From: Actinomycetota bacterium
GTDB lineage: Bacteria; Actinomycetota; Thermoleophilia; Miltoncostaeales; Miltoncostaeaceae
Assembly: GCA_016870155.1 (NCBI GenBank)
Contig: VGCE01000010.1
Span: 1-60,670, forward strand
Length of the DNA: 60,670 bases
Reading direction: 5' to 3'
Positions 1 through 60,670 of this stretch are shown piece by piece. The notes under the pieces were generated by a model. It ran no database searches, had not been told where the DNA came from, and worked only from the letters and a program-made list of their open reading frames with translations. Position numbers and translations under genes: made by a program. Each line of letters starts with the position of its first letter. The first letter of the stretch is position 1.

Positions 1-71
1 GCCTTCCGGTCATTCCTGGAGCGGTGTCCTCACTCAGATGCAGCCCGAAGTGCTCCCGCAGTTCATGCACT
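1..71 (-). repeat. Duplicated 3' end of nrdJ (left copy, decayed)
   Basis: This stretch is a second copy of 2003-2073. Bases 1-16 are identical to 2003-2018 (the distal arm of the nrdJ terminator hairpin and what follows). The next 17 bases differ. Bases 34-70 match 2036-2072 at 35 of 37 positions and, on the minus strand, still encode the C-terminal ECMNCGSTSGC peptide of NrdJ followed by TGA. The spacing between the terminator arm and the stop codon is the same in both copies. The repeat may extend left of the window. It lies just downstream of the secreted propeller gene, so that gene is bracketed by direct repeats. Confidence 0.85.
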
Positions 72-89
72 CTTGGCGGCTACCCGACG

Positions 90-1901
90 CTACCGCAGTC
101 GCATCGCGGCGCGCGCCGCCGCCGCGTGCCGGGTACGCGCCGCCTTGGTGCACGCGGGGCGTGCACGCGCCGGCTTCGCCCTGCACTTGGCGAGATCGGC
201 GGAAAGCCGCGCCTGTGCCTTGCACAGCGCCACCTGCCGCTTGCTGCCCGAGCATGCGGCTGACGCGGCCTTGGCGGGCGCAGCGGGGGCCGCAGACGGA
301 GGGGAAGCAGGGGCGCTTGGCGCAGCGGCCCCCAACTGCGGGGCTGGGCTGGCGGCCGGCGCGCTCGCAGGGGCCGCCAAAGTCACCGGCGCGGAGGCGG
401 CGGACGGAGACCCCGTTCCGACCGAGTTCGTCGCCGTCACCGTGAACGTGTACGACGCCCCATTCGTGAGGCCACTGACCGTGCAGGTCGTCGGCGGTGT
501 CGCCGGCGCCACCGACGTCACGGAGCACGACTCGCCGGTCCCTGCCGTCGCCGTGTAGCCCGTGATCGTCTCGCCACCGTCATTCGACGGCGGTGACCAG
601 GACACTGCGACGGCTGCGTTTCCCGCCGTTCCAGTGACGCCGTGAGGCGCAGACGGGGTCTCGGGGCTCCCGGGATGCGAGTAGACGTTGACTGCACTGC
701 TGCCTCGCACCGCGATGCTCCGACCGGCGGAGGCGAGCGCCACGGCCTTGCCTGCCATGGCGCCGCCCGCGCTGCCGTCGATGTCGGCACCGCGCTGCGA
801 CCACGCAGCGTTGTTCCAGCGGTAGACGCGGGCATGCCCGGCCTCCTGCCCTGCGTCATCGTTGCCCTCTGCGCCGATCGCCACCACCCTGCCATCGCTG
901 CTGAGTGACACCGAGGTACCGGACAGGTCGCTGCCGCGCTCCCCGGCGATGGTGGTGCCGCGCTGAGACCAAACACCCGCTGCGAGGGCGTACACGAAGG
1001 TATTGCCGCGGGATGAGGCGTCATCCGGTGCGCCGACCGCCAGGACGTCCCCGCCATCGCTCAGCGATACGGACGTGCCGAACCCCGACCACGCAACACC
1101 GTTGAGATTGCCTCCGACCTGGCTCCAGAGACCGATGGCCTCGTTGAAGACGCGCACCTGGCCTGTGAGCGAGCCCCCTGCGAACCTCGCACCGATCGCA
1201 ACACGTGTACCCGTGCCGTTGAGGGAGACCGACCATCCTGACTGATCACTGGCTGCCGCCCCGTCGATGACGCCCTGGGTCGACCACGCGCCACTCGACC
1301 ATGTGTAGATGGTCGTCCGCCCGGCGTTGACCCCCGACGCGTCTCGTCGCGGTGACCCGACGGCCAGCACCGATCCGTCGTTGCTCAACGAGACCGAGAA
1401 CCCGAAGCGATCGTGGTCGTTGAGGCCGGCGAGCACAGCGCCGCGCTGAACCCATGCCGAACCGTTCCAGTCGTACACCCGCACCCATCCGTCCGGTCCG
1501 GCCTCTCCCATGTCGAAGCCGTACCCCGGCGCGCCCACCGCGAGCACGAGCCCGTCGTTGCTCAACGCGACGGACGTCCCGGCGACATCACTGGCCGTTA
1601 CCCCGCGGACGTCGGCGCCGCGCTGCGACCAGCCACCGCTGTACTGGTAGACGCGCACCGCACCGGCGTCAGTTGCCGCGGTGTCATCAGACGGTGAGCC
1701 AACCGCCATGACATTGCCATCAGCGCTCACCGCCACCCCGCCCCTGAACCCGGGCGCATCCGCCGTGGGGAGATTCACGGCACTGCCAACCGGAGCCCAC
1801 GGGTCGGATTCCGCGGCCCATGACGACCCGGGGAGGGCGAGCGAGAGGAGGGCGACCAGAGCGGCCATGGTCATCAGCAAAGCGGGGGAAGCCTTACGCA
1901 T
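90..1901 (-). CDS. Secreted beta-propeller (FG-GAP-like) protein with FN3 domain
   Basis: The 603-residue product starts with a clear signal peptide (MRK, a hydrophobic core, then SSWAA at about 25-29). About seven repeats of 50-60 residues follow. Each carries a VSLSxDGxxxAVGAPxxD-type signature preceded by a W-x-Q-R-G turn, which suggests a seven-bladed integrin-alpha/FG-GAP-like propeller. A fibronectin type III domain follows (about 400-500; SWSPPSNDGGETITGY, then YTFTVTATNSVG). The tail is Ala/Pro-rich and ends in a basic segment with four Cys. ATG 1901 is chosen because the open frame upstream runs antisense through nrdJ. The protein is probably exported and may bind a surface partner; the ligand is unknown. 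The gene lies between two copies of the nrdJ 3' end, which points to insertion of a cassette. Confidence 0.85.
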   Translation of the reverse strand: MRKASPALLMTMAALVALLSLALPGSSWAAESDPWAPVGSAVNLPTADAPGFRGGVAVSADGNVMAVGSPSDDTAATDAGAVRVYQYSGGWSQRGADVRGVTASDVAGTSVALSNDGLVLAVGAPGYGFDMGEAGPDGWVRVYDWNGSAWVQRGAVLAGLNDHDRFGFSVSLSNDGSVLAVGSPRRDASGVNAGRTTIYTWSSGAWSTQGVIDGAAASDQSGWSVSLNGTGTRVAIGARFAGGSLTGQVRVFNEAIGLWSQVGGNLNGVAWSGFGTSVSLSDGGDVLAVGAPDDASSRGNTFVYALAAGVWSQRGTTIAGERGSDLSGTSVSLSSDGRVVAIGAEGNDDAGQEAGHARVYRWNNAAWSQRGADIDGSAGGAMAGKAVALASAGRSIAVRGSSAVNVYSHPGSPETPSAPHGVTGTAGNAAVAVSWSPPSNDGGETITGYTATAGTGESCSVTSVAPATPPTTCTVSGLTNGASYTFTVTATNSVGTGSPSAASAPVTLAAPASAPAASPAPQLGAAAPSAPASPPSAAPAAPAKAASAACSGSKRQVALCKAQARLSADLAKCRAKPARARPACTKAARTRHAAAARAAMRLR

Positions 1902-1980
1902 GTGGGGAGGATGCCACAGGTCGGGGGCGCCGGGCACTGCAGGGGTCAGCCATTGGCCATGGTGTCCAACCCCCGGAACG

Positions 1981-2010
1981 CGGAAGGCCCCGACTCGGCG
2001 GGGCCTTCCG
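1981..2010 (-). terminator. Hairpin terminator downstream of nrdJ
   Basis: An 11-bp perfect stem (1981-1991 with 2000-2010) with an 8-base loop lies 25 bases past the nrdJ stop codon on the minus strand. No clear U-tract follows, so termination strength is uncertain. The distal arm is repeated at the start of the window. Confidence 0.65.
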
Positions 2011-2035
2011 GTCATTCCGTGAGCAACCGCTTTCA

Positions 2036-4862
<2,827 letters not shown>

Positions 4863-4873
<11 letters not shown>

Positions 4874-5495
4874 CAGTTGCCTCCTCGGGCTTCAATCCAT
4901 TTGGTGTGATTGCGTCATCCTCAACGCCGAGCCCACCTGCCAGCGCCCGAAGGCGGCGGCGCGGGGAGCGCTCCACGGGGAGGGGCTCGGTGAGGAGCTC
5001 GAACATGTGCTCGTCCAGCGGTCGCTGGCCGCGGGGAAGCGGGGGCTCCCGCTCGAGCCGGTGCAGCTCCTCCGCGAACTCGTCGGTGTCCTCGAATTGG
5101 CGGTACACGCTCGCGAAGCGCACGTAGGCCACCGTGTCGACGTCCTTCAGCCTGCGCAGCGCGAGCTCGCCGATGGCGTTGCTCGTGACCTCCTGCTTCA
5201 GGCGGTTCCTCAGGCTCACCTCGATGTCGCGCACGGCGGCCTCCAGGTGGGCGGTGGGCACGGGGCGCTTGTGGCACGCCCGCTGCAGCCCGGACAGCAG
5301 CTTGTCGCGCTCGAAGGACTCACGGTCGCCATTGCTCTTGATCACGATGAGTGGCATTTCCTCCACGCGCTCATACGTTGTGAAGCGCCTGCCACATGTC
5401 TGGCACTCCCGGCGCCTGCGAATGGCATCCTTGGTGTCCGGAACACGTGACTCCATCACGCGATGCTCTGAACCGTCACAATACGGGCAGATCAT
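4863..5495 (-). CDS. nrdR: Transcriptional repressor NrdR
   Basis: The 210-residue repressor of ribonucleotide reductase genes has an N-terminal zinc ribbon with Cys3, Cys6, Cys31 and Cys34 and the basic IRRRRECQTCGRRFTTYER stretch. An ATP-cone domain follows at about 46-136, which senses ATP/dATP in this family. The roughly 60-residue C-terminal extension, rich in Arg and Pro, is longer than usual. ATG 5495 is chosen because MICPYC is the conserved N-terminus. A TAGTGT hexamer 7 bases upstream suggests a leaderless mRNA. The gene precedes and overlaps nrdJ, and NrdR boxes over its promoter indicate autoregulation. Confidence 0.97.
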
Positions 5496-5502
5496 GGGTT
5501 TG

Positions 5503-5551
5503 ACACTAGGTGTGGCGTGGGCGACATGGAGCGGCACACTACATCTTGTGT
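5503..5551 (-). promoter_or_regulatory. NrdR boxes and leaderless promoter of nrdR-nrdJ
   Basis: Box 1 at 5536-5551 (ACACTACATCTTGTGT) fits the NrdR consensus at its conserved positions. A weaker box at 5503-5518 (ACACTAGGTGTGGCGT) begins 33 bases away, close to the three-turn spacing typical of paired NrdR sites. The weaker box contains a TAGTGT -10 hexamer (minus strand, 5508-5503) that ends 7 bases before the nrdR ATG. Bound NrdR would therefore cover the core promoter. The box assignments rest on eye matching to the known consensus. Confidence 0.75.
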
Positions 5552-5632
5552 TCTGCACGATGCAAGATGGGCCTTTGCCGCTGATTTTGCGATCTGGCAG
5601 CAAAATGCGCGAAAACACCGATGGAGGACGAC

Positions 5633-6733
5633 ATGCATGCGATAGAGCTTCCCGACACCCCCGAGCTGCGAACGAAGTTCGCCGAGGATGGCGCATATGG
5701 CATGAAGCTGCTCGGGCTCGCGGGCCCCGATGTGCAGCCGTGGGAGGATGGCTTTCGCACCCACGACATCGCCGAGCACTCCTTCGAGTGGTGGTACTTC
5801 GACATGCAACTCGACGATGGATCCGCTCTGGTGGCCGCCTTCAGCACCAAGCCCCCGGCGCGCGCGGACGGTCCCATCGCGCCCTCGGTGCTCATCATCC
5901 ACCGCGATGCGCAGGGCACCTCCATTCGCGAGGACATCCCGCAGCCCCCCGATGCCTTCTCATCGGCCACCGACGGCTGCCATGTGGCCATCGGTGACAG
6001 TCACGCCATCGGCGACCTCGCGCACTACGACCTACGGATGCGCGGCGACAGGGTGCAGGCCGACCTCGTGATCGACCGCGCGTGCCCGTCGTGGCGCCCG
6101 GGCGCGGGCATGACCTTCCTCGACCACGCCAAGCGGCACTACCTGGCCTGGGTGGTGCCGGTGCCGTCCGGGCGCGTGGCCGGCACCGTGACCGTGGACG
6201 GCCAGGCCCGGCAGGTGACCGGCGCGGCGTATCACGACCACAACTGGGGCAACCGGCAGATGAACGCCGGGCTCGACCACTGGTACTGGGGCCGCGCGCA
6301 CATCGGTGGCTACACCGTGGTGTATGCGCGCCTCACCACCCGCGGGGTGCTCGGCGTGGGCCAGATCCACCTGCCCACCGTCATGCTGGCCACACGCGAC
6401 CGGCTGCTCACCGACGACCCCCTGCCCCTGCGCCTCGTGACCTCGGGCGAGGTCCCCGGCCCGGCGCCCGAGAAGCAGCCCTACCCCACCTCGCTCGAGT
6501 GGACCTGGGCGCACGGGGATGAGCACTTCCGCATGAGCGTGAGCAACCCGCGCCTCATCGAGTCGCTCGACATGGGCGACGGCGGCGCCTCATGGCGCCA
6601 CCGGCTGCTGCACGCCGGCGAGCACCCCTGGTATTACGACTTCATCGCCGACATGGAGCTGGACATCCACGTGGCCGGGGTCAACGACACCGTGACGGGC
6701 GAGACGCTCTACGAGAAGATGATGGTGCGCTAG
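5633..6733 (+). CDS. AttH/CrtC-like lipocalin-fold hydratase family protein
   Basis: The 366-residue product carries signatures of the AttH/CrtC (carotenoid 1,2-hydratase-like) family: EHSFEWWYFDMQLDDG near 45-60, AYHDHNWGN in the middle and YWGRAHIGGYTVVYAR just after. These are tandem lipocalin-like beta-barrels. Members include hydroxyneurosporene hydratase and several uncharacterised proteins, so a hydratase or lipid-binding role is possible but not shown. No signal peptide is seen. ATG 5633 is preferred over ATG 5621 because GGAGG at 5623-5627 then serves as its ribosome-binding site. The gene is divergent from nrdR and its stop overlaps the convergent lepB stop by four bases. Confidence 0.8.
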   Translation: MHAIELPDTPELRTKFAEDGAYGMKLLGLAGPDVQPWEDGFRTHDIAEHSFEWWYFDMQLDDGSALVAAFSTKPPARADGPIAPSVLIIHRDAQGTSIREDIPQPPDAFSSATDGCHVAIGDSHAIGDLAHYDLRMRGDRVQADLVIDRACPSWRPGAGMTFLDHAKRHYLAWVVPVPSGRVAGTVTVDGQARQVTGAAYHDHNWGNRQMNAGLDHWYWGRAHIGGYTVVYARLTTRGVLGVGQIHLPTVMLATRDRLLTDDPLPLRLVTSGEVPGPAPEKQPYPTSLEWTWAHGDEHFRMSVSNPRLIESLDMGDGGASWRHRLLHAGEHPWYYDFIADMELDIHVAGVNDTVTGETLYEKMMVR

Positions 6734-7449
6734 CTGAGGAAGCGCACCCGCGAGATGGGCCAGTAGATGATCTCGGCCTGGCCGATCACGCTGGACCGCG
6801 GCGTGAACTCGGCGCCGCGCTCCAGCCATACGTGGGCGTCGCATGAGCCCGGGCGGTTGTCGCCCAGCACCAGCAGGTTGTCGGCCGGCACCTCGGGGAA
6901 GCCGGCCTCGTAGTCGGGGGTGATGGCCGACTCGATGATGAGCGGCTGGGCCTTGGCCTCACCGGCCTTCTTCACGTAGGTGACATTGGTGATGTCACCC
7001 TCGCCGAGGGTCTCCTCGCGCACGCCGTCGGGCCCGAACGAGTTGGGCTCGGCCACGCGGCGCACCGCCAGCGTCCCGCCCGGGCGAAGCGCCGGGTTGG
7101 GGTTGGACTGCGAGATGGTCTCCTGCTTCACCGTCACGGTGTCGCCCGGCAGGCCGATGACCCGCTTGACGAACGGCACGTCACCGGGCTCGCTGCACGC
7201 GGCGCGAGCGCCCGCGGTGGGGTCGAACACCACCACGTCGCCACGCGAGACATCGCGCAGCTTGTAGATGACGCGGTTGGCAATGACCCGGTCGGGGGCG
7301 CGGTCGCCGGTGGAGTTGGCGCCCTGGATGGCCGGGTACATGGAGTTGGTGGGGATCTCATACGGCTTGGCCACCGACGCCTGGATCACGAACGCGAGCG
7401 TGACCGCCACCGCCACCGGCAGGATGAGGTCCTTGATGACCTTCCTCAT
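6730..7449 (-). CDS. lepB: Signal peptidase I
   Basis: The 239-residue membrane serine protease cleaves Sec/Tat signal peptides. A single N-terminal transmembrane helix (about 8-24) precedes the catalytic Ser36 in NSMYP. The general base is Lys95 in KRVIGLPGD. The LLVLGDNRPGSCDAHVW box lies near 195-211. ATG 7449 overlaps the stop of the upstream small membrane protein (ATGA), so the two are translationally coupled. In the usual GDN-S-DSR box the DSR part is replaced by DAH here. Confidence 0.95.
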   Translation of the reverse strand: MRKVIKDLILPVAVAVTLAFVIQASVAKPYEIPTNSMYPAIQGANSTGDRAPDRVIANRVIYKLRDVSRGDVVVFDPTAGARAACSEPGDVPFVKRVIGLPGDTVTVKQETISQSNPNPALRPGGTLAVRRVAEPNSFGPDGVREETLGEGDITNVTYVKKAGEAKAQPLIIESAITPDYEAGFPEVPADNLLVLGDNRPGSCDAHVWLERGAEFTPRSSVIGQAEIIYWPISRVRFLS

Positions 7450-7994
7450 GCGGTGCCCGCGCCGCCCGGCCCGTCGCCGCTGCCGGCAGCGCCGCCGCCC
7501 TCACCACCGCCATCGCCGCCCGAGCCGCCACGGCGCGATGCGATGAGGTAGATGACGAAGCCGATGAGCGCCAGGCCCACGGCCACGATGGTGGCGATGG
7601 CCACGGCGCTGAGGCCGCCCTCGTCCTTCTCGATGGTGTCGTCGCCCGACCTGCCGGGGTCCTGCGCCGATGCTGACTCATCGCCCGCCGGCACGTCGGC
7701 CGACGACCCCGATGCCGAGGTGGCGCCGCATGCCTGGCCGGGGCGCCGGATGTTGGTGAGCTCGGCCTGGCGGATGACGTCGACGGCCGCGCCGTACTGC
7801 TGCTGGTCGGGCCGGACGAGCTTGAGGGCCTCTTGGTAGTCGGCCAGCGTGTAGCAGCCGTTGATCTGGCCGTTGTCCTCGTAGTCGGCCAGCACCTGGC
7901 GGCCGCCCGCGAGGGCGGGCATGGCGAACACGCCCAGCAGGAGCGCGACGACGAACGACACGGCTACGCTGCGTCGGATGAGGGCGGCAGACAC
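7446..7994 (-). CDS. Small secreted/membrane protein of the ADY-G-x-Y family
   Basis: The 182-residue protein has a signal peptide (SVAVSFVVALLLGVFAMPALA) and a roughly 50-residue domain starting VLADYEDNGQINGCYTLADY. A Ser/Asp-rich linker, a transmembrane helix (about 132-152) and a Gly-rich cytoplasmic tail follow. The domain is shared with the protein at 37867-38346, and I recall similar ones in Thermoleophilia; its function is unknown. GTG 7994 is chosen because a TACGCT hexamer lies 7 bases upstream (leaderless pattern). It is co-translated with signal peptidase I, suggesting a link to export or surface processing. Confidence 0.75.
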   Translation of the reverse strand: MSAALIRRSVAVSFVVALLLGVFAMPALAGGRQVLADYEDNGQINGCYTLADYQEALKLVRPDQQQYGAAVDVIRQAELTNIRRPGQACGATSASGSSADVPAGDESASAQDPGRSGDDTIEKDEGGLSAVAIATIVAVGLALIGFVIYLIASRRGGSGGDGGGEGGGAAGSGDGPGGAGTA

Positions 7995-8007
7995 GCAGGC
8001 GAGCGTA
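7995..8007 (-). promoter_or_regulatory. Leaderless -10 element (TACGCT)
   Basis: TACGCT (minus strand, 8007-8002) is followed by 7 bases and then the GTG start of the small membrane protein. This matches the TAnnnT-N6-9-start pattern seen at several genes here. No convincing -35 was found. Confidence 0.45.
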
Positions 8008-8060
8008 GCCGGTCGGGAGGACCCACGCTGACCGGCGCGGTCGCTGGCGCACGTGGCACG

Positions 8061-9974
8061 ATGGTCGCCGGCGGCCTGCTGCTGGCGGCCTGGGCCGTGC
8101 TCGCCGTGCTGAGCGGCGGCATCGACCTGGGCGATGGCCTTGCCACGCGCGGGGCCACCGCCGCCATGCTGGCGGCGGTGGTGGCCGCGCCCTTCGCGGC
8201 CTGGGCGCTCATGCGCTCGCGCGACCGCGCGGCGCCCCGCTCGGGCCCCGCCCTGCTGGCGATCGGCGGACTCGGCGGCCTGGCGCTGTGGGCGGGAGTC
8301 TCCATCGGGTGGTCGCTGGCCGGTGACCTGTCGTGGACCGAGGCCAACCGCATCGCACTGGCCACCCTGGCGCTGGTCATCGGCATCGCGTTGGCGTCGC
8401 TCATCCCGCGGGCGCCTGAGCGCTTCGCGGCCGGCCTGGCCATCGCGGCCACGCCGGTGGTGATCTGGGCGCTGCTCGCGCGGTGCCTGCCCACGGTGTT
8501 CGGCAGCGACTTCGAGCCCTCGCGCCTGCAGGCGCCGGTGGGCTACTGGAATGCCCTGGCGCTGGTGGCGGTGATCGCCGTGCCGGGAATCCTCTGGTGG
8601 GCCTCCCGCCCGGGCGGCGACCAGCGCGACCTGATGGGCGCGGCGGCGGCCATGGCAGTGGTGGTGACCACCCTCGTGCTCACATACTCGCGCAGCGGCC
8701 TGTTGGCCCTCATCGCGGTGCTGGTGATCGTGATCGGCCTCATGCCGGGTCGCGTGCGGCAGGCATCTGCCGTGGCCGGCGGAATCGCGGGGGCGATCCT
8801 CCCCGTGGCCTATGGGCTCACCACCGATGCGCTGACCGGCGACGCCCTCATCGCGGCCGACCGCAGCGACGCCGGCCTCGGCCTGCTGTGGCGCCTGCTG
8901 CTGGGGCTCGCCATCGCGGCCGGGGTTGCCTGGGGAATCCGGCGGCTGATGGGCAGCGGGCGCCTCACGCGACGCCGCGCGGGCATCGCCGCCATCGTCG
9001 GCGTGCTGGTGCTGGTGGCCGTGGCGGGCGCCTACGCCCTGGCCAAGCCGCGTGACGTGGGCGCGTGGATATCGGCGCGCACCTCGGAGATCACCGGCAC
9101 CTCGGGCGGGCTGGCCAATACGCCCGGCAGGCTCGGCAGCCTCGACACCAACCAGCGGCTCGACTGGTGGGGCGAGGCCGCACGATCGGTGCGCGACAAC
9201 GCCCTGGTGGGCGAGGGCGCGGGCACGTTCGCGCTGGTGCACCTGCGCGAGCGGGTGAGCGGCGAGGACCGCCTCAACGTGCGCCAGCCGCATAACCTGG
9301 TGCTCGAGATCGGATCGGGCCTGGGCATCATCGGCCTCGCGCTGCTCGGCTGCCTCATCGCCGGCGTGGCGTGGGCCGCGGTGCGGGCGTTCCAGGGTCG
9401 CGCGCCACCCACGGTGGCGTTGCCGCTGGCGGTGTTCGGGGCGTTCGCCTTGCAGTCGCAACTCGACTGGAGCTGGACGGTGCCCGCCCTCACCACGGCC
9501 GCCATGGCCGCGGGGGGAGTGGTGATCGCCTCGGCCGCGCCGGGGCCGGCGGCGCCCGGGCACGCCCTGCCCCGCCCGGTGGTGGCGGGCGCATGGGCAC
9601 TGGCGCCCGTCATCGTGCTGAGCGCCGTGCTGCCCTGGTGGAGCCAGGAGAAGGTGGCATCGGGCAACCAGGCCATCTCGACCGGGCAGCCGGCCGTCGC
9701 CGAGAAGCGGGCCATCGAGGCGTCCGACCTCAACCCGCTGGCCGTGCAGCCCTGGCTGCTGCGCGCACGGGCGGCCGCGCTGGCCAGCGACCCCGTGGGC
9801 ATGCGCGCCGCGGCCCGGCAGGCCACCGTGGTGCAGCCCTCCAACCCGGCCGCCTGGACCCTGCTGGCGATCTCCTACGGCGACACCGCAGCCGGACGCG
9901 CGGCGTGGCAGCAGGTGCTGGTGCTGAGCCCCAACGACGCCCGCGCGCGCCTGGCGCTCGAGGCAACCGACTAG
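8061..9974 (+). CDS. O-antigen ligase/polymerase-like membrane protein with TPR-like tail
   Basis: The 637-residue integral membrane protein has about 11-12 hydrophobic helices. Two hallmarks of the Wzy_C/WaaL O-antigen ligase family are visible: YSRSGLLAL in a mid-protein helix and QPHNLVLEIGSGLGIIG in and after the large periplasmic loop. The last 110 residues are helical and Ala-rich with a TPR-like pattern (ISTGQPAVAEKRAIEASDLNP), as in many actinobacterial members. It probably ligates or polymerises glycan chains on the outer face. ATG 8061 is the first standard start in frame after the divergent neighbour's promoter; no ribosome-binding site is evident. Confidence 0.85.
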   Translation: MVAGGLLLAAWAVLAVLSGGIDLGDGLATRGATAAMLAAVVAAPFAAWALMRSRDRAAPRSGPALLAIGGLGGLALWAGVSIGWSLAGDLSWTEANRIALATLALVIGIALASLIPRAPERFAAGLAIAATPVVIWALLARCLPTVFGSDFEPSRLQAPVGYWNALALVAVIAVPGILWWASRPGGDQRDLMGAAAAMAVVVTTLVLTYSRSGLLALIAVLVIVIGLMPGRVRQASAVAGGIAGAILPVAYGLTTDALTGDALIAADRSDAGLGLLWRLLLGLAIAAGVAWGIRRLMGSGRLTRRRAGIAAIVGVLVLVAVAGAYALAKPRDVGAWISARTSEITGTSGGLANTPGRLGSLDTNQRLDWWGEAARSVRDNALVGEGAGTFALVHLRERVSGEDRLNVRQPHNLVLEIGSGLGIIGLALLGCLIAGVAWAAVRAFQGRAPPTVALPLAVFGAFALQSQLDWSWTVPALTTAAMAAGGVVIASAAPGPAAPGHALPRPVVAGAWALAPVIVLSAVLPWWSQEKVASGNQAISTGQPAVAEKRAIEASDLNPLAVQPWLLRARAAALASDPVGMRAAARQATVVQPSNPAAWTLLAISYGDTAAGRAAWQQVLVLSPNDARARLALEATD

Positions 9975-9982
9975 GAGGACCC

Positions 9983-10693
9983 GTGGCCACCATCGTGCTG
10001 CTGCATCCGTTCCCCGTGGACCACCGCTTCTGGGACGACGTAACGCCCGCGCTCGAGGCGGCCGGGCACGAGGTGCTGGCCCCCGATCTGCCGGGCTTCG
10101 GTGCCAGCCCCGCCCGGCCGGGCTGGACCATGGAGGAGGCGGCCGACCTCCTGGCCCCGGACATCCCCCCGGGGTCGGTGGTGGCCGGGCTCTCGATGGG
10201 CGGCTACCTGGCGCAGGCCATCGTGGCGCGCCACCCCGATCGCGTTGGGCGGCTGGTGCTGGCCGACACCCGCGCCGAAGGCGAGACGCCCGAGGGGGTC
10301 GAGGCGCGGCGCGAGGCCGCCAACGCCCTACGACGCGACGGCACCGCGCAGTTCATCCCGGCGTTCCTCACGCGCGCGCTGGGCCCGGCGCCGTCCGATC
10401 ACGCCGTGGCCAGGCTCACCGAGCTGGCATCGGCCCAGACCGCCGACGCCATGGCCGAGGCCACCATCGCCATCAGCCGGCGGCCCGACCACACCGCCCT
10501 CTTGCCGCGCATCGCCGTGCCCGCGCTGGTGATCGTGGGCGAGCACGACCAGGTGACCCCTCCGCCGCTCGCCACCGTGCTGGCGCGGGGAATCCCCGAC
10601 GCCCGCTTGGCCGTGATCGGCGGATCCGGCCACATGACCGCCCTCGAGCAGCCCCGGGAGTGGGCCGAGCTGGTCATCGAGTTCATCGGCTAG
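9983..10693 (+). CDS. Alpha/beta-fold hydrolase
   Basis: The 236-residue protein has a complete catalytic triad for the fold: nucleophile Ser71 in GLSMGG, acid Asp189 in VGEHDQVTPP and His217 in GSGHMT. The HPFPVDHRFW segment at about 8-17 would form the oxyanion region. The lid between about 100 and 165 is helical. GTG 9983 is supported by AGGAGG at 9973-9978. The gene starts 8 bases after the O-antigen-ligase-like gene and may be co-transcribed with it. Substrate cannot be read from sequence. Confidence 0.88.
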   Translation: MATIVLLHPFPVDHRFWDDVTPALEAAGHEVLAPDLPGFGASPARPGWTMEEAADLLAPDIPPGSVVAGLSMGGYLAQAIVARHPDRVGRLVLADTRAEGETPEGVEARREAANALRRDGTAQFIPAFLTRALGPAPSDHAVARLTELASAQTADAMAEATIAISRRPDHTALLPRIAVPALVIVGEHDQVTPPPLATVLARGIPDARLAVIGGSGHMTALEQPREWAELVIEFIG

Positions 10694-10792
10694 GCGGACC
10701 GCCGTGCACACGGCAGGCCCATGTGGCACACGACCGGGGCGCCGCGGTCAGGCGGTGCGGCATCATCAACATCCTGCAAATCATCGCTTTTC

Positions 10793-10822
10793 TTGACTTG
10801 TCGCGGCTCGGCGACATACCCT
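10793..10822 (+). promoter_or_regulatory. Promoter of the second hydrolase-like gene
   Basis: TTGACT (10793-10798), an 18-base spacer and TACCCT (10817-10822) resemble a sigma-70 promoter. The start codon ATG 10832 lies 9 bases after the -10, so transcription probably begins at or within a few bases of the ATG. No Shine-Dalgarno sequence is present. Confidence 0.6.
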
Positions 10823-10831
10823 GCCCGACCT

Positions 10832-11533
10832 ATGCCATCGCTTCCGCCCGCAATCAATCTCAACTTCACCGCCAAGGGGGACGGCCCCTTGGTGGTGGCG
10901 CTCCACGACGTCGGCCGGCCGGCCAAGGACCTGCAGAAGGCCCTCAAGCCGCTGCTGAGCGACCACCGGCTGCTCATCCCCGAGCTGCGCGGCCACGGCG
11001 GCTCGCCATGCCCGGCGGGGCCGTGGAGCATCGACGACTTCGCGTCCGACGTCGCCCGCCTCGTGGCGGGTGAGGGCGGTGGGGCCGTGATGCTGGGCAT
11101 CGGGCTGGGCGGCGCCACCGCGCTCGCCCTGGCGCTGGGCCACCCCGGCCTGGTGAGCGGCCTGGTGCTGTCGGGCATCGGCCCGCGCGGCGAGGACAGC
11201 GACGGGCGCGATCGCTGGATGCTCATCGCCCGCGCGCTTCGCGACCGCAACCGCGACGAGGGCCAGGCGCTGGTCGCCGAGGCCATGGCCACGCGTCCCG
11301 ACTGGCGCGGGGCGCTGGCGCAGGTGGACGCCCCGGTGGCGATCCTCGCCGGCAGCGACGACAAGGCCGTGCCCGCCCAAGACCAGCGCGAGCTGGCGAT
11401 CTGGCTGCGCGCCGCCACCTTCGACGTGGTGGAGGGGGCCGGGCACGACATGGCCAAGGACGGCGCCCCCGATCTGGTGGCCGCGGTGCGGCGCCTGGCC
11501 ATCACCGAGAAGGCCGAGGCCATCACCGCGTAG
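10832..11533 (+). CDS. Alpha/beta-hydrolase-fold protein lacking the nucleophile
   Basis: The 233-residue protein clearly has the alpha/beta-hydrolase fold: the LIPELRGHGGS strand-turn, the nucleophile elbow followed by LALALGHPGLVSGLVL, and the late GSDD (Asp176/177) and GAGHDM (His205) motifs. The elbow reads G89-I-G91-L-G-G, so the catalytic Ser/Cys/Asp position is Gly (codon GGG). Simple triad hydrolysis is unlikely. It may be a non-enzymatic binder or use another chemistry. It follows an intact hydrolase on the same strand but has its own leaderless-type promoter. Confidence 0.85.
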   Translation: MPSLPPAINLNFTAKGDGPLVVALHDVGRPAKDLQKALKPLLSDHRLLIPELRGHGGSPCPAGPWSIDDFASDVARLVAGEGGGAVMLGIGLGGATALALALGHPGLVSGLVLSGIGPRGEDSDGRDRWMLIARALRDRNRDEGQALVAEAMATRPDWRGALAQVDAPVAILAGSDDKAVPAQDQRELAIWLRAATFDVVEGAGHDMAKDGAPDLVAAVRRLAITEKAEAITA

Positions 11534-11549
11534 CTCGGTTGGCGCCCGC

Positions 11550-12377
11550 CTACCCGGACGGCGAGGAGCCGACCTCGTCGGCCGCTGCCAGCGGCGGCGG
11601 GTCGGGGTGGCCGGCGAGCCGCGCGCGTATGCGGGCGATGCGCTCGCGACGGCGCGTCTCGCGCTGCTGGGCGCGGTCGAGCCTCTTGGGCCGCGTGGCG
11701 TAGAAGCGCCCCGCCCACCAGCTGGGCACCCGTGCCAGGCGCACCGCGCCGAACAGCGCCACCAGCGGCACGAAGAAGCCGATGGCCGCCATCATGATCT
11801 TCCCCTTCGCCAGGGTGATCACCACCAGCACCAGGTTGAAGACGATGGCGTAGGCGAGGGCCCATGGGGCGTCGTCCACGTTCGCCAGCGACACGCCGAG
11901 CGGCCCCTCCCCCAGGACGAGCGCGGTCATCACGAGGATCGTGGCGAGGATGGCGTCCACCGACTTCTGGCCCTCGGGGCTCCAGTAGACGTCATCCAGG
12001 TGCAGGAACAGCGCGAACTCGTCGAGCACCAGCGCGGCGCCGATGCCGAACACCACGGCGAGCATCTGCAGCCACGGGCTGCGGAACTCGAAGGCGAACG
12101 ACAGCATTCCGGCGGCGAGCATGAAGAGCATCCCCCACACCTGGTGGTGGATGTGCACGCCGCCGATCTCGATGTCCTTGATGACCTTGCCCTTGCCGTC
12201 GTCCTCCTCGGCGGGTGGCGGAGCGCCGCTGGCGGCGGCCTCCTCGGCGGCCGTGCGCTCGGCGCGGATGCGCCGGGTGATGACGCGGGTGATCGCGAAG
12301 GTGACGACGAACCCCACGAGCATGCACAGCACCGCGAGGCGCTGAGGCGTGAGCGTGAAGTCGAGGATGGCGTTCAT
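11550..12377 (-). CDS. Conserved integral membrane protein, function unknown
   Basis: The 275-residue protein has an N-terminal helix (about 12-32) and a charged cytoplasmic stretch. A conserved-looking GGVHIHHQVWGMLFMLAAG segment follows, then about five more helices and a basic C-terminal tail. The HIHH cluster and the FALFLHLDDVYW stretch inside the membrane part could bind metal, but this is only a suggestion. It is one of the recurring hypothetical membrane proteins of actinobacteria and I cannot name a function. The gene starts 48 bases after the next upstream gene (12426-13010) and may share its transcript. Confidence 0.7.
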   Translation of the reverse strand: MNAILDFTLTPQRLAVLCMLVGFVVTFAITRVITRRIRAERTAAEEAAASGAPPPAEEDDGKGKVIKDIEIGGVHIHHQVWGMLFMLAAGMLSFAFEFRSPWLQMLAVVFGIGAALVLDEFALFLHLDDVYWSPEGQKSVDAILATILVMTALVLGEGPLGVSLANVDDAPWALAYAIVFNLVLVVITLAKGKIMMAAIGFFVPLVALFGAVRLARVPSWWAGRFYATRPKRLDRAQQRETRRRERIARIRARLAGHPDPPPLAAADEVGSSPSG

Positions 12378-12425
12378 GGGATCGCCGGCGGCGGAGGCGA
12401 GGGCAGCCCGCCGGACGCGCGGGCG

Positions 12426-13010
12426 CTACTCGGCATCCTCCGCCGAGTCGGGGTCGGCCAGGCCGTTGAGGGCCGCGCCCTCCTCGTCGTCCTCGCCGTC
12501 GGTCAGCTCGCCCGCGGCGATCTGCGACAGCGCGCGGATGATGGTGACGCACAGGGCGTCGGAGATCGCCACCTGCACCGATGACCCGTCGGCGTCCTGC
12601 AGCTGCACGGTCCAATGGGGCACGATGCCCACCTCGTCGTTCATGTGCGGCGGGGTGACGGCCGCGCCCACGAGGCTCTCGACGTTGACGCCGAAGAGCA
12701 TGGCCGCCGGCATGACGGTCTCCTCGGGCTCCCATGCCTGGGCCTCGGGCGGCATGTCGCCGCGCATGGGCTCGGCCTGCGTGAAGGCGCCCATGAGGTT
12801 CTCGGCGTCCTGCTGGCTCACGAACGCGCTGGCCTGCACCGACGGCCCGCCGAGGAACACGATGATGGCCGAGGGGATCTGGTCGGGGGTCGGCCCCTCC
12901 TCGCCCTCGGGGACGTCGATCTGCACGTCGACCGGGGCGGCCTGGAACGCGGTGGCCTGGAAGGCGATGGTGTGGCGCACGTGGGGAAACCTCTCGTCGT
13001 TGTATGGCAT
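12426..13010 (-). CDS. Hypothetical acidic protein
   Basis: The 194-residue product has no recognised domain, signal peptide or membrane helix. It has an N-terminal beta-rich half (VRHTIAFQATAFQAAPVDV), a mid section with HWTVQLQDADGSSVQVAISD, and an acidic C-terminus (DGEDDEEG, DPDSAEDAE). ATG 13010 is preferred to ATG 13043 because the latter would overlap the pabB start; a TACAGC hexamer lies 6 bases upstream. It is divergent from pabB with only 24 bases between the starts, so expression of the two may be coordinated. Confidence 0.65.
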   Translation of the reverse strand: MPYNDERFPHVRHTIAFQATAFQAAPVDVQIDVPEGEEGPTPDQIPSAIIVFLGGPSVQASAFVSQQDAENLMGAFTQAEPMRGDMPPEAQAWEPEETVMPAAMLFGVNVESLVGAAVTPPHMNDEVGIVPHWTVQLQDADGSSVQVAISDALCVTIIRALSQIAAGELTDGEDDEEGAALNGLADPDSAEDAE

Positions 13011-13034
13011 CGCCGTGCTGTAGCGTCGCGGTCG
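13011..13034. promoter_or_regulatory. Overlapping divergent leaderless promoters (hypothetical/pabB)
   Basis: Only 24 bases separate two divergent start codons. On the plus strand TAGCGT (13021-13026) lies 8 bases before the pabB ATG. On the minus strand TACAGC ends 6 bases before the other ATG. The two hexamers overlap, so the transcripts would be leaderless and transcription one way should interfere with the other. Confidence 0.5.
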
Positions 13035-14327
13035 ATGCCCCAAGCGCGCATTGTCTCACGCACGGACGCACCGGTGGCGATCCCGCTCGCCTCGCGGGTC
13101 TCCCCCGATGCCCTGCTGGCCGCGGTGCTGCACCTCGACTCCCCCGCGCTGGTGCGCCACCTGGGCCGCACGATCGTGGCCGCGTGCCCTGATGAGGTGG
13201 CCACGGGGGCGTCGGTGTGGGATGCGCTGCGCCGGCCAGCCGCCATGGCGGCGACCGCCGCCGACCCCATGGCGGGGGGATGGATCGGACTTCTGGCCGA
13301 CCGTCTTGCAGGCACCGTGGAGCTCCTGCCGGGATCCCCGCCCGACGAGGCCGGGCCCGCCGCCGGGGCGATCGCGCGCTACCCGGCGGTGATCGTGATC
13401 GACGATGGCGGCCGCGCCACGCTGGTGGCCAGGCGCCCCGGGCCCGAGGCCGACGCCCTGATGGAGGCCGTGCATTCCCGTGCCGGGGCCCTGCCGCGCG
13501 TGCCGCCCCCCGGCAGCGACGTGCGCTCATCGCTACCCGGTGCCATGTACGAGGCCGCGGTGGATCGCGCGCGCGAGCTGATTCGCGCGGGCGACGTGTA
13601 CCAGGTGAACATCGTGCAGCGGCTTGACGCCGAGTGGACCGCCGGGCCCGCCGCGCTGGCGCGCGCACTGTGGGGGGCAGCCGGGCCCGCGCCGCACCGC
13701 GCCTACATCGACATGCCTGAGGGCACGGTCATCTCGGCGTCGCCCGAGCGCATGGTGGCCAGCGACGGGCTGATCGCATGGAGCGAGCCCGTCAAGGGCA
13801 CCGCCGCGCCCGGCGACTTCCTGGCGCTCACCACCAGCACCAAGGACCGCGCCGAGCACGTGATGATCGTCGACCTGGTGCGCAACGACCTGGGGCGCGT
13901 CGCCGAGCCCGGCGGGGTGTCGGTGCCGAGCCTCATGGGCCCGCTGGTCACCGCGTACGCCGACCACATGGTGAGCCGGGTGAGCGCCCGGCTGCGGCCC
14001 GACGTCGGCCCGGCTGACGTGCTGCGCGCGGGGTTCCCGGCGGGGTCGGTCACGGGCGCGCCCAAGGTACGGGCACTCGAGGTGATCCGCGAGATCGAGC
14101 CCGTGGGCCGCGGGCCGGCGTTCGGCAGCGTGGTGGCCGTGGGCACCGACGGGTCGCTCGATGCCTCGGTGACCATCCGCACCGCATGGGTGCCCCGGGG
14201 CGTGCCGCGTGCCCAGTACTGGTCGGGCGGGGCGATCGTGTGGGACAGCCACCCGGTGGCAGAGCGCGAGGAGGCCTGGCGCAAGGCCGCGCCATTCCTG
14301 GCCGCAATCGGATCCACCGCGCCGTGA
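13035..14327 (+). CDS. pabB: Aminodeoxychorismate synthase component I
   Basis: The 430-residue chorismate-binding enzyme makes 4-amino-4-deoxychorismate for folate. Motifs in order: AGDVYQVNIVQRL near 190, SPERMV near 240, PVKGT near 255, IVDLVRNDLGRV near 280 and GSVTGAPKVRALEVI near 340. The Lys in PVKGT separates PabB from anthranilate synthase TrpE, which has Ala there. The N-terminal part is short and lacks a glutaminase domain, so a separate PabA would be needed; none is in this window. The stop overlaps the pabC start (GTGA). Confidence 0.93.
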   Translation: MPQARIVSRTDAPVAIPLASRVSPDALLAAVLHLDSPALVRHLGRTIVAACPDEVATGASVWDALRRPAAMAATAADPMAGGWIGLLADRLAGTVELLPGSPPDEAGPAAGAIARYPAVIVIDDGGRATLVARRPGPEADALMEAVHSRAGALPRVPPPGSDVRSSLPGAMYEAAVDRARELIRAGDVYQVNIVQRLDAEWTAGPAALARALWGAAGPAPHRAYIDMPEGTVISASPERMVASDGLIAWSEPVKGTAAPGDFLALTTSTKDRAEHVMIVDLVRNDLGRVAEPGGVSVPSLMGPLVTAYADHMVSRVSARLRPDVGPADVLRAGFPAGSVTGAPKVRALEVIREIEPVGRGPAFGSVVAVGTDGSLDASVTIRTAWVPRGVPRAQYWSGGAIVWDSHPVAEREEAWRKAAPFLAAIGSTAP

Positions 14328-15136
14328 GCCACGTGGTGTGGCTGGACGGCGGCCTGGTGCCGCCCGGCGGGGCGGCCCTGCCCATCACCGACCCGGGCGT
14401 GCGCTGGGGCGACGGCCTGTTCGAGACCATGCGCGCCGAGCACGGGCGCATACCGCTGCTTGACCGCCATCTGACGCGCCTGATGCAGTCGGTCGCCGCG
14501 CTGGGCTTCGACCCCGCGCCATCCGAGTCCGACATCCGCGCCGCGCTGGCCGAGTGCATGGCAAAGGTGGACGCGGGCGTGCACCGCGTGAGGGTGACAG
14601 TCACCCCCCACCCCACCCTGCTGGTGGAAATAACTCCATATGAGCCGAATCCGGCACCCGGGGTGACGGTCACCAGCCTCATCGGCACCTGGTGGCCGGG
14701 CGAGGAGATCCGCGAGCACAAGACTCTCTCGTACGCCGCGCACCGGCTGGCGCACCGGCGTGCGGTGGCGGCCGGCACCGACCATGCGCTGCTGCTGGAC
14801 GACGCCGGACGCCTGGGCGAGTCGGATGCCGCCAACGTGTTCCTCGTGGTGGGCGGCACGCTGCTCACCCCGCCGGTGGAGGGGATCCTCGGCGGCGTCA
14901 CCCGCGACCTGCTGCTCGAGGTCGCCGTGGCCGAGGGAATCCCCATCGACGTGCGACATGTCGCCGAGGCCGAGTGGCGCGACGCCGACGAGATGTTCCT
15001 GAGCAACGGCCTCGTGGGCCTCACCCCGGTGCTCGCCGTGGACGGCGTACCCGTGCGCGACGGCACCCCGGGCCCCACCAGCCAGCGCCTGCAGGAGGCC
15101 TTCGCCCGCGCGGGAGGCTGGGCCCGGGCCGCCTAG
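14324..15136 (+). CDS. pabC: Aminodeoxychorismate lyase (class IV aminotransferase)
   Basis: The 270-residue fold-type IV PLP enzyme would convert aminodeoxychorismate to p-aminobenzoate and pyruvate. RWGDGLFETMR (27-37) and LDRHLTRL (46-53) are family landmarks. The PLP lysine is Lys133 in EHKTLSYAAH, and the ESDAANVFLV and EMFLSNGL motifs complete the active site. GTG 14324 overlaps the pabB stop, indicating translational coupling and supporting PabC over a D-amino-acid or branched-chain aminotransferase role. Confidence 0.92.
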   Translation: MSHVVWLDGGLVPPGGAALPITDPGVRWGDGLFETMRAEHGRIPLLDRHLTRLMQSVAALGFDPAPSESDIRAALAECMAKVDAGVHRVRVTVTPHPTLLVEITPYEPNPAPGVTVTSLIGTWWPGEEIREHKTLSYAAHRLAHRRAVAAGTDHALLLDDAGRLGESDAANVFLVVGGTLLTPPVEGILGGVTRDLLLEVAVAEGIPIDVRHVAEAEWRDADEMFLSNGLVGLTPVLAVDGVPVRDGTPGPTSQRLQEAFARAGGWARAA

Positions 15137-15139
15137 CCC

Positions 15140-16801
15140 CTAGCCCTTGCCCCGCCCGGCCTTGGTGCCGTGCTGGGGCTTCTCGCGCATCGGCGCGGCC
15201 ACCTTGCGTCCGATCAGGCGCATGGCCTTGAGGCCGAGCGAGAGCTTCTCGCGGTCGTCGGTCTTGCCGATGTCGAGCCCCGCGAGCTCGGTGATGCGGT
15301 CGAGCCGGTAGCGGATGGTGTGCCGGTGGGTGTAGAGCTTCTGCGCCGTGGCGGCGAGGTTGCAGTCGAGGTCGAGGTAGCTAGCCACCGTGACCACGAG
15401 CTCGGTCTGGTACTGCTCGTCGTAGCGCACCAGCGGAGCCAGGGTCTGCTCGTAGAAGGCCTCGAGCTCCTCCGGTCGGTCGGCGAACACCTGGAAGAGC
15501 AGCTTGTAGGTGCCTGTCTCCTCGAAGGTGACCACCTCGCCGGCGCGACCGAGCTTCTCCCCGATCGACAGCGCGAGCTGGGCCTCATCGATGGCCGACC
15601 CCAAGCGCTCAGGATCATCCTGCTGGCGTGACAGCGCGAGCGTGAGCGTGAGACCGGGCACCGTGGGCCCGGTGGCCGCGAGCAGCCGGCGGGCAAGGGT
15701 GTGCGAGAGCTGCTCGGCGCTCTCAGCGGCCTCGCCCTCGGCCCGATGGGGAAGCAGCACGACCAGCAGGCCCTCATGCCAGTCGACCAGCGCCTTGGGC
15801 CAGTGGAGCTCCAGCACCCCGCGGGTCTGCTGCATGAACCGGCGGATGAGCCGCGGGTCGCTTATCACCCGGCCCTCGTCGTGCGGATCGTGAAGGGCGC
15901 CCACCAGGGCCACCGCCCCGCCTGTGAGGTCGGCACCCAGGTGCCGGGCGCGACGCACCAACGACTCGCGGCTCACCACCTCGCCGGCCAGGAGCTCCTC
16001 GATGAGCTCGCCGCGCAGTCGCGCCTCGGTATCAACCCGGGTGTCCTCGCGGCGACGCTCCACCAGCAGGGCATCGGCGAGCGCCAGCAGCGCGGGGTCG
16101 TCGGCCGTGGGCGTGACCCCCCAGGCCACGAGCACGCCGGGGAGATCATCCACCCCGGGGCTGCTCAGCCGCACGATGTGCGCCCCCTTGATGCCGGCCT
16201 CGGTGAAGGGGCCGAGCAACGAGGCCGGCCCGTGCGTGCGTGCGGCCTCGATGGCGTCGCCCAGGGCGTCGTCGCGCGCATCGGTGAGGCCCGAGGTTCC
16301 GAGCACGTCGAGGTACTCATCGAGGATCGCCACCGGCGTGCCCAGCACCTCGGACGCCGCCTCGGCGATGCCCGGCGTGCCGAGCCCCGCGATGAGAACT
16401 CGGCGAAGCGCCGCGCGCGCCTCGATCTCGCGCGCCTGCCCCGACAGGTGCGCGTGCGCCGCCGCCACCACCTCGGCCCATGGCCGGTCCTCGGGAAGGA
16501 CGATCACCGGCACGCGCGGCCTGCCCGACACCGCCGTGCGCGTGACCACCGCCGCCACCCCCGCGGGCAGCGGCTTGGGAACCCCACCGGGTGACACCAG
16601 CAGCGCCTGGTCCTGCGGCGGGGCCAACGGGTCGTCCAGCACCACGGCCAGCACGTTCACGCCGTCGGCGCCGCCTGCGGGCACGACCGCCGCCCCCTCG
16701 AACGCCGGCAGCGCGAGGATCTCGGCGAGCGGACGCCCGCCCGGGGCACCGGGCAGGGGGCCGTCCGTCACGGCGGATGCGCGCTTGGTGCGGGTGGTCA
16801 C
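15140..16801 (-). CDS. PucR/CdaR-type helix-turn-helix regulator
   Basis: The 553-residue protein has an N-terminal PucR-like region (PLAEILALPAFEGAAVV), a central GGDEF-like or sensor region and a C-terminal PucR/CdaR HTH. The HTH is LDLDCNLAATAQKLYTHRHT followed by IRYRLDRITELAGLDI. Proteins of this family respond to small nitrogenous or organic-acid ligands. GTG 16801 is the first start consistent with the conserved N-terminus. It is transcribed away from the type III glutamine synthetase gene, so regulation of nitrogen assimilation is a reasonable inference. It meets pabC tail to tail with a three-base gap. Confidence 0.88.
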   Translation of the reverse strand: MTTRTKRASAVTDGPLPGAPGGRPLAEILALPAFEGAAVVPAGGADGVNVLAVVLDDPLAPPQDQALLVSPGGVPKPLPAGVAAVVTRTAVSGRPRVPVIVLPEDRPWAEVVAAAHAHLSGQAREIEARAALRRVLIAGLGTPGIAEAASEVLGTPVAILDEYLDVLGTSGLTDARDDALGDAIEAARTHGPASLLGPFTEAGIKGAHIVRLSSPGVDDLPGVLVAWGVTPTADDPALLALADALLVERRREDTRVDTEARLRGELIEELLAGEVVSRESLVRRARHLGADLTGGAVALVGALHDPHDEGRVISDPRLIRRFMQQTRGVLELHWPKALVDWHEGLLVVLLPHRAEGEAAESAEQLSHTLARRLLAATGPTVPGLTLTLALSRQQDDPERLGSAIDEAQLALSIGEKLGRAGEVVTFEETGTYKLLFQVFADRPEELEAFYEQTLAPLVRYDEQYQTELVVTVASYLDLDCNLAATAQKLYTHRHTIRYRLDRITELAGLDIGKTDDREKLSLGLKAMRLIGRKVAAPMREKPQHGTKAGRGKG

Positions 16802-16948
16802 CGCATAAGCATGAAGCAGCCGGGGAGGCCGGGCAAGCCCTGATGGGGCACGCGGCGGCCCGATTAGCCCCGTGCACAAGTCCCGTGCGCGAAGTGTTGG
16901 CCCGCGCGAGAACGCCCTCGATCGCCCTGCAGCCGTATTCTTCACAAG

Positions 16949-16967
16949 CCGGATGACCGAAATCCGG
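16949..16967. promoter_or_regulatory. Inverted repeat between regulator and glutamine synthetase III
   Basis: CCGGAT (16949-16954), seven bases, then ATCCGG (16962-16967) make a perfect 6-bp-arm palindrome in the 243-base divergent spacer. Its position suits an operator for the PucR-type regulator. No specific consensus was available for comparison. Confidence 0.4.
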
Positions 16968-17044
16968 TGTTCGCGGCGTTCCCGGGGGCACTACCACCCG
17001 CCCATTCGCCGCGCGCGAACGATCCCAGGAGGTCCTGACCACTC

Positions 17045-19195
<2,151 letters not shown>

Positions 19196-19257
19196 GGGAG
19201 CGCAACTGCATCCCCGCGTTCTCCTGAACGCCACGAGGGGGGACATGGGGCGCTCCC
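19196..19257 (+). terminator. Possible hairpin after glutamine synthetase III
   Basis: GGGAGCGC (19196-19203) pairs with GCGCTCCC (19250-19257) immediately after the stop codon, with a 46-base intervening region that can itself fold. No U-tract follows. It may end the glnN transcript or act as a leader structure for the next gene; no known riboswitch consensus was recognised in the 220-base spacer. Confidence 0.35.
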
Positions 19258-19416
19258 ACATCACGGGGGTGCCGACCGACCGGACCGCGGGCGCAGCCCG
19301 GGGGGCCCGGATTTGGTGGGGAGGACCGTTCGAAGATGTCCGACCGCGAAGATCCGGGCCCCTCGGGCGTTCACGGAGGAAAGCGCTCGGCACCCGCGTG
19401 CGGTAGGTTCGCCTCC

Positions 19417-20739
19417 ATGACACGCGACGAGATCCTGGCGCTGGTCGAAGAGCGCGACATCAAGTTCATCCGGTTCTGGTTCACGGACATCCTGGGCCAG
19501 CTGAAGAGCTTCGCGGTCACCCGCGAAGAGCTTCCGGCCGCGATGGAGAGCGGCATGGGCTTCGACGGCTCGTCGATCACCGGCTTCAACGCCATCGAGG
19601 AGTCGGACATGATCGCCATGCCCGACCCCGACACCTTCGCGGTGCTGCCCTACCGGCCCACCGAGCAGGGCGTGGGCCGGATGTTCTGCGATATCCAGCT
19701 GCCCACCGGCGAGCCGTACGAGGGCGACCCCCGGCAGATCCTGCGCCGGGCGCTCGAGCGCGCGCGGGGCATGGGCTACGACCACTTCTACCTGGGCCCC
19801 GAGCTGGAGTTCTTCTACTTCAGGAGCGCCGAGGGCACCGAGCCGCTTGATCGCGGCGGCTACTTCGACCTGACCACCCTCGACGCCGCCAGCGACCTGC
19901 GGCGCGAGACGGTGCTGGCGCTCGAGGCGATGGGGATCCACGTGGAGTACTCCCACCACGAGGTGGCGCCGAGCCAGCACGAGATCGACATGCGGTTCGA
20001 CGACGCCCTGCGCATGGCCGACAACGTCATGACCTACCGCACGGTGGTGAAGGAGGTCGCGCACCGCAACGGCATCTACGCCACCTTCATGCCCAAGCCG
20101 CTGGCCGGCGAGAACGGCTCAGGGATGCACACGCACCAGAGCCTCTTCACGGGCAAGAGCAACGCCTTCTTCGACCCTGACGACGAGTACCTGCTCTCGG
20201 CCGACGCCAAGGCGTTTATCGCCGGGCAGCTGCGCCACGCCCGCGAGCTCTCGTGCGTGTTCGCGCAGTGGGTCAACTCCTACAAGCGCCTGGTGCCGGG
20301 CTACGAGGCGCCGGTGTACATCGCGTGGAGCCGCCGCAACCGCTCGGCGCTCATCCGCGTGCCGATGTACCACGTGGGCAAGGAGCGGGCCACGCGCTGC
20401 GAGCTGCGCGCGCCCGACCCCGCCTGCAACCCCTACCTCACGTTCGCGGCGCTCCTGCATGCCGGCCTCGATGGCATCGAGAAGGGCTATGAGCTCCCCG
20501 CGCCCATGGAGACCAACCTGTATGAGTTCGGACCGGAGGAGCGGGCGCGGGAGGGCATCGAGAACCTCCCCGAGACCCTCGGCGAGGCCATCGAGATCGG
20601 CGCGGCGTCGGAGCTGCTGCTGCGCGCCTTGGGCGAGCACACCCACTCCCGTTTCGTGGAGATCAAGCGCGCCGAGTGGGAGGAGTACCGCGTGCAGCTC
20701 ACGCCATTCGAGATGCAGCGCTACTTGCCGGTGCTCTAG
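19417..20739 (+). CDS. glnA: Glutamine synthetase type I (short, alpha-like form)
   Basis: The 440-residue enzyme has the type I layout: beta-grasp N-terminus, MGFDGSSITGF (about 44-54), LGPELEFFYF, HHEVAPSQHEID (about 183-194), the catalytic NGSGMHTHQSL (about 232-242) and RNRSALIRVP. Length matches the GSI-alpha group (about 440) rather than the longer GSI-beta. A Tyr corresponding to the adenylylation region is present in ETNLYEF, but alpha forms are not usually modified. ATG 19417 is preferred over ATG 19336 because TAGGTT lies 7 bases before it. Confidence 0.93.
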   Translation: MTRDEILALVEERDIKFIRFWFTDILGQLKSFAVTREELPAAMESGMGFDGSSITGFNAIEESDMIAMPDPDTFAVLPYRPTEQGVGRMFCDIQLPTGEPYEGDPRQILRRALERARGMGYDHFYLGPELEFFYFRSAEGTEPLDRGGYFDLTTLDAASDLRRETVLALEAMGIHVEYSHHEVAPSQHEIDMRFDDALRMADNVMTYRTVVKEVAHRNGIYATFMPKPLAGENGSGMHTHQSLFTGKSNAFFDPDDEYLLSADAKAFIAGQLRHARELSCVFAQWVNSYKRLVPGYEAPVYIAWSRRNRSALIRVPMYHVGKERATRCELRAPDPACNPYLTFAALLHAGLDGIEKGYELPAPMETNLYEFGPEERAREGIENLPETLGEAIEIGAASELLLRALGEHTHSRFVEIKRAEWEEYRVQLTPFEMQRYLPVL

Positions 20740-20751
20740 CCCGGCTTGCCC

Positions 20752-21684
20752 GTGGACGCGACCACCCCCACCGATGTGAGCTGGCTTCCGGGCTGGGCCG
20801 AGGTGCTCATCTGGGTGGGCATCATCATCGTGTTGGCGGCCATCTGCATCTGGATCGTTCGCCGGGTGGAGCACCGATCCGTGGCGCGCGTGCTGCGCGA
20901 GGGCGAGACGGTGCGGGCCCGCCAGCGCGGCACGGCGATCGGCGCGCTGGCCACCGGGGTGATCTACCTCGTGGTGATCGCCGCCATCGTCGCGGTGATC
21001 GCCGTGGTCTTCGGGGCCAACAGCGTGGCGGCCATCTCTGGCTCGGCCTTCGTGCTGCTGGTGCTCGGCTTCGCGGTGCAGCGCCTGCTGGCCGATGTGG
21101 TGGCCGGCTTCTTAATCCTCTTCGAGGGGCAGTTCGCGGTGGGCGACCTCGTATCGCTCGAGAGCACGGTGCCCATGGGCGTGGTGGAGCGCGCGGGCCT
21201 GCGCGCCACGGTGCTGCGCGCCATGAACGGCGACGTCATCTACATGCCCAACAGCCAGGTGAAGGCCGCCCAGCGCCTGCCCCACCGCGCACGCGACATG
21301 GAGGTGGGCGTGCTGGTCACCGACGTCGCGCCGGTGGCCCGCGCGGTGGCCGATGCCGCCGACCTGGTGGGGCCGGGTGGCGTGCGGTTCGCGTCTGCCC
21401 CCATGGTCACGCGCACCGACGACATGGGCGACGGCCTGGCGTGGGTACGCATTCGCGTGGACGTGATGCCCGGGTTCGAGTGGATGGTGTCGGGCCTGCT
21501 GGTGGACGTGATCCGCGCGCGCTGCGGCGACCGGCTCAAGGGTGATCCCGTGGTGAGCGACGCCGACCGCGACGTGGTCCGCGCCTACGAGCGCATGCTG
21601 CGCGAGGCCAAGCGGGCCGGCAACGCCAGCGGGGCCGGCGGGTCCGCGCCCGGGCAGGTACCGGGCCAGCCGCCGGCCACCTAA
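20752..21684 (+). CDS. MscS-family mechanosensitive ion channel
   Basis: The roughly 310-residue membrane protein has helices at about 16-38, 62-86 and 92-118. The pore and beta-domain signature LLADVVAGFLILFEGQFAVG and GDVIYMPNSQV follow. The C-terminal alpha/beta domain is full length and ends in a Gly/Pro-rich tail. Such channels open on hypo-osmotic shock. GTG 20752 is chosen; TTG 20746 is also possible and neither has a clear ribosome-binding site. It begins 12 bases after the type I glutamine synthetase stop and could be co-transcribed. Its stop overlaps the convergent GT4 gene by four bases. Confidence 0.9.
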   Translation: MDATTPTDVSWLPGWAEVLIWVGIIIVLAAICIWIVRRVEHRSVARVLREGETVRARQRGTAIGALATGVIYLVVIAAIVAVIAVVFGANSVAAISGSAFVLLVLGFAVQRLLADVVAGFLILFEGQFAVGDLVSLESTVPMGVVERAGLRATVLRAMNGDVIYMPNSQVKAAQRLPHRARDMEVGVLVTDVAPVARAVADAADLVGPGGVRFASAPMVTRTDDMGDGLAWVRIRVDVMPGFEWMVSGLLVDVIRARCGDRLKGDPVVSDADRDVVRAYERMLREAKRAGNASGAGGSAPGQVPGQPPAT

Positions 21685-22967
21685 AGCAAGGCGAGCACTT
21701 CGCCCCAGCGGTCCACGCAGGCGTCCCAGGTCCACGTGCTGGCGAAGGCCCGGCCGCTCTCGCCCATGGCCTGCCGCTCGGCGGGGTTGGCCGCAAGGCG
21801 CGCCAACTGCCGCGCATAGGTGCCGGGACCGGTGTAGAGCAGCCCGCCGCCCGAGCGGGCGATCTGCCCCGCCACCACCTGCGCGCGGGCGTAGCCGAGC
21901 GTGGGCCGGCGCGCGCGCCAGGCCTCCAGCGCCACCAGCGACAGGCTCTCGTAGGGCGAGGGCAGCACCACCACCTCGGCGGCGGCCAGCAGGTCGGCGC
22001 GCTCGTCGTCGGTGATGAACCCCGTGGTGGCGACCCACGGGGGAATGTCCATGCCGGGCGCCTCGCGGCCCGCCAGCACCAGGCCGAGCGTGCCCGGGGG
22101 AGCGGTGCGCGCGTCGGGCCCACCGCCGCGTGCACGGTCGCCGCGCGAACGGTCGCCGGCCCCACGGGCACGGGCGTCCCCGGCGTCGCGGATCGCAGCC
22201 TGGACGTAGTCGCGATGCGCGCGGATGAGGGCGTCCACGCCCTTGGCGGCATCCACCCGGCCCAGGTACAGCGCGAAGCGCGGCGGCAGATCCCACCGCC
22301 GGCGCGCGCGGTCGGCATCGCCATCGGGCGACGGATCGAGCCCGGCGCCCACCACCACGCCGGGGGTGTCGTGCACCTCGGCGGTGTCCACCACCAGCTG
22401 CCGCTCCTCGGGCGTCATGAACGCCAGCACCTTCGCCATGCGTATCACCCCGCGCGTGAGCGTGAACCTGAGCATGGGCTCCTCATGCGCGAGCGGCACC
22501 AGCACCGCGCGATCGCGCACGAGCGGCATGGCGAGTTGCGAGGTGGCGTAGAGGTACGTCCAGCAGGCGACGGCGTCGTATGCGTTTTCGTGCTGGGAGC
22601 GACTTTGGTGACTGTCACCAAGACCGCTCAGCGCGCTCAACATGTCACGCGATACCGGGCCCTGGGCCATCGCCCATTCTGCCTCCCGGGCCGGGTCGCC
22701 GGGGTCGAGGCCCAGGTGGCGCACCAGGTCGGCCGATCGCTGCGGGTCGGGGGGGTCCACCGCGAAGCGGCGCACCTCCACGCCGTCGTCATCGGTGACG
22801 CCCGCGGGGTAGAAGGGGTCCCATGCCAGGTAGTCGCGCGCGGTCGTGGTGAACACCGTCACGCTCTCGCCGGCGCGCACCAGGGCGCGGGCGGTATCGC
22901 GACACAGGGCCTCCGCGCCCCCCGCCACCTCCGCGCCGTAGCGCTGCACCACGAAGGCGACGTTCAT
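21681..22967 (-). CDS. Glycosyltransferase family 4 (GT-B fold)
   Basis: The 428-residue enzyme opens with MNVAFVVQRYG and GGAEALCRDTA and has a C-terminal nucleotide-sugar domain with ALYLGRVDAAKGVD and the E-x7-E type YESLSLVALEAW. It probably transfers a sugar to a surface glycan on the cytoplasmic face. Two stretches look inserted. One is SGLGDSHQSRSQHENA (about 115-130), encoded over a DNA palindrome, just before the conserved YDAVACWTYLYAT strand. The other is an Arg/Gly/Asp-rich segment (about 264-287). Both retain the frame. Confidence 0.88.
   Translation of the reverse strand: MNVAFVVQRYGAEVAGGAEALCRDTARALVRAGESVTVFTTTARDYLAWDPFYPAGVTDDDGVEVRRFAVDPPDPQRSADLVRHLGLDPGDPAREAEWAMAQGPVSRDMLSALSGLGDSHQSRSQHENAYDAVACWTYLYATSQLAMPLVRDRAVLVPLAHEEPMLRFTLTRGVIRMAKVLAFMTPEERQLVVDTAEVHDTPGVVVGAGLDPSPDGDADRARRRWDLPPRFALYLGRVDAAKGVDALIRAHRDYVQAAIRDAGDARARGAGDRSRGDRARGGGPDARTAPPGTLGLVLAGREAPGMDIPPWVATTGFITDDERADLLAAAEVVVLPSPYESLSLVALEAWRARRPTLGYARAQVVAGQIARSGGGLLYTGPGTYARQLARLAANPAERQAMGESGRAFASTWTWDACVDRWGEVLALL
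22605..22621. repeat. 17-bp palindrome inside the GT4 gene
   Basis: TTGGTGAC-T-GTCACCAA is a perfect palindrome with 8-bp arms. It sits at one edge of a segment (about 22583-22622) that is poorer in GC than its surroundings and encodes residues that look inserted relative to the family. It resembles the short dispersed palindromes seen in many genomes. Confidence 0.5.
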
Positions 22968-23001
22968 CGCTCGCCCCCGCTACGGCGCCGGCCAGGCGCC
23001 A

Positions 23002-23295
23002 TCAGTCATCCGCGTCGGGCGGCACGCGCTTCTCGAGGTAGTCGATGCGCGCCTCGAGCCGGCGGATCTCGGCCTGCATGCGGTGGCGGTCGGCCTCGAG
23101 CTGGGCCAGCAGGTCGGCCAGCGCCGGGGTGATGAGGCGCATCACCGCGCGGCGGCTCTCGCCCACGGCCTTGCCGGCCACGCCGTCGCGCGCAGACGGC
23201 GCGGAGTCGGCGATGCGCAGCGGCGGCAGGGGCGGCTCGCCCGCGGCGTCGCGCAGCTGCGCCAGCAGGTCGTCCGGGTCCGGCTCAGATGTCAT
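23002..23295 (-). CDS. Small coiled-coil protein, function unknown
   Basis: The 97-residue protein has an acidic N-terminus (SEPDPDDLLAQLRDAAGE), a Pro-rich linker and a C-terminal heptad-rich helix (ALADLLAQLEADRHRMQAE onward, about 58-90) that should form a coiled coil. No enzymatic motif is seen. It lies between the GT4 gene and the polyprenyl-phosphate sugar transferase gene on the same strand, so it may be an accessory scaffold of that glycan operon. ATG 23295 is chosen because upstream residues in the frame are Cys/Gly/His-rich and unlike this organism's proteins. Confidence 0.65.
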   Translation of the reverse strand: MTSEPDPDDLLAQLRDAAGEPPLPPLRIADSAPSARDGVAGKAVGESRRAVMRLITPALADLLAQLEADRHRMQAEIRRLEARIDYLEKRVPPDADD

Positions 23296-23386
23296 CGCCG
23301 CGCACCTGTCGTCACCCCCGTGACAGCAACCGTCCCGGTGCCAGTCACGTATCCCTCGATCGCTGCCAAGCATGCATCCACAGCGC

Positions 23387-23426
23387 CCATCAATACGCAC
23401 CCTTCTCCATCAATACGCGCCCTTCT
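23387..23426 (-). repeat. 20-bp tandem duplication at the 3' end of the sugar-transferase gene
   Basis: Bases 23387-23406 and 23407-23426 are tandem copies differing at one position. The right copy contains the last five codons (KGAY region) and stop of the polyprenyl transferase gene; the left copy repeats them after the stop. Confidence 0.85.
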
Positions 23427-24930
23427 TGAAGAGCACCGCCGGGACCGTGCGGGCCAGGATCACCAGGTCGAGCCAGATCGACCATGTCTCGATGTAATAG
23501 AAGTCGAGGCGCACCAGCTCGTCGAACGACAGGTCGGCGCGACCGCTCACCTGCCACAGGCCGGTCATGCCCGGCAGCACCAGGTAGCGCTTCTTCTGCA
23601 GGTCGTCGAGCAGCAGGAAGTCGCGCTCGGGAAGAGGCCTTGGGCCCACCAGCGACATCTCGCCCTTCAGCACGTTGAACAGCTGCGGCAGCTCGTCGAT
23701 GGAGAACCGGCGCAGCACCTTGCCCACCGTGGTCACCCGCGGGTCGTCGGCGATCTTGAACAGCGCGCCGTCGGCCTCGTTGCGGTGCTCGAGGTCGGCC
23801 TGCTGCTCATCCGCCCCCACGCGCATGGTGCGGAACTTCAGGCAGTCGAAGGGGTGCTCCTCCACCCCCATGCGCCGGTTGCGGTAGGTGATGGGGCCGC
23901 GATCCTCCAGCCAGATGGCCGCGGCCGCCACGAGCATGATGGGCGAGAGCAGCACCACGAGCAGCGCGCCCACCACGATGTCGAAGGCCCGCTTGGCGAA
24001 GAACGCCAGGCCGCTCAGCACCGGCGGGCGAAGCTCGAACAGCGGAAGGCCCGGGGCCGGCACGGCCCGGATGGAGTGCGAGAGCAGTTGCGCGGTGGTG
24101 GGCGCCAGGCGCACGGGGATTCCCCGGCGACGGCACACATCGAGCAGGTCGAGGATCGACTGGTCGCGCCCGGCCTGCCCGGCCAGGATCACCTCGTCGA
24201 TCCGCGTGGGGTCGAGCAGCCGGTCGAGCTCGCGCGCGGCCGGCGGCTCGTCCTCGGTGCCCACCCCCGCCACCAGCGAGTGCGTGCCCACCACGCGGTA
24301 CGCCACACCGTGGCGGTCGGTGCTGCCGCGCGTGATGCTCTCGGCGATGGGTACGGTCATGTCGGCGGCGCCCACGATGAGCGCCCGGCGTTCGAAGTTG
24401 GTCCAGTCGAGCACGAAGGCGGTCACGCTGTCCCACGAGGCGCGCAGGATGATCACCAGCAGCGCGATCACGAACCACGACGAGTAGAAGATGTAGAAGG
24501 TGTTGAAGCGCCAGCCGCTGGCCAGCACCAGGGCCAGCACGATCACCGTGGCCACCGTGACGGCCGAGAGGATCCGGCTCGACCCCCCGCGCTCCTCGCG
24601 CTCGGCGTAGAGCCCGTACTTGGCGAACACCAGCACCAGCGTGATGGTCACGAGCGGCAGGGCCTTCTGCTCCACCGACCAGATGGCGGCCGAGTCGACC
24701 GGCTGCCCCTGCACGATGAGCTTGAACGCCAGCACCGCATACAGCCCCAGGAACACCGACACGATGTCGATGGCCAGGAGCGCCACCACGCTCAGCGCGC
24801 GCCGGATGTAATCGCGCCCCTGCCGGCCACGCAGGATCGGCACGAATCGCACGTCGCGCGATGCCAGGCGCTCCCCGGCGTCCTGCGGCGTGGCGGTGCT
24901 GCGACCCGGCGGTGGTGGTGGCGAGCTCAC
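23410..24930 (-). CDS. Polyprenyl-phosphate sugar-1-phosphate transferase
   Basis: The 506-residue protein is of the WbaP/WcaJ type that starts lipid-linked glycan synthesis by moving a sugar-1-phosphate to undecaprenyl phosphate. Four N-terminal helices (about 44-175) precede a nucleotide-binding-like middle domain (RRALIVGAADMT, about 185-290). A further helix follows, then the catalytic domain: KRAFDIVVGALLVVLLSP, CLKFRTMRVGADEQ, RRFSIDELPQLFNVLKGEMS and LVGPRPLPERD. It could provide the first step for the polysaccharide locus at 39-60 kb. It is transcribed towards the coiled-coil and GT4 genes. Confidence 0.94.
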   Translation of the reverse strand: MSSPPPPPGRSTATPQDAGERLASRDVRFVPILRGRQGRDYIRRALSVVALLAIDIVSVFLGLYAVLAFKLIVQGQPVDSAAIWSVEQKALPLVTITLVLVFAKYGLYAEREERGGSSRILSAVTVATVIVLALVLASGWRFNTFYIFYSSWFVIALLVIILRASWDSVTAFVLDWTNFERRALIVGAADMTVPIAESITRGSTDRHGVAYRVVGTHSLVAGVGTEDEPPAARELDRLLDPTRIDEVILAGQAGRDQSILDLLDVCRRRGIPVRLAPTTAQLLSHSIRAVPAPGLPLFELRPPVLSGLAFFAKRAFDIVVGALLVVLLSPIMLVAAAAIWLEDRGPITYRNRRMGVEEHPFDCLKFRTMRVGADEQQADLEHRNEADGALFKIADDPRVTTVGKVLRRFSIDELPQLFNVLKGEMSLVGPRPLPERDFLLLDDLQKKRYLVLPGMTGLWQVSGRADLSFDELVRLDFYYIETWSIWLDLVILARTVPAVLFKKGAY

Positions 24931-24946
24931 GTGGTCAGGCTACCCC

Positions 24947-26440
24947 CTAGTTCACGCGGACCGTGACCGGCCACGAGCTCCGGGTGTCCTTCGGGCCGCT
25001 CGGCACCTCGCCGGTCCACGTGGCGCGGTAGAGCGTGCTCGACGACGGCTTCACGTTCAGCGCGAACGAGCCGTCCGTGCCGGTGGTCACTACCGCGACG
25101 TCGGTCCAGGTGCCGCCACTTCGGGTCTGCACCGTCACCTCGGTGGGCTGGCGCGTGGTGCGCACCTGGCCCACCAGCGTGGCGGTGCCGCCCCTGGCCA
25201 CCGGGCGCGAGGACAGCGGCGACATCGGCAGCGAGAACACCCCGGCGGCGGGCTTGGACTTGCCGTCCTGCTTGAGCAGCCCGGATCCCCACTGGCCGTT
25301 ATCCTGGAGGAAGTACCACACGAACATGCCGATGCGCTTGTTGGGGCGCACGCGGCGGTAGGCGTCCTGCAGATACTGGGCCTGCTCGGCCTCGCTCACG
25401 AACATCGAGTACTCGCTCACCTTCACGGTGGCGAAGCCGAACTCCGTGAGCCACAGCTTCTTGCCGCGCAGGTAGGTGCGGTCCACCTCCTGCTGGAAGC
25501 GGTTGATGTTGTACAGGTCGATGTACGACGAGCCGGGGAAGTTGGTGGCGCGCGGCTTGGTGATGGGGTACGGGTGGTGGCTCACGGCGTCCATGGCCGG
25601 GCGGCGGCCCGGCAGGCTCACGCCCTTTAGGAAGTCCGACGGGCTGGTGCGCGCGTTGGCGCTCCTCGGGCACGACGACGGGCACTGGTCACCGGCGGGC
25701 GAGGTGACGATGCCTGCGATGCGGCTGCCCTTGTCCACCTGCTTGACGTTCGAATAGAAGCTCTCGGCCAGCGCGGTGTAGGTGCCCGTGGACACGTTCA
25801 CCCACTTGCCGCCCTGCTTCTTGAACTGCGGACGCAAAAAGAGCGGGATGTTGGGCTCGTTCCAGATCTCCCAGTCGCGCACGCCGCGCGGGGCGTAGCG
25901 ACTGGCGAGCGCATGGCCGAAGTTTCCGTAGTCACCGGCCTTCGCGGGGCGGCGCGAGTTGTCGGGGAATCGCGTGCTCTTGGCCACGGAGGGATCGGCG
26001 GCCCAGCCGGGCGTGCCCCACACGGTCATGAGCACCCGCACCCCGCGCTGGGCGGCCGAGTCGACGATGGTGTCGTAGGCCGCCCAGGTGTAGGCCGGGT
26101 CATTCTGGTCCTTGGGATTCTTCGGGCGCTTGGTGGCCACCACGTCCCAGCGCACGTCCACGCGGATGATCGATGCGCCCAGGCGGGTCATGGTCTGCAC
26201 GCGCGACTCGGCGTCCTTGGCAGGCACCTGGTACACGCGGTCGTCCTGGATCCCCGCCAGCGGCGAGGTGGCCGGCACGCCCGCCACCGTGCCCTTCACC
26301 GCGCTCGGTTGCGCGGCCACCCCCCCGCAGCCGGCCAGCGCGCCGGCTGCCAGCACGGCGAGGGCACCACGGGTGATCATGACCTGAGCAGGCGAGCGTC
26401 GCATGCGGCGGAGAGCCTCCAACGGGGAATCGGTCGTCAT
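24947..26440 (-). CDS. Glycoside-hydrolase-like lipoprotein
   Basis: The 497-residue exported lipoprotein has a lipobox LAGC with Cys38. A TIM-barrel glycosidase-like domain follows with WEIWNEPN (probable acid/base Glu195) and LWLTEFGF (probable nucleophile Glu333), as in clan GH-A families such as GH39 or GH5. The C-terminal 75 residues form an Ig-like sandwich (ATLVGQVRTTRQPTEVTVQT). It probably cleaves or modifies a glycan outside the cell. ATG 26440 gives a long n-region; an internal Met (about 13) is an alternative. It lies directly upstream of the sugar-1-phosphate transferase gene on the same strand. Confidence 0.85.
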   Translation of the reverse strand: MTTDSPLEALRRMRRSPAQVMITRGALAVLAAGALAGCGGVAAQPSAVKGTVAGVPATSPLAGIQDDRVYQVPAKDAESRVQTMTRLGASIIRVDVRWDVVATKRPKNPKDQNDPAYTWAAYDTIVDSAAQRGVRVLMTVWGTPGWAADPSVAKSTRFPDNSRRPAKAGDYGNFGHALASRYAPRGVRDWEIWNEPNIPLFLRPQFKKQGGKWVNVSTGTYTALAESFYSNVKQVDKGSRIAGIVTSPAGDQCPSSCPRSANARTSPSDFLKGVSLPGRRPAMDAVSHHPYPITKPRATNFPGSSYIDLYNINRFQQEVDRTYLRGKKLWLTEFGFATVKVSEYSMFVSEAEQAQYLQDAYRRVRPNKRIGMFVWYFLQDNGQWGSGLLKQDGKSKPAAGVFSLPMSPLSSRPVARGGTATLVGQVRTTRQPTEVTVQTRSGGTWTDVAVVTTGTDGSFALNVKPSSSTLYRATWTGEVPSGPKDTRSSWPVTVRVN

Positions 26441-26616
26441 GGTGGTCGAGGCCCTCGGGCGCAGCGGGAAACAGGCGCGCGGCCCCGGAGCGGCCCGCAG
26501 GGTATGCAGGCGCCACGACGACCGGCAAGAGCACGCGGCCCGTCGCGACCGCTTCTCACGAGATCCTTACGGCTCCCAGCGCGTTTCCCCTGCTGGAGGG
26601 GCCGTAACCCGTTGCT

Positions 26617-26906
26617 TCAAGCGGCCGTTCGCGGGGTCATCGCGCGCTCCACATCGGGCGAGCGCAGCTCGCTGCCGTCCTCCGGGGTCACGACGATCTC
26701 CTTGCCCTGCTGCGGCTGCATTCGCGGCGAAAAGATCTCAATCGAGACGATGCCACCGTCACTCCACATCACGCTGCAGTCCTCACGCGAGGTTCCCAGT
26801 CGGCATATCCAATCGGTCCCGAGTCCGACTTGCAGATGCGCAGGATGTCGAACCTGTCTTCGTAGTCGACGCGATCAAAGGTCTACGGGCCAAAGGTGAC
26901 GGTCAT
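26617..26906 (-). pseudogene. Broken DUF2283-like partner gene
   Basis: ATG 26906 overlaps the stop of the preceding gene (ATGA). The frame reads MTVTFGP then TAG. Removing 15 bases between two ACCTTTG repeats restores MTVTFDRVDYEDRFDILRIC and ...GPIGYADWEPR. The remainder, EDCSVMWSDGGIVSIEIFSP, is in another frame. The joined protein resembles DUF2283 proteins (a DxEADxLYI-like start and a DGxIVSIEI core). Those are often encoded next to DUF4258-type toxin-like proteins, as here. Two lesions (a stop-bearing 15-base insertion and a frameshift) make it a likely pseudogene. Confidence 0.6.
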
Positions 26907-27226
26907 CGGGCTTTCGGGAGCCGACGTCGCGGGAAGGCGGGGATCACTTCGCCGACCGCGCTGAGAGGATACTCCACCACCACGAAGAGCCAGCGACTCC
27001 CGCCGACGTGATCACGCCGGTACCGATGGCGACCGCGCGTGGTGTCCGGGGCGTTCCCATCGGCGTGAGCAACGGCCTCCAGAATCTGTGCTCGGTGTGG
27101 CTGGCAGAACGACCCGTGATCCCGTCGGATCTCCCTCATCGACCAGCCCGGCACCACCACGATGCGACCGAACTCCGGGTCGATCGCGAATGCGCCCGCG
27201 GGTAGGTCCGGAGGCTCATCCACCAC
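26903..27226 (-). CDS. DUF4258/toxin-like small protein
   Basis: The 107-residue protein has a HRAQILEAVAHADG helix, a basic RGRHRYRRD strand and the GGSRWLFVVVEY strand pair. It ends VIPAFPRRRLPKAR. This order (helix, P-G-R-x-R-Y-R-R, S-R-W-L-x-V-V-V, then [IV]-x-A-F-P-x-R-R) is that of small DUF4258/BrnT-like RNase-fold proteins. GTG 27226 directly abuts the preceding stop; ATG 27139 is an internal alternative. With the DUF2283-like gene that overlaps its end it forms a toxin-antitoxin-like pair whose second member is broken. Local GC is lower than in neighbours, consistent with transfer. Confidence 0.6.
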   Translation of the reverse strand: MVDEPPDLPAGAFAIDPEFGRIVVVPGWSMREIRRDHGSFCQPHRAQILEAVAHADGNAPDTTRGRHRYRRDHVGGSRWLFVVVEYPLSAVGEVIPAFPRRRLPKAR

Positions 27227-27664
27227 TCACGCAGCGGGCGGCAGCGCGTTCCCCGAGTCGAGGAGCTCACGCGCGAGATCCCCCACCCGCATGCCATCGG
27301 CCTCCGCCTGGCCCAGCGCGGCGTCCACATCGCCGGCCAGCCCCAGCCGCAGGCGAATGGCCGCATCGATGGCCGCGAGCCACTCGCTCACCCGATCGCA
27401 GTGCACCAGCACGGCCCCGTGTTCGCGGGCCATCAGCAGGGCCACCTCGTTGGCGAGATCGGGGATCTCCCCGCGCGCCTGCACGGCGTCCCTCAGCGGA
27501 AACCAGCGCGTGGCATAGCCGAGCTGCGCATACTCGGTGAGCGCATGCCGGCTGCGCATGGCCGACACGATCGTGCGCACGCCCTGGTCGTGCCACCGGG
27601 CGAGCTCGGCGTTGCGGCGGGCCACGCGATGGCTGCGGCGACCGCCACCCACGCGTCCCCGCAC
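27227..27664 (-). CDS. Tyrosine-phosphatase-like protein with degenerate P-loop
   Basis: The 145-residue protein resembles small dual-specificity phosphatases: GVRTIVSAMRSRHALTEYA, then FPLRDAVQ, then the strand AVLVHC. The P-loop reads H88-C-D-R-V-S-E-W95, so the Arg of HCx5R is Trp. Phosphatase activity as usually understood is doubtful; a helix (WLAAIDAAIRLRLGL) continues directly. GTG 27664 lies 6 bases after the thioesterase stop, so the two are probably one transcript. The DUF4258-like gene starts at its stop codon. Confidence 0.6.
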   Translation of the reverse strand: MRGRVGGGRRSHRVARRNAELARWHDQGVRTIVSAMRSRHALTEYAQLGYATRWFPLRDAVQARGEIPDLANEVALLMAREHGAVLVHCDRVSEWLAAIDAAIRLRLGLAGDVDAALGQAEADGMRVGDLARELLDSGNALPPAA

Positions 27665-27670
27665 GCTCCG

Positions 27671-28081
27671 TCAGTCGGGGGTCGCCGCCGCCCTGATCCA
27701 GTCTGGCACGGGCACGGGGGTGCGCCCCTCGCGCTCGATGCACACGTGCACCAGCTCGCCCTCGGCGCAGAGCTCATCGCCGCGCAAGAACCGGTGCCGG
27801 CTGCGGAATGACGTGGTGCCCACGCCCCCCACCGAGGTCTCGATGGTGATCATGTCGTCGAGCAGCATGCGCGTGTCGAACCGGCAGCGGGTATCGACGA
27901 CCGGGATTCCCACCCCCTCCTCCAGCAGCCGGGTGAACGGCCAGTCCATGTCGGCAAGCCACTCGCTGAGGCCGCGATCCATCCACCGGTAGGCCGCGGT
28001 GAAGTGGATCTGGCTCACGTCAACCTCGGCCATCACGATGCGGCGGATCTCGCGGCGGATGTGCGGCGAGGGGGCGCTCAT
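27671..28081 (-). CDS. Acyl-CoA thioesterase, hotdog fold (YbgC/4HBT-like)
   Basis: The 136-residue single-hotdog protein has VDVSQIHFTAAYRWMDRGLS, where family members have an active-site Asp in a D-x3-H type segment. The strands RFDTRMLLDDMITIETSV, FRSRHRFLRGDELCAEGEL and VHVCIEREGR follow. It probably hydrolyses acyl-CoA thioesters. ATG 28081 has AGGAG (minus strand, 28092-28088) 6 bases upstream and a TAGGCT hexamer further up (28116-28111). It is the first gene of a minus-strand run continuing into the phosphatase-like and toxin-like genes. Confidence 0.82.
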   Translation of the reverse strand: MSAPSPHIRREIRRIVMAEVDVSQIHFTAAYRWMDRGLSEWLADMDWPFTRLLEEGVGIPVVDTRCRFDTRMLLDDMITIETSVGGVGTTSFRSRHRFLRGDELCAEGELVHVCIEREGRTPVPVPDWIRAAATPD

Positions 28082-28227
28082 GCGGGGCTCCTGCGGCAGG
28101 TCACGGGGCCAGCCTACGCCGCTTTTTCCCGCAACGAGCGCCCCGGTGCCTGACACGTAACCGTTCGCGGGGGGAGCAAACGGCGCGCCCGGGCGTTGGT
28201 GCAACACGTGCTGCCGGAACCTCGGCA

Positions 28228-28243
28228 TGCAATTCCCATTGCA
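28228..28243. promoter_or_regulatory. Inverted repeat upstream of the sigma-factor gene
   Basis: TGCAAT-TCCC-ATTGCA is a perfect 6-bp-arm palindrome 47 bases before the sigma-factor start, in the 209-base spacer shared with the divergent thioesterase gene. It could be an operator or a small hairpin. No autoregulatory ECF promoter was identified with confidence. Confidence 0.35.
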
Positions 28244-28290
28244 CAGGAGCAGCTGTGGCGCCATATTTCCCAGCCCACCACACCCCCTGA

Positions 28291-29736
28291 ATGCACACCC
28301 CAGGCCCTGACACCCCGCGGCTGGCCACCCCCGTGGCCGGCGAGAGCGACGCCGACGCCCGTCGCAGGCTCTGTCTTGCGGCCATGGCCGGCGCCCCGGG
28401 CCTGCTGCGCTACGCCGCCCGATTCGCCCCCACGCTCGAGGACGCCGAGGACGCCTACCAGCGCGGCATGGAGGTCGCGCTCACCAAGGGGCCCATTGGC
28501 ACCCGGGACGAGTTCATCGCGTGGCTGCACGTGGTCATCCGCAACGAGGCCACCACCTTGGCCCGGCGCAGCGGCCGCGAGACCCCCGCCGGCGACGAAA
28601 TCCAGGTGGCGGTGGACTCCCGCACCCGCGAGTCCCGCGAGCCCGCAGCCGTGGCCGAATGGCGCGAGCGCTACCGCACGCTGCAGGACGCCATGACATC
28701 GCTCAACGAGGCCGAGCGGGTGTGCCTGCTGCTTCGCACCGCCGGGGTGAGCCGCGCCGAGATCGGGTCGATGACCGGCTACACCGACCGCAAGGTGGAG
28801 CGCTCGATCGTGCGCGCCCGCAAGCGCCTGCACGCGTGGCACCTCGACCTGGCCCGGGGCGAGAAGTGCCAGAAGGTGCAGGACGCGCTGGAGCGCGTGG
28901 CCGACCACGAGGCCGACGATCGCGACCGGCGCATGGTGTCGAAGCATGTGCGCCACTGCGGCGCGTGCCGGGCCGCGCTCAGGTCGCGCCGCGAGACCAA
29001 CGCCGGCATCACCGTGCTGGTGCCCGTGGCCGTGGTGGGTGCTGCGGCGGCGGGCCTCGCAGTGCCCGACCCGAGCCCGGCCATGGGCGTGGTGGAGCGC
29101 GGCGCCACCCGCATTACCGTGTCGGTGGGGCAGGCCTGGCAGGCGATGCTCGACCTCCCCTCCCTCATGAGCGCCCGCATGGGCGCCGGCGCCGTGGCCA
29201 TCACCGTGGCGGGCTTCGCGGGCGTGCCCATCGTCGCCAAGACCGTGAGCGACGGCCAGCGCCAGGCCACCCAGCCCGTTGCCGCCCAGGTGCGCACCGT
29301 CGCCGACGCCTCGGGCGTGAGCACGGTCGCCGCGCCTGACGCCGGCGGAGCGGCAGGCGTGGCGGGGGCCGGCACGGCAGCGCCGGGATCCACGGTGCCC
29401 GGCACCGACCCGCACGGCACCGCGACGGTGCCCGGCGGCGCGGTCGGGAGCGGCGCGGCCCGAGGCACAGCGGCCCCGGGCGCAGCCGGACCCACCAGCG
29501 CCGCACAGGCCGACGCCATCGCCCAGATGCACCGCCTGCGGGCGCAGGCCGCGCAGCGGCGACGCGCAGCCGAGGCCGAGGCGCGCAAGGCGCGTGAGCA
29601 ACGGGAGGCCGCCGCGCGCGAGCGCGCCGCCGGGCGCCAGAGCGGCGCCGGCAGCGCATCGAGCGGGGCGTCCTCACGTCGATCCACCCCCGCCGCGAGC
29701 CCCGCGGCGCAACCGCAGCTGGAGTTCGGACCATGA
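28291..29736 (+). CDS. ECF sigma factor fused to anti-sigma-like zinc motif and hydrophobic segments
   Basis: The 481-residue protein contains sigma region 2 (LLRYAARFAPTLEDAEDAYQ to DEFIAWLHVVIRNEA, about 38-90) and region 4 (LNEAERVCLLLRTAGVSRAE to KVERSIVRARKRL, about 138-180). It continues into a zf-HC2 motif H219-x3-C223-x2-C226 (KHVRHCGACRAAL), the signature of zinc anti-sigma domains. Hydrophobic segments at about 240-257 and 299-316 may be membrane helices. A Gly/Ala/Pro-rich linker and a charged helix (about 405-450) end the protein. A tethered, self-inhibited regulator is the inferred design. The stop overlaps the next start (ATGA). Confidence 0.85.
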   Translation: MHTPGPDTPRLATPVAGESDADARRRLCLAAMAGAPGLLRYAARFAPTLEDAEDAYQRGMEVALTKGPIGTRDEFIAWLHVVIRNEATTLARRSGRETPAGDEIQVAVDSRTRESREPAAVAEWRERYRTLQDAMTSLNEAERVCLLLRTAGVSRAEIGSMTGYTDRKVERSIVRARKRLHAWHLDLARGEKCQKVQDALERVADHEADDRDRRMVSKHVRHCGACRAALRSRRETNAGITVLVPVAVVGAAAAGLAVPDPSPAMGVVERGATRITVSVGQAWQAMLDLPSLMSARMGAGAVAITVAGFAGVPIVAKTVSDGQRQATQPVAAQVRTVADASGVSTVAAPDAGGAAGVAGAGTAAPGSTVPGTDPHGTATVPGGAVGSGAARGTAAPGAAGPTSAAQADAIAQMHRLRAQAAQRRRAAEAEARKAREQREAAARERAAGRQSGAGSASSGASSRRSTPAASPAAQPQLEFGP

Positions 29737-32198
29737 GCAATCCACCACGCAGGCCCCGTCCGCGCGCGCTCGCGCGCATCGCGCTGGCATCGGCCGGCGG
29801 CATCGGGCTGGCCCTCGCAGCCGCGCCTGGCGCGCTGGGCACCGACGGCAACCTCTATCCACAGGGCTCCGGCCCCTTCACCACCGGGTCGATGCTCGCG
29901 GCCAGCCAGCCGAACCCATCGGTGGTGCAGCTGAAGGCCGCCGCCACCACGGCCGCGCCCATCGGCACGCACTTCTCGATGGGATGGGGCTGCCCCGTCC
30001 CCGGCAGCGAGATCGCATCGGTGCAGTGGAGCGCCCTGCGCTACGCAGCGGCGTCCAGCGCCGGGCTGCAGGTGGTGGCCAACGGGCAGCCGGTGTGGGC
30101 CGAGGGCGACGTCGGCATTCCGCAGTCGCCGGCAGGTGGGCGCGGCTACGGGCTGGGGCTCCCCGGCGGCACGTGCGACGTGAAGCTGGAGCTCGTGCAG
30201 GGCGAGCGCCGTCAGCAGCACGCGCGGGTATGGTGGATCGGCAGCACGGGGGCGGTCATCCGCGACGTCGCGCCGCCCAGCGCCCAGGTGGTGAGCACCC
30301 CGGCCGGGTGGCTCAACGCATCGCAGGGTGCCGCGCGCGTGGGCTGGCAGGCGGCCGACAACTTCGGCAGCGATGGCATCACCGGCCAGCGCGTGAAGGT
30401 TGCCGGCGAGACCCGCTGGGCCGGAGCGCCCGGGCAGGGCCAGCACGGGGCCGACGTGTCGCTGGCGGGGCTGCCCGACGGCGCCCACACGGTGCGCGTG
30501 GAGGTGGACGGAGACGGCACCGGGGGCGCGGCGTCCGAGAGCACCCTGCGCATCGACCGCACCGCGCCCGACCTGGGCGAGCCCGAGGTCGCCTACACGC
30601 CGGGCACCACGCGCGGGCAGCTGGCGTTCTCGGCCAACGACTCCACGAGTGGCCTGCAGGCCGCGCGCGCCGAGGTGAACACCATGCCCAACGGCGCCAC
30701 CACGGGGTCGTGGGTGCCGGTGGCCAGCGTGGGCGCGGCCTCGGCCGGCCAGCGCGTCACCCGCGCGGTGGGCGCGGGTCTCACCGACGGCCTGCACGCA
30801 TGGCGCGTGATGGCATCCGACCAGGCCGGCAACGCCACCGAGCAGCTCGCGCCCGAGCACATGGTGGTGGACACCCAGCCGCCGCGCATCGGCCTGCAGC
30901 CCATCCCGCCCGCATGGACATCCGTGCTGCCGCTGCAGATGACCCTGAGCGACAACCTCGACCAGTACATCGGCCTCGGTGACTTCGAGGCCGAGATCAA
31001 CACCGCGGGCGACGGCAGCACGCGTGGCGATTGGATTCCCGTGGCGCAGGAGGCCCTGGCCCCCGGCTACACCCAGATGCAGGTGCCGCTCACAGGCCTT
31101 GCAGACGGCGTGCACGTGGTGCGCCTGCGGCTGCGAAACGGCGGCCCCTTCGCGCAGACGCTCGTGGCCACCCGCCTCAGCCTGGTGCGCACCGACCTCA
31201 CGCCCCCCGACATAGCGCGGGCGTCGCTCATCACCCAGCCCGACGGCAGGGTGAAGATGACCTGGACGGCCGAGGACGCCCGATCGGGAGTCGACCGCGT
31301 GCGCCTGCAGTGGCTCGACGGCTGGACCTGGCGCATTCTCACGCAGCTGCCCGCGTCCGATGGCAGCGGCATCGCCGCCATCGACCCCGACCTCTTGCCC
31401 GACCCCGGCACCCGCCTCCGCGTGCAGCTGGCCGACGCCGCGGGCAATACCCGCGCGCTCGAGGTGGAGCCCCCGGCGCGCACGCGCCCCGGATCGCCAT
31501 CGCCCGATGCCCCCTCGCGCCCCGGTGCCACCCCGGCACAGCAGATGGCCGACACCGCCCGCGAGGGAATGCTCACCCTGGGCATCCGCAACGGCGTGCC
31601 CGAACGCGTGGAAGGCCGCGACTACAGGGTGGTCAAGCTCGCGGCGGGCAAGCCCGTCACCATCACCGGCCGCCTGCTCAACCGCCAGGGCCAGGCGCTC
31701 GCCGGGTTCACCATGGTGGCCCGCCAGAGCGGCCGCGATCTCGGCGCCGCCATCACCGGCCCCGACGGCGCGTTCGTCATCACGGCCGTGCCCATCCGCA
31801 CCGGACCCATTGACGTCGGCGTGCCCGACGGATCGAAGGTGGTGCCCGTGCCCACCGGCCCGGGCGTGGCCGTGCGCCTGCGCGCCACCGTCACCCTCAG
31901 CGCGTCGCGCACCGAGACAAGCGCCAGGGGGGCACCGGTGACCTTCAAGGGCAAGATGTCGCCGGCCCCGGGCGCCGAGGGCGGCCGCAAGGCGATCGTG
32001 CTCGAGTGGCTCGACCCCTTCCGCAAGGCGTGGCGTCCGGTGGTGAACGCCCGGGCCGCTGCCGACGGATCGTTCCAGATCCGCTGGCGCTTCCACGCCA
32101 GCGGGCTCACCGTGCCCTTCCGGGTACGCGTGCCGCGCGAGCGCGGGTGGATGATCGAGCCGGGCAGCTCGCCCGTCATCACGGTGAGGGTGCGATAG
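29733..32198 (+). CDS. Large exported Ig-like repeat protein
   Basis: The 821-residue protein has a signal peptide (ARIALASAGGIGLALAAAPG with AxA-like cleavage near 35). Several beta-sandwich units follow, marked by DRTAPDLGEPEVAY, DTQPPRIGLQP and DLTPPDIARASL, which are typical starts of bacterial Ig-like modules with SGVDRVRL-type strands. A Pro-rich hinge (about 580-610) leads to two carboxypeptidase-regulatory or Ig-like domains (KPVTITGRLLNRQGQALAGF and GAPVTFKGKMSP). No LPXTG or membrane anchor is seen. It overlaps the sigma-fusion gene by four bases, so it is probably the product that regulator controls or monitors. Confidence 0.8.
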   Translation: MSNPPRRPRPRALARIALASAGGIGLALAAAPGALGTDGNLYPQGSGPFTTGSMLAASQPNPSVVQLKAAATTAAPIGTHFSMGWGCPVPGSEIASVQWSALRYAAASSAGLQVVANGQPVWAEGDVGIPQSPAGGRGYGLGLPGGTCDVKLELVQGERRQQHARVWWIGSTGAVIRDVAPPSAQVVSTPAGWLNASQGAARVGWQAADNFGSDGITGQRVKVAGETRWAGAPGQGQHGADVSLAGLPDGAHTVRVEVDGDGTGGAASESTLRIDRTAPDLGEPEVAYTPGTTRGQLAFSANDSTSGLQAARAEVNTMPNGATTGSWVPVASVGAASAGQRVTRAVGAGLTDGLHAWRVMASDQAGNATEQLAPEHMVVDTQPPRIGLQPIPPAWTSVLPLQMTLSDNLDQYIGLGDFEAEINTAGDGSTRGDWIPVAQEALAPGYTQMQVPLTGLADGVHVVRLRLRNGGPFAQTLVATRLSLVRTDLTPPDIARASLITQPDGRVKMTWTAEDARSGVDRVRLQWLDGWTWRILTQLPASDGSGIAAIDPDLLPDPGTRLRVQLADAAGNTRALEVEPPARTRPGSPSPDAPSRPGATPAQQMADTAREGMLTLGIRNGVPERVEGRDYRVVKLAAGKPVTITGRLLNRQGQALAGFTMVARQSGRDLGAAITGPDGAFVITAVPIRTGPIDVGVPDGSKVVPVPTGPGVAVRLRATVTLSASRTETSARGAPVTFKGKMSPAPGAEGGRKAIVLEWLDPFRKAWRPVVNARAAADGSFQIRWRFHASGLTVPFRVRVPRERGWMIEPGSSPVITVRVR

Positions 32199-32202
32199 TT
32201 CG

Positions 32203-32223
32203 ATGACCACTTTGAATGGTCAT
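32203..32223. promoter_or_regulatory. Operator-like inverted repeat of the Phd/PIN module
   Basis: ATGACCA-N7-TGGTCAT is a perfect 7-bp-arm palindrome ending 15 bases before the antitoxin start and just upstream of its ribosome-binding site. Phd-type antitoxins bind such repeats to repress their own operon. Confidence 0.6.
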
Positions 32224-32237
32224 TTTGAGGAGGCTCC

Positions 32238-32465
32238 CTGGCCGCGCGCACCATCTCGATCACCGATGTGAAGGCCAACCTGCTCGCGCTCGTCACCGAG
32301 GTGGGCGACACCGGCGACGAGATCGTGACCACTCGCAGGGGGCGGCCGGTCGCGCGCCTGGTGCGCGCGGCATCGGAGCACCCGCTCAAGGGATCGCTCG
32401 TGCTGCCCGATGACATGGCGGCCTACGACCTCTGCGCGGAGTGGGCGGGCAGCGACCTGGCATGA
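32238..32465 (+). CDS. Phd/YefM-type antitoxin (apparent CTG start)
   Basis: The 75-residue protein reads AARTISITDVKANLLALVTE then EIVTTRRGRPVARLVRA, the classic Phd/YefM DNA-binding fold, and ends in a toxin-binding tail. The first beta strand (TISITDVKANL) is needed for the fold but lies upstream of the only standard start (GTG 32268). The frame is closed by TGA at 32226-32228. CTG 32238, 4 bases after GAGGAGG (32227-32233), is therefore the likely start. The stop overlaps the toxin ATG (ATGA). Confidence 0.75.
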   Translation: MAARTISITDVKANLLALVTEVGDTGDEIVTTRRGRPVARLVRAASEHPLKGSLVLPDDMAAYDLCAEWAGSDLA

Positions 32466-32890
32466 GCGACGGGTGCGTGCTCGACACCTACCCCTGGCTT
32501 CACCTCATCGAGGACACCGGGCGCATCCCCCGCGCGGCGCGGAGGCTGATCGACGCAGGAATCACGCTGCATGTGCCAGCCATGTGCATGTGGGAGGTCG
32601 CGATGCTGCTCGAGTGAGGACGCCTGAGGATCAACGACCCCGGCATGAGCGCCGAGCGCTGGCTGCGGGCGGCCCTGGCGGCCCCGTACGAGATCGCACC
32701 CCTCACGCCCCGCATCGCGGCGTGTGCTGCCGACCTCGGGCGCGAGGGCTTCCATGGCGACCCCGCCGACCACATGGTCCACGCGACGGCGCGGGTGATG
32801 GACCTTCCGCTCATCACGGGTGACGAGCAGAGCCAATCGTTCGAGAAGAGCCTGCCGCGGCGCAGCCGTCGCCTCGCCGTGTGGGACTGA
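32462..32890 (+). pseudogene. PIN-domain (VapC-like) toxin interrupted by TGA
   Basis: The reading frame encodes CVLDTYPWLHLIED (first acidic residue of the PIN site), MCMWEVAMLLE, then TGA at 32615-32617. It continues in the same frame with GRLRINDPGMSAERWLRAAL, IAPLTPRIA and GDPADHMVHATARVMDLPLITGDE, which complete a PIN nuclease of about 142 residues. A single nonsense codon breaks an otherwise intact gene. It may be a recent mutation, an assembly error or, less likely, read-through. It is coupled to the Phd-like antitoxin and meets the phosphoesterase gene tail to tail. Confidence 0.75.
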
Positions 32891-32907
32891 CTCCGGTTCG
32901 GACCGAC

Positions 32908-34230
32908 CTAGCGAACCACGGCAGTGGCAGCCGACCGCGCCGTGGCGACGGTGCCGCCCACGGGGGTCACGCGCACGCTGGCGGTGGCCCACACGCGCTG
33001 GCCGGCGCGCATCACACGCGCAGCTGATGCGCCCAGAGCGACCTGCACCGTGGTGCGCGTGGGCAGCGATCCATCTGCGGCCACCCGCACGGTGGCAACC
33101 CCGCGGCCCAACGTGGCCCCGCGCACCGAGCGGCGGATCGTCACCGCCGCGCGCACCGTGGCCCCCTGCGGGGCGCGACCGCCGAGCGACACCCTGACGG
33201 GCACGCTCACCCGGCGCGCGCCCAAGCGCAGCACCGTGCGTGCGGCCACGCGGGCGGTCATCGAGGCGACGGCCTGCGTGGCACCGGCCACCGCCCCCTG
33301 CCCGGCCGCCTCACCTGATCCATTCCCATCGGGCTCGAGGGTGAGCACGTCACGCACCACGCCGTCCACCGACAGCACCTGCGCGGTGAGCAGCGTGTCG
33401 GTGGCCGTGATGCGCATGGCGCCGTTCGACCCGCTGTAGTGCGCCCGGCTCTCGGCCACCGCCGCGGCGGGGAAGGCCGTCACCGACTGCCCGCCGATAC
33501 CGTTCACCACGTAGGGAAGCCCGCCGACCTCGAGTCGCTCGTAGTAGTGGTCGTGGCCGTTCAGCACCAGGTCGGCGCCCCACTCGCGGAAGGGCCAGCG
33601 CATGCCCGGATACGGCCCGCGCGCGCTCGAGGTGTAGGGCGGGTGGTGCAGGGCCACCACCTTGAAGGGGGCGTTGGACGCCGCCATGGCCGGCTGCAGC
33701 CAGGCCTTCTGCGCGGCCATGTCCGATGCGTTGCGAAGGGCCTCATCGGAGTCGAGCATGAAGAAGTGCACGGGGCCGATGCGCACGTCGTACCAGCGCT
33801 CGTTGCCGGGCAGCGAGAAGTAGCTCAGGTAGTTGGAGATGCCGGCGTCGGAGTATTCGTGGTTGCCCGCGATCGGCCACAGCCGGTTGGTCACCGCCGT
33901 GCCACCCGCGCAGTTGGGCCCGCTGGCCACGCCGGCGAGGAAGCCGCAGTAGTACTTGCCCACCGTGCGGTCGTACTTGCCCGTGCCCGTGCCGCCGGCC
34001 GACGAATAGTAGTTGTCGCCCAGCAGCACCAGGTGGTCGGGGCCCCACCCGGCAACCATCGACGCCACCGCGGCCTGGTTGGCGTTGTCCACGCCGGGAT
34101 CGCCGATCACGCCGATCTCCATGGCGCCCAGTGCCGGCGTCGCGGCGGAGGCCAGCGCGCAGGCAATAATGCCCGCCGCAGCCGCCAGCGCGCGGATTGC
34201 ACCGCGGCCACCCCGTTCTCGCCTTCCCAT
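32908..34230 (-). CDS. Secreted metallophosphoesterase
   Basis: The 440-residue exported protein has an N-terminal signal (IRALAAAAGIIACALASAAT-type core) and a calcineurin-like domain. All metal-binding blocks are present: GDPGVDN, GDNYYSS, GNHEYSD, HHPPYTS and GHDHYYER, as in acid phosphatases of the purple type. The C-terminal 150 residues form a beta-rich domain with repeated Ala/Val/Thr/Arg strands (VRVSLGGRAPQGATVRAAV). ATG 34230 is chosen to place the signal peptide at the N-terminus. It probably releases phosphate from esters outside the cell. Confidence 0.88.
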   Translation of the reverse strand: MGRRERGGRGAIRALAAAAGIIACALASAATPALGAMEIGVIGDPGVDNANQAAVASMVAGWGPDHLVLLGDNYYSSAGGTGTGKYDRTVGKYYCGFLAGVASGPNCAGGTAVTNRLWPIAGNHEYSDAGISNYLSYFSLPGNERWYDVRIGPVHFFMLDSDEALRNASDMAAQKAWLQPAMAASNAPFKVVALHHPPYTSSARGPYPGMRWPFREWGADLVLNGHDHYYERLEVGGLPYVVNGIGGQSVTAFPAAAVAESRAHYSGSNGAMRITATDTLLTAQVLSVDGVVRDVLTLEPDGNGSGEAAGQGAVAGATQAVASMTARVAARTVLRLGARRVSVPVRVSLGGRAPQGATVRAAVTIRRSVRGATLGRGVATVRVAADGSLPTRTTVQVALGASAARVMRAGQRVWATASVRVTPVGGTVATARSAATAVVR

Positions 34231-34256
34231 GCCCGAGCACGGGGAGACCGCAGCAC

Positions 34257-35648
34257 TCACGGCGCGTAGCGCACGATCGGCTGTCCAACGCCCTCCGACA
34301 GCGTGGCGTAAGAGGTGCACGAGGCGTCCACGGCGATGGCCTCCCCCTGCGGCTCGCGCACGTACGGACGCTCGTCGCCCGGCGCAAGCAGCGCGGCACC
34401 GATGCCACCGACCGACTCATGCACGCGCACGGCGTCGTAGGTCTTCACCACCACCGTGGTGCCGTCCGCGCAGGCGTCAGCACCCACCACCCCGCCGTAG
34501 GCCATCTCGCCCACCAGTTGCATTACGCCCGACCCGGCCGCCACCTGCGCCGCGCTCGCGCGGTACACCCGCGATCGCGCCTCGCGCTTGCTCACCACGT
34601 AGAGATCTCCCGTGGTGCGGTCGGCCACGACGGCCTCGGCGTCCCGTGCTCCGTCCGGGTACGAGAGGCGGATGACCTGCGGAGCCACCGCGGCGAGCGT
34701 GCTGCCATCAGGCACGCCCCATAGCGACGGCTCGGCCACGCGGTAGATCCGCACGCCCGACCTCACCGCGGCGTTGTCACCGACGTCGGCGATGAACAGC
34801 GCGTCCATGCCATCCGCCGTGGTGCCCAGCGCGATGTCCTCGATGTCGGTGGCGCTCACGCCGGCGAGAGGAACGCTCGCTCGCGTGGTGCCGCTCCACC
34901 CGACGGCAAACACCCGGGCTGTATCGCCGCTGTCGTTGTGGGTCCAGAGCAGGTTGTCCTGCGTGCGGCTCCAGGCCAGCCCGGAGGCCTCCACCACGGG
35001 TGCGCCCACCGCTCCGAACACCGTGCGGGTAGTGCCCGCAAGTCGAGCCGGCGCGGGCGCCGGATCGCGGCCGGGTTCCGGCATCGGGGCTGCGTCGGGC
35101 GCGCCGGGGTCCTGTGGCGCAGGGGGGTCGGGAGTCGAACCGGGGAGCGCGACTTCATCTGGCGACTCGTCATCGGCCGCCCTGAGGGCATCGTCGTCCG
35201 GGCGCAGGGGCGCCCCCAACACCTTGGCGGTCACCGCTCGACCGATCGGCCGTTCTGCGCGCACCGCCACCCGAGCCTCGAGGGCGTCACCGCGCGGCAC
35301 CCGGCAGTCGACGAGTGCCGCGCGCGCGAGGGGCACTCGCAGATTCACCGCACCGGCGCGAGGCACCACACGAAGGGCATGCCCGACCACTTGGCCGGTG
35401 GATTCCTGCCTCACCGTTACGTCGACGCGAGACGCGCGCCTCGGAATGCCCGATACGCGAACGCGCAGCCACGCTGACGCCGCTCGGCACGCGGGTGCAT
35501 CGGCCTTCGCGCGCATGCCCTGCAGGGATACCGCTGAGGCCTCGTCCATCACGCCCGGCGCCATCACGAGCGCTGCGGACGACAGCAGGGCTACCGATGC
35601 CGCAGCGAAGCAGGTGCGAGGAGGACGATGGGCGTGGCGGAGGGCCAT
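34257..35648 (-). CDS. Secreted beta-propeller-like protein
   Basis: The 463-residue protein has a signal segment (CFAAASVALLSSAALVMAPG) and a beta-sandwich region with Cys residues (about 40-150). A Pro/Asp-rich linker (about 155-195) leads to a propeller-like domain: VEASGLAWSRTQDNLLWTHN, DIEDIALG, ALFIADVGDN, RDAEAVVADRTTGDLYVVSK and EAIAVD. The Asp-rich loops recall phytase-like or SMP-30-type propellers, but no exact activity can be assigned. ATG 35648 is preferred; earlier in-frame Met residues give an implausible N-terminus. It precedes the metallophosphoesterase gene on the same strand with a 26-base gap. Confidence 0.75.
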   Translation of the reverse strand: MALRHAHRPPRTCFAAASVALLSSAALVMAPGVMDEASAVSLQGMRAKADAPACRAASAWLRVRVSGIPRRASRVDVTVRQESTGQVVGHALRVVPRAGAVNLRVPLARAALVDCRVPRGDALEARVAVRAERPIGRAVTAKVLGAPLRPDDDALRAADDESPDEVALPGSTPDPPAPQDPGAPDAAPMPEPGRDPAPAPARLAGTTRTVFGAVGAPVVEASGLAWSRTQDNLLWTHNDSGDTARVFAVGWSGTTRASVPLAGVSATDIEDIALGTTADGMDALFIADVGDNAAVRSGVRIYRVAEPSLWGVPDGSTLAAVAPQVIRLSYPDGARDAEAVVADRTTGDLYVVSKREARSRVYRASAAQVAAGSGVMQLVGEMAYGGVVGADACADGTTVVVKTYDAVRVHESVGGIGAALLAPGDERPYVREPQGEAIAVDASCTSYATLSEGVGQPIVRYAP

Positions 35649-35762
35649 GCGCGCATGCTCCCGCCCCCCGAACGGGTTGCAGCGTAAACGCCCCCGGTTC
35701 ATACCTTTTCGCAACAAATAACTTGCGGGCGGATCACGCATCGCCCCCGCGCGCCCGGCCAC

Positions 35763-35775
35763 TACCCTCCCGCGC
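35763..35775 (+). promoter_or_regulatory. Leaderless -10 element of the moxR-like gene
   Basis: TACCCT (35763-35768) is followed by 7 bases and the ATG at 35776. The hexamer is the same as the one before the gene at 10832 and the methyltransferase at 49091. No -35 could be assigned with confidence. Confidence 0.5.
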
Positions 35776-36627
<852 letters not shown>

Positions 36628-36635
36628 GGCCAGGC

Positions 36636-37856
36636 GTGTTCGAGGGCCTCTTCACCACGCTGCGCGACGAGGGGGTGCCCGTGGCGCTGGACGAGTGGCT
36701 CACCCTGCACGACGCCTTGGAGCGCGATCTTCACCACAGCACGCTGTCGGGCTTCTACCTGATGTCGCGCGCGGTGCTGGTGAAGGATGAGTCGCACTAC
36801 GACGGCTTCGACATCGCGTTCGCCCGGTACTTCTCGGGAATCGATCCCACCACCGACGCCGTGGACGACCGCGTGTGGAAGTGGCTCGAGGAGAACCCGC
36901 ACGTCCTGCACATCTCAGAAGACCAGCGCGCGCGGCTGGACGCCATGCGCGACCAGCTGGAGCTCGATGAGCTGCTCGGGAAGCTCAAGGAGAAGCTGGA
37001 GGCCCAGGAGGAGGAGCACCACGGTGGCTCCGAGCACATCGGCACCGGGGGAACCTCACCATTCGGCCACTCGGGCTACCACCCGGGAGGCATCCGCGTC
37101 GGCGGCCAGGGCCGGTGGCGATCGGCGATCCAGACCGCCGGCGAGCGCCGCTACCGCGATCTGCGCACCGACCACGAGATCGGCGCACGCGACTTCGGCG
37201 TGGCGCTCAGGCGACTCAGACAGCTCTCGACGCGCCTGGGCGGCCCGGCCACCGAGCTCGACATCGACGGCACCATCCGCGATACGGCCGACCACGGCGG
37301 TCAACTGCGGCTGTCGTTCCGTCGCCCCCGGCGCAACACCGTGCGCGTGCTTCTCATGCTCGACATCGGCGGCTCGATGGATGATCACATCATGCTGCTC
37401 GACCGCCTGTTCACTGCCATGCACCAGGCCAGCCACTTCCGCGACCTGCAGGTGCGCTTCTTCCACAACTGCGTGTACGACCGCGTGTACACCGACCCGA
37501 GCATGCACCCGAAGAGGTCCGAGAGCACCCGGCATCTTCTCGCCCAGCTCGAGCCCGACTACAAGCTGGTGATGGTGGGCGACGCCTGCATGGCGCCGAG
37601 CGAGCTGGTGCTGCCCGGCGGGGCCATCGACTATCAGTACATGAACGAAGAGCCCGGCGCGGTGTGGCTGGAGCGCCTGGAGGATCACTTCAGCCACGCG
37701 GCGTGGCTCAACCCGCACCCCAAGCGGTGGTGGCCCACCATCCACGGGGCCTATACGCTGGACATGGTGCGGGGGATCTTCCCGATGTTCGAGTTGTCGG
37801 TGGATGGCCTCGATCAGGCCGTGCGCCACCTCATGGTGAGGCGCGCGGCCGCCTAG
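36636..37856 (+). CDS. VWA/CoxE-like protein, MoxR partner
   Basis: The 406-residue protein has an N-terminal helical domain (FTTLRDEGVPVALDEWLTLH). A charged linker rich in Glu and Gly (LEAQEEEHHGGSEHIGTGG) and a von Willebrand A domain follow. The metal-site motif is DIGGSMDD (D-x-G-x-S, about 247-254), followed by a Thr/Asp-containing strand VMVGDACMAPSEL. This arrangement matches CoxE-like proteins that work with MoxR ATPases. GTG 36636 is the first start after the moxR stop. The cellular target of the pair cannot be told from the window. Confidence 0.88.
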   Translation: MFEGLFTTLRDEGVPVALDEWLTLHDALERDLHHSTLSGFYLMSRAVLVKDESHYDGFDIAFARYFSGIDPTTDAVDDRVWKWLEENPHVLHISEDQRARLDAMRDQLELDELLGKLKEKLEAQEEEHHGGSEHIGTGGTSPFGHSGYHPGGIRVGGQGRWRSAIQTAGERRYRDLRTDHEIGARDFGVALRRLRQLSTRLGGPATELDIDGTIRDTADHGGQLRLSFRRPRRNTVRVLLMLDIGGSMDDHIMLLDRLFTAMHQASHFRDLQVRFFHNCVYDRVYTDPSMHPKRSESTRHLLAQLEPDYKLVMVGDACMAPSELVLPGGAIDYQYMNEEPGAVWLERLEDHFSHAAWLNPHPKRWWPTIHGAYTLDMVRGIFPMFELSVDGLDQAVRHLMVRRAAA

Positions 37857-37866
37857 TGTGCAGAGG

Positions 37867-38346
37867 ATGCGTGCCCGGCTCGCAACCCTCCTCATTGCGC
37901 TGGCCGTCGCGTGCGGCGCGGCCACCCCGGCCATGGCGGCGCCCAACGACGTGATCGCCGACTACTTCGTGGACGGCCAGCTGAATGGCAGCTACTCGGT
38001 GGAGGACCTGCGCGCGGCCCTGGCCTTCGCGCAGGATCGGGTGGGAACGGGCGCGCAGTACTCAGCCTTCGCCGACATCATCAGCCAGGCGATCACCGGC
38101 GATCTCGCCGGCACCAGCGGCGCGGCCAAGGAGCAGCTCAAGGCCCAGGAGCCACGCACCCGCACCCAGACCACCCCGGCGCCCGATCCCACCGCCACCG
38201 TGGTGCAGGACGACGGCCTTCCCACCCCTCCGCCCAGCGACCCCGCCGACGAGCTTCCGGCCGCCGTGCCCATCATGGGGTTCGTGGCGCTGGGGCTGGT
38301 GGCGCTGGGGTCGGTGTCGGCCATCTGGCGCCGACGGCGGCGCTGA
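37867..38346 (+). CDS. Small secreted/membrane protein of the ADY-G-x-Y family (second copy)
   Basis: The 159-residue protein has a signal peptide (LATLLIALAVACGAATPAMA), then VIADYFVDGQLNGSYSVEDL and AFADIISQAI. A Thr/Pro-rich linker, a C-terminal transmembrane helix (about 133-153) and an RRRRR cytoplasmic end complete it. The domain order and the A-D-Y-x3-G-Q-[IL]-N-G-x-Y core are shared with the protein encoded beside signal peptidase I at 7446-7994. ATG 37867 is chosen; GTG 37858 is possible. It starts 10 bases after the VWA gene and may belong to the MoxR operon. Confidence 0.7.
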   Translation: MRARLATLLIALAVACGAATPAMAAPNDVIADYFVDGQLNGSYSVEDLRAALAFAQDRVGTGAQYSAFADIISQAITGDLAGTSGAAKEQLKAQEPRTRTQTTPAPDPTATVVQDDGLPTPPPSDPADELPAAVPIMGFVALGLVALGSVSAIWRRRRR

Positions 38347-38403
38347 CCAGCAGCGGCCCCTGCCCCGGTACGCTGCGCACCACAGCCCAGCCCAAGGAGC
38401 CGC

Positions 38404-39408
38404 ATGACACCGCCTGCACCGCCATCCATCGACATCCTCGCCCTCGGCAACGCCATCGTGGATGTGCTGAGTCATGTGGATGACGCCTTGGTGGACGCCC
38501 TGCCGGTCAACAAGGGGGGCATGACCCTCATCGGCGCCGTGGAGGCCAGGGATCTCTACGGGGTGCTGGGCCCGGGCATCGAGTGCTCAGGCGGTTCAGC
38601 CGCCAACACGGTGGTGGGCGCCGCCATGCTGGGCGCGCGCACGGCGTTCGTGGGCCGCGTGAAGGACGACCAGCTGGGCGCGGTGTTCACCCACGACATC
38701 CGCGCCGCCGGCGTGCGATTCGACACCCCGCCCGCCACCGACGGCCCCGAGACCGCCGCGTGCCTGGTGATGGTCACGCCAGATGCCCACCGCACCATGT
38801 GCACGCACCTGGGCGCGTCGATCGAGCTCGGCCCCGACGACATCGACGAGGCGCTGGTGCGCGAATCCGCGGTGCTCTATCTCGAGGGCTACCTGTGGGA
38901 TCCCCCGGGCGCGCGCGAGGCCATGCGCAAGGCCATCCGCATCGCCCGCGACGAGGGCCGCGCGGTGGCGCTGTCGCTGTCAGACCCCTTCTGCGTCGAC
39001 CGCCACCGCACCGACTTCCTCGACCTGGTCGATGGCGACGTGGACATCCTGTTCGCCAACGAGCACGAGCTCACCTCGCTGCATGAGACCGACGACCTCG
39101 ACAAGGCCTTCAACGAGGTGATGCCGCTCGTGAAGGTGGCCGCCTGCACGCGCGGCGAGCACGGCGCGGTGGTCATGGGCGATGGCGAGACGCACGTGGT
39201 TGCCGCCGAGCCCGCCGCCCGGGTGGTCGACACCACCGGCGCCGGCGATCTGTTCGCCGCGGGGTTCCTCGCCGGCTGGACGCAGGGGCGGGGGCTGCAC
39301 GACTGCGGCCGCATGGGCGCGGTCGCGGCCGCCGAGGTGATCTCGCACGTGGGCGCGCGCCCCGAGGCCGACCTCAAGGCGCTCATCCAGAACCGCGTAC
39401 CGGCCTAG
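38404..39408 (+). CDS. PfkB-family kinase, adenosine-kinase-like
   Basis: The 334-residue ribokinase-fold enzyme has ALGNAIVDVLS near the N-terminus, the GGSAANT substrate loop (about 61-67), NEHE near 220 and the ATP/catalytic motif DTTGAGDLFAAGFL (about 276-289), where the Asp of GAGD is the base. Sequence style is that of the adenosine/nucleoside-like branch rather than 6-phosphofructokinase; the substrate is inferred. AAGGAG at 38394-38399 is its ribosome-binding site and TACGCT at 38369-38374 a likely -10. The first glycosyltransferase gene follows after 6 bases, so it may head that operon. Confidence 0.87.
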   Translation: MTPPAPPSIDILALGNAIVDVLSHVDDALVDALPVNKGGMTLIGAVEARDLYGVLGPGIECSGGSAANTVVGAAMLGARTAFVGRVKDDQLGAVFTHDIRAAGVRFDTPPATDGPETAACLVMVTPDAHRTMCTHLGASIELGPDDIDEALVRESAVLYLEGYLWDPPGAREAMRKAIRIARDEGRAVALSLSDPFCVDRHRTDFLDLVDGDVDILFANEHELTSLHETDDLDKAFNEVMPLVKVAACTRGEHGAVVMGDGETHVVAAEPAARVVDTTGAGDLFAAGFLAGWTQGRGLHDCGRMGAVAAAEVISHVGARPEADLKALIQNRVPA

Positions 39409-39414
39409 CCACCA

Positions 39415-40515
39415 ATGCAAGCCGACGTGCTCTTCGACGCCACGCCGCTCGATCGCGATCACGCCGCGCGGGGCATCGGCGCGGCCGTGCGCGGCATGGC
39501 CGAGGGGCTCGCGGGGCTGCCCGATGAGCAGCGTCCGGCGTTCCTCATCGCGGGCGACGGCGAGAACGCCCCGCTCACGCCTGAGCGCTACTCGGTGCGC
39601 TGGCCCCACTTCCGCGTGCGGCGCCTGCCCGATCCCTGGCCCATGGCCACCATCGAACGCCACGTGCGCGGGCTGAGGCCCAGCCTGTTCCACTCCACCC
39701 AGGCCCAGCTGCTTCCCACCGGCATGCCGAGCGTGGTCACGCTCTACGACCTCATCCCCGCCGCCTACCCCAAGCTGTTCCTCGCCGGTGCAGGGCGCCG
39801 GGCCGAGGCCTCGGCCTATCGTCGTTGGATGAAGCGACTGCCCGATGCCCGCCTCTTGCTCTGCATCTCGCAGGAGACCGCCGCCGACGCCGTGCGCCTG
39901 GCCGGTGCCGACCCCGCCCGCGTGCGCGTGGTGCCCCTGGCCGCACCGCCCGCCCCGCTGCCCGCCGGCGAGGTGCCCGACGACCCGTACATCCTCATGA
40001 GCGGCGGCCTGGAGCCCCACAAGAACCCCTGGCCGGTGGTGAGCGCGCTGGCCATGCTGCCCGAGCCCCTTCGCCTGGTGATGACGGGCCCGTGGGGCGG
40101 CCGCCGCGTGCGCCTGCTTCGCGACTACGCGCACCGGGCCGGCGTGCTGCACCGCGTCGACCTGCTGGGCCACGTGCCGGCGTCGCGTCTGGCGGCGCTT
40201 CGCGAGGGCGCGGTGGCCGTGGTGGTGCCGAGCATCAAGGAGGGCTTCGGCCTGCCGGTGCTGGAAGCCATGGAGGCGGGCGTGCCGGTGATCGCCAGCG
40301 ACACCCCGGCACTTCGCGAGGTCGGCGTCGACGGCCCCCGCTACGAGGACCCCTTCGACACCGCGGGCTGGGCCGACGCCATCGCCGAGGCCTGGCAGGA
40401 GCCCGAGGTGCGAAAGGCGGCGTCCATCGGCGGCCCCTCGCGCGCCAAGCAGTTCTCGTGGGATCGCACCACCGAGTTGGTGACCCAGGCCTACGACGAG
40501 GTGCTGGCCGCATGA
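39415..40515 (+). CDS. Glycosyltransferase family 4
   Basis: The 366-residue GT-B enzyme has the acceptor-domain motif HSTQAQLLP and TLYDLIP, and the donor domain with SGGLEPHKNPW and KEGFGLPVLEAMEAGVPVIA, holding the E-x7-E pair. It is the first of three consecutive GT4 genes in the polysaccharide locus and probably adds one sugar on the cytoplasmic face. The stop overlaps the next start (ATGA). Confidence 0.9.
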   Translation: MQADVLFDATPLDRDHAARGIGAAVRGMAEGLAGLPDEQRPAFLIAGDGENAPLTPERYSVRWPHFRVRRLPDPWPMATIERHVRGLRPSLFHSTQAQLLPTGMPSVVTLYDLIPAAYPKLFLAGAGRRAEASAYRRWMKRLPDARLLLCISQETAADAVRLAGADPARVRVVPLAAPPAPLPAGEVPDDPYILMSGGLEPHKNPWPVVSALAMLPEPLRLVMTGPWGGRRVRLLRDYAHRAGVLHRVDLLGHVPASRLAALREGAVAVVVPSIKEGFGLPVLEAMEAGVPVIASDTPALREVGVDGPRYEDPFDTAGWADAIAEAWQEPEVRKAASIGGPSRAKQFSWDRTTELVTQAYDEVLAA

Positions 40516-41606
40516 GCGGCGCACCGCATCGCGCCCGGCCCCTGGTGATGGTCGACCAGCGCCTGGCCCAACGCCGCCGCACGGGGATATCGCGGGTCAT
40601 CACCAAGACCCGCGAGGCCATGGCGGCAGACCCCCCCACCGACTTCGACGTGGTGTGGGTAAAAGGCCCGCGCGGGCTTCCGCGCCGCAACGCGCTGACC
40701 AGCCTGGGCAACCTGGTCATCGACATGCTCTGGCTCGGCGTGATGCTTCCGCGCAAGGCACGCGCGCGCGGCGCAAGCCTCATCCACGTGCCCATGAACT
40801 GGGGCCCGCTGCGCGGGCACACCCCCATCACGGTGATGATCCAGGACATCGCCTTCGAGCGCATGCCCGATCAATATCCGCGCGGCTTCCGCACATGGGC
40901 GTCCATCATCGGCCGCCGCACGGCCCGCCGTGCGCGCCTGGTGATGGCCACCACCGAGGCCGGTGCCCGCGACATCGAGGAGATCTACCGGGTGCCCGCC
41001 GAGCGCCTTCGCGTGGTGCACCTGGGCAGCGCCGCCGACCCCTCCGACTTCGACATGCCGCGCGAGCCGTTCATCCTGGCCGTGGGGGAGTTCGAGCCCA
41101 GAAAGCGCGTTCTCGACCTCATGCGCGGCCACGACCGCTACTTCGCCAGCGCCCCCACGTTCCCGCCCATCTGCCGGCTGGTGGTGGCGGGCGCGGGCGG
41201 AAGCCAGGAGCAGGAGGCCGCCGAGCGCCGCGGCGTGGGCTGCGATCTTCTGGGCTTCATCAGCGACGAGGAGCTCAGCGGCCTCTACGGCCGGGCCACG
41301 CTGTTCGTGAGCCTGTCGGCATACGAGGGCTTCGGCCTGCCCATCGTGGAGGCCATGGCCCACGGCTGCCCGGTGCTGGTCGCCGACAACTCATCGCAGG
41401 CCGAGGTGGCGGGCGACGGGGCGTTCCTCATCACCGACGCCTCGCCCGAGGGCATCGCCGCGCGCCTGGAGGAGGTGCTGGCCGACCGCGAGGAGCTCGA
41501 CCGCCGGGGCGCAGCCGCCAAGGCCCGGGCCGCCGAGCTGTCGTGGACCGAAACCGCCCGCAAGACCGCCGACGTGTGGCGCGAGGCCCTGGGGCTGCCC
41601 AGGTGA
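40512..41606 (+). CDS. Glycosyltransferase family 4
   Basis: The 364-residue GT-B enzyme opens with VMVDQRLAQRRRTGISRVI, has IHVPMNWGPLRGH and TVMIQDIAFER in the first domain, and AVGEFEPRKRVLDL plus YEGFGLPIVEAMAHGCPVLV in the donor domain. It is translationally coupled to the preceding GT4. A palindromic repeat follows three bases after its stop. Donor and acceptor are unknown. Confidence 0.9.
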   Translation: MSGAPHRARPLVMVDQRLAQRRRTGISRVITKTREAMAADPPTDFDVVWVKGPRGLPRRNALTSLGNLVIDMLWLGVMLPRKARARGASLIHVPMNWGPLRGHTPITVMIQDIAFERMPDQYPRGFRTWASIIGRRTARRARLVMATTEAGARDIEEIYRVPAERLRVVHLGSAADPSDFDMPREPFILAVGEFEPRKRVLDLMRGHDRYFASAPTFPPICRLVVAGAGGSQEQEAAERRGVGCDLLGFISDEELSGLYGRATLFVSLSAYEGFGLPIVEAMAHGCPVLVADNSSQAEVAGDGAFLITDASPEGIAARLEEVLADREELDRRGAAAKARAAELSWTETARKTADVWREALGLPR

Positions 41607-41608
41607 CG

Positions 41609-41632
41609 AAGGGGACAGGGGACTGTCCCCTT
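41609..41632. repeat. Palindromic repeat AAGGGGACAG/CTGTCCCCTT
   Basis: A perfect 10-bp-arm palindrome with a 4-base loop (GGGA) sits in the 79-base gap between two glycosyltransferase genes. A partial second copy (GACAGGGGACTGCCCCC) follows at about 41660-41676. The arms hold a GGGGACTGTCCCC-type core like the short dispersed palindromes of many bacterial genomes. It may also act as a hairpin in the operon mRNA. Confidence 0.7.
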
Positions 41633-41685
41633 ATGGGCGGGACGAGGGCACGGCTCGGCGACAGGGGACTGCCCCCGGGGTTCGT

Positions 41686-42759
41686 GTGAGGGTCGCCGTG
41701 GATGCCCACGCCGTGGCGCAGCCCACCCCGGGTGACGCCGGCAACGCCCGCTGGATCAAGAACCTCATCCACGCGCTGGTGGCCACGGCGGGCCCCGACG
41801 ATTCGGTGCTGGCGATGATCGCCCACGACCAGGCGCGCGAGCGCATCGACCCGGCCGTGCCGCTGATCGAGGTGACCGACCGCAACGTTTCGCGGCTGCT
41901 TCGCGGCGCCCCGCGCGTGATGCAGCGCGCCCGCGCCGACATCGGGGTGTTCAACTACGTGGTGCCCTTCCGCGGCCGCACGCCAAGCGCCGTGGTGGTG
42001 CACGACGCCGCGTTCGTCACCAACCCCGGATGGTTCAGCCGCCGCGACCGCGAGGTGCTGGGGCGCCTGGTGCCCTGGGCCATCCGCAGGGCCAGCGTGG
42101 TGATCGGCGTGAGCCATGCGGCGGCCGCGGAGATCACCGAGATCTTCGACATCCCCCCGCACAAGGTGCACGTGGTGCGCACCTACCCCGCGCCGGTGTT
42201 CACGCCCGACCCCTCGGGCCAGGCCGCCGAGCGCGTGTTCAGCCGCTTCGGCCTGAGGCGCTACGTGCTGGCCGTGGGCGACATCCACCCCCGCAAGAAC
42301 ATCGGCAGCCTCGCGCGCGCCATGGCGCTGATGGGCGACCCCGACCTGCAGCTGGCCCTGGTGGGCCGCCCCGCACTCGGTGGCGAGCAGATCGTGCAGG
42401 GCGCCAACGCCCACTGGCTCGGCCGGGTGACCGATGAGCAGCTGGTGGATCTCTACCGCGCTGCTGCAGTGGTGTGCGTGCCCTCGCTGTACGAGGGCTT
42501 CGGCCTGCCGATCCTCGAGGCCATGGCCTGCGGCGCCCCTGTGGTGGCAAGCAACCGCGGGGCCATGCCCGAGATCGCCGGCGAGGGGGCCATCACCACC
42601 GACCCCACGCCCAATGGGCTCGCGCTCGGCATTCGCGAGGCGCTCGATGCCGCGCAGGCCGAGCGGCTGGGGGTGGCGGGCGTGCAGCAGGCCACCAACT
42701 TCAGCGAGCAGGCCATGGGCGAGGCGGGGTGGGCCGCCGCGCGGGCTGCCGTCAGTTGA
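41686..42759 (+). CDS. Glycosyltransferase family 4
   Basis: The 357-residue GT-B enzyme has VAVDAHAVAQPTPGDAGNAR at its N-terminus (a glycine-rich acceptor loop), VVVHDAAFVTNPGWFS in the first domain, AVGDIHPRKNIGSLA and YEGFGLPILEAMACGAPVVA in the donor domain. GTG 41686 follows the palindromic spacer; no strong ribosome-binding site is visible. It is followed by the interrupted GT39-like gene. Confidence 0.9.
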   Translation: MRVAVDAHAVAQPTPGDAGNARWIKNLIHALVATAGPDDSVLAMIAHDQARERIDPAVPLIEVTDRNVSRLLRGAPRVMQRARADIGVFNYVVPFRGRTPSAVVVHDAAFVTNPGWFSRRDREVLGRLVPWAIRRASVVIGVSHAAAAEITEIFDIPPHKVHVVRTYPAPVFTPDPSGQAAERVFSRFGLRRYVLAVGDIHPRKNIGSLARAMALMGDPDLQLALVGRPALGGEQIVQGANAHWLGRVTDEQLVDLYRAAAVVCVPSLYEGFGLPILEAMACGAPVVASNRGAMPEIAGEGAITTDPTPNGLALGIREALDAAQAERLGVAGVQQATNFSEQAMGEAGWAAARAAVS

Positions 42760-42776
42760 CCGACCGGCTGAGCGTC

Positions 42777-44318
42777 ATGCGACGTAACGCGCCCCTCATC
42801 GCCCTTGGCGTGATCGTGGCCATCGCGGTAGGCCTGCGGGTGTACGTGCTCACCACCCCCCTCATGCGGTTCGAGGGTGACGAGGGCGTGACCGGCGTGA
42901 TGGCCCAAGACATCCTCAGCGGCGACTTCCCCGTGTACTTCGGGGTGCAGAGCTACCAGGGGGCCCTGGAGCAATACCTGCAGGCGCCCCTGCTGTGGCT
43001 GCTGCCCGACACCCCGTTCGTGCTCCGCCTGGTGCAGGTGGCGCTCATCGCGCTGATCCTCGTGGCCACCTACCTCGTGGCGCACCGTGTGACGCGCTCG
43101 CGCTGGGGCGGCGTGCTGGCGGCCGCCCTGCTGGCGGTGGGCCCGTACTACTTCCTGTGGAAGGGCATCAAGAGCCACGGCGGCTACGACGGCGCGCTGC
43201 TCGCGGGACTGGTCATGGTGCTGGCGGCCTTGATGCTGCGGGTGGATGGCCGGCGCCGCAACGTGGTGGCCCTGGTGCTGGGAATCGCGGCCGGGGTGGC
43301 GATCTGGGAGAACCCGACCTCGCTCTACATGGTGATCCCGGCCGCCATCTGGGCCATCGGCAGTGCCCGCGGTGCGCTGCTGCGCCTGCTGCCCTGAGGA
43401 ATCGGCGGGCTCATCATCGGAATCGTCCCGATGCTGGTGCACATCGCCCGCACGGGGGTGTTCCTGCCCACGGGGTCCGAGGAGCAACCCGCCACCTCCA
43501 TCGTGCAGCGGGCGCGCAACCTCTTCGAGCCGGTGCTGCCGGACTTCTTCGGCATCAACGGCACGGTGGCCAGCACCTACAGCCCGCTGTCGCGAGCGCT
43601 CACGCTGCTGGCGATCATCGCGCTTCTCGGTGCCGTGTGGCACCGGCGCAAGGGCCTGTGGGATCTCCTGCGCCTGCGGCGCGACCGTCGTCGCCCCATC
43701 GACCTGATCCTGCTCGGCCTGATCATCACGCCGATCCTCTACTCGCTCTCGCCCTTCACGTGGTTCATCGCGGAGCCCCGGTACCTGTTCACCGCCTACC
43801 CCTTCGTGGCCATCGCGGTGGCAGCAGGGCTGGCGAGCATCCGGGTGCGCGAGTTCCGCGTGGCGGCAGTCACCACCGTGCTCATCGGATCCACCTTCCT
43901 GCTATCGGTCGCACTCGCCGATGCGCTCAAGGGCCAGGGCACGATCATCGCCACCCGCAGCGGCGCCTTCTACACCGAGGACCTCCCGCAGGTCGACGAT
44001 GTGCTGCGGCGCGAGGGCGTGCGCACGGCCTACGCCAACGTGTGGCTGGCAGGTCCCCTGCAGTTCTCCACCGGCGGCGATGTGCGGGTGGGCAGCGGAT
44101 GGTGGACGCAGTTCCCCGACACCGAGCGACGGGTGCGCGGCAGCAGGTCACCGGCAGTGGTGGTGCCCACCGAGCCCGCTGCGGCCGAGGTGCGTCGCCT
44201 GCTCACGGCCAGCGGGCGCCAATTCCGCGAGACCGCCGCGGGCAGGTTCACGGTGTTCACGCGCATCACGCCGGGGTGGCATCCGGCCACAACCAGCTAC
44301 GTGTTCGTCCCCGGGTGA
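42777..44318 (+). pseudogene. GT39-like membrane glycosyltransferase interrupted by TGA
   Basis: The frame encodes a multi-pass protein similar along its length to the one at 59153-60670 (both have RFEGDEGVTGVMAQ, SYQGALEQY, AVGPYY and EPRYLFT). After SARGALLRLLP a TGA at 43395-43397 stops it, and the same frame continues GIGGLIIGIVPMLVHIA to a normal end at 44318. The paralog reads SARGSLKRLFPPAVGGFVIG at this place, so the TGA replaces a sense codon. The full length would be about 513 codons. Recent nonsense mutation, assembly error or read-through are all possible. Re-initiation at ATG 43431 would give only the C-terminal half. Confidence 0.8.
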
Positions 44319-44366
44319 GGCCGTGGGTTAGCCTGCTCTGAACGTCCGCCGCTTCGGAGGCCTCCG

Positions 44367-45017
44367 CTGAACTACGAGCGCATCTACGCATACCGCTTTC
44401 GCGACATCGACCAAGGCGACCGTGAGGTCGTCTGGGAGGAACTCGCCGGGTTTCTTCATCCCCTCCTTGGGCAGCCTGACACCGTCCTCGATCCGGCGGC
44501 AGGGCTCGGGGAGTTCATCAGGCATTCCCCCGCGCGCGAGCGGTGGGCCGTGGACGCTGTTGACTTCGGGCTCGGCGATGACCCGGCCGTCACGTTCATC
44601 CAGGGAGACACGCTGACGGCGAACGTCCCCGACGGTCACTTCGACGCAGTGTGGGTCTCCAACTTCCTCGAGCACCTCCTGAGTCAGGAGCAAGTGGCGG
44701 AGTTTCTCGAGCACATGTACGCCAAGCTCAGGCCCGGCGGGCGAATCGCCATCATGGGACCCAATTTCAAGTACTGCTACCGGGAGTACTTCGACTGCGC
44801 TGATCACACGGTGGTGCTGTCCCACATCGGCGTGGCGGAACACGTGGTGGGAGCCGGCTTCGACCTCGACCAGGTCACTCCGCGATTCCTCCCGTATTCG
44901 TTCCGGGGAAGGCTCCCGGCAGGGCGCAGTCTGGTGCGGCGATACCTCCACTCACCGTGGGCGTGGCGCTTCCTGGGTAAGCAGTTCCTCGTGGTGGCCC
45001 GACGCCCCGGGGCATAA
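44367..45017 (+). CDS. SAM-dependent methyltransferase (apparent CTG start)
   Basis: The 216-residue class I methyltransferase has NYERIYAYRFRDIDQ at the N-terminus and the SAM-binding loop LDPAAGLGEF (about 46-55). The acidic VDFGLGDDP, VWVSNFLEHL and LRPGGRIAIMGP follow. The first standard start (GTG 44550) would remove the SAM loop. The frame opens only after the previous stop, and CTG 44367, 6 bases after GGAGG (44356-44360), is the only sensible start. A TAGCCT hexamer at 44329-44334 may be the -10. It probably methylates a sugar or lipid intermediate. GC is slightly below that of neighbours. Confidence 0.78.
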   Translation: MNYERIYAYRFRDIDQGDREVVWEELAGFLHPLLGQPDTVLDPAAGLGEFIRHSPARERWAVDAVDFGLGDDPAVTFIQGDTLTANVPDGHFDAVWVSNFLEHLLSQEQVAEFLEHMYAKLRPGGRIAIMGPNFKYCYREYFDCADHTVVLSHIGVAEHVVGAGFDLDQVTPRFLPYSFRGRLPAGRSLVRRYLHSPWAWRFLGKQFLVVARRPGA

Positions 45018-45057
45018 GGGCCTCGGTCGCCACCAACGGCTCGCCGGATAACGCTCC

Positions 45058-46161
45058 GTGAAGATCGCCCTCATCGGCACCCGCGGCATCCCCGCCGCGT
45101 ACTCCGGCTTCGAGACCGCCGTCGAGAACCTCTCGCGTGAGTTCACCGCGCGCGGGCACGAGGTCACCGTGTACTGCCGGCCCCACATGACCGAGCGGCG
45201 GGACGAGCACGCAGGTGCGCGCCTGGTGCACCTGCCGACGATCCGCAACAAGTACTTCGACACCCTCGCGCACACCACGGTGAGCACCGGCCACATGGTG
45301 GCGAAGGAGCGCCCCGACGTAGCCATCTACTTCATCGCAGGCAATGCCCCGGTGGTGCCATTCGCGCGCATGGCCGGCGTGCCGAGCATCCTGCAGATCG
45401 ACGGCATGGACTCCGAGCGCGCCAAGTGGCCCCGCGCAGCCCGGGCGATCATCCGGCAGTTCGAGCACATGTCGGCGGCGGCGGCCACTATCGCCGTCAC
45501 GGACAGCGAGAGCGTGGCCGACCTCTACGAACAACGCTTCGGCCGGCGCCTGCTGGCGATCCCCTACGGCGCGGATGTGCCCGATCCCGGCACCACCCAG
45601 GCACTCGACGAGCTCGGGCTGATTCCCGGTGAATACATCCTCTTCGTCGGGCGTCTGGTGCCCGAGAACAACGCCCACCTGCTGGTGCAGGCCTACGCCA
45701 GGCTCGACACCGACTGGCCCCTGGTGATCGTGGGTGATGCTCCCTACGCCGACGACTACATCGCCACGCTCAAGGCGGATGCCGGTGACCGCGTGCTCTT
45801 CCCCGGCTACGTCTTCGGAGACGGATACGCGGAGCTCGTGCACAACTGCGGCCTCATGTGCGCGCCGACGGAGGTGGGCGGGACGCATCCCGTGATCGTC
45901 GAGGCCATGGCGGCGGGCGCACCGCTGGTGGTGAGCGACCACCTGCCCAACCTCGAGGTGGTCGGGGATGCCGCAGCCACGTTCTCGCTGGCGGCTGCCC
46001 CCGCCTCGCTCACGCAGGTGCTCGCGCGCCTGGTGGCAGACCCCGACCGTCGCGCGGCGCTCGGGGCCGCAGCCGAATCGCGCGCTCACGACCTCTTCGG
46101 CTGGGATCGCTGCGCCGACCGGTACCTCGCGGTGATCGATGCCCTCGGATGCCGCCCGTGA
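45058..46161 (+). CDS. Glycosyltransferase with DUF1972-type N-terminus (rhamnosyltransferase-like)
   Basis: The 367-residue GT-B enzyme begins MKIALIGTRGIPAAYSGFET, the DUF1972 signature found in rhamnosyl- and related transferases. It has FVGRLVPENNAHLLVQA and PTEVGGTHPVIVEAMAAGAP in the donor domain. With RmlC encoded nearby, a rhamnose donor is plausible but unproven. GTG 45058 starts the conserved N-terminus. Its stop overlaps the next start (GTGA). Confidence 0.9.
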   Translation: MKIALIGTRGIPAAYSGFETAVENLSREFTARGHEVTVYCRPHMTERRDEHAGARLVHLPTIRNKYFDTLAHTTVSTGHMVAKERPDVAIYFIAGNAPVVPFARMAGVPSILQIDGMDSERAKWPRAARAIIRQFEHMSAAAATIAVTDSESVADLYEQRFGRRLLAIPYGADVPDPGTTQALDELGLIPGEYILFVGRLVPENNAHLLVQAYARLDTDWPLVIVGDAPYADDYIATLKADAGDRVLFPGYVFGDGYAELVHNCGLMCAPTEVGGTHPVIVEAMAAGAPLVVSDHLPNLEVVGDAAATFSLAAAPASLTQVLARLVADPDRRAALGAAAESRAHDLFGWDRCADRYLAVIDALGCRP

Positions 46162-47186
46162 GCCAGCCGGACGAGGTCGTCGAGCGCAAGGCGATCAGCA
46201 CGCGATCCGTTGTGATCGGCCTTGCGATCGGGCTCCCTCTCTCGGTGCTCTTCCTCTGGCTCGCCGTCCGCGGGGTGAGCTTCGACGAGGTCTGGGGCGC
46301 CCTCAGGAGCGCCAACCCCTGGCTCGTACTGCTCGCGGTGCCGTTCCTGCTGATGCTGTTCGTGATGCAGGGCCTGCGGTGGCGACACCTCGTGGTGGCG
46401 CCCAATCCGCCCAGGCGGCGCATCTTCGTGGTGCTCATGTTCGTTGGCACGGCCATCACCAACGTGGTGCCCGGACGCCCCGGCGATGTCGCGCGCGGAA
46501 TCTGGCTGTCCAGGATCGGGCGCATCCCCGTGGCCAGGTCGTTGACCTCGGTGGGCGTGGACCGCGCCATGGATGTGGCGACGGTGTTCGTGCTGCTGCT
46601 GGTGTGCCTGCCGTTCATCGAGGCGCCCGACTGGCTCATCACGCTGGCAATCGTCGGCGCGGTCGTCTGCGTGCTTGCCGCGGTCGTGCTGCTGGTCGCC
46701 TGGTGGTACGCGCACAAGCGCAACCCCCAGGACCCCGCCGCGGGAATGGAGAAGGGCGAGCGCTCATGGTGGCGCCATCAGCTCAGCGGTGTCATTCGCG
46801 GCCTCGCCGTGCTGTCGCGCCCGCGCGACTTCTCGCTGGCCGTCGGTGCGAGCTTCATCGGATGGGGCTTCAACGCCTTCGGCACCTGGCTGGTGGCCGA
46901 ATCCCTCGGGCTGGGCATCGGCATCGCCGGTGCCCTGCTGGTCACGAGCGTCATCGCCCTTGGATCAGCCATTCCGTCGTCGCCGGGAATGATCGGCACG
47001 TTCCAGTGGCTCGCCGTGGCGAGCCTGGCCGTGGTCGGCATCGGCCGTGCGGATGCCCTCGCTTTCTCCATCCTGCTGCAGGCTGCCTGGTACATCCCCA
47101 CCACGCTCTCCGGCGTGCCGGGGGCATGGTGGCTCACGCGCCAGGGCACCACGGCGCCCACGGCGTCGGCGGCACCCGACGCCTGA
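46158..47186 (+). CDS. Flippase-like LPG-synthase transmembrane protein (UPF0104)
   Basis: The 342-residue protein has about eight helices and the family's two cytoplasm-proximal motifs, GRPGDVARGIWLSR (about 112-125) and PSSPGMIGTFQW (about 274-285). Members include the membrane part of lysylphosphatidylglycerol synthase and proteins proposed to move or accept lipid-linked sugars. It is translationally coupled to the glycosyltransferase before it. Its TGA stop abuts the convergent gene's stop in a TGATCA palindrome. Confidence 0.85.
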   Translation: MSQPDEVVERKAISTRSVVIGLAIGLPLSVLFLWLAVRGVSFDEVWGALRSANPWLVLLAVPFLLMLFVMQGLRWRHLVVAPNPPRRRIFVVLMFVGTAITNVVPGRPGDVARGIWLSRIGRIPVARSLTSVGVDRAMDVATVFVLLLVCLPFIEAPDWLITLAIVGAVVCVLAAVVLLVAWWYAHKRNPQDPAAGMEKGERSWWRHQLSGVIRGLAVLSRPRDFSLAVGASFIGWGFNAFGTWLVAESLGLGIGIAGALLVTSVIALGSAIPSSPGMIGTFQWLAVASLAVVGIGRADALAFSILLQAAWYIPTTLSGVPGAWWLTRQGTTAPTASAAPDA

Positions 47187-48164
47187 TCAGCCGGTGCCGG
47201 CCTCCCGGCGCGCGGCGTGGGCATCGTGCTCGGCCTGCGCGGGATCCCCGATGACCTCGGCCACCACGTAGTTCGGCCTGCCCCGCACCTCGTCGTAGAT
47301 CTTCCCTACGTACTCGCCGAGGATCCCCATGAACAGAAACAGTGCGGCGCCGATGAACAGCAGCACGATCATCAGCGATGCCCAACCCGGCGGGATGTCC
47401 GCCCCCACGATGCTCCCCACGATCACCCAGATGAGGCCGATCACGGCGAGTGCGGTCATGAGGAACCCCATGCCGGTCATCAACCGCAGCGGGAGCTTCG
47501 AGAACGAGAAGATGGCGTTGGTCGCGCCAACGGTTCGCTTCACCAGCGAGTACTTGGTCTCGCCGGCGAGCCGCTCGCGGCGCTCGGCCTCCATGCCCAC
47601 CTGGTGGAAGCCCGCGAACGCCCGGAGCCCCGGGAAGTAACGGCCCTTCTCGGGCATGGCATTCAGCACGTCCACCACGCGGCGATCCATGAGTGAGAAC
47701 GGCCCGGCGTCGCGCGGAAGGTCAATGCTCATCACGCGCTCGGCGAGGCGGTAGAAGCTGGTGAAGGCCGCGCGCAGGAAGCGGCCCTCCTTGCGCCCCT
47801 TGCGCACGGCGTACACCACGTCGGCACCCTCGTGCCAGGCGTTGATGAGCCGCGGGAGGATGTCCGGGCCGTCCTGCAGGTCGGCGTCCATCACGATCAC
47901 GGCATCGCCCCGCGACTCGCGCAGACCGGCCTCGATGGCCGCCTCGTGACCGAAGTTGCGCGACAGCACCACCACGCGCACGCGGGGGTCGGCATCGGAG
48001 ATCTGGGTGGCGATCGCCACCGAGCGATCGCGCGAGCCATCATCAACGAATACGAACTCGATGTCGTCGGGCAGGGGGTCGAGCTCGGCCGACACCTGCC
48101 GGTGCAGTTCGGCGAGCACCTCTTCCTCGTTGTACATCGGAACGACGATCGAGATCAGCGACAT
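47187..48164 (-). CDS. GT2 polyprenol-phosphate sugar synthase (GtrB/DPM-like)
   Basis: The 325-residue enzyme has SIVVPMYNEEEVLAEL, VDDGSRDRS (about 41-49) and DADLQDGPD (about 94-102), the metal-binding motifs of dolichol-phosphate-mannose-synthase-like GT2 enzymes. Two C-terminal transmembrane helices (about 229-251 and 261-285) are typical of GtrB. It would charge undecaprenyl phosphate with a sugar for the GT39-like membrane enzymes in the locus. It is on the minus strand, opposite most of the locus, together with the methyltransferase gene just upstream. Confidence 0.93.
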   Translation of the reverse strand: MSLISIVVPMYNEEEVLAELHRQVSAELDPLPDDIEFVFVDDGSRDRSVAIATQISDADPRVRVVVLSRNFGHEAAIEAGLRESRGDAVIVMDADLQDGPDILPRLINAWHEGADVVYAVRKGRKEGRFLRAAFTSFYRLAERVMSIDLPRDAGPFSLMDRRVVDVLNAMPEKGRYFPGLRAFAGFHQVGMEAERRERLAGETKYSLVKRTVGATNAIFSFSKLPLRLMTGMGFLMTALAVIGLIWVIVGSIVGADIPPGWASLMIVLLFIGAALFLFMGILGEYVGKIYDEVRGRPNYVVAEVIGDPAQAEHDAHAARREAGTG

Positions 48165-48191
48165 CTTCTCCTCCCGGCGCGCGGAGAGTAG

Positions 48192-49091
48192 TCAGGCGGG
48201 GCGGGCGACAACCACCCACCCGGCCCCTGTGCCGGCATCGTCAAGGGCGTGCACGTCGATCTGCACATCGAACCCCTCGGCCGCGACCCACCCGGCCAGG
48301 TCGGCACCGAACGACGTGAACTCGAGGAAGTCGTCCCCCACGGGAAGCCGCGAGTAGGGCCCTGCGCCCCGGCCGTGGTAGAGCGGGGGGTGCAGGTGCC
48401 GCACGCCATCCGCCTCTAGCACGGCGCGGGTTTGCGTGGCCGGACGCGAGACCAGCGCGGGCACGGTGAACACGTGCACGCCACCCGGCCGAATCACCCG
48501 TCGCACTTCGCGCATGGCCGCGACGGGGTCGGGAACATGCTCGAGGGTGTCGGAGTGCAACACCACGTCGAACGTGGCATCGGCGAACGTGAGGGCGGTG
48601 AGGTCCTCGTTGAGGCGACCGTCCGGCCCCGCAGTGCCCAGGCCCTCGGCACCCCGGTACTCGGTGGATACCAGCCGCGGGTGCGCCGACAGCACCGTGT
48701 GCATCGACCCGGTGGAGCCCAGTTCGTTGATCTCGAGCACGTCGAGGGAGGCGAACGGCGGGATGTCGATGGCCTCGCGCACCGACCCGGCATCACTGCC
48801 CAGGGCGCGCAGCAGCGATGACGCGAGCATCCTCACGCGCAGGCTCGACGAGCACGTGCCGCAGAACATGCTCTCGCGGCGCAGGTACGCATGATCGGCC
48901 GCAGCGTCACCCCAGGCCTCCAGCAACTCCCGATCAATGGACCACGAGTTGAAGCGGAACACGGTGACGTCGCCGCACACGGAGCAGCGGCCGCGCTGGT
49001 CGTACCCGCGGTCGCCCGGGTGCCGACCGAAGCGGAGGATCTTCCTCTTCGCCCAGATCGTGGGAGAGGGACGCGTGGACTGGGTGAACAC
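48192..49091 (-). CDS. SAM-dependent methyltransferase with N-terminal Cys pairs
   Basis: The 299-residue protein has a probable zinc ribbon (CSVCG near 34-38 and CGTC near 79-82). A class I methyltransferase domain follows: LDVLEINELGSTGSMH, ADATFDVVLHSDTLEHVPDP (about 170-190) and IRPGGVHVFTVPAL. The HVPDP motif is common in sugar or lipid methyltransferases. GTG 49091 is chosen because TACCCT (minus strand, 49106-49101) ends 9 bases before it and the upstream residues lack conservation. It is divergent from the Wzx gene. Confidence 0.85.
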   Translation of the reverse strand: MFTQSTRPSPTIWAKRKILRFGRHPGDRGYDQRGRCSVCGDVTVFRFNSWSIDRELLEAWGDAAADHAYLRRESMFCGTCSSSLRVRMLASSLLRALGSDAGSVREAIDIPPFASLDVLEINELGSTGSMHTVLSAHPRLVSTEYRGAEGLGTAGPDGRLNEDLTALTFADATFDVVLHSDTLEHVPDPVAAMREVRRVIRPGGVHVFTVPALVSRPATQTRAVLEADGVRHLHPPLYHGRGAGPYSRLPVGDDFLEFTSFGADLAGWVAAEGFDVQIDVHALDDAGTGAGWVVVARPA

Positions 49092-49133
49092 AGCCAATAG
49101 GGTAGCGGCCTGTGCGGCCTCTACGATGGGCCC
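49092..49133. promoter_or_regulatory. Divergent leaderless promoters (methyltransferase/wzx-like)
   Basis: The 42 bases between two divergent GTG starts contain TACCCT on the minus strand ending 9 bases before one GTG and TACGAT on the plus strand (49122-49127) 6 bases before the other. Neither side has a Shine-Dalgarno sequence. This marks a transcription start inside the polysaccharide locus for the genes running to the right. Confidence 0.5.
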
Positions 49134-50465
49134 GTGTCTGAAGCGGCGTCCACGCGCGACCCCCGGGGCGCCCTCCACAGCACAGCCATCGTCAGCGGAG
49201 CGCTGGTGGCCTGGAGCATCGGCGCCTACGTGTTCTTCCTACTCGCGGGCCGGATGCTCGGGCCGGAGGACTACGGACTCGCCGCAGCCCTCCTTGCCGT
49301 GGTGGTCGTGGGCGCGACACCGATGATCGCCCTGCAGTGGTCATCCGCGCGCGTCATTGCGGGCGGTGGCGTGACGGCCCGGGATGATGCACGGGGGGTG
49401 TACCGCCGCACCTTGGTGCTGGCCACGGCAGGCGCTGCCGCCCTCGCCCTGATCGCATCGGGCATCACCGCAGCGCTGGGCGCCTCGGGCAACCAACTTC
49501 CGGTCGGTCCCCTGATCGCCACCTACTGGTCGCTGGCGGCGTTCATGCCGCTCCTCGTGGCTGCCGGCGCGCTGCAGGGGCAGCACCGATACTGGGGCTT
49601 CGCGGTGAGCTACGGCCTGAGCGGCGTGCTGCGGGCGCCGGTGCTGCTACTGCTTCTTGCGCTGCCCTTGCTCAGCGGGGTCGAGGCCACTCTGCTGGGC
49701 GTGGCAATACCAACGGCACTCGGCGCCGCGCTTGCCGTATGGCTCACCCGGGCGCTGCTCCTGCAGGTGCCGAAGCCCTCGGCAGCCGCCTGGAAGTCGT
49801 TCGGTGCCGGGCTCGGCGTGGCCACGGTGGGCCTCTCCGGAATTGCAGTGCTCACCAATGTCGACGTCATCGCCGCCAAGCTCTCACTGGGTGGTGCCGA
49901 AGCGGGCTACTTCGGCGCCGCGGCGATCATCGCAAAGGCCCTGATGCTCGTGCCGCAGGCACTCACCACCGTGCTGCTGCCCCGGGTTGCCGAGCGGCAG
50001 CAGCGAGGGCAGGCCACCGGATCGCTGCTGGCAGTCGGGGTGGTCACGATGTTCGCAGCAGGACTTGCCGCGATGGCACTCGCCGTTCCCCTCGAAGGCC
50101 CCATCACCACCATCACATTCGGCACGGCCTTCGAACCGGCGGCGACCCTGGTGGTGCCGTTCTTCGGCGCCACGACCCTGCTCGGGGCATTACTCATCCT
50201 CGTCAACCACCATGTAGCGCGCAACGACCGCCGCTTCGCGTGGACGGTGGGCGCCCTGGCGATCGTGCAGGTAATCCTGCTGGTGCTCTACGGAGACTCG
50301 GCCGGGGCGATCATCGCCATCGATGCCATCGTCGCCGGGGCCGGACTCGTGATCCATGAGGTGATGTACCTGCAGACTGACGAGAGCATGCTGATCGGGG
50401 CCGGGCGCCAGGCGCGCGAGGTGATGCGCCGCATCCGGGCCCGCAACGCGGGCGAGGCCGGATGA
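49134..50465 (+). CDS. Wzx-type polysaccharide flippase
   Basis: The 443-residue membrane protein has about 12-14 hydrophobic helices and the N-terminal GALVAWSIGAYVFFLLAGRM followed by GPEDYGLAAALLAV, typical of MATE/MOP polysaccharide exporters. It would flip lipid-linked oligosaccharide across the membrane. Its stop overlaps the RmlC start by four bases. With the O-antigen-ligase-like protein at 8061 and the sugar-1-phosphate transferase at 23410 it could complete a Wzx-dependent pathway. Confidence 0.88.
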   Translation: MSEAASTRDPRGALHSTAIVSGALVAWSIGAYVFFLLAGRMLGPEDYGLAAALLAVVVVGATPMIALQWSSARVIAGGGVTARDDARGVYRRTLVLATAGAAALALIASGITAALGASGNQLPVGPLIATYWSLAAFMPLLVAAGALQGQHRYWGFAVSYGLSGVLRAPVLLLLLALPLLSGVEATLLGVAIPTALGAALAVWLTRALLLQVPKPSAAAWKSFGAGLGVATVGLSGIAVLTNVDVIAAKLSLGGAEAGYFGAAAIIAKALMLVPQALTTVLLPRVAERQQRGQATGSLLAVGVVTMFAAGLAAMALAVPLEGPITTITFGTAFEPAATLVVPFFGATTLLGALLILVNHHVARNDRRFAWTVGALAIVQVILLVLYGDSAGAIIAIDAIVAGAGLVIHEVMYLQTDESMLIGAGRQAREVMRRIRARNAGEAG

Positions 50466-51022
50466 AGCGCCTCGACTCGCAGCTGCCCGGCCTCATCGTG
50501 CTCGAGCCCACCATCCACGGCGACAGCCGGGGCTGGTTCCAGGAGACCTACCGGCAGAACGTCATGGCAGACCTCGGGATCACCGACGACTTCGTGCAGG
50601 ACAACCACAGCAGGTCGGCGCGCGGGGTTCTGCGCGGCCTGCACTTCCAGGTGGGTGACCACCCGCAGGCGAAGCTGGTGCGCTGTGTGCGCGGGGCAAT
50701 CATGGACGTCGCCGTCGACCTGCGGCGGGGCTCACCCACGTACGGCCGCTGGGAGGCCTGGCAACTCGACGACGATCGCGGGCTGCAGCTGTACTGCCCT
50801 GCTGGGTTTGCCCATGGGTTCGTGGTGCTGAGCGACGTTGCAGACGTCGTATATCGCTGCTCCGACTACTACGACCCCGCCGGCGACAGCGGAATCCGGT
50901 TTGACGACCCCACCGTCGGCGTCGATTGGCCCGGTGGGCCGCACTCGGTGAGCGACCGCGACGCCACTGCGCCGCTGCTGGCCGACATCGCCGACGAACT
51001 GCCCTTCGAATGGAGGGGATGA
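50462..51022 (+). CDS. rfbC: dTDP-4-dehydrorhamnose 3,5-epimerase family protein
   Basis: The 186-residue cupin has RGWFQETYRQNVM, the active-site RGVLRGLHFQ (His near 60), VRCVRGAIMDVAVDLRRGS and PAGFAHGFVVLSD. These are the RmlC landmarks; the product in the dTDP-rhamnose route is dTDP-4-keto-L-rhamnose. RmlA, RmlB and RmlD are not in the window, so the exact sugar is uncertain and a related 3- or 5-epimerase is possible. It is coupled to the genes on both sides by ATGA overlaps. Confidence 0.92.
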   Translation: MKRLDSQLPGLIVLEPTIHGDSRGWFQETYRQNVMADLGITDDFVQDNHSRSARGVLRGLHFQVGDHPQAKLVRCVRGAIMDVAVDLRRGSPTYGRWEAWQLDDDRGLQLYCPAGFAHGFVVLSDVADVVYRCSDYYDPAGDSGIRFDDPTVGVDWPGGPHSVSDRDATAPLLADIADELPFEWRG

Positions 51023-51894
51023 GCGCGCCCGAGCTCAGCGTGGTGATCGTCTCGTATCGCTGCGCCGACCTGCTGGCCGAATGCCTCGACAGCCTCGGGG
51101 AGAGCCGGTCGGACGTGCAGATGGAGGTCATGGTCGTCGACAACGCCTCGGGCGACGACACCGTGGCCGTGGCCCGGTCGTACGAGTGGGTCGACGTGGA
51201 GGCGCTCGACGACAACGTGGGATTCGCGCGCGCCAACAACCGCGCCATGGATCGCAGCCGCGGACGGGCCGTGCTGGTGCTCAACCCCGACACCGTGCTG
51301 CCCGCCGGGTCGCTGCGCGCATGCCTCGACTACCTGTGGCAGCACCCGGACATCGGCCTGCTCACGCCGAAGCTCGTCGACCGCGAGGGGCGGCTCGACC
51401 GCCGCTGCCATCGCGGCTACCCCACCATGTGGTCGTCGTTCTGCTACTTCACCACGCTCGACCGCCGCCTGAAGGGGCCGCGCTCGCGTTGGTACACGAT
51501 GGGCCACCTGCCGGAGGACGAGGCCACCGACGTCGAGAGCGTGTCGGGCGCCTTCATGCTCATGCCCGCCGACGCCATGCGACGCGTGGGCGGCTTCGAC
51601 GAGCAGTTCTTCATGTACGCCGAGGACATCGACCTCTCCCTGCGCTTCATCGAAGCCGGATACCGCGTGTGGTACTGGCCCGGCGTGGAGGTGGTGCACG
51701 TGGGCGCGGGATCAAACGTGGCGGGCCAGCGCCCGCCTGCCGCGAACGCCGCCTACTTCCGCACCATGGCGCCATTCATACGCAAGCACTCACCCGGCGT
51801 GCGGGGAGAGATCACGGCGCTGGCCGCATGGGGCGCCGGAGAGCTGATGCTGGCTGCCACCGAGGCCAGACGCCGGCTGGGCAGGGGCGCGTGA
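51019..51894 (+). CDS. Glycosyltransferase family 2 (rhamnosyltransferase-like)
   Basis: The 291-residue GT-A enzyme has SVVIVSYRCADLLAECLDSL, VVDNASGDDT (about 38-47), DNVGFARANNRAM and the LNPDT metal motif (about 91-95). FDEQFFMYAEDIDLSLR follows as the acceptor-side motif. This style is shared by WbbL-like rhamnosyltransferases. ATG 51019 overlaps the RmlC stop; ATG 51010 is an alternative. Being directly coupled to RmlC, a deoxyhexose donor is plausible. Confidence 0.92.
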   Translation: MSAPELSVVIVSYRCADLLAECLDSLGESRSDVQMEVMVVDNASGDDTVAVARSYEWVDVEALDDNVGFARANNRAMDRSRGRAVLVLNPDTVLPAGSLRACLDYLWQHPDIGLLTPKLVDREGRLDRRCHRGYPTMWSSFCYFTTLDRRLKGPRSRWYTMGHLPEDEATDVESVSGAFMLMPADAMRRVGGFDEQFFMYAEDIDLSLRFIEAGYRVWYWPGVEVVHVGAGSNVAGQRPPAANAAYFRTMAPFIRKHSPGVRGEITALAAWGAGELMLAATEARRRLGRGA

Positions 51895-53396
51895 TGACGC
51901 ACGCGCAGGCCCCCTGGTGGCGGCGCCTCTGGGCCGCGCACGCCCCGTTGGTGGTGCTCGGCGCGATCATCCTCGTGGGGGTGATCGAACGGCTCTACCG
52001 CTTCACCGCACCGATCCTCGACCAGCACTTCTTTCGCCAGACCCAGACCGCAAGCCAGGTGTGGCTGTGGGATCGCTTCGGCTTCTCGCTCTTCGACTAC
52101 CACGTGCCGATGTTCGGCGGCGGGTACTGGGTGCTGGAGTTCCCCTGGTACCAGGACGTGGTGTACGGCCTCTCGCTCGTGTTCGGTTTTCACGAGGAGC
52201 TCGGGCGGGTGGTATCGATCGCCGCCTTCGTCGCCTCGGCGTATCTGCTCTACGAGATCGGTCGCCGCCTGCTCGGCTCGCGCGCCGCGGCCATCGCGGC
52301 AGTGGCATTCCTCGCGTTCATGCCGATCACGGTGTTCTACTACCGCGCGTTCCTCATCGACCCGTTCATCATCGCCTTCGCGCTGCTCATGGTGCTCGCG
52401 GCGATTCGGATGAGCGAACGCATGACATGGACCTGGCTCGCGACCTTCCTAATCGCCACTTTCGTCACCGCGCTCGGCAAGGCCAACTTGCTTGTTGTGT
52501 TCGCGCTGCCCGTGCTCGCGCTCCTTTATCGCGGCTTCGTGCGGCGGCGCGCGAGTCGCGCCCAATGGGTCGTGCTGGTCGGCGGCGGCGTGGTTGTGCT
52601 GGCGGCGCTCGTTGCGTGGACCCGGCATGCAGATGCCATCAACCTCGCATCGAACGGAATGACCTACTCAAACATGCGCTGGTGGTACTTCGGCAGCCGC
52701 GTATTCGATGCGCAATTGTGGACAACGATCGGGGAACGATTTGTCGACAACCTGAGTCCCCTTGGAGTCGTCATGGTCGCTCTTGGGGTTGCGGCAATTC
52801 CCCGCCTCAGGTCTGGCTACCGCGTTGAACTCATCCTGCTCGCGCTCTCTGTCCCAGTCTCAATCAGCATCTTCGCGAACCTCAACTTCGTCCACGACTA
52901 CTACCAGTTGCCGTACTACGCAACGCTGAGCCTGCTTGGCGGGCTCGGCGTGTGGAGCGTCGCCTCTCTTGCCCTTAGGGTTTCCCGCGGATCGGCCTTC
53001 CAGTTAGCCGCCGGGCTGCTCCTTGGTCTGGTAGGCATATGGTCCTACACGCTCTTCGTCGGGACCTTCTTCAGCAAGAACGCCCTCGGCGCTCTGGGTC
53101 TCAGCGAAACCGGCGCCGTCATTCGTGACAACACTCCCGACAAGCCAATCATCACACTCGGCGAGGGTGATGATCCACGTGAGCCCACGGTGCTCTACGA
53201 GGCCCGGCGCATCGGCTGGCGACTGGACTCCCTTGAGCCCCGCACCGCCACTCGGCAGATCACTGAGGCCCGTGACCTAGGGGCGATCGTCGTGTTCAAA
53301 GGTCCATCGGGCGTGCCAGCTTGGGTCATCCCGGCGGCCGAAAAGCGTGGGCTCAAGGCCACCCTGGAAACGCCCCAGATGCTGATCTTCACCTGA
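51894..53396 (+). CDS. GT39-like membrane glycosyltransferase
   Basis: The 500-residue protein has about ten helices. The first outer loop carries LDQHFFRQTQTA, where GT39/PMT-like enzymes keep acidic residues for lipid-linked donor use. A short C-terminal outer domain (about 415-500) follows. It probably transfers a sugar from a polyprenol carrier outside the cell. The start overlaps the previous stop by one base. From about 52640 onward the DNA is visibly less GC-rich at third positions than the first half, suggesting a mosaic gene. Confidence 0.87.
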   Translation: MTHAQAPWWRRLWAAHAPLVVLGAIILVGVIERLYRFTAPILDQHFFRQTQTASQVWLWDRFGFSLFDYHVPMFGGGYWVLEFPWYQDVVYGLSLVFGFHEELGRVVSIAAFVASAYLLYEIGRRLLGSRAAAIAAVAFLAFMPITVFYYRAFLIDPFIIAFALLMVLAAIRMSERMTWTWLATFLIATFVTALGKANLLVVFALPVLALLYRGFVRRRASRAQWVVLVGGGVVVLAALVAWTRHADAINLASNGMTYSNMRWWYFGSRVFDAQLWTTIGERFVDNLSPLGVVMVALGVAAIPRLRSGYRVELILLALSVPVSISIFANLNFVHDYYQLPYYATLSLLGGLGVWSVASLALRVSRGSAFQLAAGLLLGLVGIWSYTLFVGTFFSKNALGALGLSETGAVIRDNTPDKPIITLGEGDDPREPTVLYEARRIGWRLDSLEPRTATRQITEARDLGAIVVFKGPSGVPAWVIPAAEKRGLKATLETPQMLIFT

Positions 53397-53404
53397 GTGC
53401 CACG

Positions 53405-54472
53405 ATGAAGAGATACCTCGTCACCGGCGGATGCGGGTTCGTGGGCTCGCGCATGTGCCTCGGCATCCGCGCGGCCGACCCATCGGCAGAGGTCGTCGCC
53501 TTCGACAACCTTCGCCGCCGCGGCAGCGAGATCAACGTGGTCGACTTGGGCGCCGCAGGGATCACGGTCGCCCACGGCGACATCCGCATGGCCGCCGACC
53601 TCGATGACCTCGACGGCACCTTCGACGTGGTGTTCGACGCCGCTGCCGAGCCCAGCGTGCACGCCGGCACCACCGGCAGCCCCCGCTACGTGATCGACAC
53701 CAATCTCGGTGGCACGGTGAACCTGCTCGAGTTCGCCCGACGGCGTGCCAAGACCTTCGTGCTGCTCAGCACCTCTCGTGTGTACGCCATCGACGCCCTG
53801 CGCGGCATCGAGACCGTCGAGGGGGACACCCGGTTCGAAGTCACAGCTACTCAGGCGCTTCCCGGCGTTGGCCCCGAGGGCGTGTCCGAGGCGTTTCCCA
53901 CCGATGGTGCGCGCTCGTACTACGGCGCCAGCAAGCTGGCCAGCGAGATGCTGGCCCAGGAGTACGCCGCGGCCAGCGGCCTCGAGGTGATCATCAACCG
54001 CTGCGGCGTGCTGGCGGGTGCGGGCCAGTTCGGCAAGGTCGACCAGGGGGTCATCGCCCTCTGGGTGGCATCGCACATCTACGACCGGCCGCTGAAGTAC
54101 ATCGGCTTCGGCGGCACCGGCAAGCAGGTGCGCGACCTCATGCACCCCGACGACCTCCTCGCACTGGTGATGCGCCAGATCGACATGGCGCCATCCATCA
54201 GCGGTGAGGTATTCAACGTGGGCGGGGGGCTCCCCATCAGCGTGTCGCTGCTCGAGCTCACCGCCCTGTGCCGCGATCGCACCGGCAACGAGGTGCCCAT
54301 CACACCCGTGCCCGAGACCGCCGCGGTTGACGTGCCGGTATACCTCACCGATACCGCACGGGTGCGCGAGGCCACCGGATGGTCGCCTTCGCGCGATGCA
54401 TCCACGATCGTCGATGGCATCGCCACGTGGATCGAAGGCGACATCGATCGGCTTCGGCCCATCTTCACCTAG
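53405..54472 (+). CDS. NAD-dependent nucleotide-sugar epimerase/dehydratase (SDR)
   Basis: The 355-residue extended SDR has TGGCGFVGS (about 7-15), DAAAEPSV, STSRVYA and the catalytic YYGASKLASE with Tyr and Lys in Y-x3-K. GTGKQVRDLMHPDDL near 240 resembles CDP-tyvelose 2-epimerase-like members. It is followed by a second SDR after 22 bases; the pair probably converts one activated sugar stepwise. ATG 53405 starts the conserved glycine motif. Confidence 0.9.
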   Translation: MKRYLVTGGCGFVGSRMCLGIRAADPSAEVVAFDNLRRRGSEINVVDLGAAGITVAHGDIRMAADLDDLDGTFDVVFDAAAEPSVHAGTTGSPRYVIDTNLGGTVNLLEFARRRAKTFVLLSTSRVYAIDALRGIETVEGDTRFEVTATQALPGVGPEGVSEAFPTDGARSYYGASKLASEMLAQEYAAASGLEVIINRCGVLAGAGQFGKVDQGVIALWVASHIYDRPLKYIGFGGTGKQVRDLMHPDDLLALVMRQIDMAPSISGEVFNVGGGLPISVSLLELTALCRDRTGNEVPITPVPETAAVDVPVYLTDTARVREATGWSPSRDASTIVDGIATWIEGDIDRLRPIFT

Positions 54473-54494
54473 AAACCTTCCGGAGGAGTACTGA

Positions 54495-55565
54495 GTGTCA
54501 CTTGCCATCGTCACAGGATCGTCCGGGCTCATCGGCAGCGAGATGTCGCGCTATCTCGATGCCCGCGGCTGGGACGTGATCGGCATCGACAATGACATGC
54601 GGGCGTACTTCTTCGGCGATGAGGCCTCCACCCAGTGGAATGCCGATCGGCTGAAGGCGGACCTCTCACGATTCCGTCTCGAGACGCTGGACATCCGCGA
54701 TACCGACGCCGTGATGAAGCTCTTCAAGAACCTCGGGTCGTCGATCGAGTTGGTGGTGCACTGCGCAGCCCAGCCCAGCCACGACTGGGCGGCCCGCGAG
54801 CCACTTACGGACTTCGGGGTGAACGCCAACGGCACACTCAACCTGCTCGAGGCCACGCGGCTGCATGCACCTGATGCCGTGTTCGCCTTCATGAGCACCA
54901 ACAAGGTGTACGGCGACGCCCCGAACGACCTGCCGCTCATCGAGACCGACACCCGGTGGGAGCTCGACCCCACCAACCCCTGGGCCGAGCACGGGTTCGA
55001 CGAGCACCTGCGCATCGACCAGAGCAAGCACAGCCTCTTCGGTGCCAGCAAGGTGGCCGCCGACGTGCTGTGCCAGGAGTACGGCCGCTACTTCGACATG
55101 AAGACGGGTGCCTTCCGTGGTGGCTGCCTCACCGGGCCGGCGCACTCGGGCGCCGAGCTGCATGGGTTCCTCGCCTACCTGGTGCAGTGCACCCTCACCG
55201 GCCGGCACTACACGATCTTCGGGTACAAGGGGAAGCAGGTGCGCGACAACATCCACTCGCACGATCTGGTGAGCGCGCTGTTCGCCTTCTACGAGCACCC
55301 GCGACCGGGAGCCGTGTACAACATCGGTGGATCGCGCTTCGCGAACTGCTCGGTGCTCGAGGCCATCGCGCTCAGCGAGGAGCTCACCGGCTGCGAGATG
55401 AACTACTCGCTGTCGGATGAGAACCGGTCGGGCGACCACATCTGGTGGATCTCCGACGTGCGGAGATTTCAGGCCGACTACCCCGACTGGCAGTACCAGT
55501 ACAACCTGCGCACCACCGTGCAGGAGATCGTGGACGCCACCCGGGAGCGCATGGCCACCGCATGA
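54495..55565 (+). CDS. CDP-tyvelose-2-epimerase-like SDR
   Basis: The 356-residue extended SDR has [10 protein letters not shown] (about 7-16), [62 protein letters not shown] and [13 protein letters not shown]. These features match tyvelose/paratose 2-epimerase-like proteins. The Tyr of the usual Y-x3-K motif is Phe here (LFGASK), while Lys is kept. GTG 54495 has GGAGGAG at 54482-54488. The stop overlaps the following GT2 start. Confidence 0.88.
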
Positions 55566-56320
55566 GCCAGATGCTCTCCGTCGTGATCCCGGCGCACAAC
55601 GAGGCCGATTCCATACCCACCGCGCTGCGCGGGGTGTATGCGGCCCTGCAGGCGGCCGGGGTGGATCACGAGATCGTGGTGGTGGATGACCACTGCAGCG
55701 ACGGCACCGCCGACGTGGTGCGCGCGCTGGCTGCACACGAGGTGCCCACCGCCCGCGTGGTGGTGAACCAGGGCAAGGGCGGCTTCGGGTTGGCGGTGCG
55801 CTGCGGCCTGGACAACTTCTCGGGCGACGCCGTGGCGGTGATGATGGCCGACCTCAGCGACTCGCCCGACGACCTGGTGGAGTTCTGGCGCACCATGCAG
55901 CGCACCGGGGCCGACTGCGTGTTTGGCACGCGGTTCTCGAAGGGCGGGCGGGTCATCGACTACCCGGCGGCCAAGCTGCGCATCAACCGGGTGGCCAATC
56001 TGGGCATTCGCGTGCTCTTCGGGCTGCGCTACGACGACGTCACCAACGCCTTCAAGTTGTATCGCCGCGAGGTGATCGACGGCGTGCAGCCGCTGCTCAG
56101 CCACCACTTCAACCTCACGGTTGAGATACCGCTCAAGGCGATCGTGCGGGGCTACACCTACGCCGTGGTGCCCAACTCGTGGACCAACCGCTCGCATGGC
56201 GAGTCGAAGTTCAGGGTGAAGGAGATGGGATCCCGGTACGCATTCATCATCCTCTACTGCCTGCTCGAGCGACTGCTCTCACGCGGTGACTATCGCCGCG
56301 TGGCTGCGGAGCAACGATGA
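55562..56320 (+). CDS. Glycosyltransferase family 2 (polyprenol-phosphate type)
   Basis: The 252-residue GT-A enzyme has [27 protein letters not shown] (about 41-50), [13 protein letters not shown] and MADLSDSP (about 97-104), with [11 protein letters not shown] and a basic [15 protein letters not shown] loop. It belongs to the dolichol-phosphate-mannose-synthase-like branch. No C-terminal transmembrane pair is present beyond one weak hydrophobic stretch ([14 protein letters not shown]). Overlaps couple it to genes on both sides. Confidence 0.9.
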
Positions 56321-57069
56321 CTCTCGAATCGCCAACAGCGTGGGTATGCGTGCCCACCTACGACGAGCGCGAGAACGTCGAGGCGCTCGTCACCGCCGTG
56401 CGGCAGGCCATGGACGATGCCGGCATCGACGGCCACGTGCTGGTGATCGACGACGGCTCGCCCGACGGCACCGGGCAGATTGCCGATGCCATGGCGGCTC
56501 GCGACAACCGCGTGCACGTGCTGCACCGCACCGCCAAGGAGGGCATTGGGCCCGCCTACCGGGCGGGGTTCCGCCACGCCATGGCGGAGGGTGCAGACCT
56601 CATCCTCGAGATGGACTGCGACTTCTCCCACAACCCGCGCGACGTGCCCCGGCTCATCGCCGCCGCACGCACAGCAGACGTGGTGCTCGGTTCGCGCTAC
56701 GCGCGGGGGGGCGGTGTGGCCGAGTGGGGACTGCTGCGCCGTGCGATCAGCCGCGGCGGGTGCCTGTATGCCCAGGCATGGATCGGCGCATCGGTGAAGG
56801 ACCTCACGGGCGGCTTCAAGTGCTTTCGCCGCGAGGTACTCGAGGCTATCCCTCTCGATGAGGTGTCGGGCGCGGGCTACGTGTTCCAGGTGGAGATGAC
56901 CTACCGCGCACTGCTGCAGGGCTTCTCGGTGGTCGAGGTGCCCATCACCTTCACCGACCGCACCCAAGGCCAGAGCAAGATGAGCCGCGGCATCGTGGTG
57001 GAGGCCGCCGTGCTGGTGCCGCGCCTTCGCCGCAGGCTCGGCTCCCTCCCCAAGCGCCGCAGGCGATGA
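56317..57069 (+). CDS. Polyprenol-monophosphomannose-synthase-like GT2
   Basis: The 250-residue enzyme has CVPTYDERENVEALV, VIDDGSPDGTGQIAD (about 44-58), KEGIGPAYRAGF and MDCDFSHNPRDVP (about 105-117). TGGFKCFRREVLEAI and FTDRTQGQSKMS follow. This is the full motif set of actinobacterial Ppm1/DPM1 enzymes that make polyprenol-phosphate mannose. It would supply the GT39-like membrane transferases encoded next. The stop overlaps the next start. Confidence 0.93.
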   Translation: MTLESPTAWVCVPTYDERENVEALVTAVRQAMDDAGIDGHVLVIDDGSPDGTGQIADAMAARDNRVHVLHRTAKEGIGPAYRAGFRHAMAEGADLILEMDCDFSHNPRDVPRLIAAARTADVVLGSRYARGGGVAEWGLLRRAISRGGCLYAQAWIGASVKDLTGGFKCFRREVLEAIPLDEVSGAGYVFQVEMTYRALLQGFSVVEVPITFTDRTQGQSKMSRGIVVEAAVLVPRLRRRLGSLPKRRRR

Positions 57070-59156
57070 ACGCTGCGCCGGCGTACCGGCGCCGCTGGAT
57101 CGAACCGGTGCTGGTGGTGGTGGGCTTCACCCTGCTGGCGATACTGGTCACGTGGCCGGTGGCGGCGCACGTGAGCACGCTCATCCCCAGCCCCGGTGCT
57201 GCATGGGATCCCGCGGGCTTCATCTGGGACTTCTGGCAGCGCTCCACCGAGAGCCTGGGGCTATGGGGCGACGCCGTCTCAGGGCTGGCCGGCTACCCGT
57301 TCGGCCGTGGATTCCCGGCTGCGGCCGACGCCACGCAGCTGGTCACCTACGGGCCCGCGTGGGTCATCACCATCATCGCCGGACCGGTGGTGGCCTACAA
57401 CGTGGTGATCATCAGCGGCTTGGCATTCGCCGGCGTGGCCATGTACGCCCTCGCCCGCTGGCTGGGCACGGGCCCCGGCATCGCCACGTGGGCCGGCGGC
57501 GCGTACGTCATCTTCCCCTATGCCATCGGCAAGGCCGTCACGCACGCTCCGCTGGTGCACCTCGCGTGCTTCCCCCTCGCGGTGCTCGCCGGCCTCTGGT
57601 GGTCGGAGCGGCCCACCTGGAGACGCGCGCTGGTCGTGGTGGCGGCCTACGGATTCGCATGGCTCACCAACCCCTACTACGGGCTGATGGCCACAGTGGT
57701 GCTGCTGGTGGTGTGCGGAGGGGGACTCATTCGCATCATGCGCGGCGCCGGCCTGCACATGGCCGCGCGAAGCGGCGGCACGCTCGCGGGTCTCGCCCTG
57801 CTCATCGTGGTGGTGCCCGTGGCCCTCATCGGTCGGTCGGCCACCGACCAGACCACCTCGGGCATCTCGCGCGAGGTCATCGACCTCGACAACTTCGGCG
57901 CCCGCCTCACCGACTTCACGACCCCGCCCGGCAACTCGTTCTTCATACGCGGCATCAATCCGCAGTGGCAGGGCGTCGCGGCGAATGGCGATGAACGCAT
58001 CATCCTCTACCTGGGAATCACCACCGTGGCCATCGCGATCCTGGGCGCTATCGTCACCTGGCGCGCCACGGGCACGCTGGGGCCGCGCCTGCGTCTGGCC
58101 GCCCGCACGGCGGCAGTGCTGGTGCTGGTGCTCGCGTGGTTCAGCCTGGCGTCACCCACCAGCTGGTTCGGCATGGACATCCCGGTGCCGTCCCTGTGGA
58201 TATGGGAGGCCCAGCCGCAGTTTCGGGTGTTCGCGCGGTTTGCCGCACCCCTCATGTGCGCATTGCTTGTGCTGGGTGCCCTCGGCGTTCGCTGGATCAC
58301 CGCGCGTGGCACCGCCCTATGGCGCACGTCCATCATCGCGGCGGCAATGCTCATCACATTCGCCGACCTCGCAACCACCCTGCCCACGCCCACCGCGCCA
58401 CCCGTGATGGCAGGAAGCCAGGCACCGGATGATGTGCCCGCGTGGCAGTGGCTTCGCGCGCGCGATGACGGCGCGCCCATCATCCAGTACCCCACCATCC
58501 CTGAGGAATACACCCCGGCGGGTGAGTCCCTCGAGCGCGTCTACGCCTTCGGCCAGACCATCCACGGCCACCCGAGCGTGAACGGCGCGCTGTTCCCCGG
58601 CCAGAGGTCGTTCGACTTCCTTGCACAGGTGAGTGATCCCACCCGACCGGGAGCGGCGCGCGACCTGGCCACGGCGGGCGTGCGGTGGGCCGTGGTGAAC
58701 CCGTGGGGCTACGCCAGCCTCGGGCGCGAAACCCCCTTCCCGGTGGCCAGTCCGCCGCCAGGGTTTGCGGTGGAGAAGGTGTTCGCCGATGGAACCGAGG
58801 TCTGGCGCATCACAGCGCCGCCGAGTGACGGCATCGTCGTCTTCCGTGGACCCAGCTTCGGGTGGGGCGTGCCGCAAGGCGGCATCACCTGGCACGCGGT
58901 GCAGCAGGCCACGGCCACCATCACGCTGTGGGCGCCACGCGATGGCCGCTACACGCTGACGTTGCGCACACGTGGGTTGGACCCTGCCCAGGTGCAGGCC
59001 TCGGCCGGGGGCGCATCACTCACCGTTACCCGACGCGAACGACAACTGTCGTTCGCCTCGCCGGCAGGTCGGGAGCCTCGCGAGATCGAACTGACCTTCG
59101 GGCCGCGCGATGCAGACGCTGCCATGGCAACGCTCGGCATGAGGAGGATCGGGTGA
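57066..59156 (+). CDS. Large multi-pass membrane protein, YfhO/GT39-like
   Basis: The 696-residue protein has about 11-12 helices in its first 450 residues, with acidic residues in the first outer loop (AAWDPAGFIWDFWQR) as in lipid-linked sugar transferases. The last 240 residues form a soluble outer domain that ends in a beta-sandwich (TITLWAPRDGRYTLTLRTRG). No assigned member is close enough for a named function. Position after a polyprenol-phosphate sugar synthase suggests a membrane transferase using that donor. Confidence 0.78.
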   Translation: MNAAPAYRRRWIEPVLVVVGFTLLAILVTWPVAAHVSTLIPSPGAAWDPAGFIWDFWQRSTESLGLWGDAVSGLAGYPFGRGFPAAADATQLVTYGPAWVITIIAGPVVAYNVVIISGLAFAGVAMYALARWLGTGPGIATWAGGAYVIFPYAIGKAVTHAPLVHLACFPLAVLAGLWWSERPTWRRALVVVAAYGFAWLTNPYYGLMATVVLLVVCGGGLIRIMRGAGLHMAARSGGTLAGLALLIVVVPVALIGRSATDQTTSGISREVIDLDNFGARLTDFTTPPGNSFFIRGINPQWQGVAANGDERIILYLGITTVAIAILGAIVTWRATGTLGPRLRLAARTAAVLVLVLAWFSLASPTSWFGMDIPVPSLWIWEAQPQFRVFARFAAPLMCALLVLGALGVRWITARGTALWRTSIIAAAMLITFADLATTLPTPTAPPVMAGSQAPDDVPAWQWLRARDDGAPIIQYPTIPEEYTPAGESLERVYAFGQTIHGHPSVNGALFPGQRSFDFLAQVSDPTRPGAARDLATAGVRWAVVNPWGYASLGRETPFPVASPPPGFAVEKVFADGTEVWRITAPPSDGIVVFRGPSFGWGVPQGGITWHAVQQATATITLWAPRDGRYTLTLRTRGLDPAQVQASAGGASLTVTRRERQLSFASPAGREPREIELTFGPRDADAAMATLGMRRIG

Positions 59157-60670
59157 CCCGCAGGCGCATCGACGGCCCACTGTGGACCCTCGTCGGCGCC
59201 ATCGGCGTGATCCTCATCACGCGCCTGGTCATCCTGCTCACCAACCTGGGCAGGTTCGAGGGCGACGAGGGCGTGACCGGCGTGATGGCCCAGCGCATCC
59301 TCGACGGCCACTTCCCCATCTTCTTCGGCATCCAGAGCTACCAGGGAGCTCTGGAGCAGTACTTCCAGGCCGGGGTGCTCGCGCTGCTGCCCGACACCTA
59401 CTTCACCCTGCGGCTGGTGCAGCTGGCGCTGGTGGTCATCATCTGCGTGCTGGTCTACGTGCTGGGCACCAAGGCCATCGGGTCGCGCTCGGGCGGCGCC
59501 GTTGCCGCCCTGCTCTATGCCGTGGGCCCGTACTACAGCGCGTGGAAGGGCGTGCGCACCCACGGCGGATACGACACCGCCACCATCTTCGGGCTGCTGG
59601 TGATCGTGCTCGCGCTGTGGATGCGGCGCGAGTCGGCGCGCGCGCCATGGATCGCCGCCGCCATCGGCCTCTGCGCCGGGCTGGCCATCTGGGCCAACTA
59701 CCTCAGCGTGTTCCTGCTCATCCCTGGTGCCCTGTGGGCCCTGGGCAGCGCGCGTGGATCGCTCAAGCGCCTCTTTCCGCCCGCGGTCGGCGGATTCGTC
59801 ATCGGGATCCTCCCGATCATCATCTTCCGCATCCAGAACGGGCTCAACCCACCATCGGGCACGGGCACGCCGCCGCCAACGGGATTCGCCGATCGCGTGG
59901 GCAACCTCCTCAGCCCGGTGACCGGGCAGTTCCTCGGCCCCGGGGGCACACCCGCCGAGATATCCCGGTGGTTCATCCCGGGCCTCGCCGTGATGATCGC
60001 CCTCGGGGTGCTCGGCGCGGCCGCGTGGACCCGCCGGTGGGGCATATGGGACGTCATCACCCTGCGCACCGGGCGCCGCAAGCCCATCGACATCGTGATC
60101 CTCGGCTTCCTCATCACGCCGATCCTCTACGGCCTGTCGTCGTACACCTGGTTCACCGGCGAGCCGCGATACCTGTTCACGCTCTACCCGTTCCTCGCCG
60201 TGGGCGTGGCGGCGGCCATCTTCGCGCTGCGGGGGCGCGCCCGGGCGATCATGGCCGGCGTGGTGGTGGCCCTCAGCGCGATCCTCCTCGGATGGACCAT
60301 GACGTCGCTCCAGTCGTCAGGCGGATTCCTACCCGCCATCGCGGAGGGCCCCATCTACAGCGAGAACCTCCCCGCTGTGGCCGACGCCCTCGAAAAGCGC
60401 GGGGTGAAGTCCGTGTACGCCGACTACTGGCTCTCGTACCCACTGCAGTTCGCGGGGCACAGCCGCTTCACCGTTACCCCGTATGAGCACTCGCAGTTCC
60501 CCGACATCGACGCGCAGACTGCTGCCGACCCCAAGCCGGGCATCGTGGCGGTCACCGCCGCCGGGGCGGCATCCACCCGCAAGGACCTCACCGCGAAGGG
60601 GCGCACCTTCAAGGAGGCCGAGGTGGACGGCTACACGATCTTCTGGGACGTGACCCCGCCACGGCGGGGA
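59153..60670 (+). CDS. GT39-like membrane glycosyltransferase (partial, runs off the window)
   Basis: 506 codons are open to the window edge without a stop. GTG 59153 overlaps the preceding stop and has AGGAGG at 59142-59147. The protein is similar throughout to the interrupted gene at 42777-44318: RFEGDEGVTGVMAQRILDG in the first outer loop, SYQGALEQYFQAG, AVGPYYSAWKG, THGGYDTA and EPRYLFTLYPF. About ten helices precede a C-terminal outer domain. As the intact paralog it shows what the broken copy would encode. Confidence 0.88.
   Translation, partial: MTRRRIDGPLWTLVGAIGVILITRLVILLTNLGRFEGDEGVTGVMAQRILDGHFPIFFGIQSYQGALEQYFQAGVLALLPDTYFTLRLVQLALVVIICVLVYVLGTKAIGSRSGGAVAALLYAVGPYYSAWKGVRTHGGYDTATIFGLLVIVLALWMRRESARAPWIAAAIGLCAGLAIWANYLSVFLLIPGALWALGSARGSLKRLFPPAVGGFVIGILPIIIFRIQNGLNPPSGTGTPPPTGFADRVGNLLSPVTGQFLGPGGTPAEISRWFIPGLAVMIALGVLGAAAWTRRWGIWDVITLRTGRRKPIDIVILGFLITPILYGLSSYTWFTGEPRYLFTLYPFLAVGVAAAIFALRGRARAIMAGVVVALSAILLGWTMTSLQSSGGFLPAIAEGPIYSENLPAVADALEKRGVKSVYADYWLSYPLQFAGHSRFTVTPYEHSQFPDIDAQTAADPKPGIVAVTAAGAASTRKDLTAKGRTFKEAEVDGYTIFWDVTPPRRG

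What the first reader, a model, noticed from the sequence alone, without database searches (positions are those of the whole stretch)
28291..32198. Single-chain sigma/anti-sigma fusion translationally coupled to a large exported Ig-like protein
One polypeptide carries sigma regions 2 and 4, an H-x3-C-x2-C anti-sigma zinc motif, two possible membrane helices and a long extracytoplasmic-type tail with a charged helix. Its stop overlaps the start of an 821-residue exported multi-domain protein. The simplest reading is a membrane-tethered, self-restrained sigma factor whose partner or target is the exported protein. This is my best candidate for an undescribed system here.
Basis: partly seen in the sequence, partly recalled or inferred. 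Interest (0 to 1): 0.68.

Follow-up and report, generated by a model that had tools for sequence, protein, structure and literature searches.

The report
Self-inhibited sigma factor with exported partner
A gene switch (sigma factor), its own inhibitor and a membrane tether are fused into one protein that is conserved across a class of little-studied soil and freshwater bacteria, ends in a short conserved tail peptide, and often sits directly before a gene for a large secreted immunoglobulin-like protein; fusions of this sort are known, but the tail peptide and the coupled partner were not found described.

Summary
28291-29736 encodes a 481-aa ECF sigma factor (regions 2 and 4) fused to a zinc anti-sigma domain (zf-HC2, C-x25-H-x3-C-x2-C, all four ligands invariant), a hydrophobic segment and a low-complexity tail. 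Its stop overlaps by 4 nt the start of an exported 821-aa all-beta Ig-like protein. The host is a 1.8-Mb Miltoncostaeales genome (Thermoleophilia).

The pair is conserved through the genus and most genera of the family. In part of Solirubrobacterales the fusion is followed by exported Big_13/CarboxypepD_reg proteins, many sharing the partner's C-terminal domain. In a phylum sample, strong fusion hits were confined to Thermoleophilia.

New here: the otherwise unalignable tail ends in EF[GAS]P-COOH in 37 of 62 complete relatives. Eleven of these have no start codon over the stop, so this is selection on the peptide.

Fused ECF/ZAS/membrane proteins are already known (ECF48/52/53; IutY), so this is a new variant of a known kind. 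Best reading: a membrane-tethered, self-inhibited sigma factor released by regulated proteolysis, with the tail as an extracytoplasmic sensing or docking handle. Proteolysis, topology, signal and physical contact with the partner are inferred. Only the second hydrophobic segment is hydrophobic class-wide, so the "two helices" claim is doubtful.

The parts
28216..28241 (+). putative ECF-type promoter upstream of the fusion: GGAAC-N16-CATTG, about 50 nt before the start codon
   Evidence: GGAAC kept in 12 of 13 aligned upstream regions of the genus, and a C[GA]TT-like -10 in most. Inference; not seen conserved in other genera.
28291..29736 (+). sigma/anti-sigma fusion protein, 481 aa
28396..28578 (+). 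sigma-70 region 2 (residues 36-96)
   Evidence: Pfam PF04542, 7.6e-7; well modelled
28678..28830 (+). sigma-70 region 4 (residues 130-180)
   Evidence: Pfam PF08281, 3.6e-7; Foldseek matches ECF sigma factors
28867..28971 (+). zinc anti-sigma domain core, C193-x25-H219-x3-C223-x2-C226
   Evidence: Pfam zf-HC2; ligands invariant in 48 relatives; profile matches RsiW, 5wuq, E 5.5e-4
29008..29064 (+). first hydrophobic segment (residues 240-258, invariant Pro245); more likely part of the anti-sigma helix than a membrane span
   Evidence: KD mean 2.26 in the genus but 1.27 in other relatives; modelled in helix 224-253
29179..29235 (+). second hydrophobic segment (residues 297-315), the likely membrane span
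   Evidence: hydrophobic in nearly all class-wide relatives, KD mean 1.96 in the genus and 1.67 in others; not modelled with confidence
29236..29733 (+). low-complexity Ala/Pro/Ser/Thr/Gly-rich tail with a charged helix (residues 404-450 = 29500-29640)
29722..29733 (+). conserved C-terminal peptide E-F-G-P-COOH
   Evidence: 37 of 62 complete relatives end in EF[GAS]P; only such terminus in this genome
29721..29736 (+). GGAG Shine-Dalgarno-like site (29721-29724) inside the tail codons and ATGA stop/start overlap (29733-29736)
29733..32198 (+). exported multi-domain Ig-like protein, 821 aa, signal peptide-like start, no membrane anchor at its C end, no catalytic domain found
29841..30272 (+). 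N-terminal beta domain of the exported protein (residues 37-180); profile hits only inside Miltoncostaeales
30273..31532 (+). about four Ig-like beta-sandwich domains (residues 181-600)
   Evidence: weak Big_13; all-beta model, pLDDT 83.5
31545..32195 (+). C-terminal part (residues 605-821; CarboxypepD_reg-like plus a final beta domain), homologous to partners in Solirubrobacterales
   Evidence: profile hits 1e-10 to 1e-13, each in or next to the gene behind a fusion; whole-genome hits G089, G080, G097 beside the fusion

Best explanation
A membrane-tethered, self-inhibited ECF sigma factor. (1) Shown by sequence: one chain holds sigma regions 2 and 4 followed by an RsrA/RsiW-type zinc anti-sigma domain, then a hydrophobic segment and a long flexible tail that ends in a conserved peptide. 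(2) Inferred: the anti-sigma domain clamps the sigma domain in cis, so the protein is silent at the membrane. (3) Inferred: the second hydrophobic segment spans the membrane once (N-in, C-out) and the tail reaches into or through the wall, where its terminal EFGP peptide is bound by an extracytoplasmic protein or protease; the coupled Ig-like protein is the best candidate partner in lineages that have it. (4) Inferred: loss or change of that contact lets a site-1 protease (the HtrA-PDZ or S41-PDZ peptidase of this genome) and the single M50 site-2 protease cut the protein, freeing sigma. (5) Inferred: freed sigma transcribes its own operon, and with it the exported protein, from a GGAAC-N16-C[GA]TT promoter, so that making the surface protein and sensing its state are linked.
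For: Domain hits above the curated cut-offs and invariant zinc ligands C193/H219/C223/C226; profile match to RsiW and ECF sigma structures. Universal hydrophobic segment about 70 residues after the zinc motif. Terminal EF[GAS]P in 37 of 62 relatives against about 9e-5 per protein expected from tail composition, 11 of them without a start codon over the stop and with synonymous codon changes. Conserved 4-nt coupling to an exported Ig-like protein in the family and in part of Solirubrobacterales; whole-genome check: of six hits to the partner's C-terminal domain outside the family, three lie within about 2.5 kb of a fusion gene. Release machinery present: one M50-PDZ, one S41-PDZ, one HtrA-type Trypsin-PDZ protein. 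Precedent: IutY, a fused sigma/anti-sigma protein, is activated by Prc (S41) and RseP (M50) (PMC5411451); SCO4117 (ECF52) behaves as if released (PMC5826349); FoxA protects the anti-sigma factor FoxR by binding its extracytoplasmic C-terminal domain (PMC11637429).
Against: No experiment exists. Topology is unsettled: in this genus the first segment is even more hydrophobic than the second, and two spans would put the tail in the cytoplasm; flanking charges do not decide. AlphaFold leaves the second segment and the EFGP end unmodelled. The EFGP peptide also occurs where no Ig-like gene is adjacent (L096, L098, L101, L103, L104, L113, L119), and some lineages with a partner have a degenerate end (L111, L116), so EFGP need not bind the partner. 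The promoter is conserved only in the genus.
Confidence: 0.55

Rival explanations
1. Both hydrophobic segments span the membrane. The protein is a hairpin with both ends in the cytoplasm, and the Arg-rich tail with EFGP acts inside the cell, for example by binding the sigma domain, RNA polymerase or a cytoplasmic protease adaptor. The 40-residue loop between the segments would be the sensor.
For: In this genus segment 1 has KD 2.37 and segment 2 1.87; the tail has 18 K/R against 11 D/E; the residues before segment 1 are strongly positive. PMC8999054 states that ECF48/52/53 extensions have one to two transmembrane helices.
Against: Segment 1 is only weakly hydrophobic in most of the class (mean KD 1.27 against 1.67 for segment 2) and holds an invariant Pro; the tail is acidic in many Solirubrobacterales; the Ala/Pro/Ser/Thr/Gly-rich composition is typical of extracytoplasmic linkers.
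Confidence: 0.25
2. The exported protein is only a regulon target that shares the operon. It does not touch the fusion; the tail is read by something else, such as a cell-wall component or a tail-specific protease that recognises the C-terminal residues directly.
For: EFGP is kept in Thermoleophilaceae loci with no adjacent partner; the genome has an S41-PDZ peptidase, and Prc, of that family, is reported to recognise C-terminal residues.
Against: The coupling is old and recurrent, and in the Miltoncostaeales the partner's domains are conserved as one unit with the fusion.
Confidence: 0.3
3. The terminal EFGP is not a peptide signal but a by-product of the Shine-Dalgarno site and the ATGA overlap with the next gene.
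For: In Miltoncostaeales LEFGP is written CTGGAGTTCGGACCATGA, which contains GGAG eight bases before ATG.
Against: Eleven relatives with terminal EF[GAS]P end in TAG, TAA or CTGA with no start codon over the stop; Gly/Ala/Ser and Pro codons vary synonymously.
Confidence: 0.03

Closest known systems
ECF52 (SCO4117 of Streptomyces coelicolor; PMC5826349)
   Same: ECF sigma domain, zinc finger (PF13490), transmembrane region and proline-rich C-terminal extension in one actinobacterial protein; release by proteolysis proposed
   Different: ECF52 proteins end in a carbohydrate-binding domain; here no such domain, the tail ends in EFGP, and a separate exported Ig-like gene follows
ECF48 and ECF53 (PMC8999054)
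   Same: fused zinc anti-sigma domain and one to two transmembrane helices, Actinobacteria
   Different: group-defining models were not on hand; some ECF53 members carry glycosyl hydrolase or carbohydrate-binding domains (PMC10766802), absent here
IutY of Pseudomonas putida (ECF243; PMC5411451)
   Same: single-chain sigma/anti-sigma membrane protein; activation by Prc and RseP was shown experimentally
   Different: FecR-type periplasmic domain and TonB-dependent receptor partner; no zinc domain described, Gram-negative
RsrA/RsiW zinc anti-sigma factors
   Same: C-x25-H-x3-C-x2-C spacing as in RsrA (from memory), zf-HC2 fold, profile match to RsiW
   Different: separate proteins there; fused to their sigma factor here
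FoxR/FoxA cell-surface signalling (PMC11637429)
   Same: an extracytoplasmic partner binds the C-terminal domain of an anti-sigma protein and protects it from proteolysis; works-like analogy for the proposed partner
   Different: outer-membrane receptor and different folds; no homology claimed

Membership tests
ECF sigma factor (sigma-70 group IV) | regions 2 and 4 only, over curated cut-offs | tested here: met
   PF04542, PF08281 and TIGR02937 above cut-offs
Zinc anti-sigma (ZAS) domain | H-x3-C-x2-C plus an upstream zinc ligand, conserved | tested here: met
   invariant C193, H219, C223, C226 in 48 sequences; zf-HC2 above cut-off
ZAS domain | binds zinc and inhibits the sigma domain | not testable with these tools
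   needs protein chemistry
ECF52 | C-terminal carbohydrate-binding domain after a proline-rich region | tested here: not met
   no Pfam domain after the zinc finger; tail is low complexity ending in EFGP
ECF48 / ECF53 | membership of the published group by its profile | not testable with these tools
   group models not available; only the general architecture was compared through PMC8999054
Fused ECF/anti-sigma membrane proteins (general kind) | sigma and anti-sigma domains plus a membrane span in one chain | tested here: inconclusive
   the two domains met; a hydrophobic segment is present class-wide but membrane insertion was not measured
Activation by regulated intramembrane proteolysis | cleavage by a site-2 protease | not testable with these tools
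   only the presence of M50, S41 and HtrA-type peptidases was shown
Big_13 Ig-like exported proteins | Big_13 above cut-off | tested here: inconclusive
   window protein 23.9 bits against a cut-off of 27; homologue L084 42.8 bits

The most novel reading that the evidence does not exclude
A class-specific signalling module in Thermoleophilia: a membrane-tethered single-chain sigma/anti-sigma protein whose flexible tail presents a C-terminal EF[GAS]P peptide that is recognised outside the membrane by a co-translated Ig-like surface protein (or a dedicated protease), so that assembly or loss of the surface protein sets sigma activity.
Probability: 0.25. Interest if true: 0.7.

Novelty: new variant of a known kind. 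Interest (0 to 1): 0.5.

Why it matters
Little is known of how Thermoleophilia regulate their cell surface; three literature searches aimed at them or at such fusions found no work on these proteins. If right, this is a compact one-protein sensor with a defined terminal peptide and a genetically linked partner, which makes activation of fused ECF factors directly testable: delete four residues, delete one neighbour, delete one protease. The EF[GAS]P tail also offers a simple sequence mark for recognising the family.

Tried and rejected
EFGP as a by-product of the Shine-Dalgarno/ATGA overlap: rejected, because 11 relatives lack any start codon over the stop. EFGP as a common C-terminal signal in this genome: one match only, this gene (one search repeated it needlessly). 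Structure prediction to see whether EFGP docks on the sigma or zinc domain: no information, the tail is below pLDDT 50. Foldseek of the exported protein: only generic strings of Ig-like domains such as complement and alpha-2-macroglobulin, no function implied. Charge-based topology: not decisive. Regulon by promoter search in the whole genome: not run, because about ten chance matches were expected for the motif and only one genome could be scanned per call. Laying the whole genome in the Python box was not available. Paper searches naming Miltoncostaea or Solirubrobacter with ECF/anti-sigma terms gave nothing relevant; the library holds open-licence papers only, so earlier description in subscription papers or in the ECF classification itself cannot be excluded.
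Full report
WHAT IS THERE. The window is contig 10 of a 1.81-Mb, 98% complete genome. Relatives named by their records are Miltoncostaeales / Thermoleophilia MAGs, many with lake or bay sample names. Two genes overlap in ATGA: 28291-29736 (481 aa) and 29733-32198 (821 aa). The first has sigma-70 region 2, region 4 and zf-HC2, each over its Pfam cut-off, and a TIGR02937 ECF match. It is the only zf-HC2 gene in the genome. The second has a signal-peptide-like start, weak Big_13 and CarboxypepD_reg matches and an all-beta model of mean pLDDT 83.5. No catalytic domain was found, and its C end carries no membrane anchor.

CONSERVATION OF THE FUSION. The fusion has a match in 17 of 20 genomes of the genus and in 10 of 12 genera of the family. 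A genome-collection scan with the family alignment found 75 loci, most named as Thermoleophilia, Solirubrobacterales or Thermoleophilaceae. In a sample of 197 genomes of the phylum all strong hits were in this class, with one weak hit outside it. In 48 aligned relatives the zinc ligands C193, H219, C223 and C226 are invariant, as is Pro245 in the first hydrophobic segment. The profile matches ECF sigma structures and the RsiW anti-sigma factor. The model places ordered helices through residue 296, and Foldseek finds ECF sigma factors, several of them in complexes with anti-sigma factors.

TOPOLOGY. Only the second segment (297-315) is hydrophobic class-wide (mean Kyte-Doolittle 1.96 in the genus, 1.67 elsewhere); the first (240-258) averages 2.26 in the genus but 1.27 elsewhere, and is modelled as part of a helix that begins in the zinc motif. 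One span puts the tail outside; two spans put it inside. I favour one span, but flanking charges do not decide.

THE TAIL PEPTIDE. The tail is about 60% Ala/Pro/Ser/Thr/Gly and does not align between genera, yet its last residues do. Of 62 complete relatives with the zinc motif, 37 end exactly in EF[GAS]P; three more have EFxP within the last 12 residues; most of the others end in related strings such as AEMGLE or FGFE. Tail composition predicts about 9e-5 per protein. Relatedness inflates the count, but the ending spans Miltoncostaeales, Thermoleophilaceae and Solirubrobacterales. Eleven of the 37 have no start codon over the stop, and Gly, Ala/Ser and Pro codons vary synonymously. The loci were found through the sigma domain, not the tail. 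In this genome the coding pattern for terminal EF[GS]P occurs once, here. More distant fused paralogues in the class do not end this way, apart from one in the same family that ends in LFGP.

THE PARTNER. Next to the fusion, P0002 homologues are present in nearly all genus members where the contig allows a look, and in genera g8, g10, g11 and g12. Genera g5 and g6 have a shorter exported Ig-like protein there. In Solirubrobacterales eleven loci have a 670-990-residue exported protein directly downstream, mostly with a 4-nt overlap; those scanned match Big_13 and CarboxypepD_reg, and eight loci match the C-terminal profile of P0002 at 1e-10 to 1e-13. Among all ORFs in the 75 loci that profile hits only the gene or genes behind a fusion. 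In whole genomes outside the family, three of six hits to this domain lie within about 2.5 kb of a fusion (G089, G080, G097) and three do not (G093, G050, G075). The AEMGLE lineage and several Thermoleophilaceae have no such neighbour. The partner is therefore frequent and old, but not obligatory.

MECHANISM. Established: domain order, invariant zinc ligands, the coupling, the tail peptide, and the presence in this genome of one M50-PDZ, one S41-PDZ and one HtrA-type peptidase. Inferred: inhibition in cis, one membrane span, release by proteolysis, recognition of EFGP outside, and autoregulation from GGAAC-N16-C[GA]TT. The precedents are IutY, released by Prc and RseP (PMC5411451), SCO4117 (PMC5826349) and the protective binding of FoxR by FoxA (PMC11637429).

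NOVELTY. Fused ECF/zinc/membrane proteins are published: ECF48, ECF52 and ECF53 are described with a zinc finger and one to two transmembrane helices and are expected to be proteolytically activated (PMC8999054). ECF52's carbohydrate-binding domain is absent here, so it is not filed there; ECF48 and ECF53 membership could not be tested. The class-wide EF[GAS]P terminus and the translational coupling to Ig-like exported proteins were not found in the papers searched, which is limited evidence because only open-licence papers are held. Verdict: new variant of a known kind, interest 0.5.

Noticed in passing
window 32268-32893: A Phd/YefM-like antitoxin gene (32268-32465) is followed by a reading frame that looks like a PIN-type toxin (recognised by eye) but is interrupted by an in-frame TAG at 32615-32617: apparently a broken toxin-antitoxin pair.
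   Followed up: partly
window 28123-28140 and 28169-28180: Two further blocks (TTTTTCCCGC..CGAGCG and GGGGGGAGCAA) are strongly conserved upstream of the fusion across the genus; no function assigned. They lie between the fusion and a divergent thioesterase-like gene (27671-28264).
   Followed up: no
L099, L109, L111 (downstream of the fusion): In several Solirubrobacterales two large proteins of about 930-1140 residues lie in tandem behind the fusion; in L111 the second also matches the P0002 C-terminal profile.
   Followed up: partly
L114, L121, L122, L124-L126, L132, L136, L137: A lineage of Solirubrobacterales fusions ends in the invariant AEMGLE instead of EFGP and has no exported neighbour; its gene order is well conserved and different.
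   Followed up: no
G038 and G039 (same family): Extra P0002-like genes lie elsewhere in these genomes, far from the fusion genes found there, and these genomes also carry weaker paralogous fusions.
   Followed up: no
L074, L076, L081, L126, L136, L137: Public records titled 'Bifidobacterium breve isolate ...' carry Thermoleophilia genes; the organism names in these MAG titles are evidently wrong.
   Followed up: no
window 32908-35801: Two more probably exported proteins (a metallophosphoesterase with a C-terminal extension and a 514-aa protein with no Pfam match) lie nearby on the other strand.
   Followed up: no
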